Assembly: GCF_013408825.1 (NCBI RefSeq)
Contig: NZ_JACCBZ010000010.1
Span: forward strand, 1-64,000
Reading direction: 5' to 3'
Source: Mucilaginibacter tundrae
GTDB taxonomy: Bacteria > Bacteroidota > Bacteroidia > Sphingobacteriales > Sphingobacteriaceae
Length of the DNA: 64,000 nucleotides
Shown here: piece after piece, positions 1 through 64,000 of the stretch
Layout: the number at the start of each line of letters is the position of its first letter
Position numbering within the stretch: position 1 is the first letter of the stretch
Program-made: the position numbers and the translations under genes
Notes under the pieces: generated by a model
The model's database searches: none
Told to the model about the DNA's origin: nothing
Seen by the model: only the letters and a program-made list of their open reading frames with translations

Positions 1-66
1 GGGTCAGTTTGCCCCGAAATGCCCTGGTCAGTTTGCCCCGAAACAGTGGGTCAGCTTGCGCCGAAA
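1..66. mobile_element. IS21-like terminal repeat array (partial element)
   Basis: Three near-identical direct repeats of 18 bp lie at 2-19, 26-43 and 49-66, with a period of 23-24 bp; the third differs from the others at two positions. Each reads GGTCAGTTTGCCCCGAAA or a close variant. Multiple short repeats inside the ends are a known feature of IS21-family elements, where they bind the transposase, and similar GGTCA...CCGAAA arrays occur at Bacteroidetes IS21 ends as far as I recall. No istA or istB gene is visible because the element would extend left of the window. The assignment to IS21 is an inference; the repeats themselves are seen directly. Confidence 0.45.
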
Positions 67-243
67 TGGTGTGGTCTCATTCATCATAATCTCCAGATTA
101 AGCATCGTGGGCTTTATCATAAATTAAAGAAAAACCCTAAAATTGAGGTTAAAGCTCAAGCTTTTCTTGCAAAGCATGAAGGGTTAAAAGTTAAAGATGA
201 GATATTACTCTATATGTTTCCTGAATTGAAGCAATATAATTGA
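19..243 (+). CDS. Unrecognised ORF starting inside the repeat array
   Basis: An open frame of 74 codons starts within the direct repeats and ends at 243. The first 20 or so codons are only the repeat read as protein. The rest is lysine-rich (for example KLKKNPKIEV and FLAKHEGLKVKDE) and could be the C-terminal end of a gene whose 5' part was replaced by the mobile element. I recognise no family. It may equally be non-coding. Confidence 0.25.
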   Translation: MPWSVCPETVGQLAPKWCGLIHHNLQIKHRGLYHKLKKNPKIEVKAQAFLAKHEGLKVKDEILLYMFPELKQYN

Positions 244-284
244 TAGTTTATCTTACATTGTAAATACGTTAAAGAAGAATTTTA

Positions 285-1519
285 TTAAATAGCCTTCTTA
301 AATCTCATTAAACTTTTAGTTACTTCAATTTTCGAATCGTCATCAAAATCTCCAAGATAATTTTTCGTTGTCTCCGGCTTCGTATGCCCTAAAGATTCTT
401 GAATTTGAAATATTGGAACATTAGCTTTTTTCAATACTGTTGCAGCAGTATGTCGAGCGTATATCATTGTAATATTAGGATTTTGAAATTCCAGCTTTTT
501 GCAAACCCGATTAAAATACTTGTTTAGGCTATCCGTAAAAGCTCCTTTTTCTTAGTAATAACCTCATCTGTTTTATCATTTTTGTCTAAGATTGGGAAGA
601 TGTAATCGTCATCATTTCGACTAAGATTGCCCCACTTATTTATGATATTAATAATTTCATCTTCAAAACTAATTGATATTAGAGGTCTGTTCGATTGTGT
701 AGTTCTAAAAGTTTTACCTCTATGGTATCTAATCATTTTACCGTCAATATTCGATATTTTAAGCCTTATTATATCATTAACATTCATTCCGTTACACATG
801 TAACTAAACAGCCAAAAATCCTTTGCTCTATCTTCCATTGAATATGGTTCAGTTTGATAATTGAAGATTGCTTCAACAGCGTTAATAGGTAAAGCTTTTT
901 TTACTTTTCTACCGCCCGGAATTTGATATTTGTACTTACCAAAAGGATATTCAAAATCTTTTTTAAGATAGTTTTTACTAATTGAATAGTTGATTATGGC
1001 TCTCAAAGCACGGCAATAGATACTTACAGTTGTTTCAGATTTCCCTTTGATATTTATCATCCAATTTTGATACTTAATCAAAAATTGAGCATCTATATCA
1101 TAGAAATCTAATTTTGGTCTAAAACTTTTAAATGATTCCATAGCTGTATTATAATTAACTGAGGTTTTATAACAACCGCTATCTCTCTTCATTACTATAA
1201 ACTCATCAAAAATCGTATACACATTGGACGTTTCTTTTTTTATGTTATAGAATTCATCCTTGAATTTTTGAAAAGTAAAATGTTCAATATTTGCCACAAC
1301 TTCATTTGCTTTAGAAGTCAAAGCATCTAATTTGTACCTAATCTCTTTGTACTTTTTGGGTGGATTTGGAAGTATTGCATTGTCATATTCTTCTTTTGTT
1401 AAGAATAATTGAGTTTTACAATCTTTAGTCTTCCTGTTATGGCAAATTCTAATTTTTACCGGAAATTTTCCATCTTTTTTTTCTCGATTGACAAGAATCA
1501 CACGAGGCCTTACATACAT
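285..1519 (-). pseudogene. Tyrosine recombinase (integrase), broken by one frameshift
   Basis: A Bacteroidetes-type site-specific recombinase. The first 331 codons (1519 to 524) contain an Arm-type N-terminal DNA-binding region, a SAM-like core-binding domain around residues 95-205 and the start of the catalytic domain. The remaining catalytic part, with YARHTAAT, the LGHTKPETT segment and the nucleophile region NYLGDF, is read in another frame down to 285. The two parts join perfectly if one T is added to the run of five T at 546-550, so a single-base loss in a homopolymer explains the break. The gene sits beside a tRNA-Val 3' half, the expected place for an island integrase, and reads away from it. 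The shift may be a real mutation or a sequencing error; if an error, the recombinase is intact at about 410 residues. Confidence 0.85.
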
Positions 1520-1688
1520 TGTTTAATAAATTTCTTTTGTTCATACCGTTTTTTTCAATGCGATTTCAATGCAAAGGTAACTGTAATGAGAAGCTAAAAG
1601 AAACAAAAATCAATATAAAGAACTGTTTTTCAGCATTATATATACTATCGGAAGTAATCGGAAACTATCAGAAAACATATTTTTCTTT

Positions 1689-1732
1689 CTTACAAGCAGA
1701 GGGTCACTGGTTCGAACCCAGTAACTCCCACA
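1689..1732 (+). other. tRNA-Val(UAC) 3' half, probable attachment site
   Basis: The sequence runs from an anticodon loop with TAC (CTTACAAG, 1689-1696) through a variable loop GGGTC, a T-arm with stem ACTGG / CCAGT around TTCGAAC (1706-1722) and the acceptor strand AACTCCC followed by ACA. The anticodon stem-loop, variable loop and T-arm follow the layout of bacterial tRNA-Val(UAC). The 5' half is absent: upstream is unrelated AT-rich sequence. A 3' tRNA segment beside an integrase gene is the usual attR-type scar left by integration into a tRNA gene. The intact tRNA should lie off the left edge. Confidence 0.8.
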
Positions 1733-1757
1733 AATAGGGAAACAAATAATCCCAAAA

Positions 1758-1789
1758 CCCTGTAAATTATATGATTTACAGGGTTTTTT
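1758..1789 (+). terminator. Rho-independent terminator behind the tRNA-Val fragment
   Basis: A perfect 10-bp stem, CCCTGTAAAT (1758-1767) with ATTTACAGGG (1774-1783), has a 6-nt loop and six T after it. It lies 26 bp after the tRNA fragment and most simply is the terminator of the original tRNA-Val gene, meaning the DNA to its right was next to that gene before the left-hand element inserted. Confidence 0.85.
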
Positions 1790-1827
1790 GTTTTCAGCCC
1801 ACTCAATTAATCCATACTTTCTTAATG

Positions 1828-1989
1828 TTTAGAGTACCAAAGTGAGTACCAGATTTCGTTTTATAGATTTGTGGTACTCTAAAACGTTATAATTAATTGT
1901 TTTTCAGATGATTAACCTTGAAAAAACGTATTAAAAATAACCTGTTTTTAGCCTGTTTGACATGGTATTTCCAGCGGTTTGGAGTACCA
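1828..1989. repeat. Four copies of GAGTACCA, including a 12-bp inverted repeat
   Basis: GAGTACCA occurs at 1832-1839, 1844-1851 and 1982-1989 in the forward sense and as TGGTACTC at 1872-1879. The first and the reversed copy extend to a perfect 12-bp inverted repeat, TTTAGAGTACCA (1828-1839) and TGGTACTCTAAA (1872-1883). All lie in the 240 bp before the second integrase pseudogene. They could be recombinase arm or core sites of that older element, or operators; this is inference. Confidence 0.5.
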
Positions 1990-2029
1990 AATATCAAATC
2001 AATTTAAAATGTAATAAAATAAATTAAGT

Positions 2030-3119
2030 ATGAAAGCAACAACAGATTCAGTATTCACTTCAAAATGAGGGCTGAAAGAGCGAAAGATGGTATTGCGCCG
2101 GTATTTTTAGGCCTTGTCGTCGACGGCTGTAAGAATTATTTGGCTTTAAAAAACTTTCAGGCCGATACGAACCATTGGGACAAAGTAAAAGGCGGCGGCA
2201 GGAAGGATACCAAGCAATGCCGCGCGATTAATGAGTACCTAGACGAAGTGAGGATCGCCATTAGGGGGCATTATCGAGACATGGAACTCAATGGCATAAG
2301 GATAACTATTGATACGCTAAAAGATGCTTTTCTTGGGAATTTACGGGAAGAAACCCCTATTATGTTCAGCGAATTAATTGCATATCACAATGAACAGGCT
2401 TTACTTTAGCCCTACTAAGTATTGGCACGATGCGGCATTATTATGTGACTCAGCGCTACCTAATCAAGTTCTTCAAGCAAAAGTATAAAAAAGACGATTA
2501 CCAGCTAACCACAATTAATTACAAATTTATAGCTGATTTCGAAATATTCCTGCATAATCATAAACCATTGGATCACCAAAAGCCGATGGATACCAGTGGC
2601 GTGCTCAAACATTTAGTACTTTAAAAAAGATGGTCAACCTGGCTGTCAGCTTGAGTTGGATTGAAAAAGACCCTTTCAAAGGCTTTAAATTAAAGAAGAA
2701 AAAAGTTGAAAAGGAATTTCTAAACCAGTGGGAACTGGATGCGTTGCAAAATAAAAGATTTGATATTGAACGGCTTGCGATGGTCAGGGATATTCGTTTT
2801 TTGCTGTTACACCGGACTTTCTTATGTTGACGTGATGAATCTAAGACCGGAGCACATTGTCAAGGGGGTAGATGCTGAACCATGGATTAAAACGTTTCGC
2901 CAAAAAACGTCAATTCCTGTTAACACGCCGCTACTTAACCAGGCACAAACCATTATTGCTAATTACCAGGGAAATAATCGAGCCAAAGCAACTGGCACCG
3001 TGTTCCCGGTCATCAGCAATCAAAAGATGAATAGCTACCTGAAGGAAATTGCCGACTTCTGTGGCGTTAAAAAGAATCTCGCCTTTCATATTGCCCGGCA
3101 TACGTTTGCAACGAACTAA
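2030..3119 (+). pseudogene. Second tyrosine recombinase, several frameshifts and C-terminal loss
   Basis: A Bacteroidetes phage-integrase-like gene can be followed through four frames: an ATG at 2030 gives 12 codons, a lost A in the run at 2062-2065 moves it to the frame ending 2409, then to 2430-2624, then 2630-2830, then to the frame ending at 3119. The pieces keep family order: an N-terminal Arm domain (RAERAKDGIAPVFL), the SAM-like core-binding domain, and the catalytic start with CCYTGLSYVDVMNL and HIARHTFATN. The protein stops right after the Arg box, so the final GH box and tyrosine nucleophile are missing. It cannot be functional. It reads away from the tRNA fragment and probably marks an older island to its right. 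Confidence 0.85.
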
Positions 3120-3224
3120 AACACCTTATCCCGTTATTGCTAAGCATGATCTTTTCCCTTTAATTATAGTTACGCTGAGTTACTTTTATCTAAAATCAGT
3201 TAATAACATAAAGCAACTATTAGG

Positions 3225-3908
3225 ATGATACAAATTAATAACCTTTCAAAAAGCTATGGGCGCAAATTAATATTGAATGATATCAGTTTACAGTTTGAAC
3301 CAGGCAATATATATGGAATCATCGGTGAAAATGGAGCTGGGAAAACTACGCAATTCAGATGCATGACGGGATTAGAAAAATTCGAAGGCAACATAGTGTC
3401 AGATTACGATATTTTAAAAAACAATATTGGCATGTTGCAAACTGAACCATATTTTTTAAACCGAATTACCGGACGGGAATATATACAGTTATTCATTAAC
3501 GCCCGGGGCAAATCAATTGTGGATTTAAGCGATAAAAACATCTTAGATCTACCGCTTGATCAATATATAACCACCTATTCAACAGGCATGAAAAAAAAAA
3601 TAGCTTTGATGGCCATTTTATTGCAACAAAATACCTGTTACATCTTAGATGAACCGTTTAATGGTGTTGACCTTCAAAGTAACCTCGTTATACTTGAAAT
3701 AATTAAAACATTAAAAAAATTAAATAAGATTGTTATTATTTCCTCTCATATTTTCAATACACTCAACGAATTATGCGATCAAATATGTTTACTAAGAGAC
3801 GGGAAAGTTATAAAAAAGGTAGGTAAAGAAACCTTTCATGAAATTGAACAGGAAATTTCGGAGAGTTTTACGGTAACGGAAAAGGTAAAAAAGCTTATGT
3901 TAATATAG
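3225..3908 (+). CDS. ABC transporter ATP-binding protein, peptide/bacteriocin exporter type
   Basis: A 227-residue ABC ATPase. Walker A is GENGAGKTT near residue 34, the signature is the divergent YSTGMKKK form typical of ABC-2 style exporters, Walker B is YILDEPF, and the H-loop is in ISSHIF. The family powers export or immunity transporters for antibiotics and lantibiotics at the inner membrane. No permease follows: the next gene is a lantibiotic dehydratase stub, so the ATPase probably remains from a RiPP biosynthesis and transport cluster. The reading frame itself is intact. Specific substrate is unknown. Confidence 0.8.
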   Translation: MIQINNLSKSYGRKLILNDISLQFEPGNIYGIIGENGAGKTTQFRCMTGLEKFEGNIVSDYDILKNNIGMLQTEPYFLNRITGREYIQLFINARGKSIVDLSDKNILDLPLDQYITTYSTGMKKKIALMAILLQQNTCYILDEPFNGVDLQSNLVILEIIKTLKKLNKIVIISSHIFNTLNELCDQICLLRDGKVIKKVGKETFHEIEQEISESFTVTEKVKKLMLI

Positions 3909-4064
3909 CTTATCATAATCATATATCGTGTTTTTTCTTATAATTGAGATCAATCAAGCTTTTAATTTAATTCACCTAACACCTTAAGCTTTGTCAAATA
4001 TTGATATAAAAGTGTTTTTGCTTTTTCAATTAAACACTAAATATCAGGCAACTTCATCAAATAC

Positions 4065-4502
4065 ATGAGCCATAAATATTCTCCCTATCATTTTTTTGAA
4101 AAAATCATATTAAGAACACCTTATTTACCTCTCGGGAATGAGGTTTTATTGAAAGATGTTTACACTTTATTAAAGGATGATTTCTTTTTAGAAGCCATTT
4201 ATCTGGCATCTCCAATACTTTATCACGAAACAATAAAGCTAAAATTAAACTTAATCCCTGGAAAAGAAAAACCAAGGCTCGAGTTATCTCTTTTAAAATA
4301 TTTAAAAAGAATGACGAGTCGTTGTACTCCTTTTGGCTTATTCGCGACGACTGGAATTCCATCATGGTCTGAAAAAAGTGAAATTAAATATAAAAACACT
4401 GACTTTTTCAGACATTCAAGAATCGACATGGAATATCTTGTAAACTTGAGCAGAAACAGGCAGGAAAATACTGCCGCGATCCCAATGGGGATATTGATAT
4501 AA
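4065..4502 (+). pseudogene. Lantibiotic dehydratase (LanB) N-terminal stub
   Basis: This 145-codon frame matches the start of the LanB N-terminal (glutamylation) domain: an opening RTPYLPL segment, a central EAIYLASPILY segment, and the hallmark KRMTSRCTPFGLFATTG. LanB proteins dehydrate Ser and Thr of precursor peptides using glutamyl-tRNA and are about 700-1000 residues, so at most 15-20 percent remains. Similarity fades after about 4440; the last residues before the stop look like out-of-frame sequence. With the ABC ATPase before it and the small peptide gene after it, it marks a decayed class I type RiPP locus. Confidence 0.75.
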
Positions 4503-4879
4503 AGGCATGTTTCATTGGAAGACCGATATAATTAACAAGAGATTAAACTTACATATAAATATTGATTAATGGTGCTAAAACTACCTACCGCCCCTTCAAG
4601 TGTCATACACTTGAAGGATATTTTTTGAACGTCCCGCTCCCGGGTTGCAATTTTACGGAGCCGCAAAATTTGCATTATTATCAGTACTCCTGGTTAATAA
4701 ACTAACGGGAGTGTGGACACTTGATTGGGCGGAGCGGTGTTGTTAAGTATAGATTTTTTTCCAGCCCTCTTTGTGCGCTTCTGTATTACTAACAATACAT
4801 AGCTGTAAGTCAATTGATTATTTTTATTGCCAGTAGTATTATTTGATTAATATGTATATCTTTAGTGAAACTATCATAC
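4503..4879. other. Gene-free stretch after the LanB stub
   Basis: Apart from the hairpin at 4593-4627 I see no gene here. One other frame from about 4452 to 4530 reads QAGKYCRDPNGDIDIKAC, which faintly recalls the Cys-containing SPASM segment of radical SAM peptide maturases; this is too short to call. A GC-rich patch near 4625-4640 (CCCGCTCCCGGG) shows no wider structure. Confidence 0.3.
4593..4627 (+). terminator. Perfect hairpin with T run
   Basis: CCTTCAAGTGT (4593-4603) pairs fully with ACACTTGAAGG (4607-4617) around a CAT loop, followed by ATATTTTTTG. This is a strong Rho-independent terminator behind the LanB stub. The sequence CGCCCCTTCAAG at its left arm recurs at about 5073-5084. 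Confidence 0.7.
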
Positions 4880-5044
4880 ATGGAAAATCAATCTAATATT
4901 ACTACCGCCGAAAAAGAAGTAAAAGCTAGAAAGTTTTGGCAAACCCCTACTATTGAAGTTATAGGCCATGATATTGTGCAGTCGGGCAATATTCCTGGAA
5001 CTGAAGGTTTTGTTTATAATCCCAACTCTACAGGCCATTCTTAA
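4880..5044 (+). CDS. RiPP-like precursor peptide, 54 aa (lasso-type leader suspected)
   Basis: A 54-residue ORF from ATG at 4880 to TAA at 5044. The first 19 residues are charged. Then come KFWQTPTIEVIG and HDIVQSG, which resemble the lasso-peptide leader pattern YxxPxLxxxGxxxxxTxG, with W for Y and Ser for Thr. If cleavage falls before G36, the core is 19 residues starting GNIPGTEG with Glu at position 7, an acceptor position for a macrolactam ring. The core has no Cys, so lanthionine rings cannot form within it. No lasso cyclase or leader protease is present; nearby are only an ABC ATPase and the LanB stub. Coding is supported by start, stop and the leader-like motif; the class is inference. 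Confidence 0.55.
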   Translation: MENQSNITTAEKEVKARKFWQTPTIEVIGHDIVQSGNIPGTEGFVYNPNSTGHS

Positions 5045-5077
5045 AGAACTATATTTCGTGAAAATAGTATACCATCG

Positions 5078-5248
5078 CCCCTTCAAGGTGGCGAACCAGA
5101 TAAGGTTGTCAGTATCCCGGTAAATATCATTGATACAGCTGTTTGAGAGACCGTAGCTATTGTCCATTTGCTGGTAGTTATACTGTCCAGATACATTGGA
5201 GGAAAAAAAAGTAAAAAATATAACTATGACAATATATTGATACTTCAT
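5078..5248 (-). pseudogene. Hybrid two-component regulator, N-terminal stub
   Basis: From ATG at 5248 the frame encodes a signal peptide (MKYQYIVIVIFFTFF to VSGQ) followed by YNYQQMDNSYGLSNSCIND and LIWFATLKG. This is the first blade of the periplasmic Reg_prop propeller of Bacteroidetes hybrid two-component systems, which sense glycans and are normally about 1300 residues. Homology ends near 5078 and the frame then continues by chance to 4874, antisense to the precursor peptide. Only the first 57 residues are left. Confidence 0.65.
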
Positions 5249-5381
5249 TTTTAAAATAATAATGGTTTAAAATCCGGGGGGATTTTTAATTGGTTTGATA
5301 ATTATTTAATTATTCAATCAAAAATAAGGTAAAATATATGAGTTTGATTAATACTATTTTAACAGTATTAATAGGAAATAA

Positions 5382-5610
5382 TTAAACGGAGCTGTTTGTA
5401 CTCTCGAGAATGTCAGTCAGAAAAATTACTTTCTGTTTAATCAATTCCGGATTTACTTCCAGTACGGCTGCGATTCTGTTGATTCCATTTTTGTCGCGAA
5501 TCTCACGGGTTTTAGATTTGTTATATACCAGCCGTCTCGTTCTTCATCGTTATACTTCTCCATTGCTGCATTAAACAATGTCCTAAGGTCGCGCATGATA
5601 AACAGTAAGG
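5382..5610 (-). pseudogene. Recombinase core-binding scrap plus unknown C-terminal fragment
   Basis: Two overlapping minus-strand fragments. In one frame, around 5596 to 5540, FIMRDLRTLFNAAMEKYND matches the SAM-like core-binding helix of Bacteroidetes integrases. In another frame, from about 5530 to the stop at 5382, SKTREIRDKNGINRIAAVLE and ELIKQKVIFLTDILES form a protein-like C-terminal end that I do not recognise. Neither has a full gene around it. They close the accessory region just before the FHA gene. Confidence 0.45.
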
Positions 5611-5626
5611 ATAGTTCCGAGCTAAA

Positions 5627-6415
5627 TTAGCCTGTCTTGGCTTGCAAACTAAACTCCATTGCTACTGAATCTCCGATTATTATTTGGTCGCCCTCTGCCA
5701 AGCGGTGGCCTATTTTAGTGGAATTTAGCTTCACCAAATATTCGTCTTTTATTGTTTTAACCTTGGTTTTATTACCCGGGGGGATACCGCCTTCATCTGC
5801 ATACAGCATAAAACTACCATCTTCTTTATTCCACTCAATATGCGCGTGTTGCCTACTGATGAATTTATTGCTTGGGTTTTTGCTATCGCCCGGAAATGCA
5901 ATCTGATTAGCTCTGAAGGAGCCGTCAGCAACCTGAGCTTTTGCTTCCCGACCGATATTGATTTTACCAGAGTCGGAAGTTACATGATATTGCTGTTGCT
6001 CAGCTTCGCCATTTAGGATGTTGATATAAGCTGATCCCGTCTTTGTAATTACATGGTCTTTTGTGCGGATAAAAAGCGCGACATCCAGTTCTTTAGACTT
6101 TAAGGCTTCAGGAGGTATTGCGTCATCAAAACTGATCTCCAATGTCCAATTTGCTGGAAGGTCAAGAGCATAATCATCTGCAATTTTTTGAATTTCATTT
6201 TTAAAGCGTCCCGGCTCTTCAGTATAAATAGCAGCTTCGTAAATATGCTTTTTATTACCATTGGCAGCGATAAAAAGATTAACCCCTTTAATATAGCTAC
6301 CTTCTCCTCCTTCCGTCTTTTGTAATTCGGCCTTTATAAAACGTAGTAATACATCGCGAAGGGTTTTAACGTCCTGCTGGCTTTTATCTGTGTGTTTTTT
6401 GAATAAATCAAACAT
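5627..6415 (-). CDS. FHA domain protein, last gene of the kinase/wall operon
   Basis: A 262-residue cytoplasmic protein without membrane segments. Residues 1-100 form an N-terminal region of unknown fold; residues about 150-258 form an FHA domain with INIGRE (R156), the SRQH signature (S187, R188, H190) and a final EGDQIIIGDSVAMEF strand. FHA domains bind phosphothreonine peptides, so the natural partners are the operon's own Ser/Thr kinase and its targets. The start ATG is 6 bp after the stop of the SEDS-PBP fusion gene, so it is cotranscribed. In Actinobacteria FhaB/FipA sits in the equivalent cluster. Binding residues are present, so phosphopeptide binding is likely; the ligand is unknown. 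Confidence 0.85.
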   Translation of the reverse strand: MFDLFKKHTDKSQQDVKTLRDVLLRFIKAELQKTEGGEGSYIKGVNLFIAANGNKKHIYEAAIYTEEPGRFKNEIQKIADDYALDLPANWTLEISFDDAIPPEALKSKELDVALFIRTKDHVITKTGSAYINILNGEAEQQQYHVTSDSGKINIGREAKAQVADGSFRANQIAFPGDSKNPSNKFISRQHAHIEWNKEDGSFMLYADEGGIPPGNKTKVKTIKDEYLVKLNSTKIGHRLAEGDQIIIGDSVAMEFSLQAKTG

Positions 6416-6421
6416 GATGAA

Positions 6422-9400
6422 TCAATTATCTGAAATGCTTTTTATATAACCCTTTTTCAACAATATCGGAATAATATCCCGACCGGCAAGATGTACTGCA
6501 TCCGACGAGCCTTTGGTAGATTCAATACGAATACAAACCACCAAATTACCCGTACTGTTTGGCATTGGCGCGAAAAATACATACCAGCCATCGTTTATAC
6601 TTTGTTGCTTCCAAATACGTTCCGGAGTGCCCGTTTTGCCAGCTACTTTTATCCCCAGGATTTCGGATTTCGGGGCACTTTGTTCAATCATATATTTGGT
6701 GATTGTAGCAGCATATTGCGGGTCGGCGGCCAGCTTAGTCCCATCTTGTACAGGTTGCACTATACCATCAACTTTTAAAACAAAACGATTAGCCAGCAAT
6801 GTTCCATTATTAGCCACTCCAGATACAAGCCGAGCCACTGCAGCGGGTGTAGCAATCAATGCGCCCTGACCCCAAGCCATTCCTGATATGCCTATAGCAC
6901 GTGTTTTATGAATATTATCCGGGTCGTACTTTGGTTTGGTATTAAATTCAGTTTTGCGCCAAAGTTCTTTCCATCTTTCTTCCTGTTGAGCATTGTCGGT
7001 AGATTTGGTATAAAAATAGCCACCAACGCCATGCAAAAACATGCCGGTTTTTAAATAGAGGTCGCTCATTTGTTCTTCAAGATGTTCCTGGTTAGCCAAC
7101 TTGATAAAATATACGTTGTTTGACTTGGCTATGGCGTTTTCAAGTGTTATAAGCCCGGTTTCATCAGGTTCAACTCCTTTTGTACGGATACGTTCAGCCA
7201 TACTTACATTGAAAGTAACATTATCGGCCGCCATACCCAATTTATTAAATGAGGCCATTGCTGTCAGTATCTTGGCTGTTGATCCGGGTTGCGTAGCATA
7301 GGTAAATCCCAGGTCACTGGTTGTTATCCATTGGGAAAGCTTGTTTTGATCAGGAACGGGCATGGTCAGCTGATCGTAATTATGGATTGGCGGCAAAGGG
7401 TAAACTGCCGAGGCTAAAACATCGCCGGTGCCTGCTGCCATCACCACAACTGATACTCGATTATCTACAAGGTCAGGATCATCGGCCATGGTTTGCTCTA
7501 TACGGGTTTGCAATTCCGCGTCAACAGATAGCTGCACATCGCGATTACGCTTTTTAAACTGAGCTACTTCGTCGCTGTTAATACCTGCGATAAGTAGGGG
7601 AGCCAATGCGCTATAATCGCGCTTTTGAACCGACATCTCTTTTACGCCTCGTGGTAAAAAACGATCTTCCTTGTAATGAGTGGCATGTACATTATAATTG
7701 GTTACAGGCATTTGGAAACCCCGCAATTCAGCAGCATGTTCGTATTCGGCAAAATAACCATTAGTGCTGCCGTTGAAAACACCGGTATTAGCATCACCCG
7801 TCCAGAAAAACATTTGTGAATCAAATGGATAATACCTTGTGAGGCGTATGTGCACGGCTGAATCTAAATCATATTGACTCGCCCCGGCGGTATTTAACCG
7901 GTCTTGCTGCTGCCTGATCAATAACGGATCGCTGGTAGCTAATACCAAGCCTTCACGGTCATAAATAGTTCCGGCTTGCAGTTTATTCATCATTATTGCG
8001 ATACGCGGATTATAGCTAAACATACGTGCGCCGCTTTTATCTGCAACTAAAGCAGGTTTAACTATCCATTTATCACTTTCAAATAAATAGCCGGATATGT
8101 TGATCACCAGCAAAATGATACCTATGCAAGCCGCTATTAAAGCCGGTACCAGATTATGGTCCTGCTGTTTGGTAATAAATGACATTTGTACTGGAGTTCC
8201 TTTTACTCTTGAGGCCGACAATAAAAAACCAGCGGCTAGAAAATTTGCAACCAGCGAAGATCCGCCATAACTTTCAAACGGTAACGCTACGCCTGATAAT
8301 GGCAAAGCTCCGGTAGAGCCACCCGCTATCAATAAAAACTGGATAAAAGTACAGATGCCAATGCCTGCGCATAAATAGAATAGGAAAGGCATACCTGTTT
8401 GGCGGCCAATAATTATAGAACGGTGCAGGTATAAGAGGAATAAACTAAATATGGCTACAATACCTGTCCAACCAAATTCTTCGCCAATCGCAGGCAAAAT
8501 CATATCAGTATGTGCTTCGGGAATGGTTTTGGCAAAACCCTGGCCCACGCCTTGGCCTGTAATACCACCGCCGGACATGGCCCAAAGGCCATTAGCTACC
8601 TGGTCGCCGCCATATACTTCATTGTTCCAGGCATCTTCCCATATTGCTTTTCGGTCAGACAACCGCTCAACCGGTCCAGGGATTAACTTATCCAGGTGCG
8701 GTATTTTATCAATGGTAAGAAATGCCGAAATAATGATCAACGCCATAACAGCTGATTCACTCAGTCGCCTGCCTTTAGAAAGCATCATGACAAACACTCC
8801 GACTGCGGTAATTAAAGTAGAAAGCCAAACGTTTTTAAATAGCCAGGTAAGTAATACATAGAATACTACCGCAATGGCCATGGAAATAAAATCGCCGCGG
8901 GAAAAAGAAAAAAGGATAATAAAGGTAAAACAAATGATTATGGCAGGCCCCATATCGCCCAGCATCAGGAAAAGGAAGAGGGTTATGCAAATAGCGATCA
9001 GCGCAAATGAAAAGAATGACCATCGTTTTCGCCAGCTGGCATACTCACTGATAAATTTTTCATTTATAGCGAAGAAACCGGCGAGGAAAATGATTACCAG
9101 GTATTTTACAATTTCGCTAGGCTGAAAGCCGAATAAGTTGACTTTTACACCGCTGCCTTCAGGGCCTGAACCAAAGCGAATGGTGAGTATCAAAAGAGTC
9201 ATGGCAATCACTATCCAAGGCCAGCCATTTGCCGCTTTGGGGTTGTTTTTAAATACTAACAGCCTATAAATAGTTGAATCAGCATTGAAGCGCCTGATAT
9301 TGCACACCAGCAATATAACCATGGCGCCAAAACCTAATACTAAATAGACAAGTGAATCCTTAGCAAAAAAACGGTCGCGCAAAGGATCTTGAATACTTAA

Positions 9401-10480
9401 CAACATTAAAAATGAAATTCCGGTTAGGATCATTATTAATGGTAGGATGAATTGGTCTGATGCAGGAAACTTCCAGCTAAGCAAAAGATGCATCAGGAAA
9501 AAGCACAGGAAAAAGATAGCGACGATAGCTAAATACCAAAAATTAAAAGCTGCAGGTGTACGTATGATGAGTGCTTTTTCTTTTTTTAGTATGTTGAAAT
9601 CTTTGGTTGATAATAACCGTATGGTGTGCTTGGATCTACTGAAATCAAAAGATTCCTCTTGACCAAGGCTTTCGGTACCCTTGGCTCTGCCAAACTGGTA
9701 ACCGGGCTGCAGCGGTAATATAACAAAGGCTTTTCCTTGGGGAAGATTTTTAAAAGCATATTCGCCGCTTGAACCGGTGCGGGCAAAAGCAGTTATGGCT
9801 TGAAGATGGCTTTGCCCTTGCACGTCTTTAATGTAAGTTATTTGGTATCCCTTCCCGGTAGTTGTTTTTACTTTGGTTTGGTCGGTTTCCTCATCGTTGA
9901 ATGTGCTATCCTGCGGTATAATCATTTGCAATCTGATCAATACGCCAGCAACGGATGATCCTTTATCCAAGATTTTACCGCTTATACTGTAGCCACTTAA
10001 GCCAACATCCGTTTGCTCAGGTAATTGCGGTGGATCGTTTTTTTCCTGTGTAAACCTTGATGAATCATTACCTGTATAGCCTAATAATTCGCGTGAAACC
10101 GCCACCCGGTCTTTAAATGATTTGCCCCCCGATGCAAACGCTTCATCGGCGTCAATATTAAACTTGGATTTATTCAAATCACCAATATTATCAAATGCAG
10201 CTCCAGTCATTTGCTTGCTAACCACGCTGCCAATTAGTTCAATATCTTTTGGGTCATTAAAATAAAATCCTTTTTGAAGCAAGCGGGTAAAGCTACCTGC
10301 AGGATTTTTCGCGTTGAGGTTAACCATGGTGCCATCTTGCAGGCGCTTGTCAACATCTGTAAAACTTTGTTGATGCACCTGGTACAACCGTAGGAACAGC
10401 AACCCCAATAACAGGCTTATTAGCGCTAAAAACAAGCGTTCTTTTTTCCTGGAAACAAATTGCGGTTTTACCTGCTGCAT
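6422..10480 (-). CDS. SEDS glycosyltransferase - penicillin-binding transpeptidase fusion
   Basis: A single 1352-residue membrane protein combining both activities of wall elongation. Residues 17-33 are a first membrane segment; 160-290 look like a carboxypeptidase-regulatory-like beta-sandwich outside the membrane; 313-790 form a RodA/FtsW/SpoVE (SEDS) polymerase with FQPSEIVKY (452-460), the catalytic loop EAHTDMILPAIGEEFGW (655-671, Asp659 matching the essential RodA aspartate) and ESYGGSS. Residues about 830-1352 form a class B PBP: SxxK at S1067-K1070 in PGSTAK, SxN at S1120-N1122, KTG at 1282-1284. All key residues are present. Normally RodA and PBP2 are separate partners about 370 and 620 residues long. 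PP2C ends 4 bp before this gene and the FHA gene starts 6 bp after it. Confidence 0.92.
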   Translation of the reverse strand: MQQVKPQFVSRKKERLFLALISLLLGLLFLRLYQVHQQSFTDVDKRLQDGTMVNLNAKNPAGSFTRLLQKGFYFNDPKDIELIGSVVSKQMTGAAFDNIGDLNKSKFNIDADEAFASGGKSFKDRVAVSRELLGYTGNDSSRFTQEKNDPPQLPEQTDVGLSGYSISGKILDKGSSVAGVLIRLQMIIPQDSTFNDEETDQTKVKTTTGKGYQITYIKDVQGQSHLQAITAFARTGSSGEYAFKNLPQGKAFVILPLQPGYQFGRAKGTESLGQEESFDFSRSKHTIRLLSTKDFNILKKEKALIIRTPAAFNFWYLAIVAIFFLCFFLMHLLLSWKFPASDQFILPLIMILTGISFLMLLSIQDPLRDRFFAKDSLVYLVLGFGAMVILLVCNIRRFNADSTIYRLLVFKNNPKAANGWPWIVIAMTLLILTIRFGSGPEGSGVKVNLFGFQPSEIVKYLVIIFLAGFFAINEKFISEYASWRKRWSFFSFALIAICITLFLFLMLGDMGPAIIICFTFIILFSFSRGDFISMAIAVVFYVLLTWLFKNVWLSTLITAVGVFVMMLSKGRRLSESAVMALIIISAFLTIDKIPHLDKLIPGPVERLSDRKAIWEDAWNNEVYGGDQVANGLWAMSGGGITGQGVGQGFAKTIPEAHTDMILPAIGEEFGWTGIVAIFSLFLLYLHRSIIIGRQTGMPFLFYLCAGIGICTFIQFLLIAGGSTGALPLSGVALPFESYGGSSLVANFLAAGFLLSASRVKGTPVQMSFITKQQDHNLVPALIAACIGIILLVINISGYLFESDKWIVKPALVADKSGARMFSYNPRIAIMMNKLQAGTIYDREGLVLATSDPLLIRQQQDRLNTAGASQYDLDSAVHIRLTRYYPFDSQMFFWTGDANTGVFNGSTNGYFAEYEHAAELRGFQMPVTNYNVHATHYKEDRFLPRGVKEMSVQKRDYSALAPLLIAGINSDEVAQFKKRNRDVQLSVDAELQTRIEQTMADDPDLVDNRVSVVVMAAGTGDVLASAVYPLPPIHNYDQLTMPVPDQNKLSQWITTSDLGFTYATQPGSTAKILTAMASFNKLGMAADNVTFNVSMAERIRTKGVEPDETGLITLENAIAKSNNVYFIKLANQEHLEEQMSDLYLKTGMFLHGVGGYFYTKSTDNAQQEERWKELWRKTEFNTKPKYDPDNIHKTRAIGISGMAWGQGALIATPAAVARLVSGVANNGTLLANRFVLKVDGIVQPVQDGTKLAADPQYAATITKYMIEQSAPKSEILGIKVAGKTGTPERIWKQQSINDGWYVFFAPMPNSTGNLVVCIRIESTKGSSDAVHLAGRDIIPILLKKGYIKSISDN

Positions 10481-10484
10481 AATG

Positions 10485-11879
10485 CTATTTTGTTTTTACA
10501 GGTAAAGAATCGACCTTGATTGTTATTGATGAAACCTGTCCGCTCACGTATTTTTTATTAGCAATATAAGACTGACGAACAGCCGGTTTGCAGTTATTAA
10601 AGCGGACATTTTTAAGATTTAACACACTGTTGTTCAAATCTATAGCAGGAGTAAATCCACTAAATGATAAGCTATCTAATACTACATGCTTACTCTTTAC
10701 TGTTAGTATTAACGCGGGGCCGGCATACCCGGTATCAGCTTGTATTATAATATTACCTTTTGCCTTGATCAATAAGGAATCCTTGTCAATAATAATGGCT
10801 TTGCTAATAATCAGTGGGCTGGTAAACGCTGTATCTGAAAGTATCAATATTTTCCCTTTCATATTGCTTATTGCTTGCTGCAATTTGATTTCCTGGCGGT
10901 TGGGCAACTTTACCACAGGTGGTTCAACTGGCTTAACAACGGGTATCAACCTGTATAAATAAACACTTGTACCCAAAAATATCAAAGCCAGGATAGCGAA
11001 AATAATAACAGCAATATTACTTTTCTTTTTACGAAAAGGTTCAATTATCAAAGGTTGTTCAATTTCTTTAATTATTGGTTTGAGTTTGGTCGCACTTTCA
11101 GTAACCTTAGTTGGCGCATATTGCTGCGGCGTTTTATCATTTTGAACAAGTACAACAGTAACATTATCGCGGCCACCATTTTCGTTGGCCATATCAATAA
11201 GCAGTTTTGTTTTCTCTTTTAAAGCAATCGGCTGGTTTAAAATTGAAGCAATGTCGGCTGCATTCACCATGTCGGATAACCCATCTGTACATAACAGTAA
11301 TTGGTCGCCTGGAAGGAAAGGAGATTGTCCGGTTTCAATATAATCAGGGTTTTGATTCAGGTCAATTTCAAATCCCAAGGCTTTGTTGATTTCGTTTCTG
11401 CGGGGATGCGTCATTGCCGCGTGCTCTGTCAAACGGCCGGATTCCTCCAAAAAGCCCACGAAAGATTGATCATGCGAAATTTTTACCAGCGAACCATCCC
11501 TGAATAAATATAATCGGGTATCGCCAACGTGTGCATACAAAAGCTGATTATTCGCTAAATCTATCAGCACGGCTGTGGCTACACAGCTCATCTTTTCATA
11601 TTCACGGTTGCTTTTTTTTTCAGCAATAATTCGCTCATTCGCTAAATGAAAACACTCAGCAAGTATAGGAATGGACTCAGTAAAGGGTGTTTCCACACAA
11701 TCAATTATAGCAGCCCTTGCATGTTCGGCTGCGACTTCACCACCCGCGTAGCCACCCACGCCATCAATAACCGAAGCCAGTATAAATTTATGACCATGCA
11801 GGTATTGTGCAATAAATAAGTCTTCATTGTTTTCACGCTGCCTGCCGGTGTCGGATAATCCAAAAAACTGTTCAGTCAT
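10485..11879 (-). CDS. Membrane-anchored PP2C Ser/Thr phosphatase
   Basis: A 464-residue protein. Residues 1-248 are a PP2C/PstP catalytic domain with the metal-binding motifs RENNED (D20), VIDGVGG (D39), HVGDTR, CTDGLSD (D199) and GGRDNVTVV (D238). A membrane segment lies at about 287-309. Residues 330-464 form an outside domain rich in alternating hydrophobic residues with a TLDSL-like ladder (for example VVLDSLSFSGF, NLKNVRFNNC), suggesting a small right-handed beta-helix. It should reverse phosphorylation by the operon kinase. Its ATG overlaps the stop of the 32-residue membrane miniprotein by 8 nt. Actinobacterial PstP has a short tail instead of a beta-helix, so the ectodomain is distinctive. 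Confidence 0.9.
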   Translation of the reverse strand: MTEQFFGLSDTGRQRENNEDLFIAQYLHGHKFILASVIDGVGGYAGGEVAAEHARAAIIDCVETPFTESIPILAECFHLANERIIAEKKSNREYEKMSCVATAVLIDLANNQLLYAHVGDTRLYLFRDGSLVKISHDQSFVGFLEESGRLTEHAAMTHPRRNEINKALGFEIDLNQNPDYIETGQSPFLPGDQLLLCTDGLSDMVNAADIASILNQPIALKEKTKLLIDMANENGGRDNVTVVLVQNDKTPQQYAPTKVTESATKLKPIIKEIEQPLIIEPFRKKKSNIAVIIFAILALIFLGTSVYLYRLIPVVKPVEPPVVKLPNRQEIKLQQAISNMKGKILILSDTAFTSPLIISKAIIIDKDSLLIKAKGNIIIQADTGYAGPALILTVKSKHVVLDSLSFSGFTPAIDLNNSVLNLKNVRFNNCKPAVRQSYIANKKYVSGQVSSITIKVDSLPVKTK

Positions 11880-11970
11880 TTATTTTTCGTGATTGTTTGA
11901 TGTCTGAAAAATGTACGATCAACAGGGCGATGCTGATAACCAATAACCCAATAGACAGTATTTGTGACAT
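11872..11970 (-). CDS. 32-aa single-pass membrane miniprotein
   Basis: A 33-codon ORF from ATG at 11970 to TGA at 11872. It starts 3 nt after the FhaA-like gene's stop (11974-11976) and overlaps the PP2C start by 8 nt, fitting translational coupling. The product begins MSQILSIGLLVISIALLIV, a single hydrophobic helix, and ends with a charged tail HFSDIKQSRKIND. I know of no family. The position, filling the gap exactly between two tightly packed genes, argues for a real gene; a role as a small partner of the kinase, phosphatase or SEDS-PBP protein is a guess. Confidence 0.6.
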   Translation of the reverse strand: MSQILSIGLLVISIALLIVHFSDIKQSRKIND

Positions 11971-11973
11971 AAG

Positions 11974-12924
11974 TTATGATTTAAATAGGTTGATGCCTAC
12001 TATGCCATTCAGTAATATCTTTGAATTTATAGGTAACTCTTTCCAAATTGGAGCGTTGATATCACTCCTCGGTACTTCCTGCTCATTTACTATGGTTAAT
12101 TCTCCTAAAGATGCCAGGTAGAATTTGCCATCAGCCCTGTTAAATCGTATCAATAAATGCGGGCTGTTTACCCATTCAGTGGGAATCTTAAAAATATAAC
12201 TGTCCTTACGTTCCTCTTCATTGCCGGATACGATGATCTCTTTATCACTCATCAAATACTCTACCTTTTTGCCTGTAAACTGTTTTTCAGGAAGAATAGT
12301 TTCCAGCCTTGCCAGGTATTTTTCCTCGGGCTTTGGATTTCCCTTTTCGTCATAGCTTAAATCCTCCAAATACGGAATCTCAAAATACCCTTCGCTATAA
12401 TAATTAAAGCCTTTAAGGATATCCTCACTAATGTCAAAAGTTTGTGCTATACCTGTTTGCCTTGGAATAAATGTTACCCGCAGGTTTTCTTCTTTCTTAT
12501 TACTGCCCGCCAAAAGTTTCCCAATGAAACCAATATCTCCCCTTGCATAATCAGGGTGTGATACCAAGCGAAACACCCATTTGGAACTTGAAGGTTCCAC
12601 AGTTTTGCCTGTCTCGCGGTATTGCTTTAGTAATTCGTAAAACTTTTTTACGCTTTCATTTACGATAAGTCCGAAAATGCCTTCTTTATTATTGATGAAC
12701 TCTTGGTAATCCTCTGAATTAAGACTGATAATATATTCATGATAAAATACGATACGACCGCCAAATGATAATTGCCTGATGCTATCAGTAAACTTATCAA
12801 TAACATAATTATAAATGTCATCAGGGGTAAGCATGAGTTGCTTTTTATTAATACCCGTATTTTCGCTGGTTAAAAACCAGTTTTGAATGCCCATTCGCTG
12901 CCATATGGAGGTTTTTTGATCCAT
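11974..12924 (-). CDS. FhaA-like protein (FhaA N-terminal region plus degenerate FHA fold)
   Basis: A 316-residue soluble protein. Residues about 30-140 resemble the N-terminal domain (DUF3662) of actinobacterial FhaA, including GRIVFYHEYIISLNSEDYQEF, comparable to the NEYIITLGVHDFEKL stretch of mycobacterial FhaA. Residues about 206-316 have the strand pattern of an FHA domain (SPHLLIRF, FYLASLGELTIVN, INSKILLNGIVG), but the GR pair is replaced by SG in EIIVSGN and the SRxH motif by SPHL, so phosphothreonine binding is probably lost. It abuts the kinase stop with no gap. The match is by eye and needs a profile search; the operon context supports it strongly. Confidence 0.6.
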   Translation of the reverse strand: MDQKTSIWQRMGIQNWFLTSENTGINKKQLMLTPDDIYNYVIDKFTDSIRQLSFGGRIVFYHEYIISLNSEDYQEFINNKEGIFGLIVNESVKKFYELLKQYRETGKTVEPSSSKWVFRLVSHPDYARGDIGFIGKLLAGSNKKEENLRVTFIPRQTGIAQTFDISEDILKGFNYYSEGYFEIPYLEDLSYDEKGNPKPEEKYLARLETILPEKQFTGKKVEYLMSDKEIIVSGNEEERKDSYIFKIPTEWVNSPHLLIRFNRADGKFYLASLGELTIVNEQEVPRSDINAPIWKELPINSKILLNGIVGINLFKS

Positions 12925-14238
12925 TTAATTTTGATTATTGTTATTAGTGGTATCTGTAGCCGTGCTATCGGGGCTTCCCGCCTTGTTTTGTTCAGATTTT
13001 ATGACATCGTCAATTGTGCTTTTGGTAGCGGAATCTGCTTGTTTTCGCTTGTTTTCGTAATTTGTGTTTTCCGGTGCAGGCATTACAGGTGTACTGTCCG
13101 GTTTTCGAACTGAATCAGGAATTGCTTGAGTAATTACCTTAGCAGGCGTATTGTTCCTTTTTAACAAAGTGAAAGCATTATAAAACAATGATCCTACAAG
13201 CAATATAACCAAAGCTGCAAAAACACCTGTAGAAACAATCATTTTGCCTTCATTTAGTGCCTGTCCGGCAATCGGAATTGCAGGTACGGCTACCTCCGAA
13301 ACTACTTCGCGCACGGCCTCTGTTTTTATTTCAGCTATGCTGCCTCGCGCTATTACCTCATGTAATTCTGAACCATTACTATAGCGGCTTTCCGGCTGCT
13401 TTTCAAGGCAATGATTAATTAGCGTAATAAGCCACAAAGGCACCTGCATTTCGCGTTCCTGCTGTGCTTTAGACCAGCTTTGCGGTAGGTTCTGCCGACG
13501 CAGGTGCAGCACATCAGGCACGGCAGACTCCATGTGCGCCAGCATTACCGTATTCCTTGCTGTTTCTCCGTTATCATGCAGAGGAAAAGGCACCTGGCCG
13601 GCTAAGAGCTCGTATAAAATAATACCGTAACTGTAGATGTCCGTGCTGAACAACATTTTACCTTCATTTTGCTCAGGCGCCATAAATTCAATGGCTCCAG
13701 CATGCCGCATACTACTACGGCGCTGTTCATCTGACATTACCGACAGGCCAAAGTCCAGCAACACATAATTGCCTGAGTGGATATTGAATTTTACATTATT
13801 ACTCTTAATGTCGCCATGTTTTACACCTACTTTATGACAATGTGATAAAGCGCAAGCCAGCTGATCAGCCAGTTTGATGGTTTCTTTTATCGTAAAGACC
13901 TTTTCATTAGGGGCTTTCAGCAGTTCCTCCAGGTCAGGGCCTTCTATAAACTCCATTTCAATAAACGGGAAAGATCCACTTTCTGTGATGCCCGAGTTAA
14001 GTATCTTAACTACATTAGGGTTTGGTACTTCGTTTACCTTTTTAAGCTTTTCAACTTCGTTTATAAAATTCCGATAGTTCTTATCTTCTTCGCTTTCACT
14101 GTGAATCGGAGTTGGTAATATTTTAACAGCAGTAATTATCTGCCCGATGCGTTTGCCTTTGTATACTGAACCCTGACCTCCGGTTCGCAATGCGCCAAGG
14201 TTTTCTAGTCCCTCTGTTATAGTAAATACCTTGCTCAT
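12925..14238 (-). CDS. Transmembrane Ser/Thr protein kinase, first gene of the wall operon
   Basis: A 437-residue Hanks-type kinase. The catalytic domain spans about residues 5-295: glycine loop RTGGQGSVYKG, ATP lysine K39 in AVKIL, catalytic loop HGDIKSNN (H141, D143, N148), DFGLS (D162) and the P+1 region MAPEQ. The residue before the catalytic Asp is Gly rather than Arg, so it is a non-RD kinase, which often do not need activation-loop phosphorylation. A membrane segment lies at about 333-355; the last 80 residues are a Thr/Asn/Lys-rich outside tail with no PASTA repeats. It begins the operon that continues with the FhaA-like, miniprotein, PP2C, SEDS-PBP and FHA genes. Confidence 0.9.
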   Translation of the reverse strand: MSKVFTITEGLENLGALRTGGQGSVYKGKRIGQIITAVKILPTPIHSESEEDKNYRNFINEVEKLKKVNEVPNPNVVKILNSGITESGSFPFIEMEFIEGPDLEELLKAPNEKVFTIKETIKLADQLACALSHCHKVGVKHGDIKSNNVKFNIHSGNYVLLDFGLSVMSDEQRRSSMRHAGAIEFMAPEQNEGKMLFSTDIYSYGIILYELLAGQVPFPLHDNGETARNTVMLAHMESAVPDVLHLRRQNLPQSWSKAQQEREMQVPLWLITLINHCLEKQPESRYSNGSELHEVIARGSIAEIKTEAVREVVSEVAVPAIPIAGQALNEGKMIVSTGVFAALVILLVGSLFYNAFTLLKRNNTPAKVITQAIPDSVRKPDSTPVMPAPENTNYENKRKQADSATKSTIDDVIKSEQNKAGSPDSTATDTTNNNNQN

Positions 14239-14313
14239 TCAATATTAGTCTTTGGCTATATTAACGTAAACATATATATTAAGTTTAAAGCTTCTTTATT
14301 TAAATTAAATATG

Positions 14314-14478
14314 TCAGATGATTCCTTGAATAAAATCAAGAGTTGAGGTAGCCGCAAAGTATAATTTGTTATTAAAATTGATAAAGTAGCGCATATTATT
14401 ATACGCAATGCCCTGCGGCCAGCTATATGAAGCGACCACTTTTGTACCCGCTTGAGTGCAATCACTCGTCCATCTAAT
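14314..14478 (-). pseudogene. ELWxxDGT-repeat protein, C-terminal fragment
   Basis: Minus-strand codons from 14478 to the TGA at 14314 read WTSDCTQAGTKVVASYSW and, further on, FNNKLYFAATSTLDF. This fits the ELWxxDGT/AGTK repeat of secreted Bacteroidetes beta-propellers. There is no start codon and a stop lies just upstream, so only a scrap is left. The rest of the 329-bp gap between the kinase gene and the M13 peptidase shows nothing else I recognise. Confidence 0.45.
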
Positions 14479-14567
14479 TCATATTTCCCTATCGTACAAG
14501 GGTTGAATACTATGGTTATTTTATAAATTTCAAGGCATCAGTTATTAAAGAATGTATATCCTGCCTT

Positions 14568-16586
14568 TTACCAAATTTTTACTCTTTGATCGTCGGGCTT
14601 GTAATTTTTATCACCCGGTTGTACGTTAAATGCCTTATAAAAAGGTTCAAAATTCATCAATGGTCCGTTTACACGCCACATAGCCGGTGAATGCGGATTT
14701 GTGTTTACATAGGTACGCAGGAATGCATCTCTTGTCTTTACCCTCCAAATCCTCGCTATTGATAGGAAAAAACGCTGATCCGGTGTGAAACCGTCAATTT
14801 TATCTGAACTTTTACCTTCCTGCGTCATTTTAAAAGCATCATAAGCTATAGCAACGCCACCATTGTCAGCGGTATTTTCACCCAATGTTAGCTGCCCTTT
14901 GATATGTACCGTATCCAAAATTGTAAATGAGCTATAGAGGTTAGCTAACTGTTTGGTTTTCTCCCTGAATCTTTTGTAATCCTCCTTGGTCCACCAGTTT
15001 TCAACATTGCCGTCCTTATCAAACTGGGCGCCTTGGTCATCAAAAGCGTGTGTCATTTCATGGCCGATCACCATTCCGATGCCTCCATAGTTGATCGCGT
15101 CATCTGCTGAAAAATCAAAGTAAGGGTATTGCAAAATACCAGCCGGGAACACGATCTCATTTAAGGATGGATCATAATAGGCTGTCACCGTAGCTGGTGT
15201 TACGCCCCATTCTGTCCTGTCCACCGGTTTGTTCAATTTTGCCAATTGATATTGATATTCGTTTTGGTTGAGTGAAAGAACATTTTCAAAATAGGTTGTT
15301 CTGTTGATTTGCACTTTATCGTAATCCCGCCACTTATCCGGATAGCCTATTTTCTTATGAATAGCATATAGTTTTTCTATTGCTTTTTGTTTGGTGCTGT
15401 CACTCATCCAGTCAAGGTGATTTATCCTGTTTTCGAAAGCTTTCTGAAGGTTGTTTACTAAAGCAAGCACACGTTTTTTTGCATCCTCATTAAAATATTT
15501 TTTTACATAAAGTTGCCCTAAAGCCTGGCCTAAATAACCATCTACGTTTTCAGTCATGATTTGCCTGCGCGATTTTTGTGTGGCTTGCCCGGATAAGGCT
15601 TTACTAAACTCAAATGAGGCATCAACGAAAGGCTGACTGAGTGATGAAGCATAGTTTTCGAGGGTGTTGGTTTTTAAGTAAAGCTTCCAGTCCTTTATGG
15701 TGATCGATGTTAACAGCTTATTTAATTTATCGTAATAAGCTGGCTGGGCCATATCTATCGAGTCGGTTGTCGCCCCCAAATTGGCCAGCAAATTCGCCCA
15801 GCCTATACGGGGCTGTGCTTTGCCGAGGGAGGCAACCGCTATTTTGTTGTAATTAGCATTAACATCTCGCAGTTCAACATTAGTTTTATGAGCTGCTGCA
15901 ATTTGTAATTCTATGCCGTAAACAATAGTTGCATTCTTTGCCGCGGCGTCAAAGCTACTCCCGGTTAATTGAAATAAAGTGCTTAGATATTTTTTATAAG
16001 CTTGTTGAACAGCAAGTGTAGACGAATCTATTTTGAAATAATAATCTCTATCCGGCAGGCCAATACCACCTTGGTAGACGTGAGCAATATTGATCCCGCT
16101 GTTTTTGTTATCAGGGCCAATACCAAAACTTATAACTGAAGGGTTTCCCGATCTTAATTCAATTGCCACAAATTTGAGTAATGCCGGTATATTTTTAATA
16201 GCGTCGATCCGTCCCAGTATTTGTTTTATGGGTTCATATCCCCGGTGATTTATAGTTTTGAGATCCATTCCTGATGCGTAGAAGTCACCCACCTTTTGCT
16301 CAACGCTGCCCATTGTATTTTTAGTTTTTGAAACACTGTCCAAAATATGTTGCAGCAGTTGTTTTTGGGGGATATTGAGGAACGAATAAGACCCCACACC
16401 CGATTGATCATTTGCAATCCTTACGGTGTCGTACCATTTCCCGTTAACATAGCGAAAGAAATTATCGCCAGGTTTAATTTCGGGGGCTAATCCAGCTACG
16501 TCAACAAAGGTTTTCGTTTGCGCATCCGAATAGTTCCATACGGTTAAAAATATCGCGGTTAAACAAAGGCAAAATAATTTATTCAT
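14568..16586 (-). CDS. M13 family metallopeptidase (neprilysin/PepO type)
   Basis: A 672-residue zinc endopeptidase with a signal peptide (residues 1-22, ending SDAQ), so secreted to the periplasm or beyond. The N-terminal M13 domain starts with GDNFFRYVNGKWYD; the catalytic domain carries HEMTH (H509, E510, H513) followed by FDDQGAQFDKDGN and the third-ligand motif GENTADNGG. It ends DQRVKIW, matching the C-terminal aromatic end of the family. Length is normal for bacterial M13 enzymes. It cleaves oligopeptides, probably for nutrition or turnover. It is a single gene with flanking gaps on both sides. Confidence 0.93.
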   Translation of the reverse strand: MNKLFCLCLTAIFLTVWNYSDAQTKTFVDVAGLAPEIKPGDNFFRYVNGKWYDTVRIANDQSGVGSYSFLNIPQKQLLQHILDSVSKTKNTMGSVEQKVGDFYASGMDLKTINHRGYEPIKQILGRIDAIKNIPALLKFVAIELRSGNPSVISFGIGPDNKNSGINIAHVYQGGIGLPDRDYYFKIDSSTLAVQQAYKKYLSTLFQLTGSSFDAAAKNATIVYGIELQIAAAHKTNVELRDVNANYNKIAVASLGKAQPRIGWANLLANLGATTDSIDMAQPAYYDKLNKLLTSITIKDWKLYLKTNTLENYASSLSQPFVDASFEFSKALSGQATQKSRRQIMTENVDGYLGQALGQLYVKKYFNEDAKKRVLALVNNLQKAFENRINHLDWMSDSTKQKAIEKLYAIHKKIGYPDKWRDYDKVQINRTTYFENVLSLNQNEYQYQLAKLNKPVDRTEWGVTPATVTAYYDPSLNEIVFPAGILQYPYFDFSADDAINYGGIGMVIGHEMTHAFDDQGAQFDKDGNVENWWTKEDYKRFREKTKQLANLYSSFTILDTVHIKGQLTLGENTADNGGVAIAYDAFKMTQEGKSSDKIDGFTPDQRFFLSIARIWRVKTRDAFLRTYVNTNPHSPAMWRVNGPLMNFEPFYKAFNVQPGDKNYKPDDQRVKIW

Positions 16587-16930
16587 AAATGAAGATTTGC
16601 TTAAAGATATAAATTTTCATACAACGTGGATAAAGGTAAGATGAGAAACCTATCAAATACACACATCCAAAATGTTTTGAAAAAGAACCAGATCATTCGA
16701 TTTGCTCTTATTGTTCATAGTTGTCATCTTGTATAATTGTTAGCATGACTTTATAAGCTGTTTTTCTCCAAACGTGCTATCAGCCAGGCGATGAAGCTCA
16801 AAGTAAAGATATCGTTGTTTTCTGCCCCGCTAAGCAGGTTAAAAGCTGTCTTTTTATACGCTATTTCATAAATTACATCGGGTTTTAAAAAGGTTGTTTT
16901 TAGACTGATTTTGAGTCGATTTAAGCGAAC
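16587..16930. other. Gene-poor stretch
   Basis: No recognisable gene. A 64-codon minus-strand frame (16945 to 16751) begins MSRLGVRLNRLK and ends FIAWLIARLEKNSL. It matches no family I know and has no convincing start signal. It may be a scrap or chance. Confidence 0.3.
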
Positions 16931-16939
16931 CCCCAATCT

Positions 16940-17511
16940 AGACAAGCGCGAGCAAGAATGCTCGAAGGTATATTAACTGGGGCGGACAAGATGCAAGCGA
17001 TGATCGAGGAGGTACTGCATTATTCCAAGGCGGTACAGCTAAAAGCTAAATCCAGGTTCGTGGATATGTCTGTGCTTCTGGCTGACCTAAAAGGACAGTT
17101 ACTGGTTACCCATCAGCACTTGCCAATAACCATTGACATCGAAAGTACGCCGCCAATTTATGGCGATGTAACGATGATCCAATAGGTATTTGCCAACCTG
17201 TTAGGAAACGCGGTCAAATACTCTGCTAAAACAGCCGCGCCAAAAATCATAGTAGGCGGTGAACTCGTAGAGAACCAGGTGCGCTATAAAATCACCGACA
17301 ACGGAATCGGGATTAAACTCAACGATCGGGAAAAGATATTTGACCTCTTTAGCCATTCGGATGATGTTGATGGATACGAAGGCTCCGGTGTAGGGTTGGC
17401 CATTGTTAAAAAGATTATGGAAAACACCAGGGCAGTATCTGGGTTGATAGTGCTCTAGGTTCCGGGTCAACTTTTCATGTGGCCTTTCAAACCAGTCAAA
17501 ATGAAGATTAA
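16940..17511 (+). pseudogene. Sensor histidine kinase, C-terminal remnant
   Basis: The end of a histidine kinase can be read through one stop and one frameshift. The HisKA second helix (KMQAMIEEVLHYSKA) is followed by the N box VFANLLGNAVKYS, G1 box DNGIGI, F box IFDLFSH and G2 box GSGVGLAIVKKIME. A TAG at 17183-17185 replaces the usual Gln before VFANLL, consistent with CAG to TAG, and a one-base loss near 17430 changes frame before WVDSALGSGSTF; the natural end is TAA at 17509-17511. The sensor part and the phosphorylated His are absent upstream. It is non-functional. Confidence 0.85.
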
Positions 17512-17589
17512 AGGATTTGCGCGAATAGCGCTTTTAGTCATCGCGGGATCTTCTGAAAAAGGCCCTGCGACGACACACGATTGATCCTT

Positions 17590-18765
17590 CTAAAAAACCA
17601 GCCCCGTTTCAACCAAAACGCGGCGTTGTGAATCATAGTTACCTAATGGGCCAAATGCCGATCCGGCTGTTATATTGTTTGCTTTAACATAAGAGAGTTC
17701 GGCACGCACGAAAACGCACTTGTACTGATAGGTAGGCGTAATAGTAGCCGACCAGGCTTTGCTACCCACACCGTAGATCAGACTGGGAGCACCCTGCGCC
17801 ACATTCCCGGTAGAGGCAATATACTCCACGCGAACCGGCAAACTGAAACCTGAATGAGGCACCGAATAATTTACCAACACGGCAGCCCCGTATGTTGACG
17901 CATTTTGAGATGTGTTAAGCAATGCCGCTTTCGGCACTTCTGTATATTGTACATACGGCTGAATGGTAAACGGGCCCGAAGTATGTGTATAGATTAAATT
18001 GTACCCCTGTTCATTATCCTGGTAAAGTGGCGTTGCCGCGGATGAAATGTTGGTTCGGCTTAAACTACCGGCCCCAATTAAAGTAAATGCGTTGGCACTA
18101 TCAGCCGTATACGTAACACTGCCGGAAAGCCAGTTATATTTATTGGAATAAAAGCCATCATTATAGGAAAGGGCAAAAACAATCTGGCCCACCGTATAAT
18201 TTACCTGCACGCCCCTGTTCACCGAATTACTTTGATCCCACAACAATCCACGCTGTATATTCATGTTTTCAAACGAAAAAGTATACTCAGTACCTAAAAA
18301 AGCGGGAAGCTTACCAATTAAAAAAGAGAGGTTATCAGATGGCGCGATTTTCAGGTAGGCCTGAGGTACCACCCCGTAAAATGCCGCTGCCGAAAGATTG
18401 GAACGCAAATAGGGAACGCCAATATCTGGTTGAGAATATGCTCCTACTTCCACAAAAAATTGTATAATGCCGCTGTCTTTCTGAATAAAAACCTGACCGT
18501 TACTAATATCCGCCTGTAACGGTTTATCGCCCCGGGCCACATTATTTTGAAACTGCACCAACCCACTTACAACACCCGATAGATAAATATCGCCGAATTT
18601 TAAAGGTGAAGGGTTAAGTGTAAGAGGGCCTGACATGCCCGGCATGGGCAGTGCTGTTTTTTCCGCTGACACTTTAGTTGCAGTATCAGTTTTTTCTTGT
18701 CCGAAACTTTTTACCGTGTAAAAACTGATAAGGGCTATTATCGTGAGTATGGATTTAATATGCAT
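17590..18765 (-). CDS. Outer-membrane beta-barrel porin (OmpL-like, porin-2 type)
   Basis: A 391-residue protein with a signal peptide (residues 1-22, ending SFGQ) and alternating strand patterns throughout, ending in a C-terminal aromatic residue (VETGLVF) as outer-membrane barrels do. Features such as FGDIYLSGVVSG, IQFFVEVGAYSQPDIG and SFLIGKLPAFLGTEYTFSFE fit the Bacteroidetes beta-barrel porin-2 (OmpL-like) family. It probably allows diffusion of small solutes; the substrate is unknown. It is a lone gene transcribed away from the thioredoxin-like gene. Confidence 0.8.
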   Translation of the reverse strand: MHIKSILTIIALISFYTVKSFGQEKTDTATKVSAEKTALPMPGMSGPLTLNPSPLKFGDIYLSGVVSGLVQFQNNVARGDKPLQADISNGQVFIQKDSGIIQFFVEVGAYSQPDIGVPYLRSNLSAAAFYGVVPQAYLKIAPSDNLSFLIGKLPAFLGTEYTFSFENMNIQRGLLWDQSNSVNRGVQVNYTVGQIVFALSYNDGFYSNKYNWLSGSVTYTADSANAFTLIGAGSLSRTNISSAATPLYQDNEQGYNLIYTHTSGPFTIQPYVQYTEVPKAALLNTSQNASTYGAAVLVNYSVPHSGFSLPVRVEYIASTGNVAQGAPSLIYGVGSKAWSATITPTYQYKCVFVRAELSYVKANNITAGSAFGPLGNYDSQRRVLVETGLVF

Positions 18766-19131
18766 TTAATAAGGTTATCTGGTTAGATCGCATTGGTTTT
18801 TAGCTAACCTATTTAATAAGAAAATCAGAATATGACATTGAGGTTCAATAGTGTGTACTCAGCTAAGCAGCAACAAATTTAGCTAAATGTTTAAAATCGA
18901 GGGGTGGGTGTTTGATGTATTTTGGATAGAATGTTAGCGAGAAACTGTACTTTCTTTCCATCCTCACTGATTCTTATGAAAGAAGACGCTGCGGAACCCA
19001 AAATCCGGCAATAAATAATTATTTGATTAGTATAACTAAATAGTTAGTTTTGAATTTGCAAGCATAGCTTATGTTAGTTTAAATAACATGTTTAGTACTC
19101 AATAAAATTCTACAACCTAAATCATCATATC
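18766..19131. other. Divergent intergenic region, nothing specific seen
   Basis: 366 bp between two divergent genes. It must hold both promoters, but I find no clean TTTG / TAnnTTTG pair, no strong hairpin and no riboswitch-like fold. A weak candidate for the rightward gene is TTTG near 19055 with TATGTTAG about 17 nt later. Confidence 0.4.
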
Positions 19132-19758
19132 ATGAACAGAAAAATTTTCTTTATCAGCTTGCTATTATTGTATTTTTTGAGTGCTAAAGCTCAAAATGAA
19201 GTGAAAACAGAATTAGGCACCCTGCCAGATATTGATGTTTATGATATTAACGGTGTGCACACCACCCTACATCAATTAGCGAAAAACAAAGTATTGGTTA
19301 TCGACTGCTGGTTTATCCCTTGCGGGCCCTGTTATATTGCTTTGGGGGCTTTACATAGAATTCATGTCCAATATATAAATAACAAGGATGTTTGCTTTAT
19401 AACTATATGTATGACAGATAGCTCACTGGTAAAAAAGTTTATATGGCAAGATACAACCATGAGCGCATATGTAAGCTCATATCAGTGGTTAAGCAAAGAA
19501 AATCATTTTAATTTACCCGTTTATTTTATGCCGGGATGCAGGTCTACCGTAGTTTTAAATTCAAATAAGCTTCACGGTACTTTTGTTGATGAATCTAACT
19601 GTCCCGGCGCAGCGTTTGGCTTCCAGGCATATCCTACATGTCTGATTTTCAACAAGCATGGCAAACAGGTATACAAAGAAACCAGCATTGACGTTGAAGA
19701 TAAGTATACACAACGTTTAACAAAAGCGCTTAATGAGGCGCTCGCCGATAGTAATTAA
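19132..19758 (+). CDS. Secreted thioredoxin-like (TlpA/redoxin) protein
   Basis: A 208-residue protein with a signal peptide (1-20, ending SAKA). The thioredoxin fold starts at about residue 35 with LPDIDVYDINGVHTTLHQL; the active site is WFIPCGPCYIAL (CGPC, about residues 64-67) and the cis-Pro side is FQAYPTCLIF. Between them is an insertion with extra cysteines (PGCRSTVV, ESNCPG). Such proteins act in the periplasm on disulfides or on reductive steps such as cytochrome maturation. It stands alone; the physiological partner cannot be told from context. Confidence 0.82.
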   Translation: MNRKIFFISLLLLYFLSAKAQNEVKTELGTLPDIDVYDINGVHTTLHQLAKNKVLVIDCWFIPCGPCYIALGALHRIHVQYINNKDVCFITICMTDSSLVKKFIWQDTTMSAYVSSYQWLSKENHFNLPVYFMPGCRSTVVLNSNKLHGTFVDESNCPGAAFGFQAYPTCLIFNKHGKQVYKETSIDVEDKYTQRLTKALNEALADSN

Positions 19759-19989
19759 CCTTCTCGTCATGAGCTGAATCAATATATCATTTGATTTAAT
19801 TTTTAATTCTAAAAATTCCGGTTCAAGCATCCTGCTACTATAAGCGAACACCACCTGTATCAAAACCGAACAGTAATCCGATCAGAAACAACACACAAAT
19901 ATCTTAAAATCAATTATTTACAATCTTGGCATTTTCTTAGTCTCGGTTTATGAAATTACGGGGCCTTATATTTAAACTAAACTAAAAAC

Positions 19990-22416
19990 ATGTTTAAGAG
20001 CTATTTAAAAACGTCGGTTCGGTTTTTATTAAAGAATAAAACCTTCAGCTTTATTAATATTTTCGGCCTGGCAACAGGTACGCTTTGCTGCCTGTATATT
20101 TTGCTGTATGTACAAAACCAATACAGTTATGATACACAACATAAAGATGTTGCTTCAATTTTCAGGATAACTACCAACCTGAATTTAACTGGCGATAAAC
20201 ATCATAGCGCATCATCTTCGCCACCAATTGCACCGACTTTAAAAAATGATTTCCCGGAAGTTGAAAACTTCGTAAGAGTTGTAGAAACTGACAAACTGGG
20301 CTCAAAAGAACATTTACTTCGTTACCAGGACAAATCTTTTTATGAAACTGGGGCATTTTATGTAGATTCTACCTTCTTCAATATTTTCAATTATCATTTT
20401 GTCGAAGGGCAAGCATTGCACTCCCTGGATGAGCCTTATGATGTGGTACTGATCAAATCCACCGCCGATAAGCTTTTTGGCACTCAAAACGCTGTTGGAA
20501 AAACAATCAACATAAACGACCAATGGGGTAAGCATGATTTTAAAGTAACTGGCGTTGTTGATGAAAGCCTGGGCAAATCGCATTTATCGGCCAACCTGTT
20601 TATCAACATAAAAAGCGGCCCTACGGGTGTGGGTGTGGCTAATGACGGTGAATGGGCTGGCAACAACTTCCTCTACTCTTACATAAAGCTGCGTCCAGAC
20701 GCCAACCCTATCGCTTTTGAGAAAAAACTGCCTGCTTTCTTAAATAAATATGCCGGGCAGCAAATGAAAGCGTTAGGTATGCAAAAGGTCCTTCACCTGC
20801 AAGCTGTTACCCAAATACATACCACCGGTGGTTACGATCTGGAGCCAACCAAAACCACCGATCCTAAATTTCTTTTTATATTAATACTAATCGCGGTGAT
20901 GATACAAGTAATAGCCTGCATCAATTTCATGAACCTTTCTACCGCGCGTGCATCCAAACGAGCCAAAGAGGTTGGGGTTAGAAAAGTCGTTGGCGCAGGA
21001 AAATACGATCTGATCAGGCAATTTTTGGGCGAATCGTTCCTGTTATCGTTTATCGGCGTTATTATCGCTTTGCCACTATTATGGCTTGCTTTACCTTATC
21101 TCAATCAAATTACCCAAACATCAATCCAACTATCTTTTTTTGCCGATTATCGCCTATGGGTAATGCTGGCTTCTCTTATTTTAATTACTGGCTTTGTGGC
21201 GGGCAGTTATCCGGCGTTTTACCTGTCGGCCTTCAAGGTTATTAAGGTAATCAAAGGTAATTTCACTAGCCAGGTTTCCGCGGCGGGTATACGTCGTTCC
21301 CTGGTGGTGTTTCAGTTTGTGTTATCAATTGTTTTAATTACGGGTATTATCATCATTTACAGTCAGCTCAATTACATTAAATCCAAGGATTTGGGGTTCG
21401 ACCAAAGCCAGAAATTGATATTTAATTTTTATACCGATGATAGCCAGGCTAAAATGCCCGCGTTAGCTAATGATTTGAAACAGCTGGCAGGCGTTAAATC
21501 TGTTACCAGTGCTGATAATTATCTTAGCCAATTTGTAATGCATGATCATGGTGTTTACCCGGCCGGTGGTAGCATGTCTACCGCTATTGATGCCCAAAAC
21601 ATCACCAGCGACCAATATTTTGTTAAAACCAGTGGAATAAAGTTGATTGGTGGCCGTGATTTTATGCAGGGCGACTCGGGCAAAGTGCTTATTAACCAAA
21701 CCCTGGCCAAACGCTTAAATCTAACCGCCGAAACAGCCCCCGGCGCACGGCTATATACCCATTACAACGGTCCGGCAACCTATGTTACTATTGTTGGGGT
21801 AATGAAAGATTTTAATTACAATTCCCTGCATGAAGATGTGCGCCCATTTATGTTGGTGTATGATAAAAGCCCCGGTAGTTTTAACTGTATGGTAGTATCC
21901 AGCAGTACTAAGAATTATAAGGCATTGCTAAGCCAGGTTGCCGCTATTTGGCAAAAGGACCTTCCTGCAGTACCTTTTGAATATTCTTTTTTGGATGATG
22001 AGGTGCAAAAGCAGTACGAAACCGAGGTTGTTCTCTCTCAAATCATCAATTCATTTACATTGATCGCCATATTGATCTCTTGCCTTGGCCTATTTGGCTT
22101 GGCTGCCTTCAGCGCTGAGCAGCGCAATAAAGAGATAGGCATCCGCAAGGTATTAGGCGCCAGCGTAACCGGCATAGTACAGTTATTGTCAAAAGACTTT
22201 TTAAAGCTGGTGGTGGTTTCATTTATCATCGCTACGCCAATTGCCTGGTATGGGATGACTCAGTGGTTGCAATCCTTCGCCTACCGTATACCGCTAAGCT
22301 GGTGGATGTTTGCCCTGGCGGGGATGATAGCCATATTTATAGCGCTATTTACGGTTAGTACGCAGGCCATACGGGCAGCATTAACCAACCCGGTAAAAAG
22401 CTTAAAGTCCGAGTAA
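19990..22416 (+). CDS. FtsX-like ABC transporter permease (MacB-like, two FtsX units)
   Basis: An 808-residue membrane protein with the layout of Bacteroidetes MacB-like permeases: N-terminal membrane helix (about 18-40), a periplasmic MacB core domain, three-helix FtsX unit near 290-420 (the ARASKRAKEVGVRKVVGAG motif precedes it), a second periplasmic domain, and a second FtsX unit near 680-800 with AAFSAEQRNKEIGIRKVLGAS. The family couples an ATPase to mechanical or export work in the inner membrane. No ATPase gene is adjacent, which is common for these permeases. Function of this member is unknown. Confidence 0.9.
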   Translation: MFKSYLKTSVRFLLKNKTFSFINIFGLATGTLCCLYILLYVQNQYSYDTQHKDVASIFRITTNLNLTGDKHHSASSSPPIAPTLKNDFPEVENFVRVVETDKLGSKEHLLRYQDKSFYETGAFYVDSTFFNIFNYHFVEGQALHSLDEPYDVVLIKSTADKLFGTQNAVGKTININDQWGKHDFKVTGVVDESLGKSHLSANLFINIKSGPTGVGVANDGEWAGNNFLYSYIKLRPDANPIAFEKKLPAFLNKYAGQQMKALGMQKVLHLQAVTQIHTTGGYDLEPTKTTDPKFLFILILIAVMIQVIACINFMNLSTARASKRAKEVGVRKVVGAGKYDLIRQFLGESFLLSFIGVIIALPLLWLALPYLNQITQTSIQLSFFADYRLWVMLASLILITGFVAGSYPAFYLSAFKVIKVIKGNFTSQVSAAGIRRSLVVFQFVLSIVLITGIIIIYSQLNYIKSKDLGFDQSQKLIFNFYTDDSQAKMPALANDLKQLAGVKSVTSADNYLSQFVMHDHGVYPAGGSMSTAIDAQNITSDQYFVKTSGIKLIGGRDFMQGDSGKVLINQTLAKRLNLTAETAPGARLYTHYNGPATYVTIVGVMKDFNYNSLHEDVRPFMLVYDKSPGSFNCMVVSSSTKNYKALLSQVAAIWQKDLPAVPFEYSFLDDEVQKQYETEVVLSQIINSFTLIAILISCLGLFGLAAFSAEQRNKEIGIRKVLGASVTGIVQLLSKDFLKLVVVSFIIATPIAWYGMTQWLQSFAYRIPLSWWMFALAGMIAIFIALFTVSTQAIRAALTNPVKSLKSE

Positions 22417-22446
22417 GTTTTTCGCTTACTCCAACTTTACTTAAAA

Positions 22447-23259
22447 CTATAACGTCTCCAATTTATGCTTCTTGCTTAATTTACGCACTTCGCGTTCAAG
22501 CAGGTTAATTGATTCTCCTATGGTTAATACCATGTTTTCAAGCGTATTGATCACCGGCTGAATAATTGCCGAATACTTGCCGATAGCTAGCCATATTTCC
22601 TGAATATCGGCAACAGCCAGGTTGAAGTATTTATCCGACTTATCGTTTTGACAAACAAGCAGTTCCTTTTCAACAATAATAGTATCTATCCTACAAAAAA
22701 CGATCCCGGTCAACGTTACAATAATATATATATCATTTGATGGGGCTATCTCAGAAAAATTAGTTAGTTGCCTGCCAATAAGTATATCACCCGGATAAAG
22801 GTGCTTAAGACTTTCGCTATTATCAATTGTGAATCCACGGCAATTACCATTCTCTTCAATCAATGAATCTGGGACATTAAATATCGGCAAACTAGTCAAA
22901 TAAGTAACATCATGTAACCTACGAGCATAATTTAGCGAATCGTTTACCGTAAGTATACGCTTTGACGTTATTAAACTCGCACAAGGAAGTTCTTTTGAAA
23001 ATCCATGCTTTTTTAACGCAGGATGATTCACCGCTAAAAACTCCGGTCCATGCAAAAGCCAGTCATACGTCTTGCTATAATAACTAGCAATTAAGCTTAA
23101 TGCTTCATAAGTAGGGAATTGATTTCCGAGCTCAATTTGCGAATAATTACTCCTGGATATATTTAACAGGCTAGCTATAAACGCCTGAGAATAATTATTT
23201 TCAATTCGTAATGCTTTAATTCTTTGACCTATATTTTTCTTTGACAGTATTTCTTGCAT
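22447..23259 (-). CDS. XRE-type regulator with S24/LexA-like C-terminal domain
   Basis: A 270-residue regulator. Residues 8-65 form a helix-turn-helix (IGQRIKALRIENNYSQAFI, with ISRSNYSQIELG as recognition part). The middle (about 105-210) resembles an S24/LexA-type domain around LYPGDILIGRQ, as in phage-type repressors, but I cannot identify a catalytic Ser/Lys pair with certainty. The last 50 residues form a coiled coil (NTLENMVLTIGESINLLERE). It faces away from the histidine-box/receiver gene with a 131-bp gap, so it may control that gene and itself. Confidence 0.8.
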   Translation of the reverse strand: MQEILSKKNIGQRIKALRIENNYSQAFIASLLNISRSNYSQIELGNQFPTYEALSLIASYYSKTYDWLLHGPEFLAVNHPALKKHGFSKELPCASLITSKRILTVNDSLNYARRLHDVTYLTSLPIFNVPDSLIEENGNCRGFTIDNSESLKHLYPGDILIGRQLTNFSEIAPSNDIYIIVTLTGIVFCRIDTIIVEKELLVCQNDKSDKYFNLAVADIQEIWLAIGKYSAIIQPVINTLENMVLTIGESINLLEREVRKLSKKHKLETL

Positions 23260-23390
23260 ATCAAATTTTTTTTCTTTTATTTTACGATAACCTTATAGCA
23301 ATTAATTCTTATGCAAATTATCATCCATTTTTAAATGAATGATAAACATAGTTTAAGTCTTAAGAAAATCAGATATAAATACTTGGCTTT

Positions 23391-24362
23391 ATGCAAAATA
23401 AAATCGAAAATAATCGCCTAAACATCCCGTACTTTATAATTGATAGCCTTAAAAACATAGTTTCGTTTAACTTAAATAACGCTGGCGATATAAAATTATC
23501 ATTACGTGAACCTCCCCAAATAGGGCAATCATTTGTGGATATTATTCCACAGGAGCAAGCTTCTTACATCTCTAGCGCTATCGATAAATGCCTGTCTGGC
23601 CGCACGATAATCGCCGACAATGACATTGCAAACAAAATAATAATCACCCATTTCAAATTTCAATTCCTGTTTATCCCCTTACCTATAAACGTAGCGTTTC
23701 ATTATGCGGTTTGCTTAATTATACCCAATGCCAACCAATCCGATTCCCAGTTCTCTAATTATGACTATTCAAGCCTCGCCTCCCACGGGTTACGCGGCCC
23801 GGTAAGCAACATCCTCAGCCTTGCCAATTACGACAATTACCCGCAGTTAAAATCCTACGAAGCACTGAAAATAAAGTCTTTATTAAAAAATATTTATGGT
23901 CAGGCCGAAAAGCTTAACGATGTGATTGTATCCCTTAATTATTTGATTAACAATGACAAGGCGGCTTTTGCTGAGGATACAAATATCGAAAAATTTATGG
24001 TGAATACCCTTGTTCTAGTTGACGATGACCCATTAGTAAACAAAATGCATAAGATGCTGCTCAAAAAGTATCATGCTAATATAGATGTAATAGATTTTAA
24101 TAACCCTCAAAAAGCATTGGATTATATAGCTGCCCATCGTACCGAACTAATATTTCTGGATATTAATATGCCGGAAATTGACGGATGGGAGTTTTTGAGC
24201 AGATTAAAAAATCAACCTTTAAAGCCCAAAGTAATAATAGTTTCATCATCGATAGATCCATCTGAAAAAAATAAAGCCTATTCGCACGATTGCGTAAAAG
24301 ATTTTATTAGCAAGCCACTAACCCGCGAAAAATTAAATAAACTTTTCCTTGAAAATGTTTAA
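23391..24362 (+). CDS. PAS-like / histidine-box / receiver protein lacking an ATPase domain
   Basis: A 323-residue signalling protein. Residues 1-115 look like a PAS-type sensor region. Residues 125-185 carry a dimerisation helix with the histidine-kinase H box, SLASHGLRGPVSNI (H132). There is no HATPase domain; instead residues 205-320 form a receiver domain with acidic LVDDDPL, phosphoacceptor D257 in FLDINMPE, and FISKPL (conserved Lys). It may receive phosphate from another kinase and pass it between H132 and D257, or only dimerise. The receiver is clearly related to the one encoded at 50858-51277. A small zinc-ribbon-like gene follows 3 bp after the stop. Confidence 0.82.
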   Translation: MQNKIENNRLNIPYFIIDSLKNIVSFNLNNAGDIKLSLREPPQIGQSFVDIIPQEQASYISSAIDKCLSGRTIIADNDIANKIIITHFKFQFLFIPLPINVAFHYAVCLIIPNANQSDSQFSNYDYSSLASHGLRGPVSNILSLANYDNYPQLKSYEALKIKSLLKNIYGQAEKLNDVIVSLNYLINNDKAAFAEDTNIEKFMVNTLVLVDDDPLVNKMHKMLLKKYHANIDVIDFNNPQKALDYIAAHRTELIFLDINMPEIDGWEFLSRLKNQPLKPKVIIVSSSIDPSEKNKAYSHDCVKDFISKPLTREKLNKLFLENV

Positions 24363-24365
24363 ACC

Positions 24366-24590
24366 ATGGAAACACTACAAAAAACTGAGATTAAGCTTTC
24401 CCCTCAGATTATACACGAGCGTTGCAGATATTGCAACTCACCGTCAGTAGACCGTATACCAAGGGGGGTAATAGTAAAGCAAATATTTTTCTGGTTACCC
24501 GTAAAGCACTACATCTGCTATAGATGTGTAAGGACTTTTTACAGAAAAAAAATAGAAAGGCGCAAAATCAAGCCAAAGGCATCACAGTAA
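24366..24590 (+). CDS. Small CxxC...CxxC protein (zinc-ribbon-like)
   Basis: A 74-residue basic protein with two pairs of cysteines, CRYC (about 20-23) and CYRC (about 54-57), spaced as in a zinc ribbon, and a basic C-terminal tail. Between them is VIVKQIFFWLPVKHYICY. I recognise no named family. It starts 3 bp after the receiver protein gene, so the two are cotranscribed and probably functionally linked. Confidence 0.6.
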   Translation: METLQKTEIKLSPQIIHERCRYCNSPSVDRIPRGVIVKQIFFWLPVKHYICYRCVRTFYRKKIERRKIKPKASQ

Positions 24591-24650
24591 TTGCGCTTTA
24601 AAACAAATAGACAACATACGAGTTAAATAGTTAACTAAGACCTATTGCTA

Positions 24651-24848
24651 ATGATAGATAATATGCTTTATTTTTTAAAGACTCAATTAAGCTTTGGCAA
24701 TGCATGGCAAAATATTGTTATGTACTCCATGTTAGTGCTTTTGGCAAAAGTTATAACCATACAACATTCATTAATAAGAATACGACACAAAGCCGATAAC
24801 CTTCCAATCGACAATGATACCAAGGGATCCAAGCACCCATTCCTATAA
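24651..24848 (+). CDS. Possible small membrane protein, 65 aa
   Basis: An ORF from ATG at 24651 with one hydrophobic helix (NIVMYSMLVLLAKVITI) and a polar tail. It lies 60 bp after the zinc-ribbon-like gene in the same direction. No family is recognised, and the coding call rests only on the open frame and its composition. Confidence 0.35.
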   Translation: MIDNMLYFLKTQLSFGNAWQNIVMYSMLVLLAKVITIQHSLIRIRHKADNLPIDNDTKGSKHPFL

Positions 24849-24891
24849 TTAGGGGCTTACGATTCTCGAATATCACACCAGTCCGCCGCTT

Positions 24892-25494
24892 CTATAACAC
24901 CGGCTTGTGCAACTTTCGTCCCCTCACCACCATATAGATACCATAACATGTGGTGGCAATAGCGATGCCCGTCCCCGTAAAAGCGAAAGCACCAGTTTCG
25001 GTAAGTGTTTTATTAAGCGTTAAAATAATAGCCAAAACAGCCAAAACGGTGCTCCATGTGGCCAGGTAATAATCAAGTGTGCGTTTAAATACTTTAGCCA
25101 ACGGGTAAAAATGCAAACCTACTACCAATGCCATCACCGGGATAGCCAGCTCAGGGTGGCCAAGGTTAACAACAATATTTATCCCGATGAATATCCCCAG
25201 GCCCTCGGCACCGAAAATTATACCGAACCATTTTCCCATTCTCTTCCCTTCGGCCAAATCCGCTTCCGATGTATGCTTGGGATAGTACGGGGCTATCTTA
25301 TAAAGCCTTACAGCATCTACAATAAAAAATACGCTAAAAACAGGGAAGATAGCCAGCGCAACCCAATATTCACTTGCTGCCAAACCCTGGTAAGCTATGC
25401 CTGCCCATATTAAAGTAAAAACAGCCATCATAACCAGGCCGGTAGCAATGCCTTTTACGGCCGCAGCCGGAATTATATGTGCTTCATTTTCCAT
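24892..25494 (-). CDS. Integral membrane protein of unknown function
   Basis: About 200 residues from ATG at 25494 (MENEAHIIPAAAVKG). Roughly six membrane helices are visible, for example GIATGLVMMAVFTLIWAGI, ALAIFPVFSVFFIVDAV and VLAVLAIILTL. The same frame is open to 25656, but the extension reads poorly and lies over a competing frame (25473-25748), so the ATG at 25494 is preferred. I recognise no family. It may form a transporter or sensor of unknown ligand. Confidence 0.65.
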   Translation of the reverse strand: MENEAHIIPAAAVKGIATGLVMMAVFTLIWAGIAYQGLAASEYWVALAIFPVFSVFFIVDAVRLYKIAPYYPKHTSEADLAEGKRMGKWFGIIFGAEGLGIFIGINIVVNLGHPELAIPVMALVVGLHFYPLAKVFKRTLDYYLATWSTVLAVLAIILTLNKTLTETGAFAFTGTGIAIATTCYGIYMVVRGRKLHKPVL

Positions 25495-25748
25495 GTGACA
25501 AAAGATTGAACCCGAAGATAATAAAAGTGCTTTATAGTTTCCAATAAAGAGGGTAGGTGTATGTTTACCAAAAACATAGCCGTCACCCACTCCAATTCCA
25601 TCCGTTGGCTGTCCTGCTGAAACACTCGAAGCATAAGCGCAAAGGCCTGCTGACAAAACAGTGTCAGCATTAATGCCAACAAAATTTCTGAGATTTGAAT
25701 GTACCTATGATATTTCTTCCTAACAACCACATAAAATATCTCAGCCAT
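25473..25748 (-). CDS. Uncertain ORF upstream of the membrane protein
   Basis: A 91-codon frame begins with charged residues, then a hydrophobic stretch ISEILLALMLTLF. It overlaps the extended frame of the following gene. Either this is a small membrane or secreted protein, or the region is a decayed 5' end of a longer gene with a frameshift near 25650. The evidence is weak. Confidence 0.25.
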   Translation of the reverse strand: MAEIFYVVVRKKYHRYIQISEILLALMLTLFCQQAFALMLRVFQQDSQRMELEWVTAMFLVNIHLPSLLETIKHFYYLRVQSFVTWKMKHI

Positions 25749-25804
25749 AATCCCGTTATCAATTGTAAATTAGCAGTTTAATAACCAACCAAAAACCAGA
25801 ACCA

Positions 25805-26500
25805 ATGCCTGCTTCACCAAAAAAATTATTTAGCTACGCATGCAAGTTTGCATTCGTGCTTATCCTAACTGTATTATTTAGTGCAACCGTTAACGCAAAA
25901 AACACAACACCGATAAGCCACAAAGTAATTTTAACCGACGATACGCCACTGGCAGCTTTTGAAGGTATCTACCAGGCAAAAGAAAATCCGTTTTCCGTAT
26001 TTAAAATTACAATAGTCGGCGATAAATTGCTGGCAAAAGCACTGGAAGGCGAACAACAATTCACCCTAACCCGCAAATCCGACCTTAGTTTTGAAAGCCC
26101 AGATGCCGACGGCGATGAAACCATGACAGTTGTTTTCTCGAAAAATGCATCCGGTGGAATCACCGGGGCTTTGGTAGGGGGCCAACAACAATGGAATAAA
26201 ATAAAAAGCTATACACCTCCGGCAGAGGTAAAACTTACCGCGGATCAACTAAAGTCCTTCGAAGGTAAATACGAGTCTGAACAAAAGAAAGGTACTTACC
26301 TGCAAATCACTGCCACAGCGGGCGGTTTGGCACTTAAACAGCTTTGGAATGGCCGGGAAGTAAATTTCATTGCCATTGGCGAGCAGAGTTTTTTAAACAG
26401 GGAAATAGGTTTCCCATTAGTATTTACCAAAGATGTAAATGGCGCTGTAATTAAACTTTTAGCCTTTGGCAGGGATTATTGGGATAAGGTAAAAGAATAA
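25805..26500 (+). CDS. Secreted protein with two beta-barrel-like repeats
   Basis: A 231-residue protein with a signal peptide (about 1-35, ending VNAKN). The mature part has two similar units, one starting AAFEGIYQAKENPF (about residue 50) and one KSFEGKYESEQKKGTYL (about 155), each followed by short strands and an aromatic end (QQWNKIK, DYWDKVK). This resembles DUF3471-like or small lipocalin-like modules often attached to Bacteroidetes beta-lactamase-type proteins. No catalytic domain is present here. Function unknown. Confidence 0.7.
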   Translation: MPASPKKLFSYACKFAFVLILTVLFSATVNAKNTTPISHKVILTDDTPLAAFEGIYQAKENPFSVFKITIVGDKLLAKALEGEQQFTLTRKSDLSFESPDADGDETMTVVFSKNASGGITGALVGGQQQWNKIKSYTPPAEVKLTADQLKSFEGKYESEQKKGTYLQITATAGGLALKQLWNGREVNFIAIGEQSFLNREIGFPLVFTKDVNGAVIKLLAFGRDYWDKVKE

Positions 26501-26557
26501 ATACTGCAAAGACAAAACTTACCACACCCTTTTTTATATCATAAATAACTTTCAAAC

Positions 26558-26911
26558 ATGAACACTATACCAGAAATTGCCACTCGATTAGCTTCATTGT
26601 GCAATGAGCTTAAATTTATTGAAGCTTATACTGAGTTATTTGCTGATAATGCGGTAAGTATCGATCCAAATTTGAAAAATGTGCCGCTTACCGGCCTTCA
26701 TAATTTGATAGAACGCGAAGAACAATTTCTCGCTAATGTCGAAATTCATGACATTAAAGTATCCGAAGCTATTTTTGCCGGGAGCTACTTCAGTGTAATT
26801 CTTTCCATGAATTTCACGGTTAAGGGGCAGGGCGATAAAATGATTGAAGAGATTTGCGTTTACCAAGTTGAAAATGGAAAAATTGTTAGTCAGCAGTTCT
26901 TTATAGGTTAA
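26558..26911 (+). CDS. SnoaL-like / NTF2-fold protein
   Basis: A 117-residue protein with the NTF2-like pattern: an N-terminal helix pair, AYTELFADNAVSIDPN at the cone entrance, GLHNLIEREEQFL, and a three-strand sheet ending CVYQVENGKIVSQQFF. SnoaL-like proteins bind small ligands or act as isomerases or hydrolases. No catalytic residue set can be assigned. It follows the secreted protein by 57 bp and ends before a bidirectional terminator. Confidence 0.75.
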   Translation: MNTIPEIATRLASLCNELKFIEAYTELFADNAVSIDPNLKNVPLTGLHNLIEREEQFLANVEIHDIKVSEAIFAGSYFSVILSMNFTVKGQGDKMIEEICVYQVENGKIVSQQFFIG

Positions 26912-26990
26912 AAACCTTCATTGAATTAGATTTCTTTATCTGATCGGCAGGCTAACACTTATACACAGAAATCGGATTATACTTTAATAA

Positions 26991-27023
26991 AAAAGCTCAG
27001 GATAAATAACCCTGAGCTTTTTC
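26991..27023. terminator. Bidirectional terminator
   Basis: AAAAGCTCAGG (26991-27001) pairs perfectly with CCTGAGCTTTT (27011-27021) around a 9-nt loop, with A run on the left and T run on the right. It serves the rightward SnoaL-like gene and the leftward DnaJ-KTSC gene, which converge here. Confidence 0.88.
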
Positions 27024-27044
27024 AATTTATATATTTTCTACTGC

Positions 27045-27494
27045 TTACCCGTTAGCCACCAATTTATTCACGCTTCTGTAAACAAAAGTGTTAAATATGT
27101 GCCTGCGTGCAAAACGTCCCGGTGAGTCGGCATTGATCAGTTTGCGGTAAGTTTCTTTAGGTACGTCGAAGTACTCATAAACATTCTCATCGCTAAAGTA
27201 GATTTTCAGCACCTGCAATTTATATTCAAAATCCACTATACCCGCGTTGGCAGTGGTATTATTATATTCTTCAGAAGACTGGTCAATAGTTTCAGGCGCT
27301 ATGCTTACCAAAAAGTGATAAGCCTCAATAATGGTTTTGCTTTTTTCTTCAGCTTCCAGCTTTTCTTCAGGGCTCTCCTGAAATTTGTCCGGGTGCCAGG
27401 TTTTCATCATCCCGCGGTAAACGGTTTTCAGTTCCTGTAATTCGGCTTCCTTGGTCACACCTAAAAGTTTCCTGTAGTCAATAATTTTTTTCAT
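27045..27494 (-). CDS. DnaJ domain - KTSC domain fusion protein
   Basis: A 149-residue protein from ATG at 27494. Residues 1-60 form a J domain (DYRKLLGVTKEAELQELK, then MMKTWHPDKFQ with the HPD motif) that should stimulate a DnaK-type Hsp70. Residues about 95-147 match the KTSC domain (VYEYFDVPKETYRKLINA, SPGRFARRHIF), a short domain found fused to RNases or lysyl-tRNA synthetase-like proteins. The upstream in-frame extension to 27659 lacks support. The combination suggests recruiting Hsp70 to a KTSC target, perhaps nucleic acid; inference only. Confidence 0.78.
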   Translation of the reverse strand: MKKIIDYRKLLGVTKEAELQELKTVYRGMMKTWHPDKFQESPEEKLEAEEKSKTIIEAYHFLVSIAPETIDQSSEEYNNTTANAGIVDFEYKLQVLKIYFSDENVYEYFDVPKETYRKLINADSPGRFARRHIFNTFVYRSVNKLVANG

Positions 27495-27659
27495 GATATC
27501 AATTCTTCGTCTATAAATACTTATTGATGAACAGATACCAATCAAACAATCCCGGCCTTTCCAAAAATAATTTTGCAAAGGTACGCTTTTGAAAGTCAAT
27601 AAATTAGAAAATTTTAAAATAGGGTGAAGCAGCTTCACCACCCTCAAATAATCTAACAT

Positions 27660-27877
27660 TTCCCCATCCTCTTTCCGCCACAGGCGAAGAGAGGGTAGAT
27701 CAAGCGGGTGAGCGATGATCGGGTAAGTTGAAACTCCAATGCATTACGCACAACTACTCACCCGAAAGCGGGAACACCCAAACTCACTTCTTTTCTAAAA
27801 CCCTCCTCGCAAAATAATCTTATCTTCATGCAACGTTCTAAAAAACGCCGTGTCTTATTATATGAAAGCTGCAAAAT
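27660..27877. other. Intergenic hairpin before the sigma factor gene
   Basis: CCTCTTTCCGCC (27668-27679) can fold with GGCGAAGAGAGG (about 27683-27694) with small mismatches, giving a long hairpin without a T run. It may be part of an interspersed repeat. No promoter is clear. Confidence 0.35.
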
Positions 27878-28438
27878 TTGGAATCCGTATACATAGATAA
27901 GCATTACAACCTGGTGGTTGAGTGTAAGCAGGGAAGTAAAAAAGCCTCCTACGAGCTATACAAGCTATATTCTAAAGCGATGTTAAACATCGCCTTTAGG
28001 ATAGTGGGCAATATTGCCGAAGCTGAAGATGTATTACAAGAGTCGTTTTTAGATGCTTTTAACAAGCTGAAGGATTTTAGGCAGGAAACCACATTTGGCC
28101 TTTGGCTTAAACAAATTGTAGTAAACCGCTCTATAAATCTTTTACGCAAACGTAAAATGGATCTGGTTGATATTGACGGCGAACAACTTGATAATATACC
28201 GGATGAAGAGTTTGACGATGACGAGGAAACTTTATTTAAAGTAGCACAGGTTAAAGAAGCCATGAAGGAATTACCGGATGGTTACCGGGTAGTGTTATCG
28301 TTATACCTTTTAGAAGGTTATGACCATGAGGAAATAGGACAGGTTTTAAACATTACAGAAAACACCTCGAGAACACAGTTTTTGAGAGCAAAAAGAAAAT
28401 TAGCAGAGATATTAAAAAGGAAAGGGATAACACAATGA
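27878..28438 (+). CDS. ECF-type RNA polymerase sigma factor
   Basis: A 186-residue sigma-70 family factor with region 2 (YKLYSKAMLNIAFRIVGN, AEDVLQESFLDAF) and region 4 (LPDGYRVVLSLYLLEGYDHE, then EIGQVLNITENTSRTQ). An in-frame TGA at 27863 blocks upstream starts, and the first usable codon is TTG at 27878, so an unusual TTG start is likely. It directs transcription of an extracytoplasmic stress or envelope regulon and is probably held by the next protein, whose ATG overlaps its stop (28435-28438). Confidence 0.92.
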   Translation: MESVYIDKHYNLVVECKQGSKKASYELYKLYSKAMLNIAFRIVGNIAEAEDVLQESFLDAFNKLKDFRQETTFGLWLKQIVVNRSINLLRKRKMDLVDIDGEQLDNIPDEEFDDDEETLFKVAQVKEAMKELPDGYRVVLSLYLLEGYDHEEIGQVLNITENTSRTQFLRAKRKLAEILKRKGITQ

Positions 28439-28989
28439 GCAAGCGATTAGAAGATTTTATCAGGGCGAACCGCGAGGAATTTGATGACCTTGAACCAAGA
28501 GCTGGCTTATGGGCTGAAATTGAAAAACAATTACCCGAAGAGCCAAAAAAGCGCGAAGCCAAAACATTTAGTATAGGTTTTGTATTGCGTGTGGCGGCTA
28601 CGGTAATATTGGTAATGGGCGTTAGCTTCGTAGTATTTTTAAAAAGCATTGAAAAAAGAGGTATTGACCTTGCAGATATTAACCCCGAATATGCCAAACA
28701 GCAAATGCATTATGCTTCGCTGGTAGAAACCAAGCGTACCGAACTTAAGCAAATTGCCAAAAGTGACCCAGCTTTATACCAGGAGTTTAGCAAGGAAATA
28801 GCGCAAATGGATTCGACCTATAAAAAATTGAACAGTGATTTGGCCAACAGCCCTAATCAGGAGCTTGTTTTACGGGCAATGATACAGAACTTACAGATAC
28901 AAACAGAAGTACTCAACCAACAACTGAGCGCCATTGAGCAATACAACCAGGATAAAAAAGATCAAAAAAATGAAACCAAAAATATTTAA
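28435..28989 (+). CDS. Anti-sigma factor, single-pass membrane
   Basis: A 184-residue protein. Residues 1-45 are cytoplasmic and acidic (EDFIRANREEFDDLEPR), one membrane segment follows (VLRVAATVILVMGVSFVVF, about 49-67), and the outside part is a long helical, Gln-rich coiled coil. This layout and the 4-nt overlap with the ECF sigma gene identify it as the cognate anti-sigma factor; it lacks an obvious zinc HxxxCxxC motif. It overlaps the next gene's start by 20 nt. Confidence 0.82.
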   Translation: MSKRLEDFIRANREEFDDLEPRAGLWAEIEKQLPEEPKKREAKTFSIGFVLRVAATVILVMGVSFVVFLKSIEKRGIDLADINPEYAKQQMHYASLVETKRTELKQIAKSDPALYQEFSKEIAQMDSTYKKLNSDLANSPNQELVLRAMIQNLQIQTEVLNQQLSAIEQYNQDKKDQKNETKNI

Positions 28990-30262
28990 TGCCGCGATTG
29001 TAATAGTTGCCGTTTGCTTTGCCACAAGCTTAACAAGCCTTGCCCAAAGCCCGGTTAAGCCAATCGCGCCAACAGATTCAGCGGTAGCGCCTGTTCCGCC
29101 GGTGGATGTTAATGTGGAACCGGTAGTCGTATCAACCAGTACATTATCCACTATCAATACAAAACTTGTCAAAATAAAACTGCACAAGTTAAGTGCGCAA
29201 CTAGCAAAGCTAAGTGTACAGGCCAATGCACAGGTGTTGGCCGCAGTAAAAAATATAAATATTGATGTAGATGCCGATGATATTGCCCCGCAGGTAAACA
29301 CCATTATCAGCAACGCCGGTGTTCATACCATTATTACTACTACCAATGATGATGATGACCGGGTTAAAAACTACAGCAAAACCTATTCCGCGGATGCCAA
29401 CGATATTTTATCGATAGAAAACAAGTATGGTAATGTAACAGTTAACACCTGGAACAGGAATGAGGTTAAAGTGGATGTGCAAATAAAGGTTTCAGCAGGA
29501 AGCGATGACGCTACCCAAAAACTACTTGACAATGTGAATATAAGCGATAGCAAAAACGGCTCGTTAATCAGCTTCAGGACTATTATAGGCGAGGTGAAGA
29601 GTTCGTGGTATTCGGTATTTCAGGGTGGTTCAAGCAAAAAAATGGAGATCAACTATATCGTTTATATGCCTGCAAAAAACGAGTTAGTTGTTGATAACCG
29701 TTATGGTGCCATTTATTTACCGGATTTGGATGGTAAAATAACTATCAATAGCGCTTACGGTAGTCTTAAAGCCAGATCATTAACCAATGAGAGCACGCTA
29801 AGGGTAAAATATGGCAATGCCAATATAGACAATTTAAACAATTCCGCTATCCAGCTTTCCTATGGCGAGCTTACTATAGGATCAGTAAATGCGCTTATAG
29901 CCGACGTGAGTTATAGCCCGGTTAAAATAGGCAAGTTACATACTTCGGCAGCTATAAACTTAAGATATGGTGGTGGTCTGCAAATTGGCGATCTGGATAG
30001 AGATGTGAAAAATCTGGCGATCAGTTCGTCGTACTCTAATGTAGATATTGGCCTAAGCGGTGATGAAAATGCCGACTTTGCCATAGTAACCCGCTACGGT
30101 GACTTTAATTACGGCGAACATGCATTTACTATAACCGCTAAAAACCCGGATGATGAAAAAGGCTTTCACTCAACAAAAAGCTATAAAGGTTACATCGGCA
30201 GGGCTAACAGCGGAAAATCGATAACCATCAACTCGAGTTATGGCAATGTAAAGTTTAATTAA
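28970..30262 (+). CDS. Secreted DUF4097-like beta-helix protein
   Basis: About 430 residues from ATG at 28970 (MKPKIFNAAIVIVAV), with a signal peptide to about residue 25 (LTSLAQ). The upstream in-frame ATG at 28934 lies deeper inside the anti-sigma gene and is less likely. The C-terminal half repeats short strands such as NKYGNVTVNTW, DNRYGAIYLPD, NSAYGSLKAR and KYGNANIDN, the YGN ladder of DUF4097/putative adhesin beta-helices. It belongs to the sigma/anti-sigma operon, so it probably senses or serves the envelope response. Ligand unknown. Confidence 0.85.
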   Translation: MKPKIFNAAIVIVAVCFATSLTSLAQSPVKPIAPTDSAVAPVPPVDVNVEPVVVSTSTLSTINTKLVKIKLHKLSAQLAKLSVQANAQVLAAVKNINIDVDADDIAPQVNTIISNAGVHTIITTTNDDDDRVKNYSKTYSADANDILSIENKYGNVTVNTWNRNEVKVDVQIKVSAGSDDATQKLLDNVNISDSKNGSLISFRTIIGEVKSSWYSVFQGGSSKKMEINYIVYMPAKNELVVDNRYGAIYLPDLDGKITINSAYGSLKARSLTNESTLRVKYGNANIDNLNNSAIQLSYGELTIGSVNALIADVSYSPVKIGKLHTSAAINLRYGGGLQIGDLDRDVKNLAISSSYSNVDIGLSGDENADFAIVTRYGDFNYGEHAFTITAKNPDDEKGFHSTKSYKGYIGRANSGKSITINSSYGNVKFN

Positions 30263-30341
30263 GAGAAAGCTGATTGGTTGAATATGTTGATTAGGTGAGT
30301 AGTTTTTAAAAACCATTCGCTTAATCAACTCAATAAACTAC

Positions 30342-31532
30342 TTAACCAATTACGCGGCACAACAACCCCTTCAAATACTCTCCTTCAGGAAACGATGCCC
30401 TTACGGGATGATCTTCGGGTTGGCAGAATTGGTAGATAAATTGTACTTGTTTGCCTGCATCTAAGGCAGCCCATGCTAATACCTGTTTAAATGTTTCCAT
30501 ATTCATAGCACCTGAGCAGGAATAGGTGGCTAATAAACCGCCATCATTAAGTAATAGCATTGCTAAACGGTTCAAGTCTTTATAGGCACGTGAAGCCCTG
30601 TCTAACGCTGAACGCGATGGCGCGTATTTAGGGGGATCAAGAACTATAATATCAAACTTTTCTTCCTGTTCCCTGAAAGCCCTTAACTGCTTGTTAACAT
30701 CTGATTGTATGGCGATGTGTTTAGCTGCATCAAGGTTATTTAATTTGATGTTTTCACGCAGCGTTTCAATAGCTAAGGCAGAGCTATCCACACTAGTAAC
30801 AGATGATGCGCCATTATGTAAGCTATTTAAAGTAAAACCACCTGTATAGCTGAAACAGTCCAATACTTTTTTCCCTTTTGCATAGCTTGCTACTATTTTG
30901 CGGTTATCCCGCTGGTCGCAGTAAAAACCCGACTTTTGGCCTTCGGCGATGTTAATATTGTAAATAATACCATTTTCCTTAACCTCCACATTTTCCGGAG
31001 GACTATTTAAAGTCAATGCTACATTAGTAGTTTGTAAACCTTCATGCTCGCGCGATGAGGCATCGCTTTTATCAAAAATGCTTTCAGGTTTTAACAGGTT
31101 ATTCAGTTCATCAATAATCACAGGCATTACGTTTTCAATACCCGAAGTAAGGATCTGCACAGCCAAATGGTTATTGTATTTATCTACGATTAACCCCGGC
31201 AGGTAATCCGATTCGCTAAAAATTAGTCTGCAGGTATTGGTGTTGCCATCTGCCAAAATATCAGCCCGGCTTTTTACAGCTGCACCTACTTTTTCGCGAA
31301 ACCACATATCATTCACTATTACATTTTCATCCCATTCCAACAAACGTAAAGCAACCCGCGATTGATCGTTAAAAAAACCATAGGCCATAAAATCGCCTTT
31401 GGCATTTAATAACTTCACAATATCGCCGTTGGCCGGGCTACCCTTCACCCGCTCAATAGCGCCGGAGAATACCCATGGATGGCGTTGGAGTACCGCTTTT
31501 TCTTTACCTTTTTTTAGAATTACTTCAAACAT
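30342..31532 (-). CDS. rlmI: 23S rRNA (cytosine-C5) methyltransferase, RlmI family
   Basis: A 396-residue class I SAM-dependent RNA methyltransferase. Residues 1-80 form a PUA RNA-binding domain (RHPWVFSGAIERVKG), followed by SAM motif I (LDCFSYTGGFTLN), the catalytic loop DPPKYAPSRSA and the thiol motif YSCSG. RlmI makes m5C1962 in 23S rRNA. Length equals the family norm. It is a single leftward gene, with a REP cluster upstream. Confidence 0.9.
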   Translation of the reverse strand: MFEVILKKGKEKAVLQRHPWVFSGAIERVKGSPANGDIVKLLNAKGDFMAYGFFNDQSRVALRLLEWDENVIVNDMWFREKVGAAVKSRADILADGNTNTCRLIFSESDYLPGLIVDKYNNHLAVQILTSGIENVMPVIIDELNNLLKPESIFDKSDASSREHEGLQTTNVALTLNSPPENVEVKENGIIYNINIAEGQKSGFYCDQRDNRKIVASYAKGKKVLDCFSYTGGFTLNSLHNGASSVTSVDSSALAIETLRENIKLNNLDAAKHIAIQSDVNKQLRAFREQEEKFDIIVLDPPKYAPSRSALDRASRAYKDLNRLAMLLLNDGGLLATYSCSGAMNMETFKQVLAWAALDAGKQVQFIYQFCQPEDHPVRASFPEGEYLKGLLCRVIG

Positions 31533-31573
31533 GGGTGCAAAGGTAAGAAAGTTACAAACTTTCTTTATCTGTG

Positions 31574-31686
31574 GGCTTCAGTTATAAACTGAAGCCGGTG
31601 TTTGTATAATATAAGGATATTGGTTTCATAAAGTACTGGTTTCAGTCTGTGACTGAAATCCTGGATAATGACAGTTTGTAACTGTC
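31574..31686. repeat. REP-like palindrome cluster (BIME-type), no transposase
   Basis: Three palindromes: GGCTTCAGTT / AACTGAAGCC (31574-31596), TTTCAGT / ACTGAAA (31640-31658) and GACAGTT / AACTGTC (31670-31686). The last two with their spacer are the reverse complement of the sequence right of the REP-associated transposase at 40548-40594, with one difference seen; the first equals the palindrome left of it (39919-39941). So this is a non-autonomous cluster probably moved by that transposase. Confidence 0.8.
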
Positions 31687-31800
31687 TTACAAAAAAGCCC
31701 CGCTCCGATGGCAACCGGGCAGGGCTCAAATAATTAACTTATAAACTGAACACTATATCCAGGTGGTTGAATACCTGAATATTAGTTGGGGAAATCATGA

Positions 31801-34800
31801 TTAGCTGCAACCCATAGAGTTACCGCAATTTAAACATTTGTAACAGGTACCCGACCTTATCGTAGTATGCCCGCAAACATTGCAACTTGGCGCATCGCTT
31901 TGTACACCCATGCTTAGGTCAACCGTCATGGCTTGTTTCTTGGTTACGCTGCTGTCGCTTTTAACCGGTGCATAAACATTCGTTTCGTCAGGATTAACAT
32001 CGCTATCCTGCATTTGCGGGTTGCCGGTTACCGCGTTCTGCTCGGTAAGTACATGCACCAGATCGGTACGGTTTTGGTATTCGTAACCTAATAAACGGAA
32101 TATAAAGTCGATAATAGAAGTTGAGCTTTTAATATTTGGGTGACCCATCACCATACCGGCAGGTTCAAAGCGGGTGAAGGTAAATTTCTCTACATATTCT
32201 TCCAATGGAACACCGTATTGTAAACCTACTGATACCGCGATGGCAAAGCAGTTCATCAGCGAGCGGAAAGTCGCGCCTTCTTTGTGCATATCCACAAAGA
32301 TCTCACCTAAAGTACCATCCTCATACTCACCTGTACGAACAAATACGGTTTGCCCGTCGATAGTTGCTTTTTGGGTAAAACCACGGCGCTTGTACGGCAA
32401 ACTCTTCTTCTGTACCACGCGCGATAGCTGACGCATAAAGCTGGTATCTTTTGAACGTTCCATGATCGCCATGGCAGCTTCCAAAACTTGCTCAGGGGTT
32501 AGATCACTCAATTTTACGTTTGCTGCTTCACCTAATACTTCTTCAACAGTTTCCAGTTTTTCTTCCGCTTCTTCTTTAGTGTTGGATTTGGTAGATAATG
32601 GCTGAGATAATTTACAACCATCACGGTAAAGCGCATTAGCCTTTAAGCCTAAAGCCCATGAAAGTTCATAGCAATCTTTTATCTCATCAACCTTGGCCTC
32701 ATTCGGCAGGTTGATGGTTTTTGAAATAGCACCTGATAAGAAAGGTTGTGCCGCCGCCATCATTTTAATGTGGCCATGCGCGTGGATGTAACGTTCGCCT
32801 TTCGCGCCGCATTTGTTGGCGCAATCAAATATCGGGTAATGTTCTTCTTTTAAATATGGTGCGCCTTCAAGCGTCATGGTACCGCAAATGTACTCGTTGG
32901 CTTCATTGATCTGCTTGCGGCTGAAACCTAAAGTGCGTAATACGTTAAAATCAGGCGCGTTGTATTGCTCAGCGGTAATGCCTAAACGCTTCAGGCATTC
33001 TTCGCCCAAACTCCAAATATTGAACGCGAAGCTGATCTCGAAAGCAGAAACCAAGCCCTTGTCTAATTTCTCTAATTCATCTTGCGTAAAACCTTTGGCT
33101 TTTAAAGTATCTACATTAATATGTGGCGCGCCGGCTAAGGTAGCTGCACCTTTGGCGTAGTTTACAATAGCTGTAACTTCATGATCCTGGTAACCTAGGT
33201 TGCTTAAAGCTTCGGGAACCGCCTGGTTAATGATCTTGAAATAACCACCGCCCGATAATTTTTTGAATTTCACCAAAGCAAAATCAGGCTCGATGCCGGT
33301 AGTATCGCAATCCATTACCAAACCGATAGTACCGGTTGGGGCAATTACGGTAGTTTGCGCATTACGGTAACCGTATTGTTCGCCCATTTCAACTGCTTTG
33401 TCCCATGCATTGCAGGCGGCAGAAAGCAGGTAATCCGGACACTGTTTTTGGTCGATTCCCGGAGGCAGGATTTCCAGCCCTTCATAATTTTCGGTAGAGT
33501 TATAAGCCGCGTAACGGTGGTTGCGCATTACACGCAACATGTGTTGCTTATTGTTTTTGTATTCGCTGAACACCCCTAACTCACGGGCCATTTCGGCTGA
33601 TGTCGCGTAGGCTGTACCGGTCATAATCGCGGTGATCGCTCCGCCGATCGCACGTGCTTTGTCGCTATCGTAAGGAATGCCATTAACCATCAAGGCTGAA
33701 CCTAAGTTGGCGTAGCCTAAACCAAGCGTACGGTAATCATAGGATAATTGAGCAACTTCTTTTGATGGGAACTGTGCCATCAATACCGATATTTCTAAAA
33801 CGATAGTCCAGATGCGGCATGAATGCTCAAAGCCCTTAACATCAAATACCCTTGTTTTTGGATCGAAGTAATGCGCCAGGTTGATGGAAGCTAAATTACA
33901 AGCAGTATTATCCAGGAACATGTATTCCGAGCATGGATTTGATGCATTGATGCGGCCACCTTCAGGGCAGGTATGCCATTCGTTAATGGTGCTGTCATAT
34001 TGCACACCCGGATCAGCACAAGCCCAAGCCGCGAACGCGATATCATCCCATAGTTTTTGTGAGGAAATAGATTTGATAGGTTTGCCGGTCATGCGACTAG
34101 TCAAGTCCCAGTTTTTACCTTCTTTTAAAGCGTTGAAAAAACTGTTTGGTATACGAACCGAGTTGTTGGAGTTTTGCCCGGAAACAGTGCGATAAGCTTC
34201 ACCTTCATAATCTGAGGAATAGCCAGCTGCGATTAACGCTGCTACTTTTTTCTCTTCTTCAACTTTCCAGTTTACAAAACCTTCAATCTCGGGGTGATCC
34301 AAATCCAAACAAACCATTTTGGCTGCACGACGGGTTGTTCCGCCTGATTTGATGGCTCCGGCTGCCCTGTCGCCTATTTTAAGGAACGACATCAAGCCTG
34401 ATGAATAACCGCCGCCTGAAAGTTTTTCGCTCTCGCCACGGATTTTGGAAAAGTTGGTACCAACGCCAGAACCGTATTTAAAGATACGCGCCTCACGAAC
34501 CCAAAGATCCATGATACCGCCTTCGTTCACTAAGTCATCATCTACCGATAAAATAAAACAAGCGTGTGGTTGCGGGCGCTCATACGCTGATGTTGATTTG
34601 CTGAGTTTCTCAGTGATCGGGTCGACAAAATAGTGGCCCTGTGGTTTACCGGTAATGCCGTAGGAGGTGTGCAAACCCGTATTGAACCATTGCGGTGAGT
34701 TTGGCGCTGCCAATTGGCCGGTTATGGTGTATACTATTTCGTCGTAAAATATATCGGCATCTTTTTGCGACGCGAAGTAACCGTAGCGTGAGCCCCAGTC

Positions 34801-35118
34801 TTTCCAGCAGTTGGCCATACGATGGGCAACTTGCTTAATGCTGTTTTCTGACCCTGTTGTACCATCTGCCTGCGGCACCATGGCTTTGCGGAAATATTTT
34901 TGAGCAAGGATATCGGTAGCAACTTGCGACCACGCAGCCGGCACCTCAACATTATTCATTTCGAACACGGCGTCGCCGGATGGGTTGCGGATCACCGACG
35001 AGCGTTTCTCATATTTAAACAGATCAAACACGTTTACTCCATCTTTAGTGAAGTATCTATCAACCTTTAATCCTTTTCCTGTTGCGGTTGTTGTTTTCTT
35101 TGATATTTTGCTGCCCAT
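31801..35118 (-). CDS. nrdJ: Adenosylcobalamin-dependent (class II) ribonucleotide reductase
   Basis: A 1105-residue class II reductase that makes deoxyribonucleotides without oxygen dependence using B12. Motifs: the active-site region with ASNPCSEYMFLDNTACNLAS, the phosphate-binding IAPTGTIG, and a C-terminal TSCPD-type region (GTLGEIFVDMHKEGATFRS) followed by a Cys-rich tail CNVCGHTTIRSGTCYKC. The length fits the Bacteroidetes subgroup. It stands alone, with no class I or III genes nearby. Upstream (35119-35441) I see no cobalamin riboswitch, only a short inverted repeat. Confidence 0.95.
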   Translation of the reverse strand: MGSKISKKTTTATGKGLKVDRYFTKDGVNVFDLFKYEKRSSVIRNPSGDAVFEMNNVEVPAAWSQVATDILAQKYFRKAMVPQADGTTGSENSIKQVAHRMANCWKDWGSRYGYFASQKDADIFYDEIVYTITGQLAAPNSPQWFNTGLHTSYGITGKPQGHYFVDPITEKLSKSTSAYERPQPHACFILSVDDDLVNEGGIMDLWVREARIFKYGSGVGTNFSKIRGESEKLSGGGYSSGLMSFLKIGDRAAGAIKSGGTTRRAAKMVCLDLDHPEIEGFVNWKVEEEKKVAALIAAGYSSDYEGEAYRTVSGQNSNNSVRIPNSFFNALKEGKNWDLTSRMTGKPIKSISSQKLWDDIAFAAWACADPGVQYDSTINEWHTCPEGGRINASNPCSEYMFLDNTACNLASINLAHYFDPKTRVFDVKGFEHSCRIWTIVLEISVLMAQFPSKEVAQLSYDYRTLGLGYANLGSALMVNGIPYDSDKARAIGGAITAIMTGTAYATSAEMARELGVFSEYKNNKQHMLRVMRNHRYAAYNSTENYEGLEILPPGIDQKQCPDYLLSAACNAWDKAVEMGEQYGYRNAQTTVIAPTGTIGLVMDCDTTGIEPDFALVKFKKLSGGGYFKIINQAVPEALSNLGYQDHEVTAIVNYAKGAATLAGAPHINVDTLKAKGFTQDELEKLDKGLVSAFEISFAFNIWSLGEECLKRLGITAEQYNAPDFNVLRTLGFSRKQINEANEYICGTMTLEGAPYLKEEHYPIFDCANKCGAKGERYIHAHGHIKMMAAAQPFLSGAISKTINLPNEAKVDEIKDCYELSWALGLKANALYRDGCKLSQPLSTKSNTKEEAEEKLETVEEVLGEAANVKLSDLTPEQVLEAAMAIMERSKDTSFMRQLSRVVQKKSLPYKRRGFTQKATIDGQTVFVRTGEYEDGTLGEIFVDMHKEGATFRSLMNCFAIAVSVGLQYGVPLEEYVEKFTFTRFEPAGMVMGHPNIKSSTSIIDFIFRLLGYEYQNRTDLVHVLTEQNAVTGNPQMQDSDVNPDETNVYAPVKSDSSVTKKQAMTVDLSMGVQSDAPSCNVCGHTTIRSGTCYKCLNCGNSMGCS

Positions 35119-35390
35119 TTTCGTATTGAATTATAGTGAGTTGACCCGCTAAAAAAAATTTAGAGGCCATTACTCAAATCTATTATTCTCAAAAGCAGAA
35201 TTCAATTTTGAGTTTTCCACACCCTGTGGGTAAAGCACCCTGATTTCATATTCAGTTTTGCAGAATGCTTGTTTACAGTAATTTAACGCTGTTGATAACT
35301 TAAATTAACACGTTTTTTGGGCGATTTTCATAGGATTTTGACGTCATAAACTGAAGGCGTAAACAAGTGTATTCTGAGATTTTGGGCACA
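35119..35390. promoter_or_regulatory. nrdJ upstream region with CCACA-CCC-TGTGG inverted repeat
   Basis: CCACA (35217-35221) and TGTGG (35225-35229) form a perfect 5-bp inverted repeat, extended on both sides by imperfect TTTT / TAAA pairs. It lies about 100 bp upstream of nrdJ and could be a repressor site, for example for an NrdR-type regulator or a DnaA-like box (TTTTCCACA resembles it). Nothing else stands out in this stretch. Low confidence. Confidence 0.3.
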
Positions 35391-35392
35391 AA

Positions 35393-35419
35393 AAAACCGG
35401 CATCTTTCATGCCGGTTTT
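35393..35419 (-). terminator. Terminator of the bacilliredoxin gene
   Basis: AAAACCGGCAT (35393-35403) pairs perfectly with ATGCCGGTTTT (35409-35419) around a CTTTC loop. It lies 22 bp after the stop of the leftward bacilliredoxin gene and could also act rightward. Confidence 0.85.
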
Positions 35420-35441
35420 AATATTTTCTAGCTATTAACAT

Positions 35442-35852
35442 TTAGCAATACTGCTCAAACGCGCCAATCAAATTATCAGCGATCATTTGTGCCGGGCGGC
35501 CTTCAATTTGGTGGCGCTCGATGATGTGTACTAATTTACCATCCTTAAACAAAGCCATAGCTGGCGATGATGGAGGGTAAGGCAACATATAGTTACGTGC
35601 TGTATTTACCGCGTCAGCTTCCATACCTGCAAATACTGTAACGAATTTATCAGGGTGTTTTTCGCTTTGGGTAGCCATGCGTGCAGCAGGGCGGGCATTA
35701 GCTGCCGCGCAACCACAAACAGAATTTACCATAACAAATACGGTCCCTTCGCTTTCAATAGCTTTTTTTACTGACTCTGAATCCTTTAACTCCTCAAAAC
35801 CAACATTGGTTAATTCGGCCCGCATAGGGGCAACTAAATATTCTGGGTACAT
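35442..35852 (-). CDS. BrxA/BrxB (YphP) family bacilliredoxin
   Basis: A 136-residue thioredoxin-fold protein starting MYPEYLVAPMRAELTNVGF, a segment typical of the family, with the CGC active site in NSVCGCAAANARPA (about residues 46-48). It removes bacillithiol or similar low-molecular-weight thiols from proteins, or acts as a thiol isomerase. Length fits. It has its own terminator. Whether this organism makes bacillithiol cannot be told here. Confidence 0.9.
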   Translation of the reverse strand: MYPEYLVAPMRAELTNVGFEELKDSESVKKAIESEGTVFVMVNSVCGCAAANARPAARMATQSEKHPDKFVTVFAGMEADAVNTARNYMLPYPPSSPAMALFKDGKLVHIIERHQIEGRPAQMIADNLIGAFEQYC

Positions 35853-36071
35853 TTTTATCTAATTAAATTGACTACAAAAATAATAAATGATTAGCAGTTA
35901 ATATCCAAAAAACCGAATATTAACATTTTGTTGACGCAATAAAGATTTATTATGACAGTTATTATGTCACGGTTTAAACAAACACAACGTCTTTTACGTA
36001 TAAACCGATGCATTACAACAAGTTGGTTTATTTAAGCTGATTATTTATATTGCAATCCCTAATTGATTAAA

Positions 36072-36947
36072 ATGAAATTTAAACCCTCCGGTATAAGTAC
36101 GGTAATAATTGTGGATAAAACCAAAGGGGCATCCAAAACATTACAGGTAAAAACCAAGCATATTAGCCGTTTTAAGCACTATGTAGTAAGTGTATTAGGC
36201 CTAATAGTGATACTTTCGGGCACTATATTTTACTTAAATAGCCAAAACAAACAGCAAGAAATAGAAAAGGCACAATTGCAGGCCCAGATAACAAAACTTA
36301 AAAATGCAATCCCCCCCCCTGTACCTGCTGTAAAAGCACCGGCTGAAAACAAAGCACAAACCTATATTCAGGAAATTGAAGGCAAGCTGCAAACCATCAA
36401 CTCTTATTTGCGTAAGCGCGGGTTAAAAGGCTTCTCTACCAAATCGGTTGGTGGTAACGGCGGTGATGTTGAAGCCAGCAAACTGAGTGATGAAGAGAAA
36501 TATTCGTTATATGATGACTATTTAAGCCGCTTTTTAACCGCTGTGGCATTTACCCCGATGGGTTACCCACGCATCAGTTCACTTACCTCATACTTCGGAT
36601 ATCGTAGCGATCCTTTCGATGCCGGGCATGCCGAGTTTCACCCGGGCATTGACTTTAAAGGCGAACGCGGCGACGCGGCCAAATGTACCGCGAACGGAAA
36701 GGTAGTTTTTACCGGCTGGTTTGGCGGTTACGGCAATTGTGTACGCATTCAGCATAAAAACAACTTTGAAACCTTGTATGGCCATCTTTCAAAAATTGTG
36801 GTAAAGGTTGGGCAGGAAGTTATCGCGGGCGAAAAAATTGGCGAGATCGGTTCAACCGGGCGTTCTACAGGCAACCACCTGCATTACGAGGTGCGCAAAA
36901 ACGGTAAGCCGGTTAACCCTATCAGTTATTTATCCTTAAACAACTAA
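36072..36947 (+). CDS. M23 family peptidoglycan endopeptidase, membrane-anchored
   Basis: About 291 residues from ATG at 36072; an upstream in-frame TTG at 36063 is less likely. A membrane helix (VVSVLGLIVILSGTIFYL) is followed by a coiled coil and a C-terminal M23 domain with FHPGIDFKG (His-x(3)-Asp ligands) and GNHLHYEV. It should cut peptide cross-links in the wall. A bactofilin gene follows after 13 bp, matching the known pairing of LytM factors with bactofilins in shape control. Confidence 0.9.
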   Translation: MKFKPSGISTVIIVDKTKGASKTLQVKTKHISRFKHYVVSVLGLIVILSGTIFYLNSQNKQQEIEKAQLQAQITKLKNAIPPPVPAVKAPAENKAQTYIQEIEGKLQTINSYLRKRGLKGFSTKSVGGNGGDVEASKLSDEEKYSLYDDYLSRFLTAVAFTPMGYPRISSLTSYFGYRSDPFDAGHAEFHPGIDFKGERGDAAKCTANGKVVFTGWFGGYGNCVRIQHKNNFETLYGHLSKIVVKVGQEVIAGEKIGEIGSTGRSTGNHLHYEVRKNGKPVNPISYLSLNN

Positions 36948-36960
36948 CAAACAATTTACC

Positions 36961-37377
36961 ATGTCAATTTTTAAAAAAGACAAAGTTGCCCTTGATATGC
37001 AATCTATATCAACACTGATTAGCGAAGGTTGTATTTTTGATGGCAATTTAAAAGCACCTGACTTTGCACGCATCGACGGCCAGATAACAGGCGACGTAAT
37101 GGTTGACGAGGGTTTGATATTAGGTGAAAAAGGATCGATACAAGGCAATGTGGTTACCAAAGAACTGGTGGTATATGGCACGATAACAGGTGATTTACAG
37201 GTTACTTCGTTAGAAATAAGGGCTACCGGCAAAGTTACCGGCGAAATACGCACCCAAACGTTACAGGTTGAAAATGGCGCTGTATATAACGGGAGCTTAT
37301 CCATGACACAAAATGCTAAACTGGCGCAAAGCAACCAGGCGGCAAGTAAAGCAAAACCAAAATTAATCGAGGTTTAG
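36961..37377 (+). CDS. Bactofilin (polymer-forming cytoskeletal protein)
   Basis: A 138-residue protein made of short beta-helix repeats (IDGQITGDVMVDEGL, KGSIQGNVVTKELVVYGTI, GDLQVTSLEIRATGKVTGE), the bactofilin core, with short disordered ends. Bactofilins polymerise without nucleotide on the membrane and position wall enzymes. The M23 peptidase gene just upstream is the probable partner. Its stop overlaps the convergent membrane gene by 4 bp. Confidence 0.92.
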   Translation: MSIFKKDKVALDMQSISTLISEGCIFDGNLKAPDFARIDGQITGDVMVDEGLILGEKGSIQGNVVTKELVVYGTITGDLQVTSLEIRATGKVTGEIRTQTLQVENGAVYNGSLSMTQNAKLAQSNQAASKAKPKLIEV

Positions 37378-37694
37378 TTTTCGCTGTTGCGCTCCTCTAC
37401 TTTGGCGCTTAGGCATATACCATCTTTTATATCAATTAATATTACCGATATAACGCCCATTCCGGCTGCTGTGCCTATGGTCAACAGCCAATCTACAAAT
37501 GAAAGCCTGAAGAATAACAAGTACATAATGGTGCCGTAGTACGGTGTCATGCAGATAGGGCAGCCATATATCGGTTTATAAATGTGCCCCTCGGGTTTTA
37601 TCAGCTTTTTTATCCCTTCAAATATCATCCCTTTCCAGCTGCAGGCGTGGATGAATAATACGATCATGGCGATGATGAATGCGTGTTGTATCAT
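37374..37694 (-). CDS. Small membrane protein with CPIC motif
   Basis: About 106 residues from ATG at 37694 (MIQHAFIIAMIVLFIH); the frame is open to 37778. Three hydrophobic segments and GCPICMTPYYGT between them recall the C-P-x-C motif of DUF1360-type membrane proteins. Function unknown. It converges on the bactofilin gene with a 4-bp overlap. Confidence 0.6.
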   Translation of the reverse strand: MIQHAFIIAMIVLFIHACSWKGMIFEGIKKLIKPEGHIYKPIYGCPICMTPYYGTIMYLLFFRLSFVDWLLTIGTAAGMGVISVILIDIKDGICLSAKVEERNSEN

Positions 37695-37927
37695 TGGGTT
37701 TTTATTGAGCTTTTCAATAAGGAAATAATTTTTAGCGGAAAAGGTTTGTGCAGATAGTGAATTTGTGAGGAGAATCATTTATTGCATTAGGCAATTGTCA
37801 TGTTTGCCTTATTTTTCTTTTACCAAAAACCGCGTTAGGGATTGAAACGTATACATGCCTGTGGCTAAGGCTGGTGAAGTATGAGTGTAAAGCCCGGACC
37901 GAAGGTAACGCCAAAATTTACTGAAGT

Positions 37928-37957
37928 TTTAATTCACATTTATATTACTTAATTTTG
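37928..37957 (+). promoter_or_regulatory. Candidate promoter of ahcY
   Basis: TAATTTTG (37950-37957) fits the Bacteroidetes -7 element TAnnTTTG and has TTT 19 nt upstream (37928-37930) where TTG is expected. It lies 21 bp before the ATG, so a short leader is predicted. Confidence 0.4.
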
Positions 37958-37978
37958 CAATCAAATAATCAAAACAAT

Positions 37979-39295
37979 ATGTCATCAGTAGAGACCGCTT
38001 ACACCAAGTACAAGGTAAAAGACCTTTCATTAGCTGAATGGGGCCGCAAGGAGATTGAATTAGCCGAGGCCGAAATGCCGGGCTTAATGGCCTTACGTAA
38101 AGAGTACGGACCATCAAAGGCGTTGAAAGGCGCGCGTATTGCAGGCTGCCTGCACATGACTATCCAAACCGCTGTTTTGATAGAAACTTTGATCGAGCTG
38201 GGAGCTGAAGTTACCTGGTCGTCATGTAATATATTTTCAACCCAGGACCATGCTGCTGCGGCTATTGCTGCTGCCGGAACTTCTGTTTATGCCTGGAAAG
38301 GTTTAAATGAGCAAGAGTTTGACTGGTGTATTGAGCAAACGTTATTCTTCGGTGAAGACCGCAAGCCATTAAACATGATTTTGGATGATGGTGGCGATTT
38401 AACCAATATGGTGTTAGACCGTTACCCTGAACTAATTGACGGTATTAAAGGTTTATCAGAAGAAACCACTACTGGTGTTCACCGTTTATATGAGCGTGTT
38501 AAGGCTGGTACTTTACCAATGCCTGCTATTAATGTGAATGATTCGGTTACCAAATCTAAATTTGATAATAAATACGGTTGCCGTGAGTCATTGGTTGACG
38601 CGATCCGTCGTGCTACAGACGTAATGATGGCTGGTAAAGTGGCTGTTGTTTGCGGTTATGGTGATGTGGGCAAGGGTTCTGCAGATTCATTACGTAACGC
38701 CGGTGTACGTGTTATTGTTACTGAAATCGATCCTATCTGCGCTTTACAGGCAGCTATGGAAGGTTTCGAAGTAAAAAAATTAGATACTGCTATAGCCGAG
38801 GCTGATATCATCGTTACCGCTACCGGCAACATGAACATTGTTCGCGAGAAACACTTCCGCGCGTTGAAAGACAAAGCGATTGTTTGTAACATTGGCCACT
38901 TTGATAACGAGATTGACATGGCTTGGTTAAACGGCGCTTATGGCAATACCAAAATAGAAATTAAACCTCAGGTTGATAAATACACCATCGACGGCAGCGA
39001 CGTTATCGTATTAGCTGAAGGCCGTTTAGTTAACTTAGGTTGCGCTACCGGCCACCCGAGCTTTGTGATGAGTAACTCGTTCACCAACCAAACTTTAGCT
39101 CAATTAGAGCTTTGGAACAATGGCGATAAATACGAAAACAAAGTATACACCCTGCCTAAGCACCTCGACGAAAAGGTTGCCCGTTTGCACCTTGCCAAAA
39201 TTGGTGTTGAGCTGGAAGTATTAGATCAAAACCAAGCGGAATATATTGGCGTTACGGTTGAAGGTCCGTTTAAACCGGAGTACTACAGGTACTAA
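37979..39295 (+). CDS. ahcY: Adenosylhomocysteinase
   Basis: A 438-residue enzyme from ATG at 37979; an upstream TTG at 37955 falls in the likely promoter. It splits S-adenosylhomocysteine into adenosine and homocysteine, keeping methylation going. Motifs: [13 protein letters not shown], the substrate region [20 protein letters not shown] and the NAD-binding [12 protein letters not shown]; the C-terminal end KPEYYRY with K and Y residues reaching the neighbour subunit's NAD is present. Length matches the family. Confidence 0.96.
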
Positions 39296-39325
39296 ATTCA
39301 AGAAATAAGAGTCAAGATTCAAGAG

Positions 39326-39354
39326 GGCATAGTTTAAGGACTGTGCCTTTTTTT
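39326..39354 (+). terminator. Terminator of ahcY
   Basis: GGCATAGT (39326-39333) pairs with ACTGTGCC (39340-39347) with one T-G wobble and a 6-nt loop, followed by seven T. Confidence 0.75.
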
Positions 39355-39683
39355 GTGCCGTACTGTACCACGGCATAAGTGGAACAAGTGGTACATTTGG
39401 TACACTTTTCGCCCCAAAAACGCCCGGAACACCCCTAAAAAAGCGCTTATTACGTTGATTTTAAGGTGGTTTTTAGGCAAAAAATGACTGTTTTTGGGGC
39501 AAAAACGATAAAAAAACGGTGTTTTTTGCTCGTTTTTTATTTGTTTTTGATGGAAAATTGGGGTTTTTTATAGGGTTTTTGATTGGGGTTTGGTACAGTT
39601 TGAAACACTAACCATTAACTGGAAATAAATTCAAGAGCGAATGGTTTTTAAAAATGTTTTCTTTTTATGAAATGAGCTGCAAA
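39355..39683. other. Gene-free G/T-rich stretch with inverted repeats
   Basis: No gene seen. The strand is strongly biased to G and T between about 39470 and 39600. GCCCCAAAAA (39411-39420) and TTTTTGGGGC (39491-39500) form a perfect 10-bp inverted repeat about 70 bp apart, and GGTACA-type words recur (39390-39405, 39590-39600). Possibly a decayed repeat. Confidence 0.4.
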
Positions 39684-39917
39684 TCAACAATTGTTTTCTT
39701 TAAGCCATTTTTCCACTTCATCTAAATTTCGTTTATATTCTTCAAAGTTATGAGGTTGCCAAGCTTGTGTTAATTTATTGAACTCAAGAAGTATCTTGGG
39801 ATTTGTAGATGTAATACTAAATTGAGGGTTGGCGAAAACATCCTCAATTTGTGATGAGTTCACAAATTCGAAAACATTATCAATCATTTTATTGGCTTGC
39901 CTTTCATCAACCCCCAC
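39684..39917 (-). CDS. Unrecognised small protein, probably 5'-truncated by the RAYT element
   Basis: A 77-codon frame with an acidic, helical product (VFEFVNSSQIEDVFANPQ, YKRNLDEVEKWLKENNC). No family is recognised. Its start lies within a few bases of the left REP palindrome of the transposase (39919), so the original N-terminus may have been cut off by that insertion. Confidence 0.4.
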   Translation of the reverse strand: MGVDERQANKMIDNVFEFVNSSQIEDVFANPQFSITSTNPKILLEFNKLTQAWQPHNFEEYKRNLDEVEKWLKENNC

Positions 39918-39918
39918 T

Positions 39919-39969
39919 GGCTTCAGTTTATAACTGAAGCCTACAGATCAAAGAAAGTTTGTAACTTTC
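39919..39969. repeat. Left REP palindromes of the RAYT
   Basis: GGCTTCAGTT / AACTGAAGCC (39919-39928 with 39932-39941) and GAAAGTT / AACTTTC (39953-39959 with 39963-39969). The first equals the palindrome at 31574-31596 apart from the loop. The transposase ORF starts 28 bp to the right. Confidence 0.8.
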
Positions 39970-39996
39970 GCCTAACTAAACCATATCAATTCTAAT

Positions 39997-40548
39997 ATGC
40001 CTTCCAAATACCGTATACACAATAGTCAGGAAATATATTTTATAACTTTTGCTGTAGTGGAATGGGTTGATGCTTTGTCCCGACCGTACTATAAAGATTT
40101 GATCATAGAATCTTTAAAATATTGCCAGGAAAGTAAGGGCTTGATAACATATGCTTATGTTATCATGAATAACCATATTCACCTGATAGCTTCGGCTAAA
40201 GAAAACTATAATTTATCAGACATCCTTCGCGATTTAAAGAAGTTTACCAGCAAAAAGTTAGTAGCCACCATCGAAGAAAACATACAGGAAAGCCGTAAGC
40301 GTTGGATGCTTTGGTTATTTCGATCAAATGGTGAAAGAAACAGTAACAACAAAAATTATCAGTTTTGGCAGCAGGATAATCATCCGGTTTGTTTAAATAC
40401 CAATGAAATGATAGATCAGCGGTTAAACTACTTACACAATAACCCTGTTGTTGAGGGTATAGTGGAAGAGCCGGAACATTACATTTATAGCAGCGCAAAA
40501 GATTATTCAGGCATAAAGGGCTTTCTGGATATAGAGTTATTGTATTAG
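39997..40548 (+). CDS. REP-associated tyrosine transposase (RAYT, IS200-like Y1 fold)
   Basis: A 183-residue Y1 transposase: the metal-binding NNHIHLIA (HxH, about residues 53-55) and the nucleophile region QRLNYLHNNPV, with an insertion between typical of RAYTs. These single-strand DNA nucleases recognise REP palindromes and are thought to spread them. The gene is flanked by two palindromes on each side; its TAG stop (40546-40548) touches the right palindrome. The open frame is intact. Confidence 0.92.
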   Translation: MPSKYRIHNSQEIYFITFAVVEWVDALSRPYYKDLIIESLKYCQESKGLITYAYVIMNNHIHLIASAKENYNLSDILRDLKKFTSKKLVATIEENIQESRKRWMLWLFRSNGERNSNNKNYQFWQQDNHPVCLNTNEMIDQRLNYLHNNPVVEGIVEEPEHYIYSSAKDYSGIKGFLDIELLY

Positions 40549-40594
40549 ACAGTTACAAACTGTCATCATCCAGGATTTCAGTCACAGACTGAAA
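40548..40594. repeat. Right REP palindromes of the RAYT
   Basis: GACAGTT / AACTGTC (40548-40554 with 40558-40564) and TTTCAGT / ACTGAAA (40576-40582 with 40588-40594). The whole segment is the near-exact reverse complement of 31640-31686. Confidence 0.82.
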
Positions 40595-40677
40595 CCAGTA
40601 TTGGTTTTCACCGCACCACTTTCAAACTATTTCAAAATTTATTATTTTTAGTAGCCAATAACTAAAACCAATAAAAA

Positions 40678-41237
40678 TGAGAAAGTTAGTTTTCGCGATC
40701 AACACCAGCTTAGATGGCTGCTGCGATCATACCAAATTCTATCCCAATGAAGATACGATGGGCTATTTTATCCAGTTGGTGCGGGATACCGGTACATTCC
40801 TATACGGGCGCAAAACTTATGAATTGATGGTTCCCTACTGGCCCGATGTGGCGAAAAATCCTGAAGGGGATAGGGATTCAGATGTAGAATATGCCCATGC
40901 ATTTAACGCTGTCGAAAAAATTGTTGTCTTCTCAAAATCATTAGATGGTCCTGTAGACGAAAAAACAAGAATTGTTCGTACAAACCTTCAAGATGAAGTG
41001 CTTAAATTGAAACAAGAACCAAGCAAAAATATTTTAGTCGGCGGTATTGACGTTGCTTCGCAACTTGCAGCGCTTGGCCTGATCGATGAATATCGTATCG
41101 TAGTTCACCCGCTAATTGTAGGGGAAGGGGCGCGGTTGTTTGAAGGCATCAACCTGCAACAGAAATTACAATTAAAGCTCGTTGAGTCGACGGTTTTTGA
41201 GTCGGGAACAGTCGCGCTTCGGTATGTGAAAAAATGA
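40678..41237 (+). CDS. Dihydrofolate reductase family protein (RibD C-terminal fold)
   Basis: A 186-residue protein starting MRKLVFAINTSLDG, with TFLYGRKTYELMVPYWP, KNILVGGIDVASQLAALGLI and IVVHPLIVGEGARLF, the pattern of the RibD C-terminal/DHFR-like reductase family. It should bind NADPH; the natural substrate is unknown, and it is not a housekeeping DHFR. The ATG lies at 40677/40678. It is a lone gene. Confidence 0.85.
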
Positions 41238-41280
41238 CAGTTAAGGATAGAGCACAACCCCTCTGTTAACCTTTTTAATC

Positions 41281-41415
41281 GGCATCAGGGCTGACCCGGG
41301 TAGCACAAGCCCTGCCAAAGCACTACCCTTCATAGGATCAGAACGCAGCCGAGAGTTTTCTTTGTTACTTTCTTTTGACGGCCAAAAGAAAGTAAAACTT
41401 AGCGTCAGCGATACC
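41281..41415. repeat. Interspersed hairpin repeat, copy A
   Basis: About 135 bp, shared with copies B (41696-41827) and C (43286-43421). It has a conserved left part (CAAGCCCTGCCAAAGCACT, ATCAGAACGCAGCCGAGAG) and a long hairpin: TTACTTTCTTTTG (41365-41377) pairs perfectly with CAAAAGAAAGTAA (41383-41395), loop ACGGC. Confidence 0.85.
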
Positions 41416-41524
41416 AGAGACAGGTAAGCGTTAATTTAATCTACCGAAGGTTTTTTCGCTATCGCTTCAAAGAAATATTCTCGTTTAATAAGCTATTCTG
41501 TCCCGCTCATTACCGCGGAGGCTA

Positions 41525-41550
41525 CTACTTTTTTCTTGATAAAAAAGTAG
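41525..41550. repeat. Perfect 10-bp hairpin between repeat copies A and B
   Basis: CTACTTTTTT (41525-41534) and AAAAAAGTAG (41541-41550) with loop CTTGAT. It is of the same style as the A/B/C hairpins but of different sequence. The rest of 41238-42027 (790 bp) holds only copies A and B and no gene that I recognise; the open frames over the repeats are not protein-like. Confidence 0.6.
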
Positions 41551-41695
41551 CAAAAAATCAAGCCGGAAAAAACCTTCAGCCCACAGGCCACTCCCGGCCT
41601 GGTTTTCCGTCAGGCCCTTGCACGCCATTTCAAGTCGTGCGGAATACCCAGCGAAGACTAAAAAGTACAGTCCCCCATTCACCGTCAAAATCGAC

Positions 41696-41827
41696 TTCAG
41701 GGCTGATCCGGGTAGCACAAGCCCTGCCAAAGCACTACCCTTCATAGCATCAGAACGCAGCCGAGAGTTTTCTTTGTTACTTTCTTTTGACGGCCAAAAG
41801 AAAGTAAAACTAGCGTTAGCGATACCC
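41696..41827. repeat. Interspersed hairpin repeat, copy B
   Basis: Nearly identical to copy A (differences such as GACCCGGG to GATCCGGG, ATAGGATC to ATAGCATC), same orientation, same 13-bp hairpin ending in GTAA. About 415 bp separates the two copies. Confidence 0.85.
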
Positions 41828-42027
41828 AAGAAAAATAACCAATAGTCTTATACAATTTGGGCTTGCCACGCTATCGCTAAGAAAAGCGGTTCTTCAGCTT
41901 ATAATCCATGTTTTTCATCGTAAGCTCCAACCCATTGCTTCATATTGAAACATTAATTTCAAATCCCCTTGCACATCTCCCAAAATAAACAGACATTGGC
42001 AAAACCAATTTCAACCATTAAATCATC

Positions 42028-43155
42028 ATGACTAAAACTGCAACTCTCCCCACAAAAAATCATTACGAAATTTTAGATGGCTTGCGTGGTGTGGCTGCTA
42101 TTGTTGTGGTTTCTTTCCATGTGTTAGAGGCCTATGCAAACGATAACCGTTTTAAGCAGATCCTAAATCATGGTTATTTGGCGGTTGATTTCTTTTTCCT
42201 GTTGTCGGGTTTTGTGGTAGCATATGCTTATGACGACCGCTGGGGTAAAATGACCCAATGGGACTTTTACAAACGCCGCCTCATCCGTCTGCAGCCTATG
42301 GTTATTATGGGTTCCATCATCGGGGCGGCATTATTCTATTTTCAGGGTGGCACTGTGTTCCCGCTGATCAACAGCACACCGGTATGGCAAATGCTGCTGG
42401 TAATGCTGGTAGGTTTTACATTGATCCCGCTGCCAATATCCATGGATATCCGCGGCTGGCAGGAAATGCACCCGTTGAACGGCCCGGCATGGTCGCTGTT
42501 TTTTGAGTATATCGCTAATATATTGTATGCCCTTTTTATCCGCAGGTTCTCCAACACGGTGCTCGCTATATTTGTGTTTTTGTCGGCTTGCCTGTTGGTT
42601 CACTATACTGTTTGGGGCCCGCAGGGCGACGTGATCGGCGGTTGGTCTATCGATAAAACGCAACTCAATATTGGCTTTACCCGCTTGCTTTATCCGTTTT
42701 TTGCCGGGGTGCTGTTATGCCGCGTAGGCAAACTGATCGATGTTAAATGGGCTTTTGGTGTATGTAGTTTACTTTTAGTTGTAATCCTTTGCCTGCCACG
42801 GTTCGGCGACGAGTCGCATTTATGGATGAATGGTTTGTATGAATCTATAAGCATCATTATACTTTTCCCTTTAATTGTTGCCATGGGTGCAGGCAGTACT
42901 ATAAAAAACAAAAGCGCTATTAAGCTTTGTAAATTTATGGGTGATATTTCCTACCCTATTTATATTACCCATTACCCGCTCATCTATTGGTATACCGCCT
43001 GGGTTGTCCAAGACAAGATACCAATGGCTAAAGGCATGCTGGTAGGATTAGGGCTTTTAATAACTGCCATATCCATTGCCTATGCCTGCCTTAAGTTGTA
43101 TGACGAACCGGTTCGTAACTGGCTGCAAAAGCGCATTATGCGGAAACAGGTTTAA
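42028..43155 (+). CDS. Acyltransferase family membrane protein (OafA/YrhL type)
   Basis: A 375-residue polytopic protein of the acyltransferase-3 family. Near the N-terminus ILDGLRGVAAIVVVSFHV holds the catalytic-type His, followed by FFFLLSGFVVAYAY; about ten membrane helices follow, ending YDEPVRNWL as in the family. These enzymes add acetyl or succinyl groups to surface polysaccharide or other envelope molecules using cytoplasmic acyl-CoA. No glycan gene is adjacent, so the substrate is open. Confidence 0.9.
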   Translation: MTKTATLPTKNHYEILDGLRGVAAIVVVSFHVLEAYANDNRFKQILNHGYLAVDFFFLLSGFVVAYAYDDRWGKMTQWDFYKRRLIRLQPMVIMGSIIGAALFYFQGGTVFPLINSTPVWQMLLVMLVGFTLIPLPISMDIRGWQEMHPLNGPAWSLFFEYIANILYALFIRRFSNTVLAIFVFLSACLLVHYTVWGPQGDVIGGWSIDKTQLNIGFTRLLYPFFAGVLLCRVGKLIDVKWAFGVCSLLLVVILCLPRFGDESHLWMNGLYESISIIILFPLIVAMGAGSTIKNKSAIKLCKFMGDISYPIYITHYPLIYWYTAWVVQDKIPMAKGMLVGLGLLITAISIAYACLKLYDEPVRNWLQKRIMRKQV

Positions 43156-43557
43156 TATTCGCAAGATCCTCTGCGAGAACTAAAAGCAACGGCATGCAGT
43201 AAAACAAAAGCAACACCCGTACGTCAACGCAAAAACCGGCATCGTTTGGTTCGGATAGAACAGACCAAAAAGCACTAAAAAGATCGGCATCAAGGCTGAT
43301 CCGGCAACTACAAGCCCTGCCAAAGCACTGCTCTTCATAGGATCAGAACGCAGCCGAGAGTTTTCTTTTGGTCACTTTTCTTTTGCGAAAAAAGAAAAGT
43401 GACGTTTAGCGCCGCGATACCAGAAAAAGATAAACGCCATGCTTACACCTCATAGTTAGTTTGTAAATTCCCTTATGAAATATCCAGCTTCTTATTCCAG
43501 CGTCCTGTTCAGATTTACTTTTTTTTAATAACTCCCTGTTATTATATTAGCTTTATC
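43156..43557. repeat. Intergenic stretch with hairpin repeat copy C (43286-43421)
   Basis: Copy C shares the left part with copies A and B (CAAGCCCTGCCAAAGCACT; ATCAGAACGCAGCCGAGAG) but its hairpin arms are different: GTCACTTTTCTTTT on the left and AAAAGAAAAGTGAC on the right. Both arms changed together and pairing is kept. No other feature is seen in this 402-bp gap. Confidence 0.8.
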
Positions 43558-44025
43558 ATGAGCACTTTCATCAATATTAACAACCGCGGGCAGTTAAAAC
43601 AACTGCTGTTATCTATTGATGCAAACACCCGACCACTCTGGGGAAAAATGACACCGCAGCAAATGGTTGAGCACTTAGTTGAAAATGTAAAATACACCAA
43701 TGGCAAAAAGATAGGCACCTGCGATAGCCCCGCCGAAGATGCTTACCGCGAAAAACAGAAAGGCGTATATACCAATGCCGAAATACCCAAAAATGTAATA
43801 TTAGGCACCCTGCCTGATGAATATAGCTTTACCACTTTAGAATTAGCCATACAACAACTAATGACAGAACTAAACGACTTTGATATTTACTTCAAAACGC
43901 CTGGCATTACCTCAATTCATGGTGGTTTTGGGCCAATGGATCATAACGAATGGCTCATTTGGCATGGCAAACATTTTACCCATCATTTAAAACAGTTTGG
44001 CGTTTGGCCACTCAAGGCTTCGTAA
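43558..44025 (+). CDS. DUF1569/DinB-like protein
   Basis: A 155-residue helical-bundle protein. WGKMTPQQMVEHLVENV near residue 30-45 gives the first His of a DinB-type metal site, and HNEWLIWHGKHFTHHLKQFG near the end gives the others. This fits DUF1569 of the DinB superfamily, possible metal-dependent thiol transferases; the substrate is unknown. It ends with a 14-bp overlap with the convergent carboxypeptidase-regulatory-like gene. Confidence 0.78.
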   Translation: MSTFININNRGQLKQLLLSIDANTRPLWGKMTPQQMVEHLVENVKYTNGKKIGTCDSPAEDAYREKQKGVYTNAEIPKNVILGTLPDEYSFTTLELAIQQLMTELNDFDIYFKTPGITSIHGGFGPMDHNEWLIWHGKHFTHHLKQFGVWPLKAS

Positions 44026-44791
44026 ACACCGAATGCTCTCCCGGCTTATACGTCTTAATAAATTCGGTATAACTTGTTTTTATATAGATAAGCAGCTCGT
44101 AGTCGGTCATTTGTTTAAGGCGGGTGATGGTTGGGCGGTAGGTGTTCATAAAATCTTGCAGCGAGTCACCTTGCATGTGGGTGATTACCTCCACTTTTGA
44201 TTTGGAGAATTTATGGTCTACATAGTTTGCCTCCTCGTCGTCCTGTAATTGCTTTTGGAGTTTAGCCTCAGAAGTTTTATTCCTGCCGAACAGGCTGGCG
44301 ATGGCTAAAAGATTCAATCCGCCAAAATCATTATCACTATTTATCGCGGGGCCATGGTCAGGTATAGAGGTTGGCAGGTCTGTTTTCAAAAAATCCTTTA
44401 AGGCGGGCTTTTGATAATTGAATACGCCCGCGAACTCCTTACGCGTACTTAGCGAATCGGCCTTATAATTACGCGTGCGGACGTGAACATCCTGCAACTG
44501 TATCGAGACAGTCTCAACATAAATGGTATCGGTATGGATATTATAAACGGTATAGGTGTAAGGTACATAACCTACACATGTTACCCTAATAGTGTCATTA
44601 AAACGAATATTATACAAGCTGAACTTACCTTCGATAGAGGTGGAAGTTACATATTGCCCTGAATGGATAGTTGCATATTCAACAGGCTTGTGCGAAAACT
44701 TATCCAATACCACACCATTTAATTGCTGCGCGAATGCCGCAGTCGAAATAAACAGTAAAAGTGAAATGGTAAGGATTACGTTTTTTATCAC
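44012..44791 (-). CDS. Secreted protein with carboxypeptidase-regulatory-like domain
   Basis: About 259 residues, started at GTG 44791 because it gives a clean signal peptide (MIKNVILTISLLLFISTAAFAQ); the frame is open further to 44938 but that part reads as noise. Residues 25-110 form the beta-sandwich (LNGVVLDKFSHKPVEYATI, then GKFSLYNIRFNDTIRVTCVG) common in TonB-dependent receptors, here without a receptor. The C-terminal part is helical and basic. It may be an envelope adaptor. Last in the leftward run of four genes. Confidence 0.75.
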   Translation of the reverse strand: MIKNVILTISLLLFISTAAFAQQLNGVVLDKFSHKPVEYATIHSGQYVTSTSIEGKFSLYNIRFNDTIRVTCVGYVPYTYTVYNIHTDTIYVETVSIQLQDVHVRTRNYKADSLSTRKEFAGVFNYQKPALKDFLKTDLPTSIPDHGPAINSDNDFGGLNLLAIASLFGRNKTSEAKLQKQLQDDEEANYVDHKFSKSKVEVITHMQGDSLQDFMNTYRPTITRLKQMTDYELLIYIKTSYTEFIKTYKPGEHSVFTKP

Positions 44792-44864
44792 ACAATTATT
44801 AGTTAATAAAACAAAAGAGCGGCTTATAAAACTGATTAGCAAAAGTTTAACATTCCTTAACAGA

Positions 44865-45212
44865 TTAAGCGATCGGGCTACCGATAAAAAGCAAGGTTTT
44901 AGTTTGGGGGATAATAATATGCATTTCCCGCATACCATATTCCCGGTCGAAAGGTTCGCGGACTTTAATGCCGGTTAATTTGTCTTTTATTGTTTCCCAT
45001 AAGCCATCTATATCATCTATCTCAAGATAAAACTCCATCTCGCCAATATCCCCGGCAGGCAGGATATGAATAGTGAGGTTGTCTTTTTCTAAAATGGCAT
45101 AGCTATTCACATTCATTACTGTATTAAAACTTAAAACATCGCTAAAGAATGCCAACGTTTCTTTAATATTAAAGGACGGTATCATCGGGCTAATACGGGT
45201 GGCTTTATACAT
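44865..45212 (-). CDS. VOC family protein (glyoxalase/bleomycin-resistance fold)
   Basis: A 115-residue protein with the VOC pattern: SPMIPSFNIKETLAFFSDVLSF... in short pieces IPSFNIKETLAFFSDVL, LTIHILPAG, EFYLEIDDIDGLWETI and a final IIPQTKTLLFIG. VOC proteins bind metal for isomerase, dioxygenase or antibiotic-binding roles. A full metal set (His/Glu) is only partly visible. It starts 11 bp after the DUF5655 gene. Confidence 0.82.
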   Translation of the reverse strand: MYKATRISPMIPSFNIKETLAFFSDVLSFNTVMNVNSYAILEKDNLTIHILPAGDIGEMEFYLEIDDIDGLWETIKDKLTGIKVREPFDREYGMREMHIIIPQTKTLLFIGSPIA

Positions 45213-45223
45213 AGCAGATTAAT

Positions 45224-45625
45224 TTACAGCAAAATATAAGAATCCTTTATCATCCCAAAAAGTTCCATAGTTAAATCGGTTAACTGCGAAATACGGGTAC
45301 TATTTTCATATTTGCCTGCATGAAAAGTGCTTTTTATAATAATGGGTGATTCTGGTTTCGTTTTAGAATAAAATTTAAGCTCGAGCTGTTTTTGCATCGG
45401 CCTGATTACAAAAAACGTACGCTTATGCACAAATACAATGCAGTTTTTACTGGTACTTATCAGCACATCGTCCCAATCGGCAACCTCGGCTAATATTTTA
45501 TCAAAAACCAATTCCAGTTCAGCCGGGCGGCCTTCAAACAAACTGTCCACACTTACTTTAATACAATAATGGGTTGCATTAATATGCTTAAGTTCACGTT
45601 CACATTTGGGGCATATCCAGCTCAT
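45224..45625 (-). CDS. DUF5655 protein with N-terminal Cys motif
   Basis: A 133-residue protein. It begins MSWICPKCERELKHINATHYC, a possible zinc knuckle (CPKC...HYC), followed by the DUF5655 fold (FEGRPAELELVFDKIL, IVFVHKRTFFVIRPMQK, LELKFYS). DUF5655 is often found in transport-associated or DNA-binding contexts; function unknown. It lies 20 bp after the deacetylase gene. Confidence 0.72.
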   Translation of the reverse strand: MSWICPKCERELKHINATHYCIKVSVDSLFEGRPAELELVFDKILAEVADWDDVLISTSKNCIVFVHKRTFFVIRPMQKQLELKFYSKTKPESPIIIKSTFHAGKYENSTRISQLTDLTMELFGMIKDSYILL

Positions 45626-45645
45626 AAGCTAATATACTAATTTGT

Positions 45646-46662
45646 TTATTTTTTCTTGGGATCGGCTATAGTGTCCGGGGTTTCAAACTCATCATCAACA
45701 CTCTGTCGTAAATCATATAGCAACCATTGTTTCTTGGCTACCTCTGGCGCTTTTTGTTTTAGCAGGGCGATAAAATCATTCACACCAACCGGTTCATTGC
45801 CATTACCGTGTATCAGCACGATACTGCCGGCTTGAGGCGCTTGTCCTTTAGCCAGCCAGGCATCAGTGCCTATCGGGATCAACCCAAAATCAGTTATGCG
45901 ATATACCAACTGTTGGTCAGATACCAATCCCGGGAACCGGAAAAACACCGACGGCAACAATCCATTTTTCAGCATGGCTTTTTCGGTTTCCAGTACTTCG
46001 TAATTAATATCGGTGCCGGGTTCTAGTAAAAAGTTTTCTTTCAGTGGTGCTTTTAAGCTTACGCGATGGTTGAAAGAGTGGTTTATCCATGTAACATAAA
46101 TCTCATGATTAGCCTGCAATTGTTTAAGCCATTGCAGATCCTCCTGATGGTCACGTATCCATATACCGGTGATGGATAGCGCTATAGGCACGGGCGTTTC
46201 CACCTTTTTAAATTCGGCGATGATATCGGTAAATATCCTACGGTCAAGCGGTTTGTGCGATGGGCAAAGATCTGCCGTAAGGCTGATACCTGTTTCTTTA
46301 GGCATCCCCGTTTCAATACCGGCATCCTGTATCATCACAGATGCTTTCTCAGCTTTTTTCAATGCATCCTGGTAAGGTGAGTTACCGAAGAAGGTTCTCG
46401 CTTGCCCGATAGTCATTTGTTTGATCTGGTAAAAGTTGCTTTCATCAACCTTAGTGTCCAAAGTTTGCGGGTTTACCAGCAACAGATAGTGCTTGCCATA
46501 ATTATCAAAGCGGCGTAATATCATCCACTCCTGCGGAAAGTGCCGGGCGTAACCATAAAACACTTCGTAGTTTTCTATTTTAGTATAGTTGGCCTGCGCG
46601 TTAACACGGCTATAGGAACTTATTAATAATACGAGTGATAAAAGGAATAATATTTTTTTCAT
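45646..46662 (-). CDS. Polysaccharide deacetylase family protein (NodB-like)
   Basis: A 338-residue protein with a signal peptide (1-22, ending NAQA). The NodB homology region has SLTADLCPSHKP (catalytic Asp in TADLC) and the metal motif NHSFNHR (H-x(3)-H), followed by FRFPGLVSDQQL. It should remove acetyl groups from a glycan in the periplasm. It opens a leftward run with DUF5655, VOC and the regulatory-like protein. Confidence 0.82.
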   Translation of the reverse strand: MKKILFLLSLVLLISSYSRVNAQANYTKIENYEVFYGYARHFPQEWMILRRFDNYGKHYLLLVNPQTLDTKVDESNFYQIKQMTIGQARTFFGNSPYQDALKKAEKASVMIQDAGIETGMPKETGISLTADLCPSHKPLDRRIFTDIIAEFKKVETPVPIALSITGIWIRDHQEDLQWLKQLQANHEIYVTWINHSFNHRVSLKAPLKENFLLEPGTDINYEVLETEKAMLKNGLLPSVFFRFPGLVSDQQLVYRITDFGLIPIGTDAWLAKGQAPQAGSIVLIHGNGNEPVGVNDFIALLKQKAPEVAKKQWLLYDLRQSVDDEFETPDTIADPKKK

Positions 46663-46732
46663 ACTTGACTGTAAATAAAATCAATTATAAAAATGTTTTA
46701 GATGTTTTAAAGTATTAATGATATTTACCCCG

Positions 46733-46748
46733 GTAAATGTATACATAA
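46733..46748. promoter_or_regulatory. Inverted repeat just before pdxJ
   Basis: ATTTACC (46733-46739) and GGTAAAT (46742-46748) with a CC spacer form a perfect 7-bp inverted repeat 3 bp before the pdxJ ATG. It could be an operator or a structure over the start codon. Lone site, weak evidence. Confidence 0.3.
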
Positions 46749-46751
46749 GCT

Positions 46752-47474
46752 ATGACCCGATTATCCGTCAATATAAATAAAATTGCTACCCTGCGTAACT
46801 CGCGCGGCGGCAATAACCCCAATTTAGTGCAGGTGGCCAAAGACTGCGAAAGATTTGGCGCACAAGGCATCACTATTCACCCCCGCCCCGACGAAAGGCA
46901 TATCCGTTACCAGGACGTTTTCGACTTAAAAAAAGTAGTAACCACTGAGTTTAACATTGAAGGAAATTGCCAGGAACAAAAATTTATCGACCTGGTATTA
47001 GCCAACAAACCCGAACAGGTTACGCTGGTGCCCGATATTTTAGGACAGATCACCTCCAATCATGGCTGGGATACCATCGCTAACCAGGATTATTTAAAAT
47101 ACATCATTGCGACATTTAAGTCGGCGGGCATAAGGGTATCCATTTTTGTTGACCCGGTGCCCGAAATGGTTGCCGCCGCGGCCACAACCGGCACCGACCG
47201 CATTGAATTGTATACCGAAGGTTACGCAACCAACTTCCCCAAGGGCAAAGAAGAAGCGATAGCCCCTTATGTTGAAGCCGCTAAAGTTGCCCAGCAGTAC
47301 GGCCTCGGCATTAATGCCGGGCATGACCTCGATCTGCACAACCTTAAATATTTTGCGGATAATATACCAGGCTTGCAGGAAGTAAGCATAGGCCATGCTT
47401 TAATTAGCGATGCTTTATACTATGGGTTAGAGAATACGATACAAATGTATTTGAGGGCTTGCACAGGTAAATAA
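46752..47474 (+). CDS. pdxJ: Pyridoxine 5'-phosphate synthase
   Basis: A 240-residue TIM barrel that joins 1-deoxyxylulose 5-phosphate with 3-amino-2-oxopropyl phosphate in vitamin B6 synthesis. It begins [17 protein letters not shown], with [48 protein letters not shown] and [13 protein letters not shown], all standard PdxJ motifs. Full length. Confidence 0.96.
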
Positions 47475-47523
47475 GTTGAGTATATACTAGTTGTAAATCC
47501 ATTGTCAATATATAGTTAGCTAA

Positions 47524-47553
47524 TTGTTACTCATGCGGAAAATTGTACCTTTG
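47524..47553 (+). promoter_or_regulatory. Promoter of gcvP (Bacteroidetes sigma-ABfr type)
   Basis: TTG (47524-47526), a 19-bp spacer and TACCTTTG (47546-47553) match the Bacteroidetes consensus TTTG / TAnnTTTG exactly in the -7 element. The ATG follows 29 bp later. Confidence 0.85.
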
Positions 47554-47582
47554 CGTCAATTTTAATTGCCCGCTATTTCCAC

Positions 47583-50492
47583 ATGAAGTTGAACATCGAT
47601 TACCAGGAGAAATTCCAGTCGCGCCACATAGCCCCAAATCAGGCTGACACCGCTAAAATGCTAAAAACCATCGGCGTTAGTTCGTTGAATGAATTGATCG
47701 ACCAAACTGTTCCCGCGGGAATCAGGTTAAAAAATCCGCTGAATTTGCCTGCGGCAAAAAGTGAGTTCGATTACCTGAACACGCTGAAACAAACGGCATC
47801 AAAAAACAAAGTATTTAAATCATATATCGGTCAGGGTTATTACGATGTGATCGTACCGGGTGTTATACAACGTAACATACTGGAAAACCCTGGATGGTAT
47901 ACTCAATATACCCCATACCAGGCCGAAATTGCGCAGGGTCGTCTACAGGCTTTATTAAACTATCAGACCATGATTTGTGATCTGACAGGAATGGAGATTG
48001 CCAACGCATCGTTATTAGACGAAGGTACCGCTGCCGCCGAAGCGATGTTTATGCAATATAGCTTGCGCAAAAACCAGCAGGCTAATGTGTTCTTCGTTTC
48101 GCAGGAGCTGTTCCCGCAAACTATTGATATTTTAAAAACACGTTCTGAGCCTTATGGCATCGAACTGCAAATAGGTGACCACAACACGGTTGAACTAACC
48201 GAAAAAATGTTTGGCGCCATAGTACAATACCCTGCTGGTGAAGGCGAGGTGTATGACTATAAAGATTACGCAGCTAAAGCACACGAAAAAGGCATCAAAC
48301 TAACCGTAGTTGCCGATTTGATGAGCCTGGTATTATTAACTCCTCCGGGTGAGTGGGGTGCCGATATTGTGGTTGGTAACAGCCAGCGTTTTGGTGTTCC
48401 GATGGGTTTCGGCGGGCCACATGCCGCGTTTTTCGCTACTAAGGAAGAGTACAAACGCTCATTGCCGGGTCGTATTATCGGGGTTACTATCGACAGTGCG
48501 GGCGATTATGCTTTGCGTATGGCACTGCAAACCCGCGAGCAGCACATACGCAGGGATAAAGCAACTTCAAATATTTGTACCGCGCAGGCTTTACTGGCTA
48601 TTATGGCTGGCATGTATGCTGTGTATCACGGCCCGCAAGGTTTAAAACTGATAGCCGAAAGAATACATGGTTTAACTGTTTTATTGGCTGATTCGTTAGA
48701 AGAATTGGGTTATGAGCAGTTTAACAAATCATTCTTCGATACCGTTAAGTTTGATTTAGGTGAATTAGCAGGACCATTACATGGCGAGGCAGTTAATAAC
48801 GAAATGAACCTGCACTACAAAGGTTCGGTAGTTACCATATCGCTTGACGAAACAACATCAGTTGAAGATGTTAAAACCATTGTTCGCTTCTTCGCTAAAG
48901 TAAAAGGTAAAACTTTAAACGATGTGAATATTGATGAGTTGAAAGGAAATATTCAAACTGTTATCCCGGCTGAGTTACAGCGCACATCAACTTATTTAAC
49001 CCATAAACTATTCAATTCGCATCACTCAGAACATGAAATGCTGCGTTATATCAAATCATTAGAGGCAAGGGATCTTTCGCTTTGTCACTCCATGATCGCG
49101 TTGGGTTCATGTACCATGAAACTTAATGCTACTACCGAGATGGTTCCGGTTACCTGGGCGGAGTTCAGCAAGATGCATCCCTTCGCACCGGCCGACCAAA
49201 CAGGTGGCTACATGCAGTTATTTGATGAACTGAATAAATGGTTGAGCGAAATCACTGGCTTTGCCGCTATGAGCTTGCAGCCAAACTCCGGCGCGCAAGG
49301 CGAATATGCTGGCCTAATGGTGATCCGAGCCTACCATGAAGATAGGGGTGACCGTCATCGTAATATCGCTTTAATACCATCATCAGCACATGGCACCAAC
49401 CCGGCATCGGGCGCTATGGCAGGGATGAAGATCGTGGTGGTTAAATGCGATGACAATGGAAACATTGATGTTGCCGACCTGAAAGCTAAAGCCGAGCAGC
49501 ACAAAAACGACCTATCGTGCTTAATGGTCACTTACCCATCAACACATGGTGTATTTGAGGAATCTATTATCGAGATCTGCGAGATCATACACCAAAATGG
49601 CGGACAGGTTTACATGGATGGCGCTAACATGAACGCGCAGGTTGGCCTTACAAGCCCGGCTAACATTGGCGCTGACGTTTGTCACCTGAATTTACATAAA
49701 ACATTCTGTATCCCTCACGGTGGCGGCGGCCCGGGCATGGGCCCAATCGGTGTGGCCAAGCACCTGGTTCCATTTTTACCGGGGCATGCTGTTGTTGATA
49801 TCGATAAAGGAAAATCCATCCACGCGGTATCATCCGCGCCATGGGGTTCAGCATCTATATTAATTATCTCACACGCTTATATCGCCATGATGGGCGGTGA
49901 TGGTTTAACCAATGCTACCCGTTACGCTATATTGAACGCGAACTATATTAAAGCACGCTTACATCACCATTACCCGGTATTGTATACCGGCGCACATGGC
50001 CGTTGCGCGCACGAAATGATATTGGATTGCCGTGCGTTTAAAAACTTCGGTATAGAGGTTACGGATATTGCCAAACGTTTAATGGATTATGGTTTCCACG
50101 CGCCAACGGTGTCGTTCCCGGTTGCGGGTACGGTTATGGTTGAGCCAACAGAATCAGAACCTAAACATGAGCTTGACCGTTTTTGTGACGCGATGATCGC
50201 CATCCGCCATGAGATTGACGATGTAGAGAAAGGTTTATCCGACAAAGTAAACAACCCACTTAAAAATTCACCACACACTGCCGCTGTGATCACCGCAAAC
50301 GAATGGGAACATCCCTATACCCGCCAAAAAGCAGCCTTCCCGCTGCCTTACGTGGTGGAGTATAAATTCTGGCCATCAGTAGGTCGCGTGAATGACACTT
50401 ATGGCGACAGGACACTAATCTGCTCTTGCCCGCCGCTAAGCGACTACGAGTTTGAAGAAAGTGAAGTAACCACCCCGGAATACGGGACATGA
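47583..50492 (+). CDS. gcvP: Glycine dehydrogenase (decarboxylating), P-protein
   Basis: A 969-residue fused P-protein of the glycine cleavage system, which decarboxylates glycine and passes the aminomethyl group to lipoyl-H protein. The N half has [20 protein letters not shown] and [17 protein letters not shown]; the C half has the PLP lysine region [19 protein letters not shown]. Length is that of the single-chain form. It has its own promoter and terminator; gcvH and gcvT are not in this window. Confidence 0.97.
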
Positions 50493-50509
50493 AAAAATAA
50501 TTATAAATC

Positions 50510-50533
50510 AAGGCTCCGTTAGGGGCCTTTTTT
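50510..50533 (+). terminator. Terminator of gcvP
   Basis: AAGGCTCC (50510-50517) pairs with GGGGCCTT (50522-50529) with one T-G wobble and loop GTTA, followed by T run, 18 bp after the gcvP stop. Confidence 0.8.
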
Positions 50534-50542
50534 ATTTACCAA

Positions 50543-50737
50543 GTTGAATCTGCACGCAACGAAATAGGGATAACCGTGCCCTCTTGGAAATCAATAGAAT
50601 CTATAAAAAACTGGAAAGCGAATACTAAACATTTAATAGCCCAACGGTATAGCCAGGAAGAATGGTATAAACATTACAAAGTAAGAATTTGCAAGGTTGA
50701 ACATGATTATGAATTTAAAAGTATTGTTAATTGCTAA
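50543..50737 (+). pseudogene. Antibiotic-biosynthesis-monooxygenase-like protein, 3' fragment
   Basis: Codons 50543 to TAA 50735-50737 read VESARNEIGITVPSWKSIES, then IKNWKANTKHLIAQ and EEWYKHYKVRICKVEHDYEF. This fits the C-terminal half of ABM-family (YgiN/HmoB-like) proteins. There is no start codon and it begins right behind the gcvP terminator, so the 5' half is gone. The rest of 50493-50857 shows nothing else. Confidence 0.6.
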
Positions 50738-50857
50738 ATAGAATATTTATAGTTAAATTTATTTTGTCAATTAAAAAACAATAACCTAAAATTACAACTT
50801 ATAGGAATATAACTTTTTAATTTGCTGCTCCGTATAAGGAATACGAATATAAAACTC

Positions 50858-51277
50858 ATGAACAATAATAATCAGGCCGTAAGTATTTTGTTGGTTGATG
50901 ATGATGAGATAAACAACTTCATATCCATTAAGCTAATAAAAAAAGCGCTGCTAACCACTGAAATTATGGCTTGCCTTAATGGAAAGTTTGCTATAGACCA
51001 GTTGGTTGAGATACAGCGTAAAGATCCGAACAAACTGCCTGACTATATTTTACTGGATATTAACATGCCGATCATGAACGGCTGGGAATTTTTAGACGAA
51101 TACAAACGCCTGAATATCGACCCATTGGGTAAAAGCAAGATCTTTATCATTTCATCATCAGTATTTAGCAACGACATCAATAAAGCAAGATCATACCCGC
51201 TTGTACATAGCTTTATCTCGAAACCATTAAGTGTGGAAAAGATAAAAGAAATGTTTGAGGCCGATAAAGCTCTTTAA
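50858..51277 (+). CDS. Single-domain response regulator
   Basis: A 139-residue receiver from ATG at 50858 (an in-frame TTG at 50822 is unlikely). Acidic LLVDDDEINN, phosphoacceptor D67 in YILLDINMP, FIISSSVF and HSFISKPLS (Lys) are all present. No output domain. It resembles the receiver of the protein at 23391-24362 in the NMP-x-x-x-GWEFL segment. The cognate kinase is not nearby. Its stop overlaps the convergent MBL gene by 4 bp. Confidence 0.9.
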   Translation: MNNNNQAVSILLVDDDEINNFISIKLIKKALLTTEIMACLNGKFAIDQLVEIQRKDPNKLPDYILLDINMPIMNGWEFLDEYKRLNIDPLGKSKIFIISSSVFSNDINKARSYPLVHSFISKPLSVEKIKEMFEADKAL

Positions 51278-52044
51278 GCCTGTGCTACTGTAAAATGCTC
51301 ATCGGAATAACTAACCTTCCCCTCGGTTATTGATTTAGCATGATAGAATAAGCAAGTCCAGTTTTCAGCAGCGGCAATTTTACCATAATCTTCACGTAGC
51401 TGCATCGCTTTGCGGCCATCGTAATCGTATTTGGCTATAAATTTTCTGATCAATTGTTCAGGCTCTGGCAATTCATCTCCACCAAAAAAACACTTTTGTC
51501 CGTTTTCCTCTATCCAAAAAACCTGGTGAAAAGGGCAATGTCCGCCCGAATGTTCGTACCTGATGCCGGGCTGCAATTCGCCGGAACCATCTACAAACTT
51601 AATATCAATCTTATTTTCTAACGCCTCGAAAATCGCCTTGTGGTACGATGAAGTTTTGCCGTTAATGGCCGTTTCCCATTCGTTTTTTTGAATTACGTGG
51701 GTTGCATGCGAGAAGCTTGGTTCTAGTTTGCCGCCGCGCTCAACCACCAATCCGCCCGAGTGATCATAATGCAAATGCGACATGAGTACCTTTGTCACAT
51801 CCTCCGGATCAAAGCCAGCATTGCGAATATGCTGATGCAAAAAAAGTTCATCGCGGGTATCTTTAAAGCCCAACCCGGTATCCAGCAAAAGCAGGTCGGA
51901 GTTGGTTTTTACAAGAAAAGGGTTTACATGGATGAATAAAGAGGCCGGGCGGTCCTTCGGGTTATCCGTTTGAGGATCAAAGGGAATAAATTTTTTTGAT
52001 GCATCAACTGAATATGAGCCCTCACCTAACGAAAAAATCTCCAT
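51274..52044 (-). CDS. MBL-fold metallo-hydrolase
   Basis: A 256-residue metallo-beta-lactamase fold enzyme. LLLDTGLGF precedes the metal motif MSHLHYDHSGG (HxHxDH), and RYEHSGGHCPFHQVFWI, FFGGDELPE give further ligands. The fold covers lactonases, glyoxalases and other hydrolases; the substrate is not clear. It converges with the response regulator and is divergent from recJ with a 38-bp gap. Confidence 0.87.
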   Translation of the reverse strand: MEIFSLGEGSYSVDASKKFIPFDPQTDNPKDRPASLFIHVNPFLVKTNSDLLLLDTGLGFKDTRDELFLHQHIRNAGFDPEDVTKVLMSHLHYDHSGGLVVERGGKLEPSFSHATHVIQKNEWETAINGKTSSYHKAIFEALENKIDIKFVDGSGELQPGIRYEHSGGHCPFHQVFWIEENGQKCFFGGDELPEPEQLIRKFIAKYDYDGRKAMQLREDYGKIAAAENWTCLFYHAKSITEGKVSYSDEHFTVAQA

Positions 52045-52082
52045 CTTTTTGTTTTATATTTACTGGTCTAAGCAACAAAGAT

Positions 52083-53786
52083 ATGCAAAAACGGTGGTCG
52101 ATAAAGGAGAATGCAGACGAGGAAACCATAAACCAGTTGGCCGCTGCATTAACTATTGACCCAGTTTTAAGCAAATTACTGGTACAGCGGGGCATTGATA
52201 ACTTTGATGATGCCCGCTATTTCTTCCGGCCCGACCATAGGCACCTGCATGATCCATTCCTGATGAAGGATATGGAGAAAGCTATCGATCGTATCGAAGA
52301 GGCATTAAAAGCGAATGAAAAAGTAATGATCTATGGCGATTATGACGTAGATGGTACCACTTCGGTTGCTGTGGTTTATGGCTTTTTTAAGAAATACCAT
52401 CGCTATTTGGAATACTATATTCCGGACAGATATAAAGAAGGTTACGGTATATCCACCCAAGGCGTTGATTATGCGGCAGAGCATGGCTATACGCTAATCA
52501 TCGCGCTGGATTGCGGGATCAAATCGGTTGATAAGATCGCTTACGCGAATGAAAAAGGAATAGATTTTATCATTTGCGATCACCATACGCCCGGTGATAC
52601 CATCCCCGATGCCATTGCAGTACTCGACCCAAAACGCCTGGATTGTGAATATCCTTATAAAGAATTATCGGGCTGCGGTATTGGCTTTAAGCTGATACAG
52701 GCATTCGCCGAGAAGAATAATATCCCTTTTGAAGAAGTCACCCGTTTTTTTGATTTGGTTGCGATAAGCATAGCCTGCGATATTGTACACATTACCGGCG
52801 AAAACCGGGTGCTGGCTTATTATGGCTTGCATAAAATAAATAATAACCCCTGCATTGGTGTAAAAACACTGATGGAAGTGGCCGGTAAAACCACAAACTA
52901 TACCATATCCGATATTGTTTTTCTATTAGGCCCGCGCATCAATGCCGCAGGTAGGATTGATGATGCCAAGCATTCGGTTGAGTTATTAAGCGCCTGTAGT
53001 GAGGAACACGCCAAAGAAAAAAGCGATCTGATCAATATCAAAAATTCTGAACGTAAGGGGCATGACCTTTCTATTACCGATGAAGCGTTAGCTATGATAG
53101 ATAGCGACGAAGTTCTTATTGGCAGAAAATCTACAGTGGTGTTTAATGAGAACTGGCATAAAGGCGTTATTGGTATTGTAGCATCGCGTTTAACCGAAAA
53201 ATATTACCGCCCTACCGTAGTGCTTACCCGGTCGAACGGGCATGTTGCAGGCTCTGCGCGCTCTGTTTTGGGTTATGATTTGTACGAAGCCCTCTGTGGT
53301 TGTAGTGAGCTGCTTACCCAGTTCGGCGGGCACAAATATGCCGCCGGTTTAACCATGCCGCCCGAAAACGTAGCCGCTTTTATTGATAAGTTTGAGGAAG
53401 TGGTAAGCGCCAGCATTACCGATGAACAATTGATACAACAAATAGCCATTGATGCCGAGATCGAACTAAAGCAGATACAGGCTAAGTTTTTCAGGGTGTT
53501 GAACCAGTTCGCGCCGTTTGGGCCGGAGAACATGTCGCCGGTTTTCATTAGTAAAAATGTGTATGTTAGCGGTTACCCAACATTGGTGGGCGAAAAGCAT
53601 TTAAAAATGACGGTAGTACAGGATTGCTCGCAACTGTTTGACTGTATTGCATTTAGCCACGGTGAGTATCTGGATAAAATAAAAAAAGACAAACCTTTTG
53701 ATATTTGTTACACTATCGAGGAAAATATTTGGCGCGATAAGCGTTCTATACAATTAAATGTAAAAGGAATACGAGTTAGTGATTAG
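52083..53786 (+). CDS. recJ: Single-stranded-DNA-specific exonuclease RecJ
   Basis: About 567 residues from ATG at 52083; the frame is open upstream but overlaps the divergent MBL gene. RecJ degrades single strands 5' to 3' in recombination and mismatch repair. Motifs: VMIYGDYDVDGTTS (DHH motif I), DCGIKS, ICDHHTPGD (DHH), LGPRINAAGRIDDA, and the DHHA1 region with ARSVLGYDLYEAL and GGHKYAAG. Full length for the family. Confidence 0.96.
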   Translation: MQKRWSIKENADEETINQLAAALTIDPVLSKLLVQRGIDNFDDARYFFRPDHRHLHDPFLMKDMEKAIDRIEEALKANEKVMIYGDYDVDGTTSVAVVYGFFKKYHRYLEYYIPDRYKEGYGISTQGVDYAAEHGYTLIIALDCGIKSVDKIAYANEKGIDFIICDHHTPGDTIPDAIAVLDPKRLDCEYPYKELSGCGIGFKLIQAFAEKNNIPFEEVTRFFDLVAISIACDIVHITGENRVLAYYGLHKINNNPCIGVKTLMEVAGKTTNYTISDIVFLLGPRINAAGRIDDAKHSVELLSACSEEHAKEKSDLINIKNSERKGHDLSITDEALAMIDSDEVLIGRKSTVVFNENWHKGVIGIVASRLTEKYYRPTVVLTRSNGHVAGSARSVLGYDLYEALCGCSELLTQFGGHKYAAGLTMPPENVAAFIDKFEEVVSASITDEQLIQQIAIDAEIELKQIQAKFFRVLNQFAPFGPENMSPVFISKNVYVSGYPTLVGEKHLKMTVVQDCSQLFDCIAFSHGEYLDKIKKDKPFDICYTIEENIWRDKRSIQLNVKGIRVSD

Positions 53787-53852
53787 AGATCGGAGGTTAG
53801 CGATTAGTAATAATTGGTATAATCGACGACTTTAATCTGTGAAATCATCAAT

Positions 53853-54593
53853 ATGAACCTAAGAGCAGATAACTTACTAAAAAAATACAAACAGCGTACA
53901 GTTGTAAACGATGTGTCCTTCAATGTGTCGCAGGGCGAAATCGTGGGATTGCTTGGGCCGAATGGCGCGGGTAAAACAACATCGTTTTACATGATCGTGG
54001 GTTTAATAAAGCCTAACGAAGGCAAGATATTTTTGGATGACAAGGATATCACGACCGATCCCATGTACCGCCGTGCAAAAAAGGGCATTGGTTATTTAGC
54101 CCAGGAAGCATCGGTATTCAGGAAGCTGACTGTTGAAGATAATATAAAAGCGGTGCTGGAAATGGGTGATATGACCCGCGAACGCCAAAAAGAGAAATTA
54201 GAGGAATTGATAGACGAATTCAGCTTACATAAGGTAAGAAGAAATCGTGGTGATTTGCTTTCCGGTGGTGAACGCCGCCGTACCGAAATTGCCCGTGCCC
54301 TTGCTGCCGAGCCTAATTTTATTTTGCTGGACGAACCATTCGCGGGTGTTGACCCGATTGCGGTGGAAGAGATACAGGCCATGGTTGCCAAACTCAAACA
54401 CCGTAACATCGGTATCTTAATCACCGATCACAATGTGCAAGAAACATTATCGATCACCGACAGGGCTTATTTGCTGTTTGAGGGAAAGATATTGGAATCG
54501 GGCGTCCCTGAGGTGCTTGCCGCCAATGAAATGGTGCGTAAAGTTTACCTGGGCGCCAACTTCGTGCTGAAAAGAAAAACTTTCGCCCAATAA
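53853..54593 (+). CDS. lptB: LPS export ABC transporter ATP-binding protein
   Basis: A 246-residue ATPase of the LptB2FG lipopolysaccharide export machine. Walker [12 protein letters not shown]-loop YLAQEASVF, signature [17 protein letters not shown], Walker [14 protein letters not shown] and H-loop ITDHNV match LptB, including the typical [17 protein letters not shown]3 gene follows after 6 bp. Confidence 0.95.
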
Positions 54594-54599
54594 AAACCT

Positions 54600-56120
54600 A
54601 TGACAATTTTTAACTCCGTTTTTACCTGGTTCATGAAAAAGCGTATCCACCAGATAGAGCTTTTTATGAAATATCCTAACGAGGTACAGGAAGAATGGTT
54701 TGAACAATTGATATCAGGCGCGGAGCAAACCGAATGGGGCAAGCTCCATCAATATAAAAGTATCAGCAGGCTTTCACAGTTTAAAGAGCGGGTGCCTATC
54801 CAAAATTACGATACCCTAAAGCCTTACATTGAGCGTATGCTGAAGGGTGAACAGAATGTGCTCTGGCATTCGGGTATCCGATGGTTTGCCAAATCATCAG
54901 GAACGACAAGCGACCGCAGCAAATTTATCCCGGTAAGTGAAGAATCCTTAGAGGAATGCCATTTCAAAGGCGGCAAGGACATGCTCACCCTTTATTTTAA
55001 CGAAAGGCCTGATGCACGCATATTTACCGGAAAAAGCTTGACTCTGGGCGGCAGCAACCAGGTTAATCAATTGCATCCGGATGCATCATTTGGTGATCTT
55101 TCGGCGGTAATTATGAAAAACCTGCCTTTGTGGGCGGAGTTTTATCGCACGCCACATCTGGATATCGCCCTGATAGAAAACTTTGAAGAGAAGATAGAAA
55201 AAATGGCCTACGCCACTAAAGATGTAAATGTAACCAGCATCAGCGGTGTGCCTACCTGGAACCTTTTGTTATTTAAACGCATACTGGAGATCACCGGAAA
55301 AAAAAATTTACTGGAAGTTTGGCCTAACCTGGAACTCTACTTTCATGGTGCCGTTAACTTCACCCCATACCGCGACCAGTTTAAAACGCTGATTCCGAAC
55401 GATGAAATGTATTACCTGGAGACTTACAATGCCTCCGAAGGTTTCTTTGGCATACAGGATAGCTTTGATTCGGGGGACATGTTGTTGATGCTGGATTATG
55501 GAATCTTCTATGAGTTTTTGCCGCTTGAAAATATTGGCGAGGATAATCCCAAAACGCTTACGCTTGATGAGGTTGCTTTAGATAAAAATTATGCGCTTAT
55601 CATCAGCACAAACGCGGGTTTGTGGCGCTATATGATTGGCGATACAATACGCTTTACTTCACTTTCGCCTTTCCGCATACAAATCACCGGGCGCACCAAG
55701 CACTTTATTAATGCCTTTGGTGAGGAGTTGATTATTGATAATGCCGAGCGTGCTTTAGCTGAAGCTTGCAGTCAGACAGGCGCTATCATTCGCGATTACA
55801 CCGCCGCGCCGGTCTACTTTAATGGCGACGAGTGCGGCGCCCATGAATGGATCATCGAATTTGAAAAAAAACCTGCCGAATTTGAGCGCTTTATTGATCT
55901 GCTGGATGAAACCCTCCGCCGCATCAACTCTGATTATGATGCCAAGCGGTTTAAGGATATGGCGCTACGCCGTCCGCTGGTGCGCAGGGCGCCTGAGGGG
56001 ACTTTCTTTAACTGGCTGAAGGAAAAAGGCAAACTGGGCGGTCAAAACAAAGTACCGCGTTTGGCTAATAACCGGGAGTATATTGACAGCATTTTGAAAA
56101 TGATGGAGCTGGTGGGGTAA
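54600..56120 (+). CDS. GH3-family acyl-adenylating protein
   Basis: A 506-residue protein of the GH3 (auxin-responsive) family, part of the adenylating superfamily. RWFAKSSGTTSDRSKFIPV is the ATP-binding P-loop-like motif; YLETYNASEGFFGIQD and FTSLSPFRIQITGRTKHFIN complete the pattern. Plant members conjugate acids to amino acids; bacterial substrates are unknown. It is cotranscribed with lptB (6-bp gap) and a TPR protein follows 7 bp later. Confidence 0.9.
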   Translation: MTIFNSVFTWFMKKRIHQIELFMKYPNEVQEEWFEQLISGAEQTEWGKLHQYKSISRLSQFKERVPIQNYDTLKPYIERMLKGEQNVLWHSGIRWFAKSSGTTSDRSKFIPVSEESLEECHFKGGKDMLTLYFNERPDARIFTGKSLTLGGSNQVNQLHPDASFGDLSAVIMKNLPLWAEFYRTPHLDIALIENFEEKIEKMAYATKDVNVTSISGVPTWNLLLFKRILEITGKKNLLEVWPNLELYFHGAVNFTPYRDQFKTLIPNDEMYYLETYNASEGFFGIQDSFDSGDMLLMLDYGIFYEFLPLENIGEDNPKTLTLDEVALDKNYALIISTNAGLWRYMIGDTIRFTSLSPFRIQITGRTKHFINAFGEELIIDNAERALAEACSQTGAIIRDYTAAPVYFNGDECGAHEWIIEFEKKPAEFERFIDLLDETLRRINSDYDAKRFKDMALRRPLVRRAPEGTFFNWLKEKGKLGGQNKVPRLANNREYIDSILKMMELVG

Positions 56121-56139
56121 CTATTAAATGGGCAGCTAT

Positions 56140-57273
56140 ATGAAAAAGTTCATATTTATATTTTTGCTTCTGCCGATGTTGGCAATCGCACAAACTCCCC
56201 TTCAGTTTTTAAATGATGGCAAGCTATTTATTGATAGCGCTCAATATCAACAGGCTATATTATCTTTGAGTAAAGCTATCGCTAAAAAGCCTAAATATAC
56301 AGATGCTTATTATCTCAGAGCTATCGCTAAAAAAAACATAAGTGATTACGAGGGCGCTGAAGCAGACTTTACCCAGGTGATTACGTTAAAGCCAAATGAC
56401 CAGAAAGCTTATTACCAACGGGCATTAATCAGGGAGATCAAGCATGATTATAAAGGCGCACAGCGAGATTATACAACAATAATCGGGTTTGACCCGGATA
56501 ACGTACGCGCTTATATGGAACGGGCACGAGTGGATTCAACCGCCGCATTAACCATCACTGATTATTCAAAAGCTAAGGACATCGATCCCAAACAATTATA
56601 TCTGATACGTGCACATTCAGACTGGAACAACAAGGATTTTAAGGCCTGTATTGATGACTATAGCGCGTTACTTGCCATCGACCCTAGAAATATAAATGCT
56701 TATGCCAACCGGGGTAGTGCAAAATGGGAATTAAAAGATTATGACGGCGCTGTTAAAGATTACATGACAGCTATATCATTTAATGATAAATATACCTGGA
56801 CCTATTACAACACAGTAGGACTTATAAGGAGTGACGAAAAAGATTATAAAAGTGCTATAGCTGCATTCTCCAAATCAATTTCATTATTTGAATCAGGGGC
56901 AACCTATCAAAACAGAGCGATAACCGAAACAACAATAGGTAATTATGACGCAGCGATCAAAGATTTTACAATTGCAATTAACAGCAAGCCGCATAAATCC
57001 AGCAATACAGCTTTTGAAAAAATGTATGGAGAAATTCCATATTTTCTAAGGGCCAAAACCGAACTCCTCGGTGGATATTTTAGAGCGGCACTTGCTGATC
57101 TTGATATAGCAATAAATTTAAAACCGGATTACGTTTTAGCTTATAACGCCCGCGGTGAGGCAAAAAATAAATTAGGAGATGATGCGGGCGCTTGTGCCGA
57201 CTGGCAAATCGCAAACAAAATGGGTTGCGAACCCGCTAAGGAAAATCTTGAAAAGTTTTGTAGTAAAGGATAG
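56140..57273 (+). CDS. Secreted TPR-repeat protein
   Basis: About 377 residues from ATG at 56140 (MKKFIFIFLLLPMLAIAQ signal peptide); an ATG at 56128 is also in frame. The rest is a chain of tetratricopeptide repeats, for example AQYQQAILSLSKAIAKKPKY, YEGAEADFTQVITLKPND, and NYDAAIKDFTIAINSKP. A typical Bacteroidetes C-terminal end GDDAGACADWQIANKMGC is present. It probably mediates protein contacts in the periplasm. It follows the GH3 gene closely. Confidence 0.87.
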   Translation: MKKFIFIFLLLPMLAIAQTPLQFLNDGKLFIDSAQYQQAILSLSKAIAKKPKYTDAYYLRAIAKKNISDYEGAEADFTQVITLKPNDQKAYYQRALIREIKHDYKGAQRDYTTIIGFDPDNVRAYMERARVDSTAALTITDYSKAKDIDPKQLYLIRAHSDWNNKDFKACIDDYSALLAIDPRNINAYANRGSAKWELKDYDGAVKDYMTAISFNDKYTWTYYNTVGLIRSDEKDYKSAIAAFSKSISLFESGATYQNRAITETTIGNYDAAIKDFTIAINSKPHKSSNTAFEKMYGEIPYFLRAKTELLGGYFRAALADLDIAINLKPDYVLAYNARGEAKNKLGDDAGACADWQIANKMGCEPAKENLEKFCSKG

Positions 57274-57393
57274 CGGCAAAATTTAAAGATAAATCATCCT
57301 GCTAAATTTTACCGATAATTTGCAGATTAAGTATTATATAATTGGTTGACTCTAACCGATATTTATACTTAAGATCAGTTACCTCATCTACAT

Positions 57394-59139
57394 ATGAAAT
57401 TTCTTTTTACAATAATAACCCTGCTGTTTATGCAGCAGGGTTTTGCACAACAGCAACCCAATAGCGGCACTAACCTCATCCGTTTAAACCAGATCGGCTT
57501 TTATCCTGGCGGACCAAAAACTGCCATTGTGCTGACCGATAAACAGACTGATTTTTATCTGCAAACAGCCGATAAGCAAACTGTATTTACCGGGGAGCTA
57601 AAAAAATCAACTGATCCTGATTTCGCGGGCAAACACACTTACATAGCCGATTTTAGCGCTTGCCATCAACCCGGGAAATACATCGTTATGGTGCCGGGTA
57701 TCGGCTCATCATATCCATTCGAGATAAAAATCGACGTTTATCGTAATGTTGCAGATGCATCTATCAAGGCATATTATTTTATGAGGGCATCAACCCCATT
57801 ACTGGAAAAACACGCGGGCAAATGGCATAGGGCTGAAGGCCACCCCGACACAGCCGTATTAGTACATTCATCCGCTGCTACAGCATCGCGCCCGGCAGGC
57901 ACAGTAATTTCAGCGCCCGGCGGATGGTATGATGCGGGGGATTATAACAAATACATCGTTAACAGCGGTATTAGTACCTCCACTTTGCTTTCATTATATG
58001 AGGATTTTCCGGCTTATATGAAAACCGTTAAGCTAAATATCCCCGAAAGCGGCAACGGCATACCTGATATTTTAAACGAAGCATTATGGAACCTCAGGTG
58101 GATGATGAAGATGCAGGATATTGACGGTGGTGTTTACCATAAATTGACCAATGCCGTATTTGATAAATTTGAAATGCCTGATAGCGCTATCGCGACACGT
58201 TACGTAGTTCAAAAAGGCACGGCTGCTACGCTTGATTTTGCCGCGGTGATGGCGCAAGCGAGCCGTATCTTCAGGAAATACCCCAATGAATTGCCGGGTT
58301 TGGCGGATTCCTGTTTAAACAAAGCCACCAAAGCATGGGGCTGGGCGATGAAAAATCCAGATGTGGCTTACGATCAGGATAAAATGAATGAAAAATTTAC
58401 ACCTCAAGTTACCACCGGCGCTTACGGCGACGATAGTTTTGGCGATGAATTTATTTGGGCAGCTTCGGAACTGTTTGTTACCACCAAACAGTCGGAATAT
58501 TTAAAAGCGGTTAATCTTATCCCGGATAATTATATGCCCGTACCCACCTGGAGCAATGTGCGGCTTCTCGGTTATTATACGCTGATAAAAAATGCCGGTT
58601 CTTTTGGCGACAAAGCACCCAAACAATTACCGGAGTTGCAACAAAAGCTATTAGCATTTGCCGATGAACTGATCAGCGGAGCCGATGATAATGCTTATGA
58701 AACGGTGATGAATAAGTCGTCGCGGAATTTTAACTGGGGCAGCAACTCCATAGCGGCGAATGAGGGCGTTGCTTTGATACAGGCGTATAAGCTTTCGGGC
58801 AATAAAAAGTATTTGCGGTATGCTTTGAGCAACCTGGATTATATTTTAGGCAGAAATGGTACAGGCTATTCTTACATCACCGGTTATGGCAGCAAAACAC
58901 CCATGCACCCGCATCATCGGCCTTCCAAATCGGATGGCTTGGTTGAGCCTGTGCCCGGCCTGCTGGTTGGCGGCCCAAACCCAGGCATGCAGGACCATAT
59001 CCAAGTACCATCTGTTGTACCGGATGAAGCTTATATTGACGATGACCGCGCCTATGCGGTAAACGAAATTGCCATCAACTGGAATGCGCCATTTGCTTAT
59101 TTAGCTAACGCGATAGAGGCTTTGCAGGGGGAATTATGA
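57394..59139 (+). CDS. Glycoside hydrolase family 9 (endoglucanase type)
   Basis: A 581-residue secreted enzyme: signal peptide (1-19, ending GFAQ), an N-terminal immunoglobulin-like CelD domain (LIRLNQIGFYPGGPKTAIVL), and the GH9 (alpha/alpha)6 barrel. Catalytic motifs: GGWYDAGDYNKYIV with the base Asp residues, PHHRPSKSDG, and DDRAYAVNEIAINWNAPF with the acid Glu. GH9 enzymes cleave beta-1,4-glucans such as cellulose or mixed-linkage glucan. It is a lone gene rather than part of a PUL. Confidence 0.93.
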   Translation: MKFLFTIITLLFMQQGFAQQQPNSGTNLIRLNQIGFYPGGPKTAIVLTDKQTDFYLQTADKQTVFTGELKKSTDPDFAGKHTYIADFSACHQPGKYIVMVPGIGSSYPFEIKIDVYRNVADASIKAYYFMRASTPLLEKHAGKWHRAEGHPDTAVLVHSSAATASRPAGTVISAPGGWYDAGDYNKYIVNSGISTSTLLSLYEDFPAYMKTVKLNIPESGNGIPDILNEALWNLRWMMKMQDIDGGVYHKLTNAVFDKFEMPDSAIATRYVVQKGTAATLDFAAVMAQASRIFRKYPNELPGLADSCLNKATKAWGWAMKNPDVAYDQDKMNEKFTPQVTTGAYGDDSFGDEFIWAASELFVTTKQSEYLKAVNLIPDNYMPVPTWSNVRLLGYYTLIKNAGSFGDKAPKQLPELQQKLLAFADELISGADDNAYETVMNKSSRNFNWGSNSIAANEGVALIQAYKLSGNKKYLRYALSNLDYILGRNGTGYSYITGYGSKTPMHPHHRPSKSDGLVEPVPGLLVGGPNPGMQDHIQVPSVVPDEAYIDDDRAYAVNEIAINWNAPFAYLANAIEALQGEL

Positions 59140-59211
59140 GTTGTATTCAGATAGTTTGCGTTGGTTTTATGAGTAAATTAGACGTTTAATTTAGTTGCTG
59201 CTTATTTATAT

Positions 59212-59673
59212 ATGGACTCAAGCAAAACATTCTTACCCTATACCGGCCCTCCTGACCTTAGAGAAGAATGGAAAAAAAACATTATGGTTTTTCTATTTTT
59301 CTCAGTGCCATGTTTTTTCATCGGAGATGATGGCTTGGGTATGAAATTGGGATTTGAAGCATGCATCTTTATAGGGTTTATTATATACCTCTTTAATAAT
59401 CGGATGACTGTAAGTCTAATTATCTCAATACCAGATAAAATGCTTGTTTATTATACCGTAAATTGCTTCGGTAATAAACGGGAAACTAAAATTTATCTTC
59501 CTACTGCAATAATAAGTTATGAATACAGGCAGGTTCGGAAATATATAAAAGGAATGCGCCTTAAAATATATGGAAGGAATGGCGACAGCGTAACGCTTAG
59601 GGAAGATATGGATGGTTATCGTCAGGGGGAATTAGATCAGATAGTTGCATTCATTGCCGAGCTAAAACCTTAG
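59212..59673 (+). CDS. Membrane protein of unknown function, two helices
   Basis: A 153-residue protein with two adjacent membrane helices (IMVFLFFSVPCFFIG and ACIFIGFIIYLF, about 25-62) and a cytoplasmic-type beta-rich end (AIISYEYRQVRKYIKGMR). The layout resembles YcxB/PH-like membrane proteins, but I do not recognise the family with certainty. Confidence 0.6.
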   Translation: MDSSKTFLPYTGPPDLREEWKKNIMVFLFFSVPCFFIGDDGLGMKLGFEACIFIGFIIYLFNNRMTVSLIISIPDKMLVYYTVNCFGNKRETKIYLPTAIISYEYRQVRKYIKGMRLKIYGRNGDSVTLREDMDGYRQGELDQIVAFIAELKP

Positions 59674-59693
59674 AAACTTATTTTCAGTTAATC

Positions 59694-60005
59694 TTACATC
59701 GCTATATCCTGCCCATGCCTTGGATCATCGGGGAGTATTTCCATTTCAGGTACTCCAATATAATCGGCATACCATTGGATTGCTCCTACTACATCCAGGG
59801 CGTCTTCAGCGGCTATGTTAATGGTTTCAAAAGCGTATAGTTTGCTGTTGGCATAGCCGAAAAGCTGTATCTCATTCTCGTTAGCGGTAAATTTTTCGTC
59901 ACTAACACAATAGACCCTGATTTTCAAGGCAGTATCCCTTGAATGTATTACGTCTCGGCAAGCATTTTTAGGATCGGTGGCTAGCAAATATACATTGTGG
60001 TCCAT
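59694..60005 (-). CDS. Uncharacterised small protein
   Basis: A 103-residue acidic protein starting MDHNVYLLATDPKNACRDV, with an alpha/beta character and TINIAAEDALDVVGAIQWYA. No family recognised. It is likely a real gene given its clean start and composition, and is separated by 77 bp from aroK. Confidence 0.5.
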   Translation of the reverse strand: MDHNVYLLATDPKNACRDVIHSRDTALKIRVYCVSDEKFTANENEIQLFGYANSKLYAFETINIAAEDALDVVGAIQWYADYIGVPEMEILPDDPRHGQDIAM

Positions 60006-60082
60006 AAAAGTTCAACAACAATTGTTAAGGATAGTTTCAGCTAAGTTATTTTAAAGTAAAGGGATTTATGCCCTTCTGGCTA

Positions 60083-60610
60083 TTATTTGCCGGCAATAAG
60101 TGCTTCCAAACCTTCCACACTCAGGCTTATGCCGTCAGTAATATAGCTGGCTTTCATATAAAAATCTTCACGTTCGGCTAATTTATCAGTAATGAATTGG
60201 AGTAACTCATCACCATCCTTATCGCGCAGCAAAGGGCGCTTGGCTTTGCCCTTTTCCAGCCTGTCAACTAGTGTTTTTGGCGAAAGCTTGATATAAACTG
60301 TTTTGCCATTGGCATTCATCCACTCCATGTGATCGAAAAAGCAGGGCAACCCGCCGCCGGTAGAGATAATGGTATTATGAGCGAATTTAGTTTGTTTCAG
60401 GATATCGGATTCCAATTTCCGGAAGGCTTCTTCGCCAAAACTGGAGAAATATTCAGCAATCGTCATACCCAACTGCTCTTCCAGCAGGTGGTCAAGGTCA
60501 ACAAATTCATAATCCAGGTGATTAGCTAGCTTGCGACTCCAGGTGGTTTTACCGCAACCCATAAATCCAATAAAAAACACCCAATTGGGTTTGACTGAAT
60601 TATTATTCAT
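60083..60610 (-). CDS. aroK: Shikimate kinase
   Basis: A 175-residue kinase that phosphorylates shikimate in aromatic amino acid synthesis. P-loop FIGFMGCGKTTWSRKLA, DLDHLLEEQLG (shikimate Asp), FRKLESDIL and ISTGGGLPC match AroK. It is the last gene of the leftward operon with the permease, DoxX and DUF1599 genes, 16 bp after the permease. Confidence 0.93.
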   Translation of the reverse strand: MNNNSVKPNWVFFIGFMGCGKTTWSRKLANHLDYEFVDLDHLLEEQLGMTIAEYFSSFGEEAFRKLESDILKQTKFAHNTIISTGGGLPCFFDHMEWMNANGKTVYIKLSPKTLVDRLEKGKAKRPLLRDKDGDELLQFITDKLAEREDFYMKASYITDGISLSVEGLEALIAGK

Positions 60611-60626
60611 TAATTCCTGTTATATC

Positions 60627-61685
60627 CTATCCAAGCTTCACTCTCGGGTCGATCCAAACATAAGCAACATCTACCAAAATATTGATCACAACAAAAATAA
60701 AAGCGATAAAAAGTATCGAACCCATCACCACCGGGAAGTCCGACATTTCGAGCGCATCCACCGTTGTTTTGCCTAAGCCATTGTAGCCAAACACATACTC
60801 TACAAAAAAAGAACCTGCCATTAATCCTGCGAACCAATTAGCCACAGCGGTCACTACCGGGTTAAGCGCGTTTTTTAAAGCGTGCCGATAAATGATAGCG
60901 TTATCGCTTAATCCTTTGGCTTTAGCAGTGCGGATATAATCCTGGCCTAAAACGTCGAGCATGGCGCTGCGGGTAAGCTGTACAATAATGGCAAGTGGGC
61001 GCAGGCCTAAGGTTATCATTGGCAAGATTAAATTCTTTAGGGTAAGTACTTCACCACGAAAAGGATCATAACTGTATAAACTGCCCGACATATTAAGCCC
61101 GGTATATTTACTCAGCACAAAACCGAAGATCCAGGCAATGATAATACCGGCGAAAAATGATGGCGCGGAAATGCCAAGGGTTGAAAAACCCACTGCCAGC
61201 CTGTCGATCCAGGTGTTTTGATGCACCGCGCTCATAATACCTAAAAAACCACCAATGATGATGGCGAATAGCATGGCGGTGGTTGCTAGTACCAGCGTGT
61301 TCGGTACTACCTCTATTAAAAGCGACATAACATCCTTGCGTGTCTGATAAGAGCGGCGCAGGTAAGGCCATTTAAGGGCGATAACATTTGTGGATGATAC
61401 CGGGAATAATTTGATGTAGTGATAGCGTTGCTGCTCTTCAGCCGCATTGGCGTGGATTCCGATGGGCGAAAGATCATTCAAATAATAAGCGAATTGCACT
61501 GGAATGGGCTTATCCAACCCAAATTCCTTTCGTACGGCCTGTAGCGATTGCACGTCCGCACGCTGGCCTTGGGTCATGCGGGCGGGATCAACGGGCAAAA
61601 TATTAAACAGAAAAAACACGACCACCACAACCCCGAGCATTACCGCGAGCCCATATATCAGTTTGCGCAGTAAGTAGGTTGCCAT
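60627..61685 (-). CDS. ABC transporter permease, DppB/OppB type
   Basis: A 352-residue peptide-transport type permease. N-terminal helix LIYGLAVMLGVVVVVFFLFN followed by NILPVDPARMTQGQRA; the conserved EAA-loop region with GLSDNAIIYRHALKNALNPV and the GLMAGSFFVEYVFGYNGLG ending are typical. The partner permease and ATPases are not adjacent. It overlaps almost end to end with the DoxX gene (2-bp gap). Confidence 0.9.
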   Translation of the reverse strand: MATYLLRKLIYGLAVMLGVVVVVFFLFNILPVDPARMTQGQRADVQSLQAVRKEFGLDKPIPVQFAYYLNDLSPIGIHANAAEEQQRYHYIKLFPVSSTNVIALKWPYLRRSYQTRKDVMSLLIEVVPNTLVLATTAMLFAIIIGGFLGIMSAVHQNTWIDRLAVGFSTLGISAPSFFAGIIIAWIFGFVLSKYTGLNMSGSLYSYDPFRGEVLTLKNLILPMITLGLRPLAIIVQLTRSAMLDVLGQDYIRTAKAKGLSDNAIIYRHALKNALNPVVTAVANWFAGLMAGSFFVEYVFGYNGLGKTTVDALEMSDFPVVMGSILFIAFIFVVINILVDVAYVWIDPRVKLG

Positions 61686-61687
61686 AC

Positions 61688-62860
61688 TTATTGGTTTTGG
61701 AGATATTGTTTTACCAGTTCATCATATGTTGGTACGGTATGATAGTGCCATTTGTTGATGATGATACCGTTTTTTAATAACATCACGCCCGGATTTGCAC
61801 GCACCATGGATTTTAGCGGCACGCCATCTACATAATAAATTTCGCTAACCAAATGATGCACCTTGGCGAAAGCCTCAGCATCCGCGGCAGAATTTGATGT
61901 GAGCAGGATGGTGCGCATGTTATAGTTTTGGATCAGGTTAATGCAAAGCGCGTTCAAGCTGCTTAAGGCAGTAAGGTTTGCTTTATGCAGATCATCAGTT
62001 ACAATAACCAAGCTGTAAAATGGGTTTGACAACAGTTCTTTGGTGTAATCATTGCGTTGTGCATCCTGAATAGATAAGTCCTGAATTTTTGGCGTAAACC
62101 CTTTTTTGACCAAATGTGATTCCGGCGTGCCGATGATCTGCCAGTTACTATCCTTCCAGATATTACTTTTGATGTACTCCTTATCATTCATTGATTTGGT
62201 TGCACCAGTAGCTTTATTTTTTAACTGGTAGACCTCTTCGTATTCATCAGCAGGCGCACCCGGCGGGATTTTCATCTCATCGGGAATATTAGCGCCAACC
62301 TTATAAGGCAGAAAATCCAGTACCGGCAAATAATTGTACGTGTAAAAACCAACTCCTAAAGCTACAACGGTAGCTATCAGCAATGAATAATCACCTGTTT
62401 TGGGTTTGAACAGGGGGCTGATCCTGTCGCGGTTGCGGAACAGGACGATGATCAGCAATAATAAAATCAGATCCTTGCTGAACGACTGCCATGGGGTAAG
62501 CACAATGGCATCACCAAAGCAACCACAGGTGGTTACTACCTTAAATACAGCGGAATAAAACGTTAAAAAGGCAAAGAAAATGATCAGCAATAACAATCCC
62601 CATGCTACCTGTTTCGCACGTACGCCAATTAACAAAGCGAAGCCGAGGATCATCTCCAAAGCACATAAAATAATGGCGAGGCTAAGCGCCAGATCATTTA
62701 AAAAAGTAATATGGAAAACCTCGAAATATTCTTCGAGTTTATAGGAAAAACCCAGCGGGTCGTTAGCTTTTATCAGCCCCGAAAAAATAAACAGCAGCCC
62801 TACGAATATGCGCGAAACCCAAATGATTGATGAATTGCCGCTTGCTTTAGTTTTTGCCAT
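61688..62860 (-). CDS. DoxX/MauE-like membrane protein with thioredoxin-like end
   Basis: A 390-residue protein (BT_3928-like). Residues 12-180 hold four or more membrane helices with VSRIFVGLLFIFSGLIKANDP and VTTCGCFGDAIVLTPWQSF, the CGCFGD motif of MauE/DoxX proteins. The C-terminal 200 residues look like a thioredoxin-type domain without an active CxxC (GVMLLKNGIIINKWHYHT). It may support quinone- or disulfide-linked redox steps. Part of the DUF1599-aroK operon. Confidence 0.85.
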   Translation of the reverse strand: MAKTKASGNSSIIWVSRIFVGLLFIFSGLIKANDPLGFSYKLEEYFEVFHITFLNDLALSLAIILCALEMILGFALLIGVRAKQVAWGLLLLIIFFAFLTFYSAVFKVVTTCGCFGDAIVLTPWQSFSKDLILLLLIIVLFRNRDRISPLFKPKTGDYSLLIATVVALGVGFYTYNYLPVLDFLPYKVGANIPDEMKIPPGAPADEYEEVYQLKNKATGATKSMNDKEYIKSNIWKDSNWQIIGTPESHLVKKGFTPKIQDLSIQDAQRNDYTKELLSNPFYSLVIVTDDLHKANLTALSSLNALCINLIQNYNMRTILLTSNSAADAEAFAKVHHLVSEIYYVDGVPLKSMVRANPGVMLLKNGIIINKWHYHTVPTYDELVKQYLQNQ

Positions 62861-62875
62861 GATATTGTGCCTTTA

Positions 62876-63418
62876 TTAAGGAGCTGGGGTAAGTTTTATT
62901 AACGCAAAAACGGCATAGTTTAGCATATCCTGGTAATTGGCTTTGATGCCTTCGGATGCCAGGGTTTGGCCCTTGTTATCTTCAATTTGCTTCACCCGTA
63001 GCAGTTTCATCAAAATCAGGTCGGTTAAGGAGCTGATGCGCATATCACGCCATGCTTCGCCGTAATCATGGTTTTTGGCGAACATCAGCTCTTTCGTTTC
63101 CTTTACTTTGGCATCAAACAGAGCACCTGCCAGCTCTGCCGGGATCTCCAGAGGAGTTTCGGCAGTTGATTCCAGCTGCATCATAGCGATAACACAATAG
63201 TTAACAATACCTATGTATTCGCTGGTGATATCTTCATCAACTTTCGATACTTTTTTTTCTTCGAGGGTGCGGATACGCTGCGCTTTAATAAAGATCTGGT
63301 CGGTGATGGATTCCGGACGGAGGATGCGCCAGGCTGTGCCATAGTCGTGGGTTTTTTTGATGAAAAGCCCTTTACAGGTGTTTATTACCGCGTCGTATTC
63401 TATAGATGTATTGCTCAA
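62876..63418 (-). CDS. DUF1599 protein, tandem repeat
   Basis: A 180-residue protein consisting of two related halves, each with a K-x-x-DYG motif: KKTHDYGTAWRILRPESITD (about 21-40) and AKNHDYGEAWRDMRISSLTD (about 113-132). This is DUF1599 (nucleotide modification associated domain 1 type). Function unknown; the position beside folP is conserved in Bacteroidetes as far as I recall. It opens the leftward operon. Confidence 0.88.
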   Translation of the reverse strand: MSNTSIEYDAVINTCKGLFIKKTHDYGTAWRILRPESITDQIFIKAQRIRTLEEKKVSKVDEDITSEYIGIVNYCVIAMMQLESTAETPLEIPAELAGALFDAKVKETKELMFAKNHDYGEAWRDMRISSLTDLILMKLLRVKQIEDNKGQTLASEGIKANYQDMLNYAVFALIKLTPAP

Positions 63419-63464
63419 AGTATTGTAATGTGTGTTATGTTGCCGATGGTCAATTTATAAAGAT

Positions 63465-64000
63465 ATGGTTACCTTTACAATAAAAAAATCTGTGGCTAAA
63501 GATACGTTTTTTCATAAAAAGGTTACCCTAAACGCGGGCGGTAAATTGATAGATTTAAGCAGCCCGAAAGTGATGGGGATAATTAACCTTACGCCCGATT
63601 CATTTTTCGCGGGCAGCCGCAAGCAGGATGTAAGCTTGATATTGAAGCAGGCGGAAAAGATGCTGGCGGAAGGTGCTACAATTTTAGATCTCGGCGCATA
63701 CTCTTCCCGGCCGGGCGCGGCAGATATATCGGCACAAGAAGAAACAGACAGGCTGTTGCCTGCGGTTGAGGCTATTGTAGCTGAATATCCCGAGGCGGTT
63801 TTATCAATAGACACTTTTAGAACTCGGGTTGCCGAAGCTGCTATTAACGCCGGCGCGCATATAATCAACGATATCTCAGGTGGCGAACTGGATGAAGCCA
63901 TGTTTGCCACAGTTGCCAAATTACAGGTGCCTTATATTTTAATGCACATGAAGGGTACGCCGCAAAACATGGTTCAGCAGGCTAATTATGAAAATGTATT
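63465..64000 (+). CDS. folP: Dihydropteroate synthase, 5' part
   Basis: The first 178 codons of folP, cut by the end of the window. KVMGIINLTPDSFFAGSR, the DPPS loop ILDLGAYSSRPGA, VLSIDTFR and IINDISGG are hallmark motifs of the enzyme that joins pterin diphosphate with p-aminobenzoate. ATG at 63465 is chosen; it is divergent from the DUF1599 gene with a 46-bp gap. Confidence 0.95.
   Translation, partial: MVTFTIKKSVAKDTFFHKKVTLNAGGKLIDLSSPKVMGIINLTPDSFFAGSRKQDVSLILKQAEKMLAEGATILDLGAYSSRPGAADISAQEETDRLLPAVEAIVAEYPEAVLSIDTFRTRVAEAAINAGAHIINDISGGELDEAMFATVAKLQVPYILMHMKGTPQNMVQQANYENV

Follow-up and report, generated by a model that had tools for sequence, protein, structure and literature searches.

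The linkage of kinase and phosphatase genes with rodA and pbpA has been described for Actinobacteria and partly for Firmicutes, and knock-down of the pstP operon halts the growth of M. smegmatis (PMC6554272, available text portions). The actinobacterial cluster given there runs fhaA-fhaB-pstP-rodA-pbpA-pknA-pknB, and its gene content and its order of FhaA, PP2C, SEDS and PBP are the same as those of a six-gene operon in the window analyzed here, a 64,000-nucleotide stretch of a Mucilaginibacter tundrae contig (NZ_JACCBZ010000010.1). Our literature search, limited to open-access papers, found no description of the Bacteroidota cluster among the papers listed. We consider it likely that the operon forms an accessory module for peptidoglycan synthesis under phosphorylation control and that it shares ancestry with the actinobacterial fhaA-pstP-rodA-pbpA-pknAB cluster. 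At the level of sequence and phylogeny, the data establish a conserved operon with intact catalytic motifs, the kinship of its SEDS and FhaA-like proteins, two other SEDS genes, and an accessory spread; phosphorylation would then control the fusion synthase.

The operon lies on the minus strand at 5627–14238, and all six tightly spaced open reading frames were found as given in a preliminary description of this DNA, whose interpretation is largely upheld. They encode a transmembrane Ser/Thr kinase of 437 aa (12925–14238; ORF and Pfam), an FhaA-like protein of 316 aa (11974–12924; ORF and profile comparisons of relatives), a one-helix microprotein of 32 aa (11872–11970; ORF conserved in relatives), a PP2C phosphatase of 464 aa (10485–11879), a SEDS-PBP fusion of 1352 aa (6422–10480), and an FHA protein of 262 aa (5627–6415), the last three assigned by ORF and Pfam. 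The spacing is 0 bp between the kinase and FhaA-like genes, 3 bp between FhaA-like and microprotein, 4 bp between PP2C and SEDS-PBP, and 6 bp between SEDS-PBP and FHA, while the microprotein gene shares 8 bp with the beginning of the PP2C gene. A Bacteroidota-type promoter pattern matched the window 5 times against 5.04 expected, with no match upstream of the operon. The grouping exceeds chance because the only FHA match over the Pfam cut-off in the genome and one of its two kinase matches sit here, and because fusions from other genera have these neighbors as well; the census rules out a chance neighborhood.

Many Gram-negative Bacteroidota hold an extra one-piece synthase with a kinase, a phosphatase, and phosphate-reading proteins in its operon. 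Our census comprised 102 loci, excluding the window, all found via one protein and thus not independent; the contig scan for relatives took the best 80 of 239 and used Bacteroidota-type patterns, and our claims are confined to Bacteroidota. In 79 unique relatives, the sequence reaches 6 kb or more to each side of the fusion; of these, 77 have the FHA protein downstream, 76 have the FhaA-like protein upstream, and 74 have a PP2C upstream. The conserved gene order on which the preliminary description relied was borne out for the core FhaA-like/PP2C/SEDS-PBP/FHA, with each partner in 74–77 of 79 loci. A Spirosoma plasmid bears the entire cluster.

The fusion combines polymerase and transpeptidase signatures in one ORF, with Pfam matches to FTSW_RODA_SPOVE (1.5e-45) and Transpeptidase (5.9e-25). 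A predicted extracytoplasmic N-terminal domain (residues 37–307; 9560–10372, minus strand; hydropathy scan), which matched CarboxypepD_reg in 9 of the 12 members scanned, precedes the SEDS domain (residues about 342–765; 8186–9457, minus strand; Pfam and HTD motif) and the class B transpeptidase domain (6512–7453, minus strand; Pfam), in which SxxK, SxN, and KTG are all present. The HTD motif, with the conserved SEDS Asp of the long loop, is retained in the window and in 96 of 96 unique fusions, which also keep SxxK (94), SxN (95), and KTG (94). A PDB search with the fusion profile matched SEDS and PBP structures. The PbpA dimerization domain PF21922 (PBP_dimer_2) was found in three reference PBPs, and none of the 12 fusions scanned matched it at E up to 0.5. 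The window fusion scores below the curated equivalogs for ftsW (157.4 vs 337.5 bits) and rodA (126.9 vs 336.7 bits), and RodA and PBP2 are encoded as separate genes elsewhere in its own genome, as previously supposed, making the fusion a third SEDS and ruling it out as the housekeeping RodA/PBP2. Two more unfused SEDS genes occur in 21 of 21 carriers, most of them sorted into FtsW and RodA by match pattern only and one pair (G322) left unlabeled; the PBP search covered the own genome, and the SEDS count covered the 21 carrier genomes.

The cluster is accessory: within the genus, the fusion occurs in 101 of 149 genomes. This distribution, the two other SEDS genes in each of the 21 carriers, and the carriage of the whole cluster on a plasmid would suit a back-up synthase for a special state, such as envelope stress, beta-lactam exposure, or rest, rather than a growth enzyme. 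We regard such a back-up function as a serious possibility while leaning somewhat against it; as a predicted role, it is compatible with a phosphocontrolled synthase rather than contrary to it. Stress, sporulation-like rest, and polar growth, the roles proposed earlier for the fusion, are guesses.

The phosphatase is a constant partner of the synthase, whereas the kinase is variable. Free variation of both neighbors, which the preliminary description named as counting against its interpretation, was not seen for the phosphatase (74 of 79 loci) and was seen in part for the kinase, which is near the fusion in 72 of 79 loci and differs in place, number (0–3), and subtype. Seven of the 79 loci have zero kinases counted within 6 kb of the fusion. 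One locus counted as kinase-free (L051) has a duplicate, L052, left out of the unique set, that extends another 429 bases and contains a kinase 5.1 kb upstream of the fusion. The L052 kinase carries a repeat region. These absences and the shifting kinase position and number would fit a real synthase with which the kinase, phosphatase, and FHA parts were only co-inherited while regulating something else. We find this unlikely, since PP2C, SEDS, and PBP are joined in a single ORF in Roseithermus, the fusion has the FhaA-like protein on one side in 76 of 79 loci and the FHA protein on the other in 77, and the same pairing exists in actinobacterial clusters. The Roseithermus ORF points to a phosphatase acting directly at the synthase. 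The window phosphatase (Pfam PP2C_2, 8.9e-13) has a cytoplasmic catalytic part, one predicted helix (284–315; hydropathy scan), and an extracytoplasmic tail, and at least one helix is predicted in 76 of 83 PP2C proteins.

The window kinase has a kinase domain (13375–14187, minus strand; Pfam Pkinase, 6.9e-38) with both DFG and APE; Gly replaces the Arg of HRD in its catalytic loop, HGDIKSNN. One membrane helix is predicted at residues 330–360 by a simple hydropathy scan. Pfam gave no PASTA domain match in this protein, which scored 135 bits against NF033483, the test for the PASTA kinase PknB, below the cut-off of 450. Kinase type varies by lineage, and a kinase tree with PknA/PknB contains two clear clades of cluster kinases; two other rows from the own genome are badly aligned in it (branch length 10). 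A downstream kinase is present in relatives L032–L037, and several other relatives have an upstream kinase alone. A search of positions 1–5640 of the window found no remnant of a second, downstream kinase (best E, 0.13), and loss of such a kinase was rejected.

The SEDS half is akin to the actinobacterial cluster RodA rather than to the Bacteroidota housekeeping proteins. The fused rows, the actinobacterial cluster RodA, and an FHA-linked SEDS of Monoglobus group at 100/99, and the AU test rejects trees that join the fused SEDS to the RodA (p 0.0011) or the FtsW (p 0.0034) of Bacteroidota. The SEDS and transpeptidase trees included the window fusion and 13 chosen loci of the 102 in the census; the SEDS tree had five rows each of FtsW and RodA from Bacteroidota, and the RodA of the Arthrobacter locus L175, broken across two frames, was omitted. 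A 44-row SEDS tree without Monoglobus agrees. In five of five fusions, the best BLAST reference for the SEDS part was a cluster protein from Actinobacteria or Monoglobus, and for the transpeptidase part it was the one from Monoglobus, with some margins being narrow (86.3 vs 85.5 bits in one fusion). The transpeptidase tree gave no firm placement, with AU p values of 0.036 against Bacteroidota PBP2 and 0.055 against FtsI. This uncertainty, the varying kinase types, and the missing PASTA match would fit a convergent origin, in which Bacteroidota RodA/PBP2 or FtsW/FtsI were duplicated and fused and the kinase, phosphatase, and FHA genes gathered independently. Such an assembly is improbable in light of the SEDS tree and AU tests, the FhaA homology obtained via profiles, and the FhaA-PP2C-SEDS-PBP order, which is that of the Actinomyces and Tsukamurella clusters.

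The FhaA-like protein is linked to FhaA through intermediates. The window protein has an FhaA_N-like N half followed by a degenerate FHA domain; nothing exceeded the Pfam cut-off for it, and its identity is based on profile comparisons of relatives. A family scan at E up to 5 detected FhaA_N in 4 of 18 members (best, 4.9e-6) and FHA in 8 of 18, so that both domains are found in the family, and the window protein reaches FhaA through the profile chain only. The first link of this chain joins actinobacterial FhaA with the basal members in Bacteroidota (96.6%, 5.5e-10), the second joins basal with intermediate members (97.9%, 3.5e-13), and the third leads from these to the window clade (99.8%, 3.7e-30). 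Matches that skip a step are weak and confined to the FHA part (window clade to basal, 30%; actinobacterial to intermediate, 32%). The PDB search with the FhaA-like profile matched FHA-domain chains (best, 4.1e-6), the mycobacterial TB39.8 FHA domain at only 2.1, and AcrB and a binding protein at chance level. Because the SEDS groups with the actinobacterial cluster RodA and the FhaA-like protein links via intermediate profiles, the Bacteroidota cluster is probably a homologous, remodeled form of the actinobacterial cluster, with the SEDS tree and FhaA profile comparisons backing a kinship that goes beyond mere likeness.

The downstream FHA protein is the predicted reader of the phosphothreonine mark. 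Its FHA domain (5672–5956, minus strand; Pfam FHA, 1e-4) has GR and SRxH intact, as do 91 of 92 such proteins. These motifs occur together in 5 of 86 FhaA-like proteins and are missing from that of the window. The preliminary description spoke of FHA adaptors in the plural; this needs correction, as the upstream FhaA-like protein has lost the phosphothreonine-binding signature in this clade, and one predicted reader is left. The window kinase also matches the PADLOC kinase models PD-T4-6 and mad6, but an anti-phage or other kinase-based defense system is very improbable, as these matches look generic to the kinase domain and none of the four other proteins scanned (all but the microprotein) matched a PADLOC model at E up to 1e-5.

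For a phosphorylation-controlled synthase, we infer each step of the circuit, the microprotein role, and the condition of use as follows. The SEDS half would polymerize lipid II and the class B PBP half of the same polypeptide would crosslink the product. The transmembrane kinase and transmembrane PP2C may set the phosphothreonine level at a cytoplasmic site, which may lie on either of these two enzymes, on the FhaA-like protein, or on a loop of the synthase that faces the cytoplasm. The downstream FHA protein would read this mark and switch or place the synthase, and the FhaA-like protein may be a non-reading scaffold in the window clade. The microprotein between the FhaA-like and PP2C genes, conserved across relatives as a one-helix protein of 23–36 residues, may couple phosphatase and synthase within the membrane and is a new candidate regulator; its motif was composed after the sequences were viewed, with random-position windows rather than gene ends as controls.

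The broader significance is tentative. It is nearly an even call, falling slightly short, whether the cluster represents an ancient Gram-negative branch of kinase-FHA-RodA-PbpA control, used as a dedicated third peptidoglycan synthase with polymerase and crosslinker in a single chain (plus phosphatase in Roseithermus) and with a membrane microprotein of ~30 residues as an unrecognized SEDS-PBP regulator. If homologous, an accessory Gram-negative version would allow phosphocontrol of a SEDS-PBP synthase to be deleted and dissected, and the one-chain fusion would be a natural SEDS-PBP complex at a fixed 1:1 ratio, useful for structure and assay.

The Bacteroidota RodA-PBP2 and FtsW-FtsI pairs likewise consist of a SEDS polymerase and a class B PBP, but they fall in different clades of the SEDS tree and have individual genes located elsewhere in the genome that carries the fusion. 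In the clostridial FHA-SEDS-PBP trio of Monoglobus (L169), FHA adjoins a SEDS-PBP pair whose SEDS belongs to the same clade, whereas SEDS and PBP are separate and no kinase or phosphatase is annotated in the 18.8 kb read. Compared with the actinobacterial cluster (references: Tsukamurella, L133; Actinomyces oris, L174; Nonomuraea, L172), the Bacteroidota version joins SEDS and PBP in one chain with an added N-terminal extracytoplasmic domain, and its fused PBP, unlike the separate PbpA, did not match PF21922 in the 12 fusions scanned. Its kinase varies in place, number, and type and lacks PASTA in the window; its second FHA protein sits after the synthase and has no predicted helix; the FHA domain is degenerate in most of its FhaA-like proteins; and it adds the microprotein and is accessory. 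Common to both are the SEDS clade, the single-helix PP2C and kinase, and the FHA signature, together with the gene order FhaA-PP2C-SEDS-PBP, as in the clusters of Actinomyces and Tsukamurella.

The six minus-strand genes that the preliminary description placed at 5627–14238 of the window are present exactly there as open reading frames (ORFs), with successive intergenic distances of 0, 3, −8, 4 and 6 bp. Pfam recognizes the kinase, the PP2C phosphatase, SEDS and transpeptidase domains within a single ORF, and the FHA protein; the FhaA-like protein has no match above a cut-off, and the 32-residue protein has no match whatever. A hydropathy scan predicts one helix each in the kinase, phosphatase and microprotein; the FHA and FhaA-like proteins have no predicted helix. 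Helices predicted in the fusion are at residues 14–36 and 308–340, followed by the SEDS set and by one at 774–802 ahead of the transpeptidase, an order that fits an N-terminal extracytoplasmic domain, then SEDS, then a PBP that brings a helix of its own. Of 12 members scanned, 9 have a CarboxypepD_reg match in the N-terminal domain. In one genome (G473:C1:3404462-3408492), the fusion is broken into two slightly overlapping pieces, the first stopping near residue 302, the end of that domain.

The order of the core genes is conserved in relatives, a point that the preliminary description had put forward as a check. We typed genes in 102 loci, window excluded, using HMMs built for this analysis; 96 loci are unique, and 79 of those have at least 6 kb on either side. 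Among these 79, the FHA protein lies downstream of the fusion in 77, the FhaA-like protein upstream in 76, and PP2C upstream in 71 by typing (Roseithermus fusion included), or 74 with three gaps filled by tblastn. A kinase is near the fusion in 72, and all four partners occur in 67/79 loci, or 70/79 counting the tblastn cases. Loci of the UBA2364 type (L048–L050) have neither PP2C nor kinase, L078 lacks the FhaA-like protein, L106 lacks the FHA protein, L064 has the FHA protein as its only partner, and L101 has none of the four. No kinase was counted within census range at L047 and L051; at L051 this is partly an edge effect, as its duplicate L052 has a kinase 5.1 kb upstream, away from the cluster; the repeat region of this kinase looks WD40-like by eye.

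Free variation of the kinase and phosphatase neighbors, also raised beforehand, applies to the kinase only and not to the phosphatase. Seven loci have no kinase, 33 have one, 36 have two and 3 have three; kinases stand upstream only in 33, downstream only in 26 and on both sides in 13. They form two clades, with the catalytic loop reading HGD in 74 of 126 and HRD in 50; kinases with Gly replacing the Arg of HRD are termed non-RD. Thus, given its variable presence, side and clade, the kinase is the loose part of the cluster, unlike the phosphatase and FHA proteins. The microprotein is conserved as well: of the 87 unique loci whose FhaA-like gene lies upstream, 86 have a short hydrophobic ATG ORF after that gene. 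Its tail motif, [HN]F..[LIVM][KRP], occurs in 78 of the 86 compared to 32 of 4080 random control windows, a descriptive contrast with a motif chosen post hoc. Motif-bearing microproteins are 23–36 residues long, and 67 of the 78 start 0–9 bp past the FhaA-like stop; four of the eight motif-less ORFs are wrong-frame picks by eye.

The catalytic motifs of the fusion are nearly invariant (n = 96: HTD 96, SxxK 94, SxN 95, KTG 94). FHA domains bind phosphothreonine via GR and SRxH residues. Both are intact in 91 of 92 downstream FHA proteins and in only 5 of 86 FhaA-like proteins, all basal (L047–L051), and the window's FhaA-like protein has SG and SPH at these sites. From a signature kept in one family and mostly lost in the other, the cluster is predicted to have one phosphothreonine reader (the downstream FHA protein) and one probable scaffold (the FhaA-like protein). 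In Roseithermus sacchariphilus (L051 6762–10916; also L052), PP2C, SEDS and PBP form a single 1384-residue ORF, which argues for a phosphatase that would act at the synthase. PP2C is separate in the related locus L047, and in both L051 and L047 a gene upstream resembles, by eye, a LysM-type lytic transglycosylase.

The fusion is the third synthase of its genome. The anticipated separate RodA/PBP2 pair was found, with RodA adjoining PBP2 on a different contig from that bearing FtsW and an FtsI-like gene; the PBP search covered this genome only. Two unfused SEDS genes accompany the fusion in each of 21 carrier genomes searched, and in a 44-row SEDS tree, eight FtsW and seven RodA from carriers group with FtsW and RodA. 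The window genome's only FHA match is in the operon, as is one of its two kinase matches above the Pfam cut-off. One genome with the cluster version (G187) also encodes a second, divergent fusion of 1307 aa (L184 4166–8089), and typing of that 13 kb stretch gave none of the four partners around it.

Full-length fusions occur in 10/61 genomes and 6/25 genera of the family; a phylum sample gave matches at E ≤ 1e-60 in 15/395 genomes and 8/170 genera. Within the window's genus, 101/149 genomes (82/117 good genomes) match at E ≤ 1e-100, a few partially. The closest named relatives are labelled Mucilaginibacter (identity 74–76%), which makes this genus the probable source of the window, and the best 80 of 239 relatives in a named-genome scan are by title all Bacteroidota, including Pedobacter, Mucilaginibacter, Spirosoma, Larkinella, Niastella, Segetibacter, Roseithermus and others. 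A complete cluster aboard Spirosoma oryzicola plasmid unnamed7 (L134; 136,743 bp) suggests horizontal spread. From these counts and the plasmid copy, the cluster is accessory and patchy and may move between genomes. The fusion of Flavobacterium sp. SUN052 (L101) is of Spirosomataceae type, with FhaA-like protein, PP2C and kinase absent within range; transfer or a stray contig is possible. Pedobacter panaciterrae O48 has fusions at two places on one contig (L084 and L089) with identical final 600 residues, either a cluster duplication or an assembly repeat. Mobile-element debris lies near the operon, as tyrosine integrase fragments occur at 285–1519 and 2065–3119 (Phage_int_SAM_5 and Arm-DNA-bind_5 in 524–1519, the remainder by eye). 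Positions 3225–5044 are probably a decayed lanthipeptide locus, with an ABC transporter ATPase (3225–3908), a lantibiotic dehydratase N-terminal fragment (4065–4502; Lant_dehydr_N, 6.9e-18) and a small ORF resembling a precursor peptide by eye, with no Pfam match (4880–5044).

Reference actinobacterial clusters, taken from plasmid-collection records of Tsukamurella, Actinomyces oris, Nonomuraea and Arthrobacter (Actinomyces typed via its own annotation, the others here), contain FhaA, FhaB, PstP, RodA, PbpA and two kinases; three of the Arthrobacter proteins (FhaA, PstP and RodA) are split over ORFs in that record. A 38-row SEDS tree, leaving out the Arthrobacter RodA, unites the fused proteins with actinobacterial cluster RodA, two Streptomycetaceae SEDS and the SEDS of a Monoglobus locus comprising FHA, SEDS and PBP (100/99), apart from Bacteroidota RodA and FtsW, in accord with the previous 44-row tree. 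Forced union of the fused SEDS with Bacteroidota FtsW (p 0.0034) or RodA (p 0.0011) was rejected. In SEDS BLAST against 12 references, Monoglobus or Nonomuraea was best for all five fusions. The transpeptidase tree does not resolve the fusions' placement; in BLAST against 10 references, the Monoglobus transpeptidase was best for 5/5 fusions tried, with a margin of just 0.8 bits over the own PBP2 in one. Profile matches link actinobacterial FhaA to the basal Bacteroidota FhaA-like set (215 columns, 96.6%, 5.5e-10), that set to the intermediate L044–L046 (97.9%, 3.5e-13), and these to the window's clade (302 columns, 99.8%, 3.7e-30); comparisons skipping a step gave weak matches. Pfam FhaA_N matches 4 of 18 family members at E ≤ 5 (best 4.9e-6).

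In the passages covered, PMC6554272, on the actinobacterial linkage, makes no mention of Bacteroidetes, and a term search of PMC6207328, PMC8262863 and PMC10920833 brought up nothing about a naturally occurring SEDS-PBP fusion. Among the titles and abstract beginnings listed in searches of open-access papers, none describes the Bacteroidota cluster.

Taken together, the SEDS tree, the FhaA profile chain and the conserved neighborhood support well the main idea of the preliminary description, that the operon is a Bacteroidetes counterpart of the actinobacterial wall-control cluster, and by homology we strongly infer that it would work through phosphocontrol. It departs from the actinobacterial cluster in that the window kinase has no PASTA match, the 12 fusions scanned lack PBP_dimer_2, and SEDS and PBP are fused, which counts against full membership.
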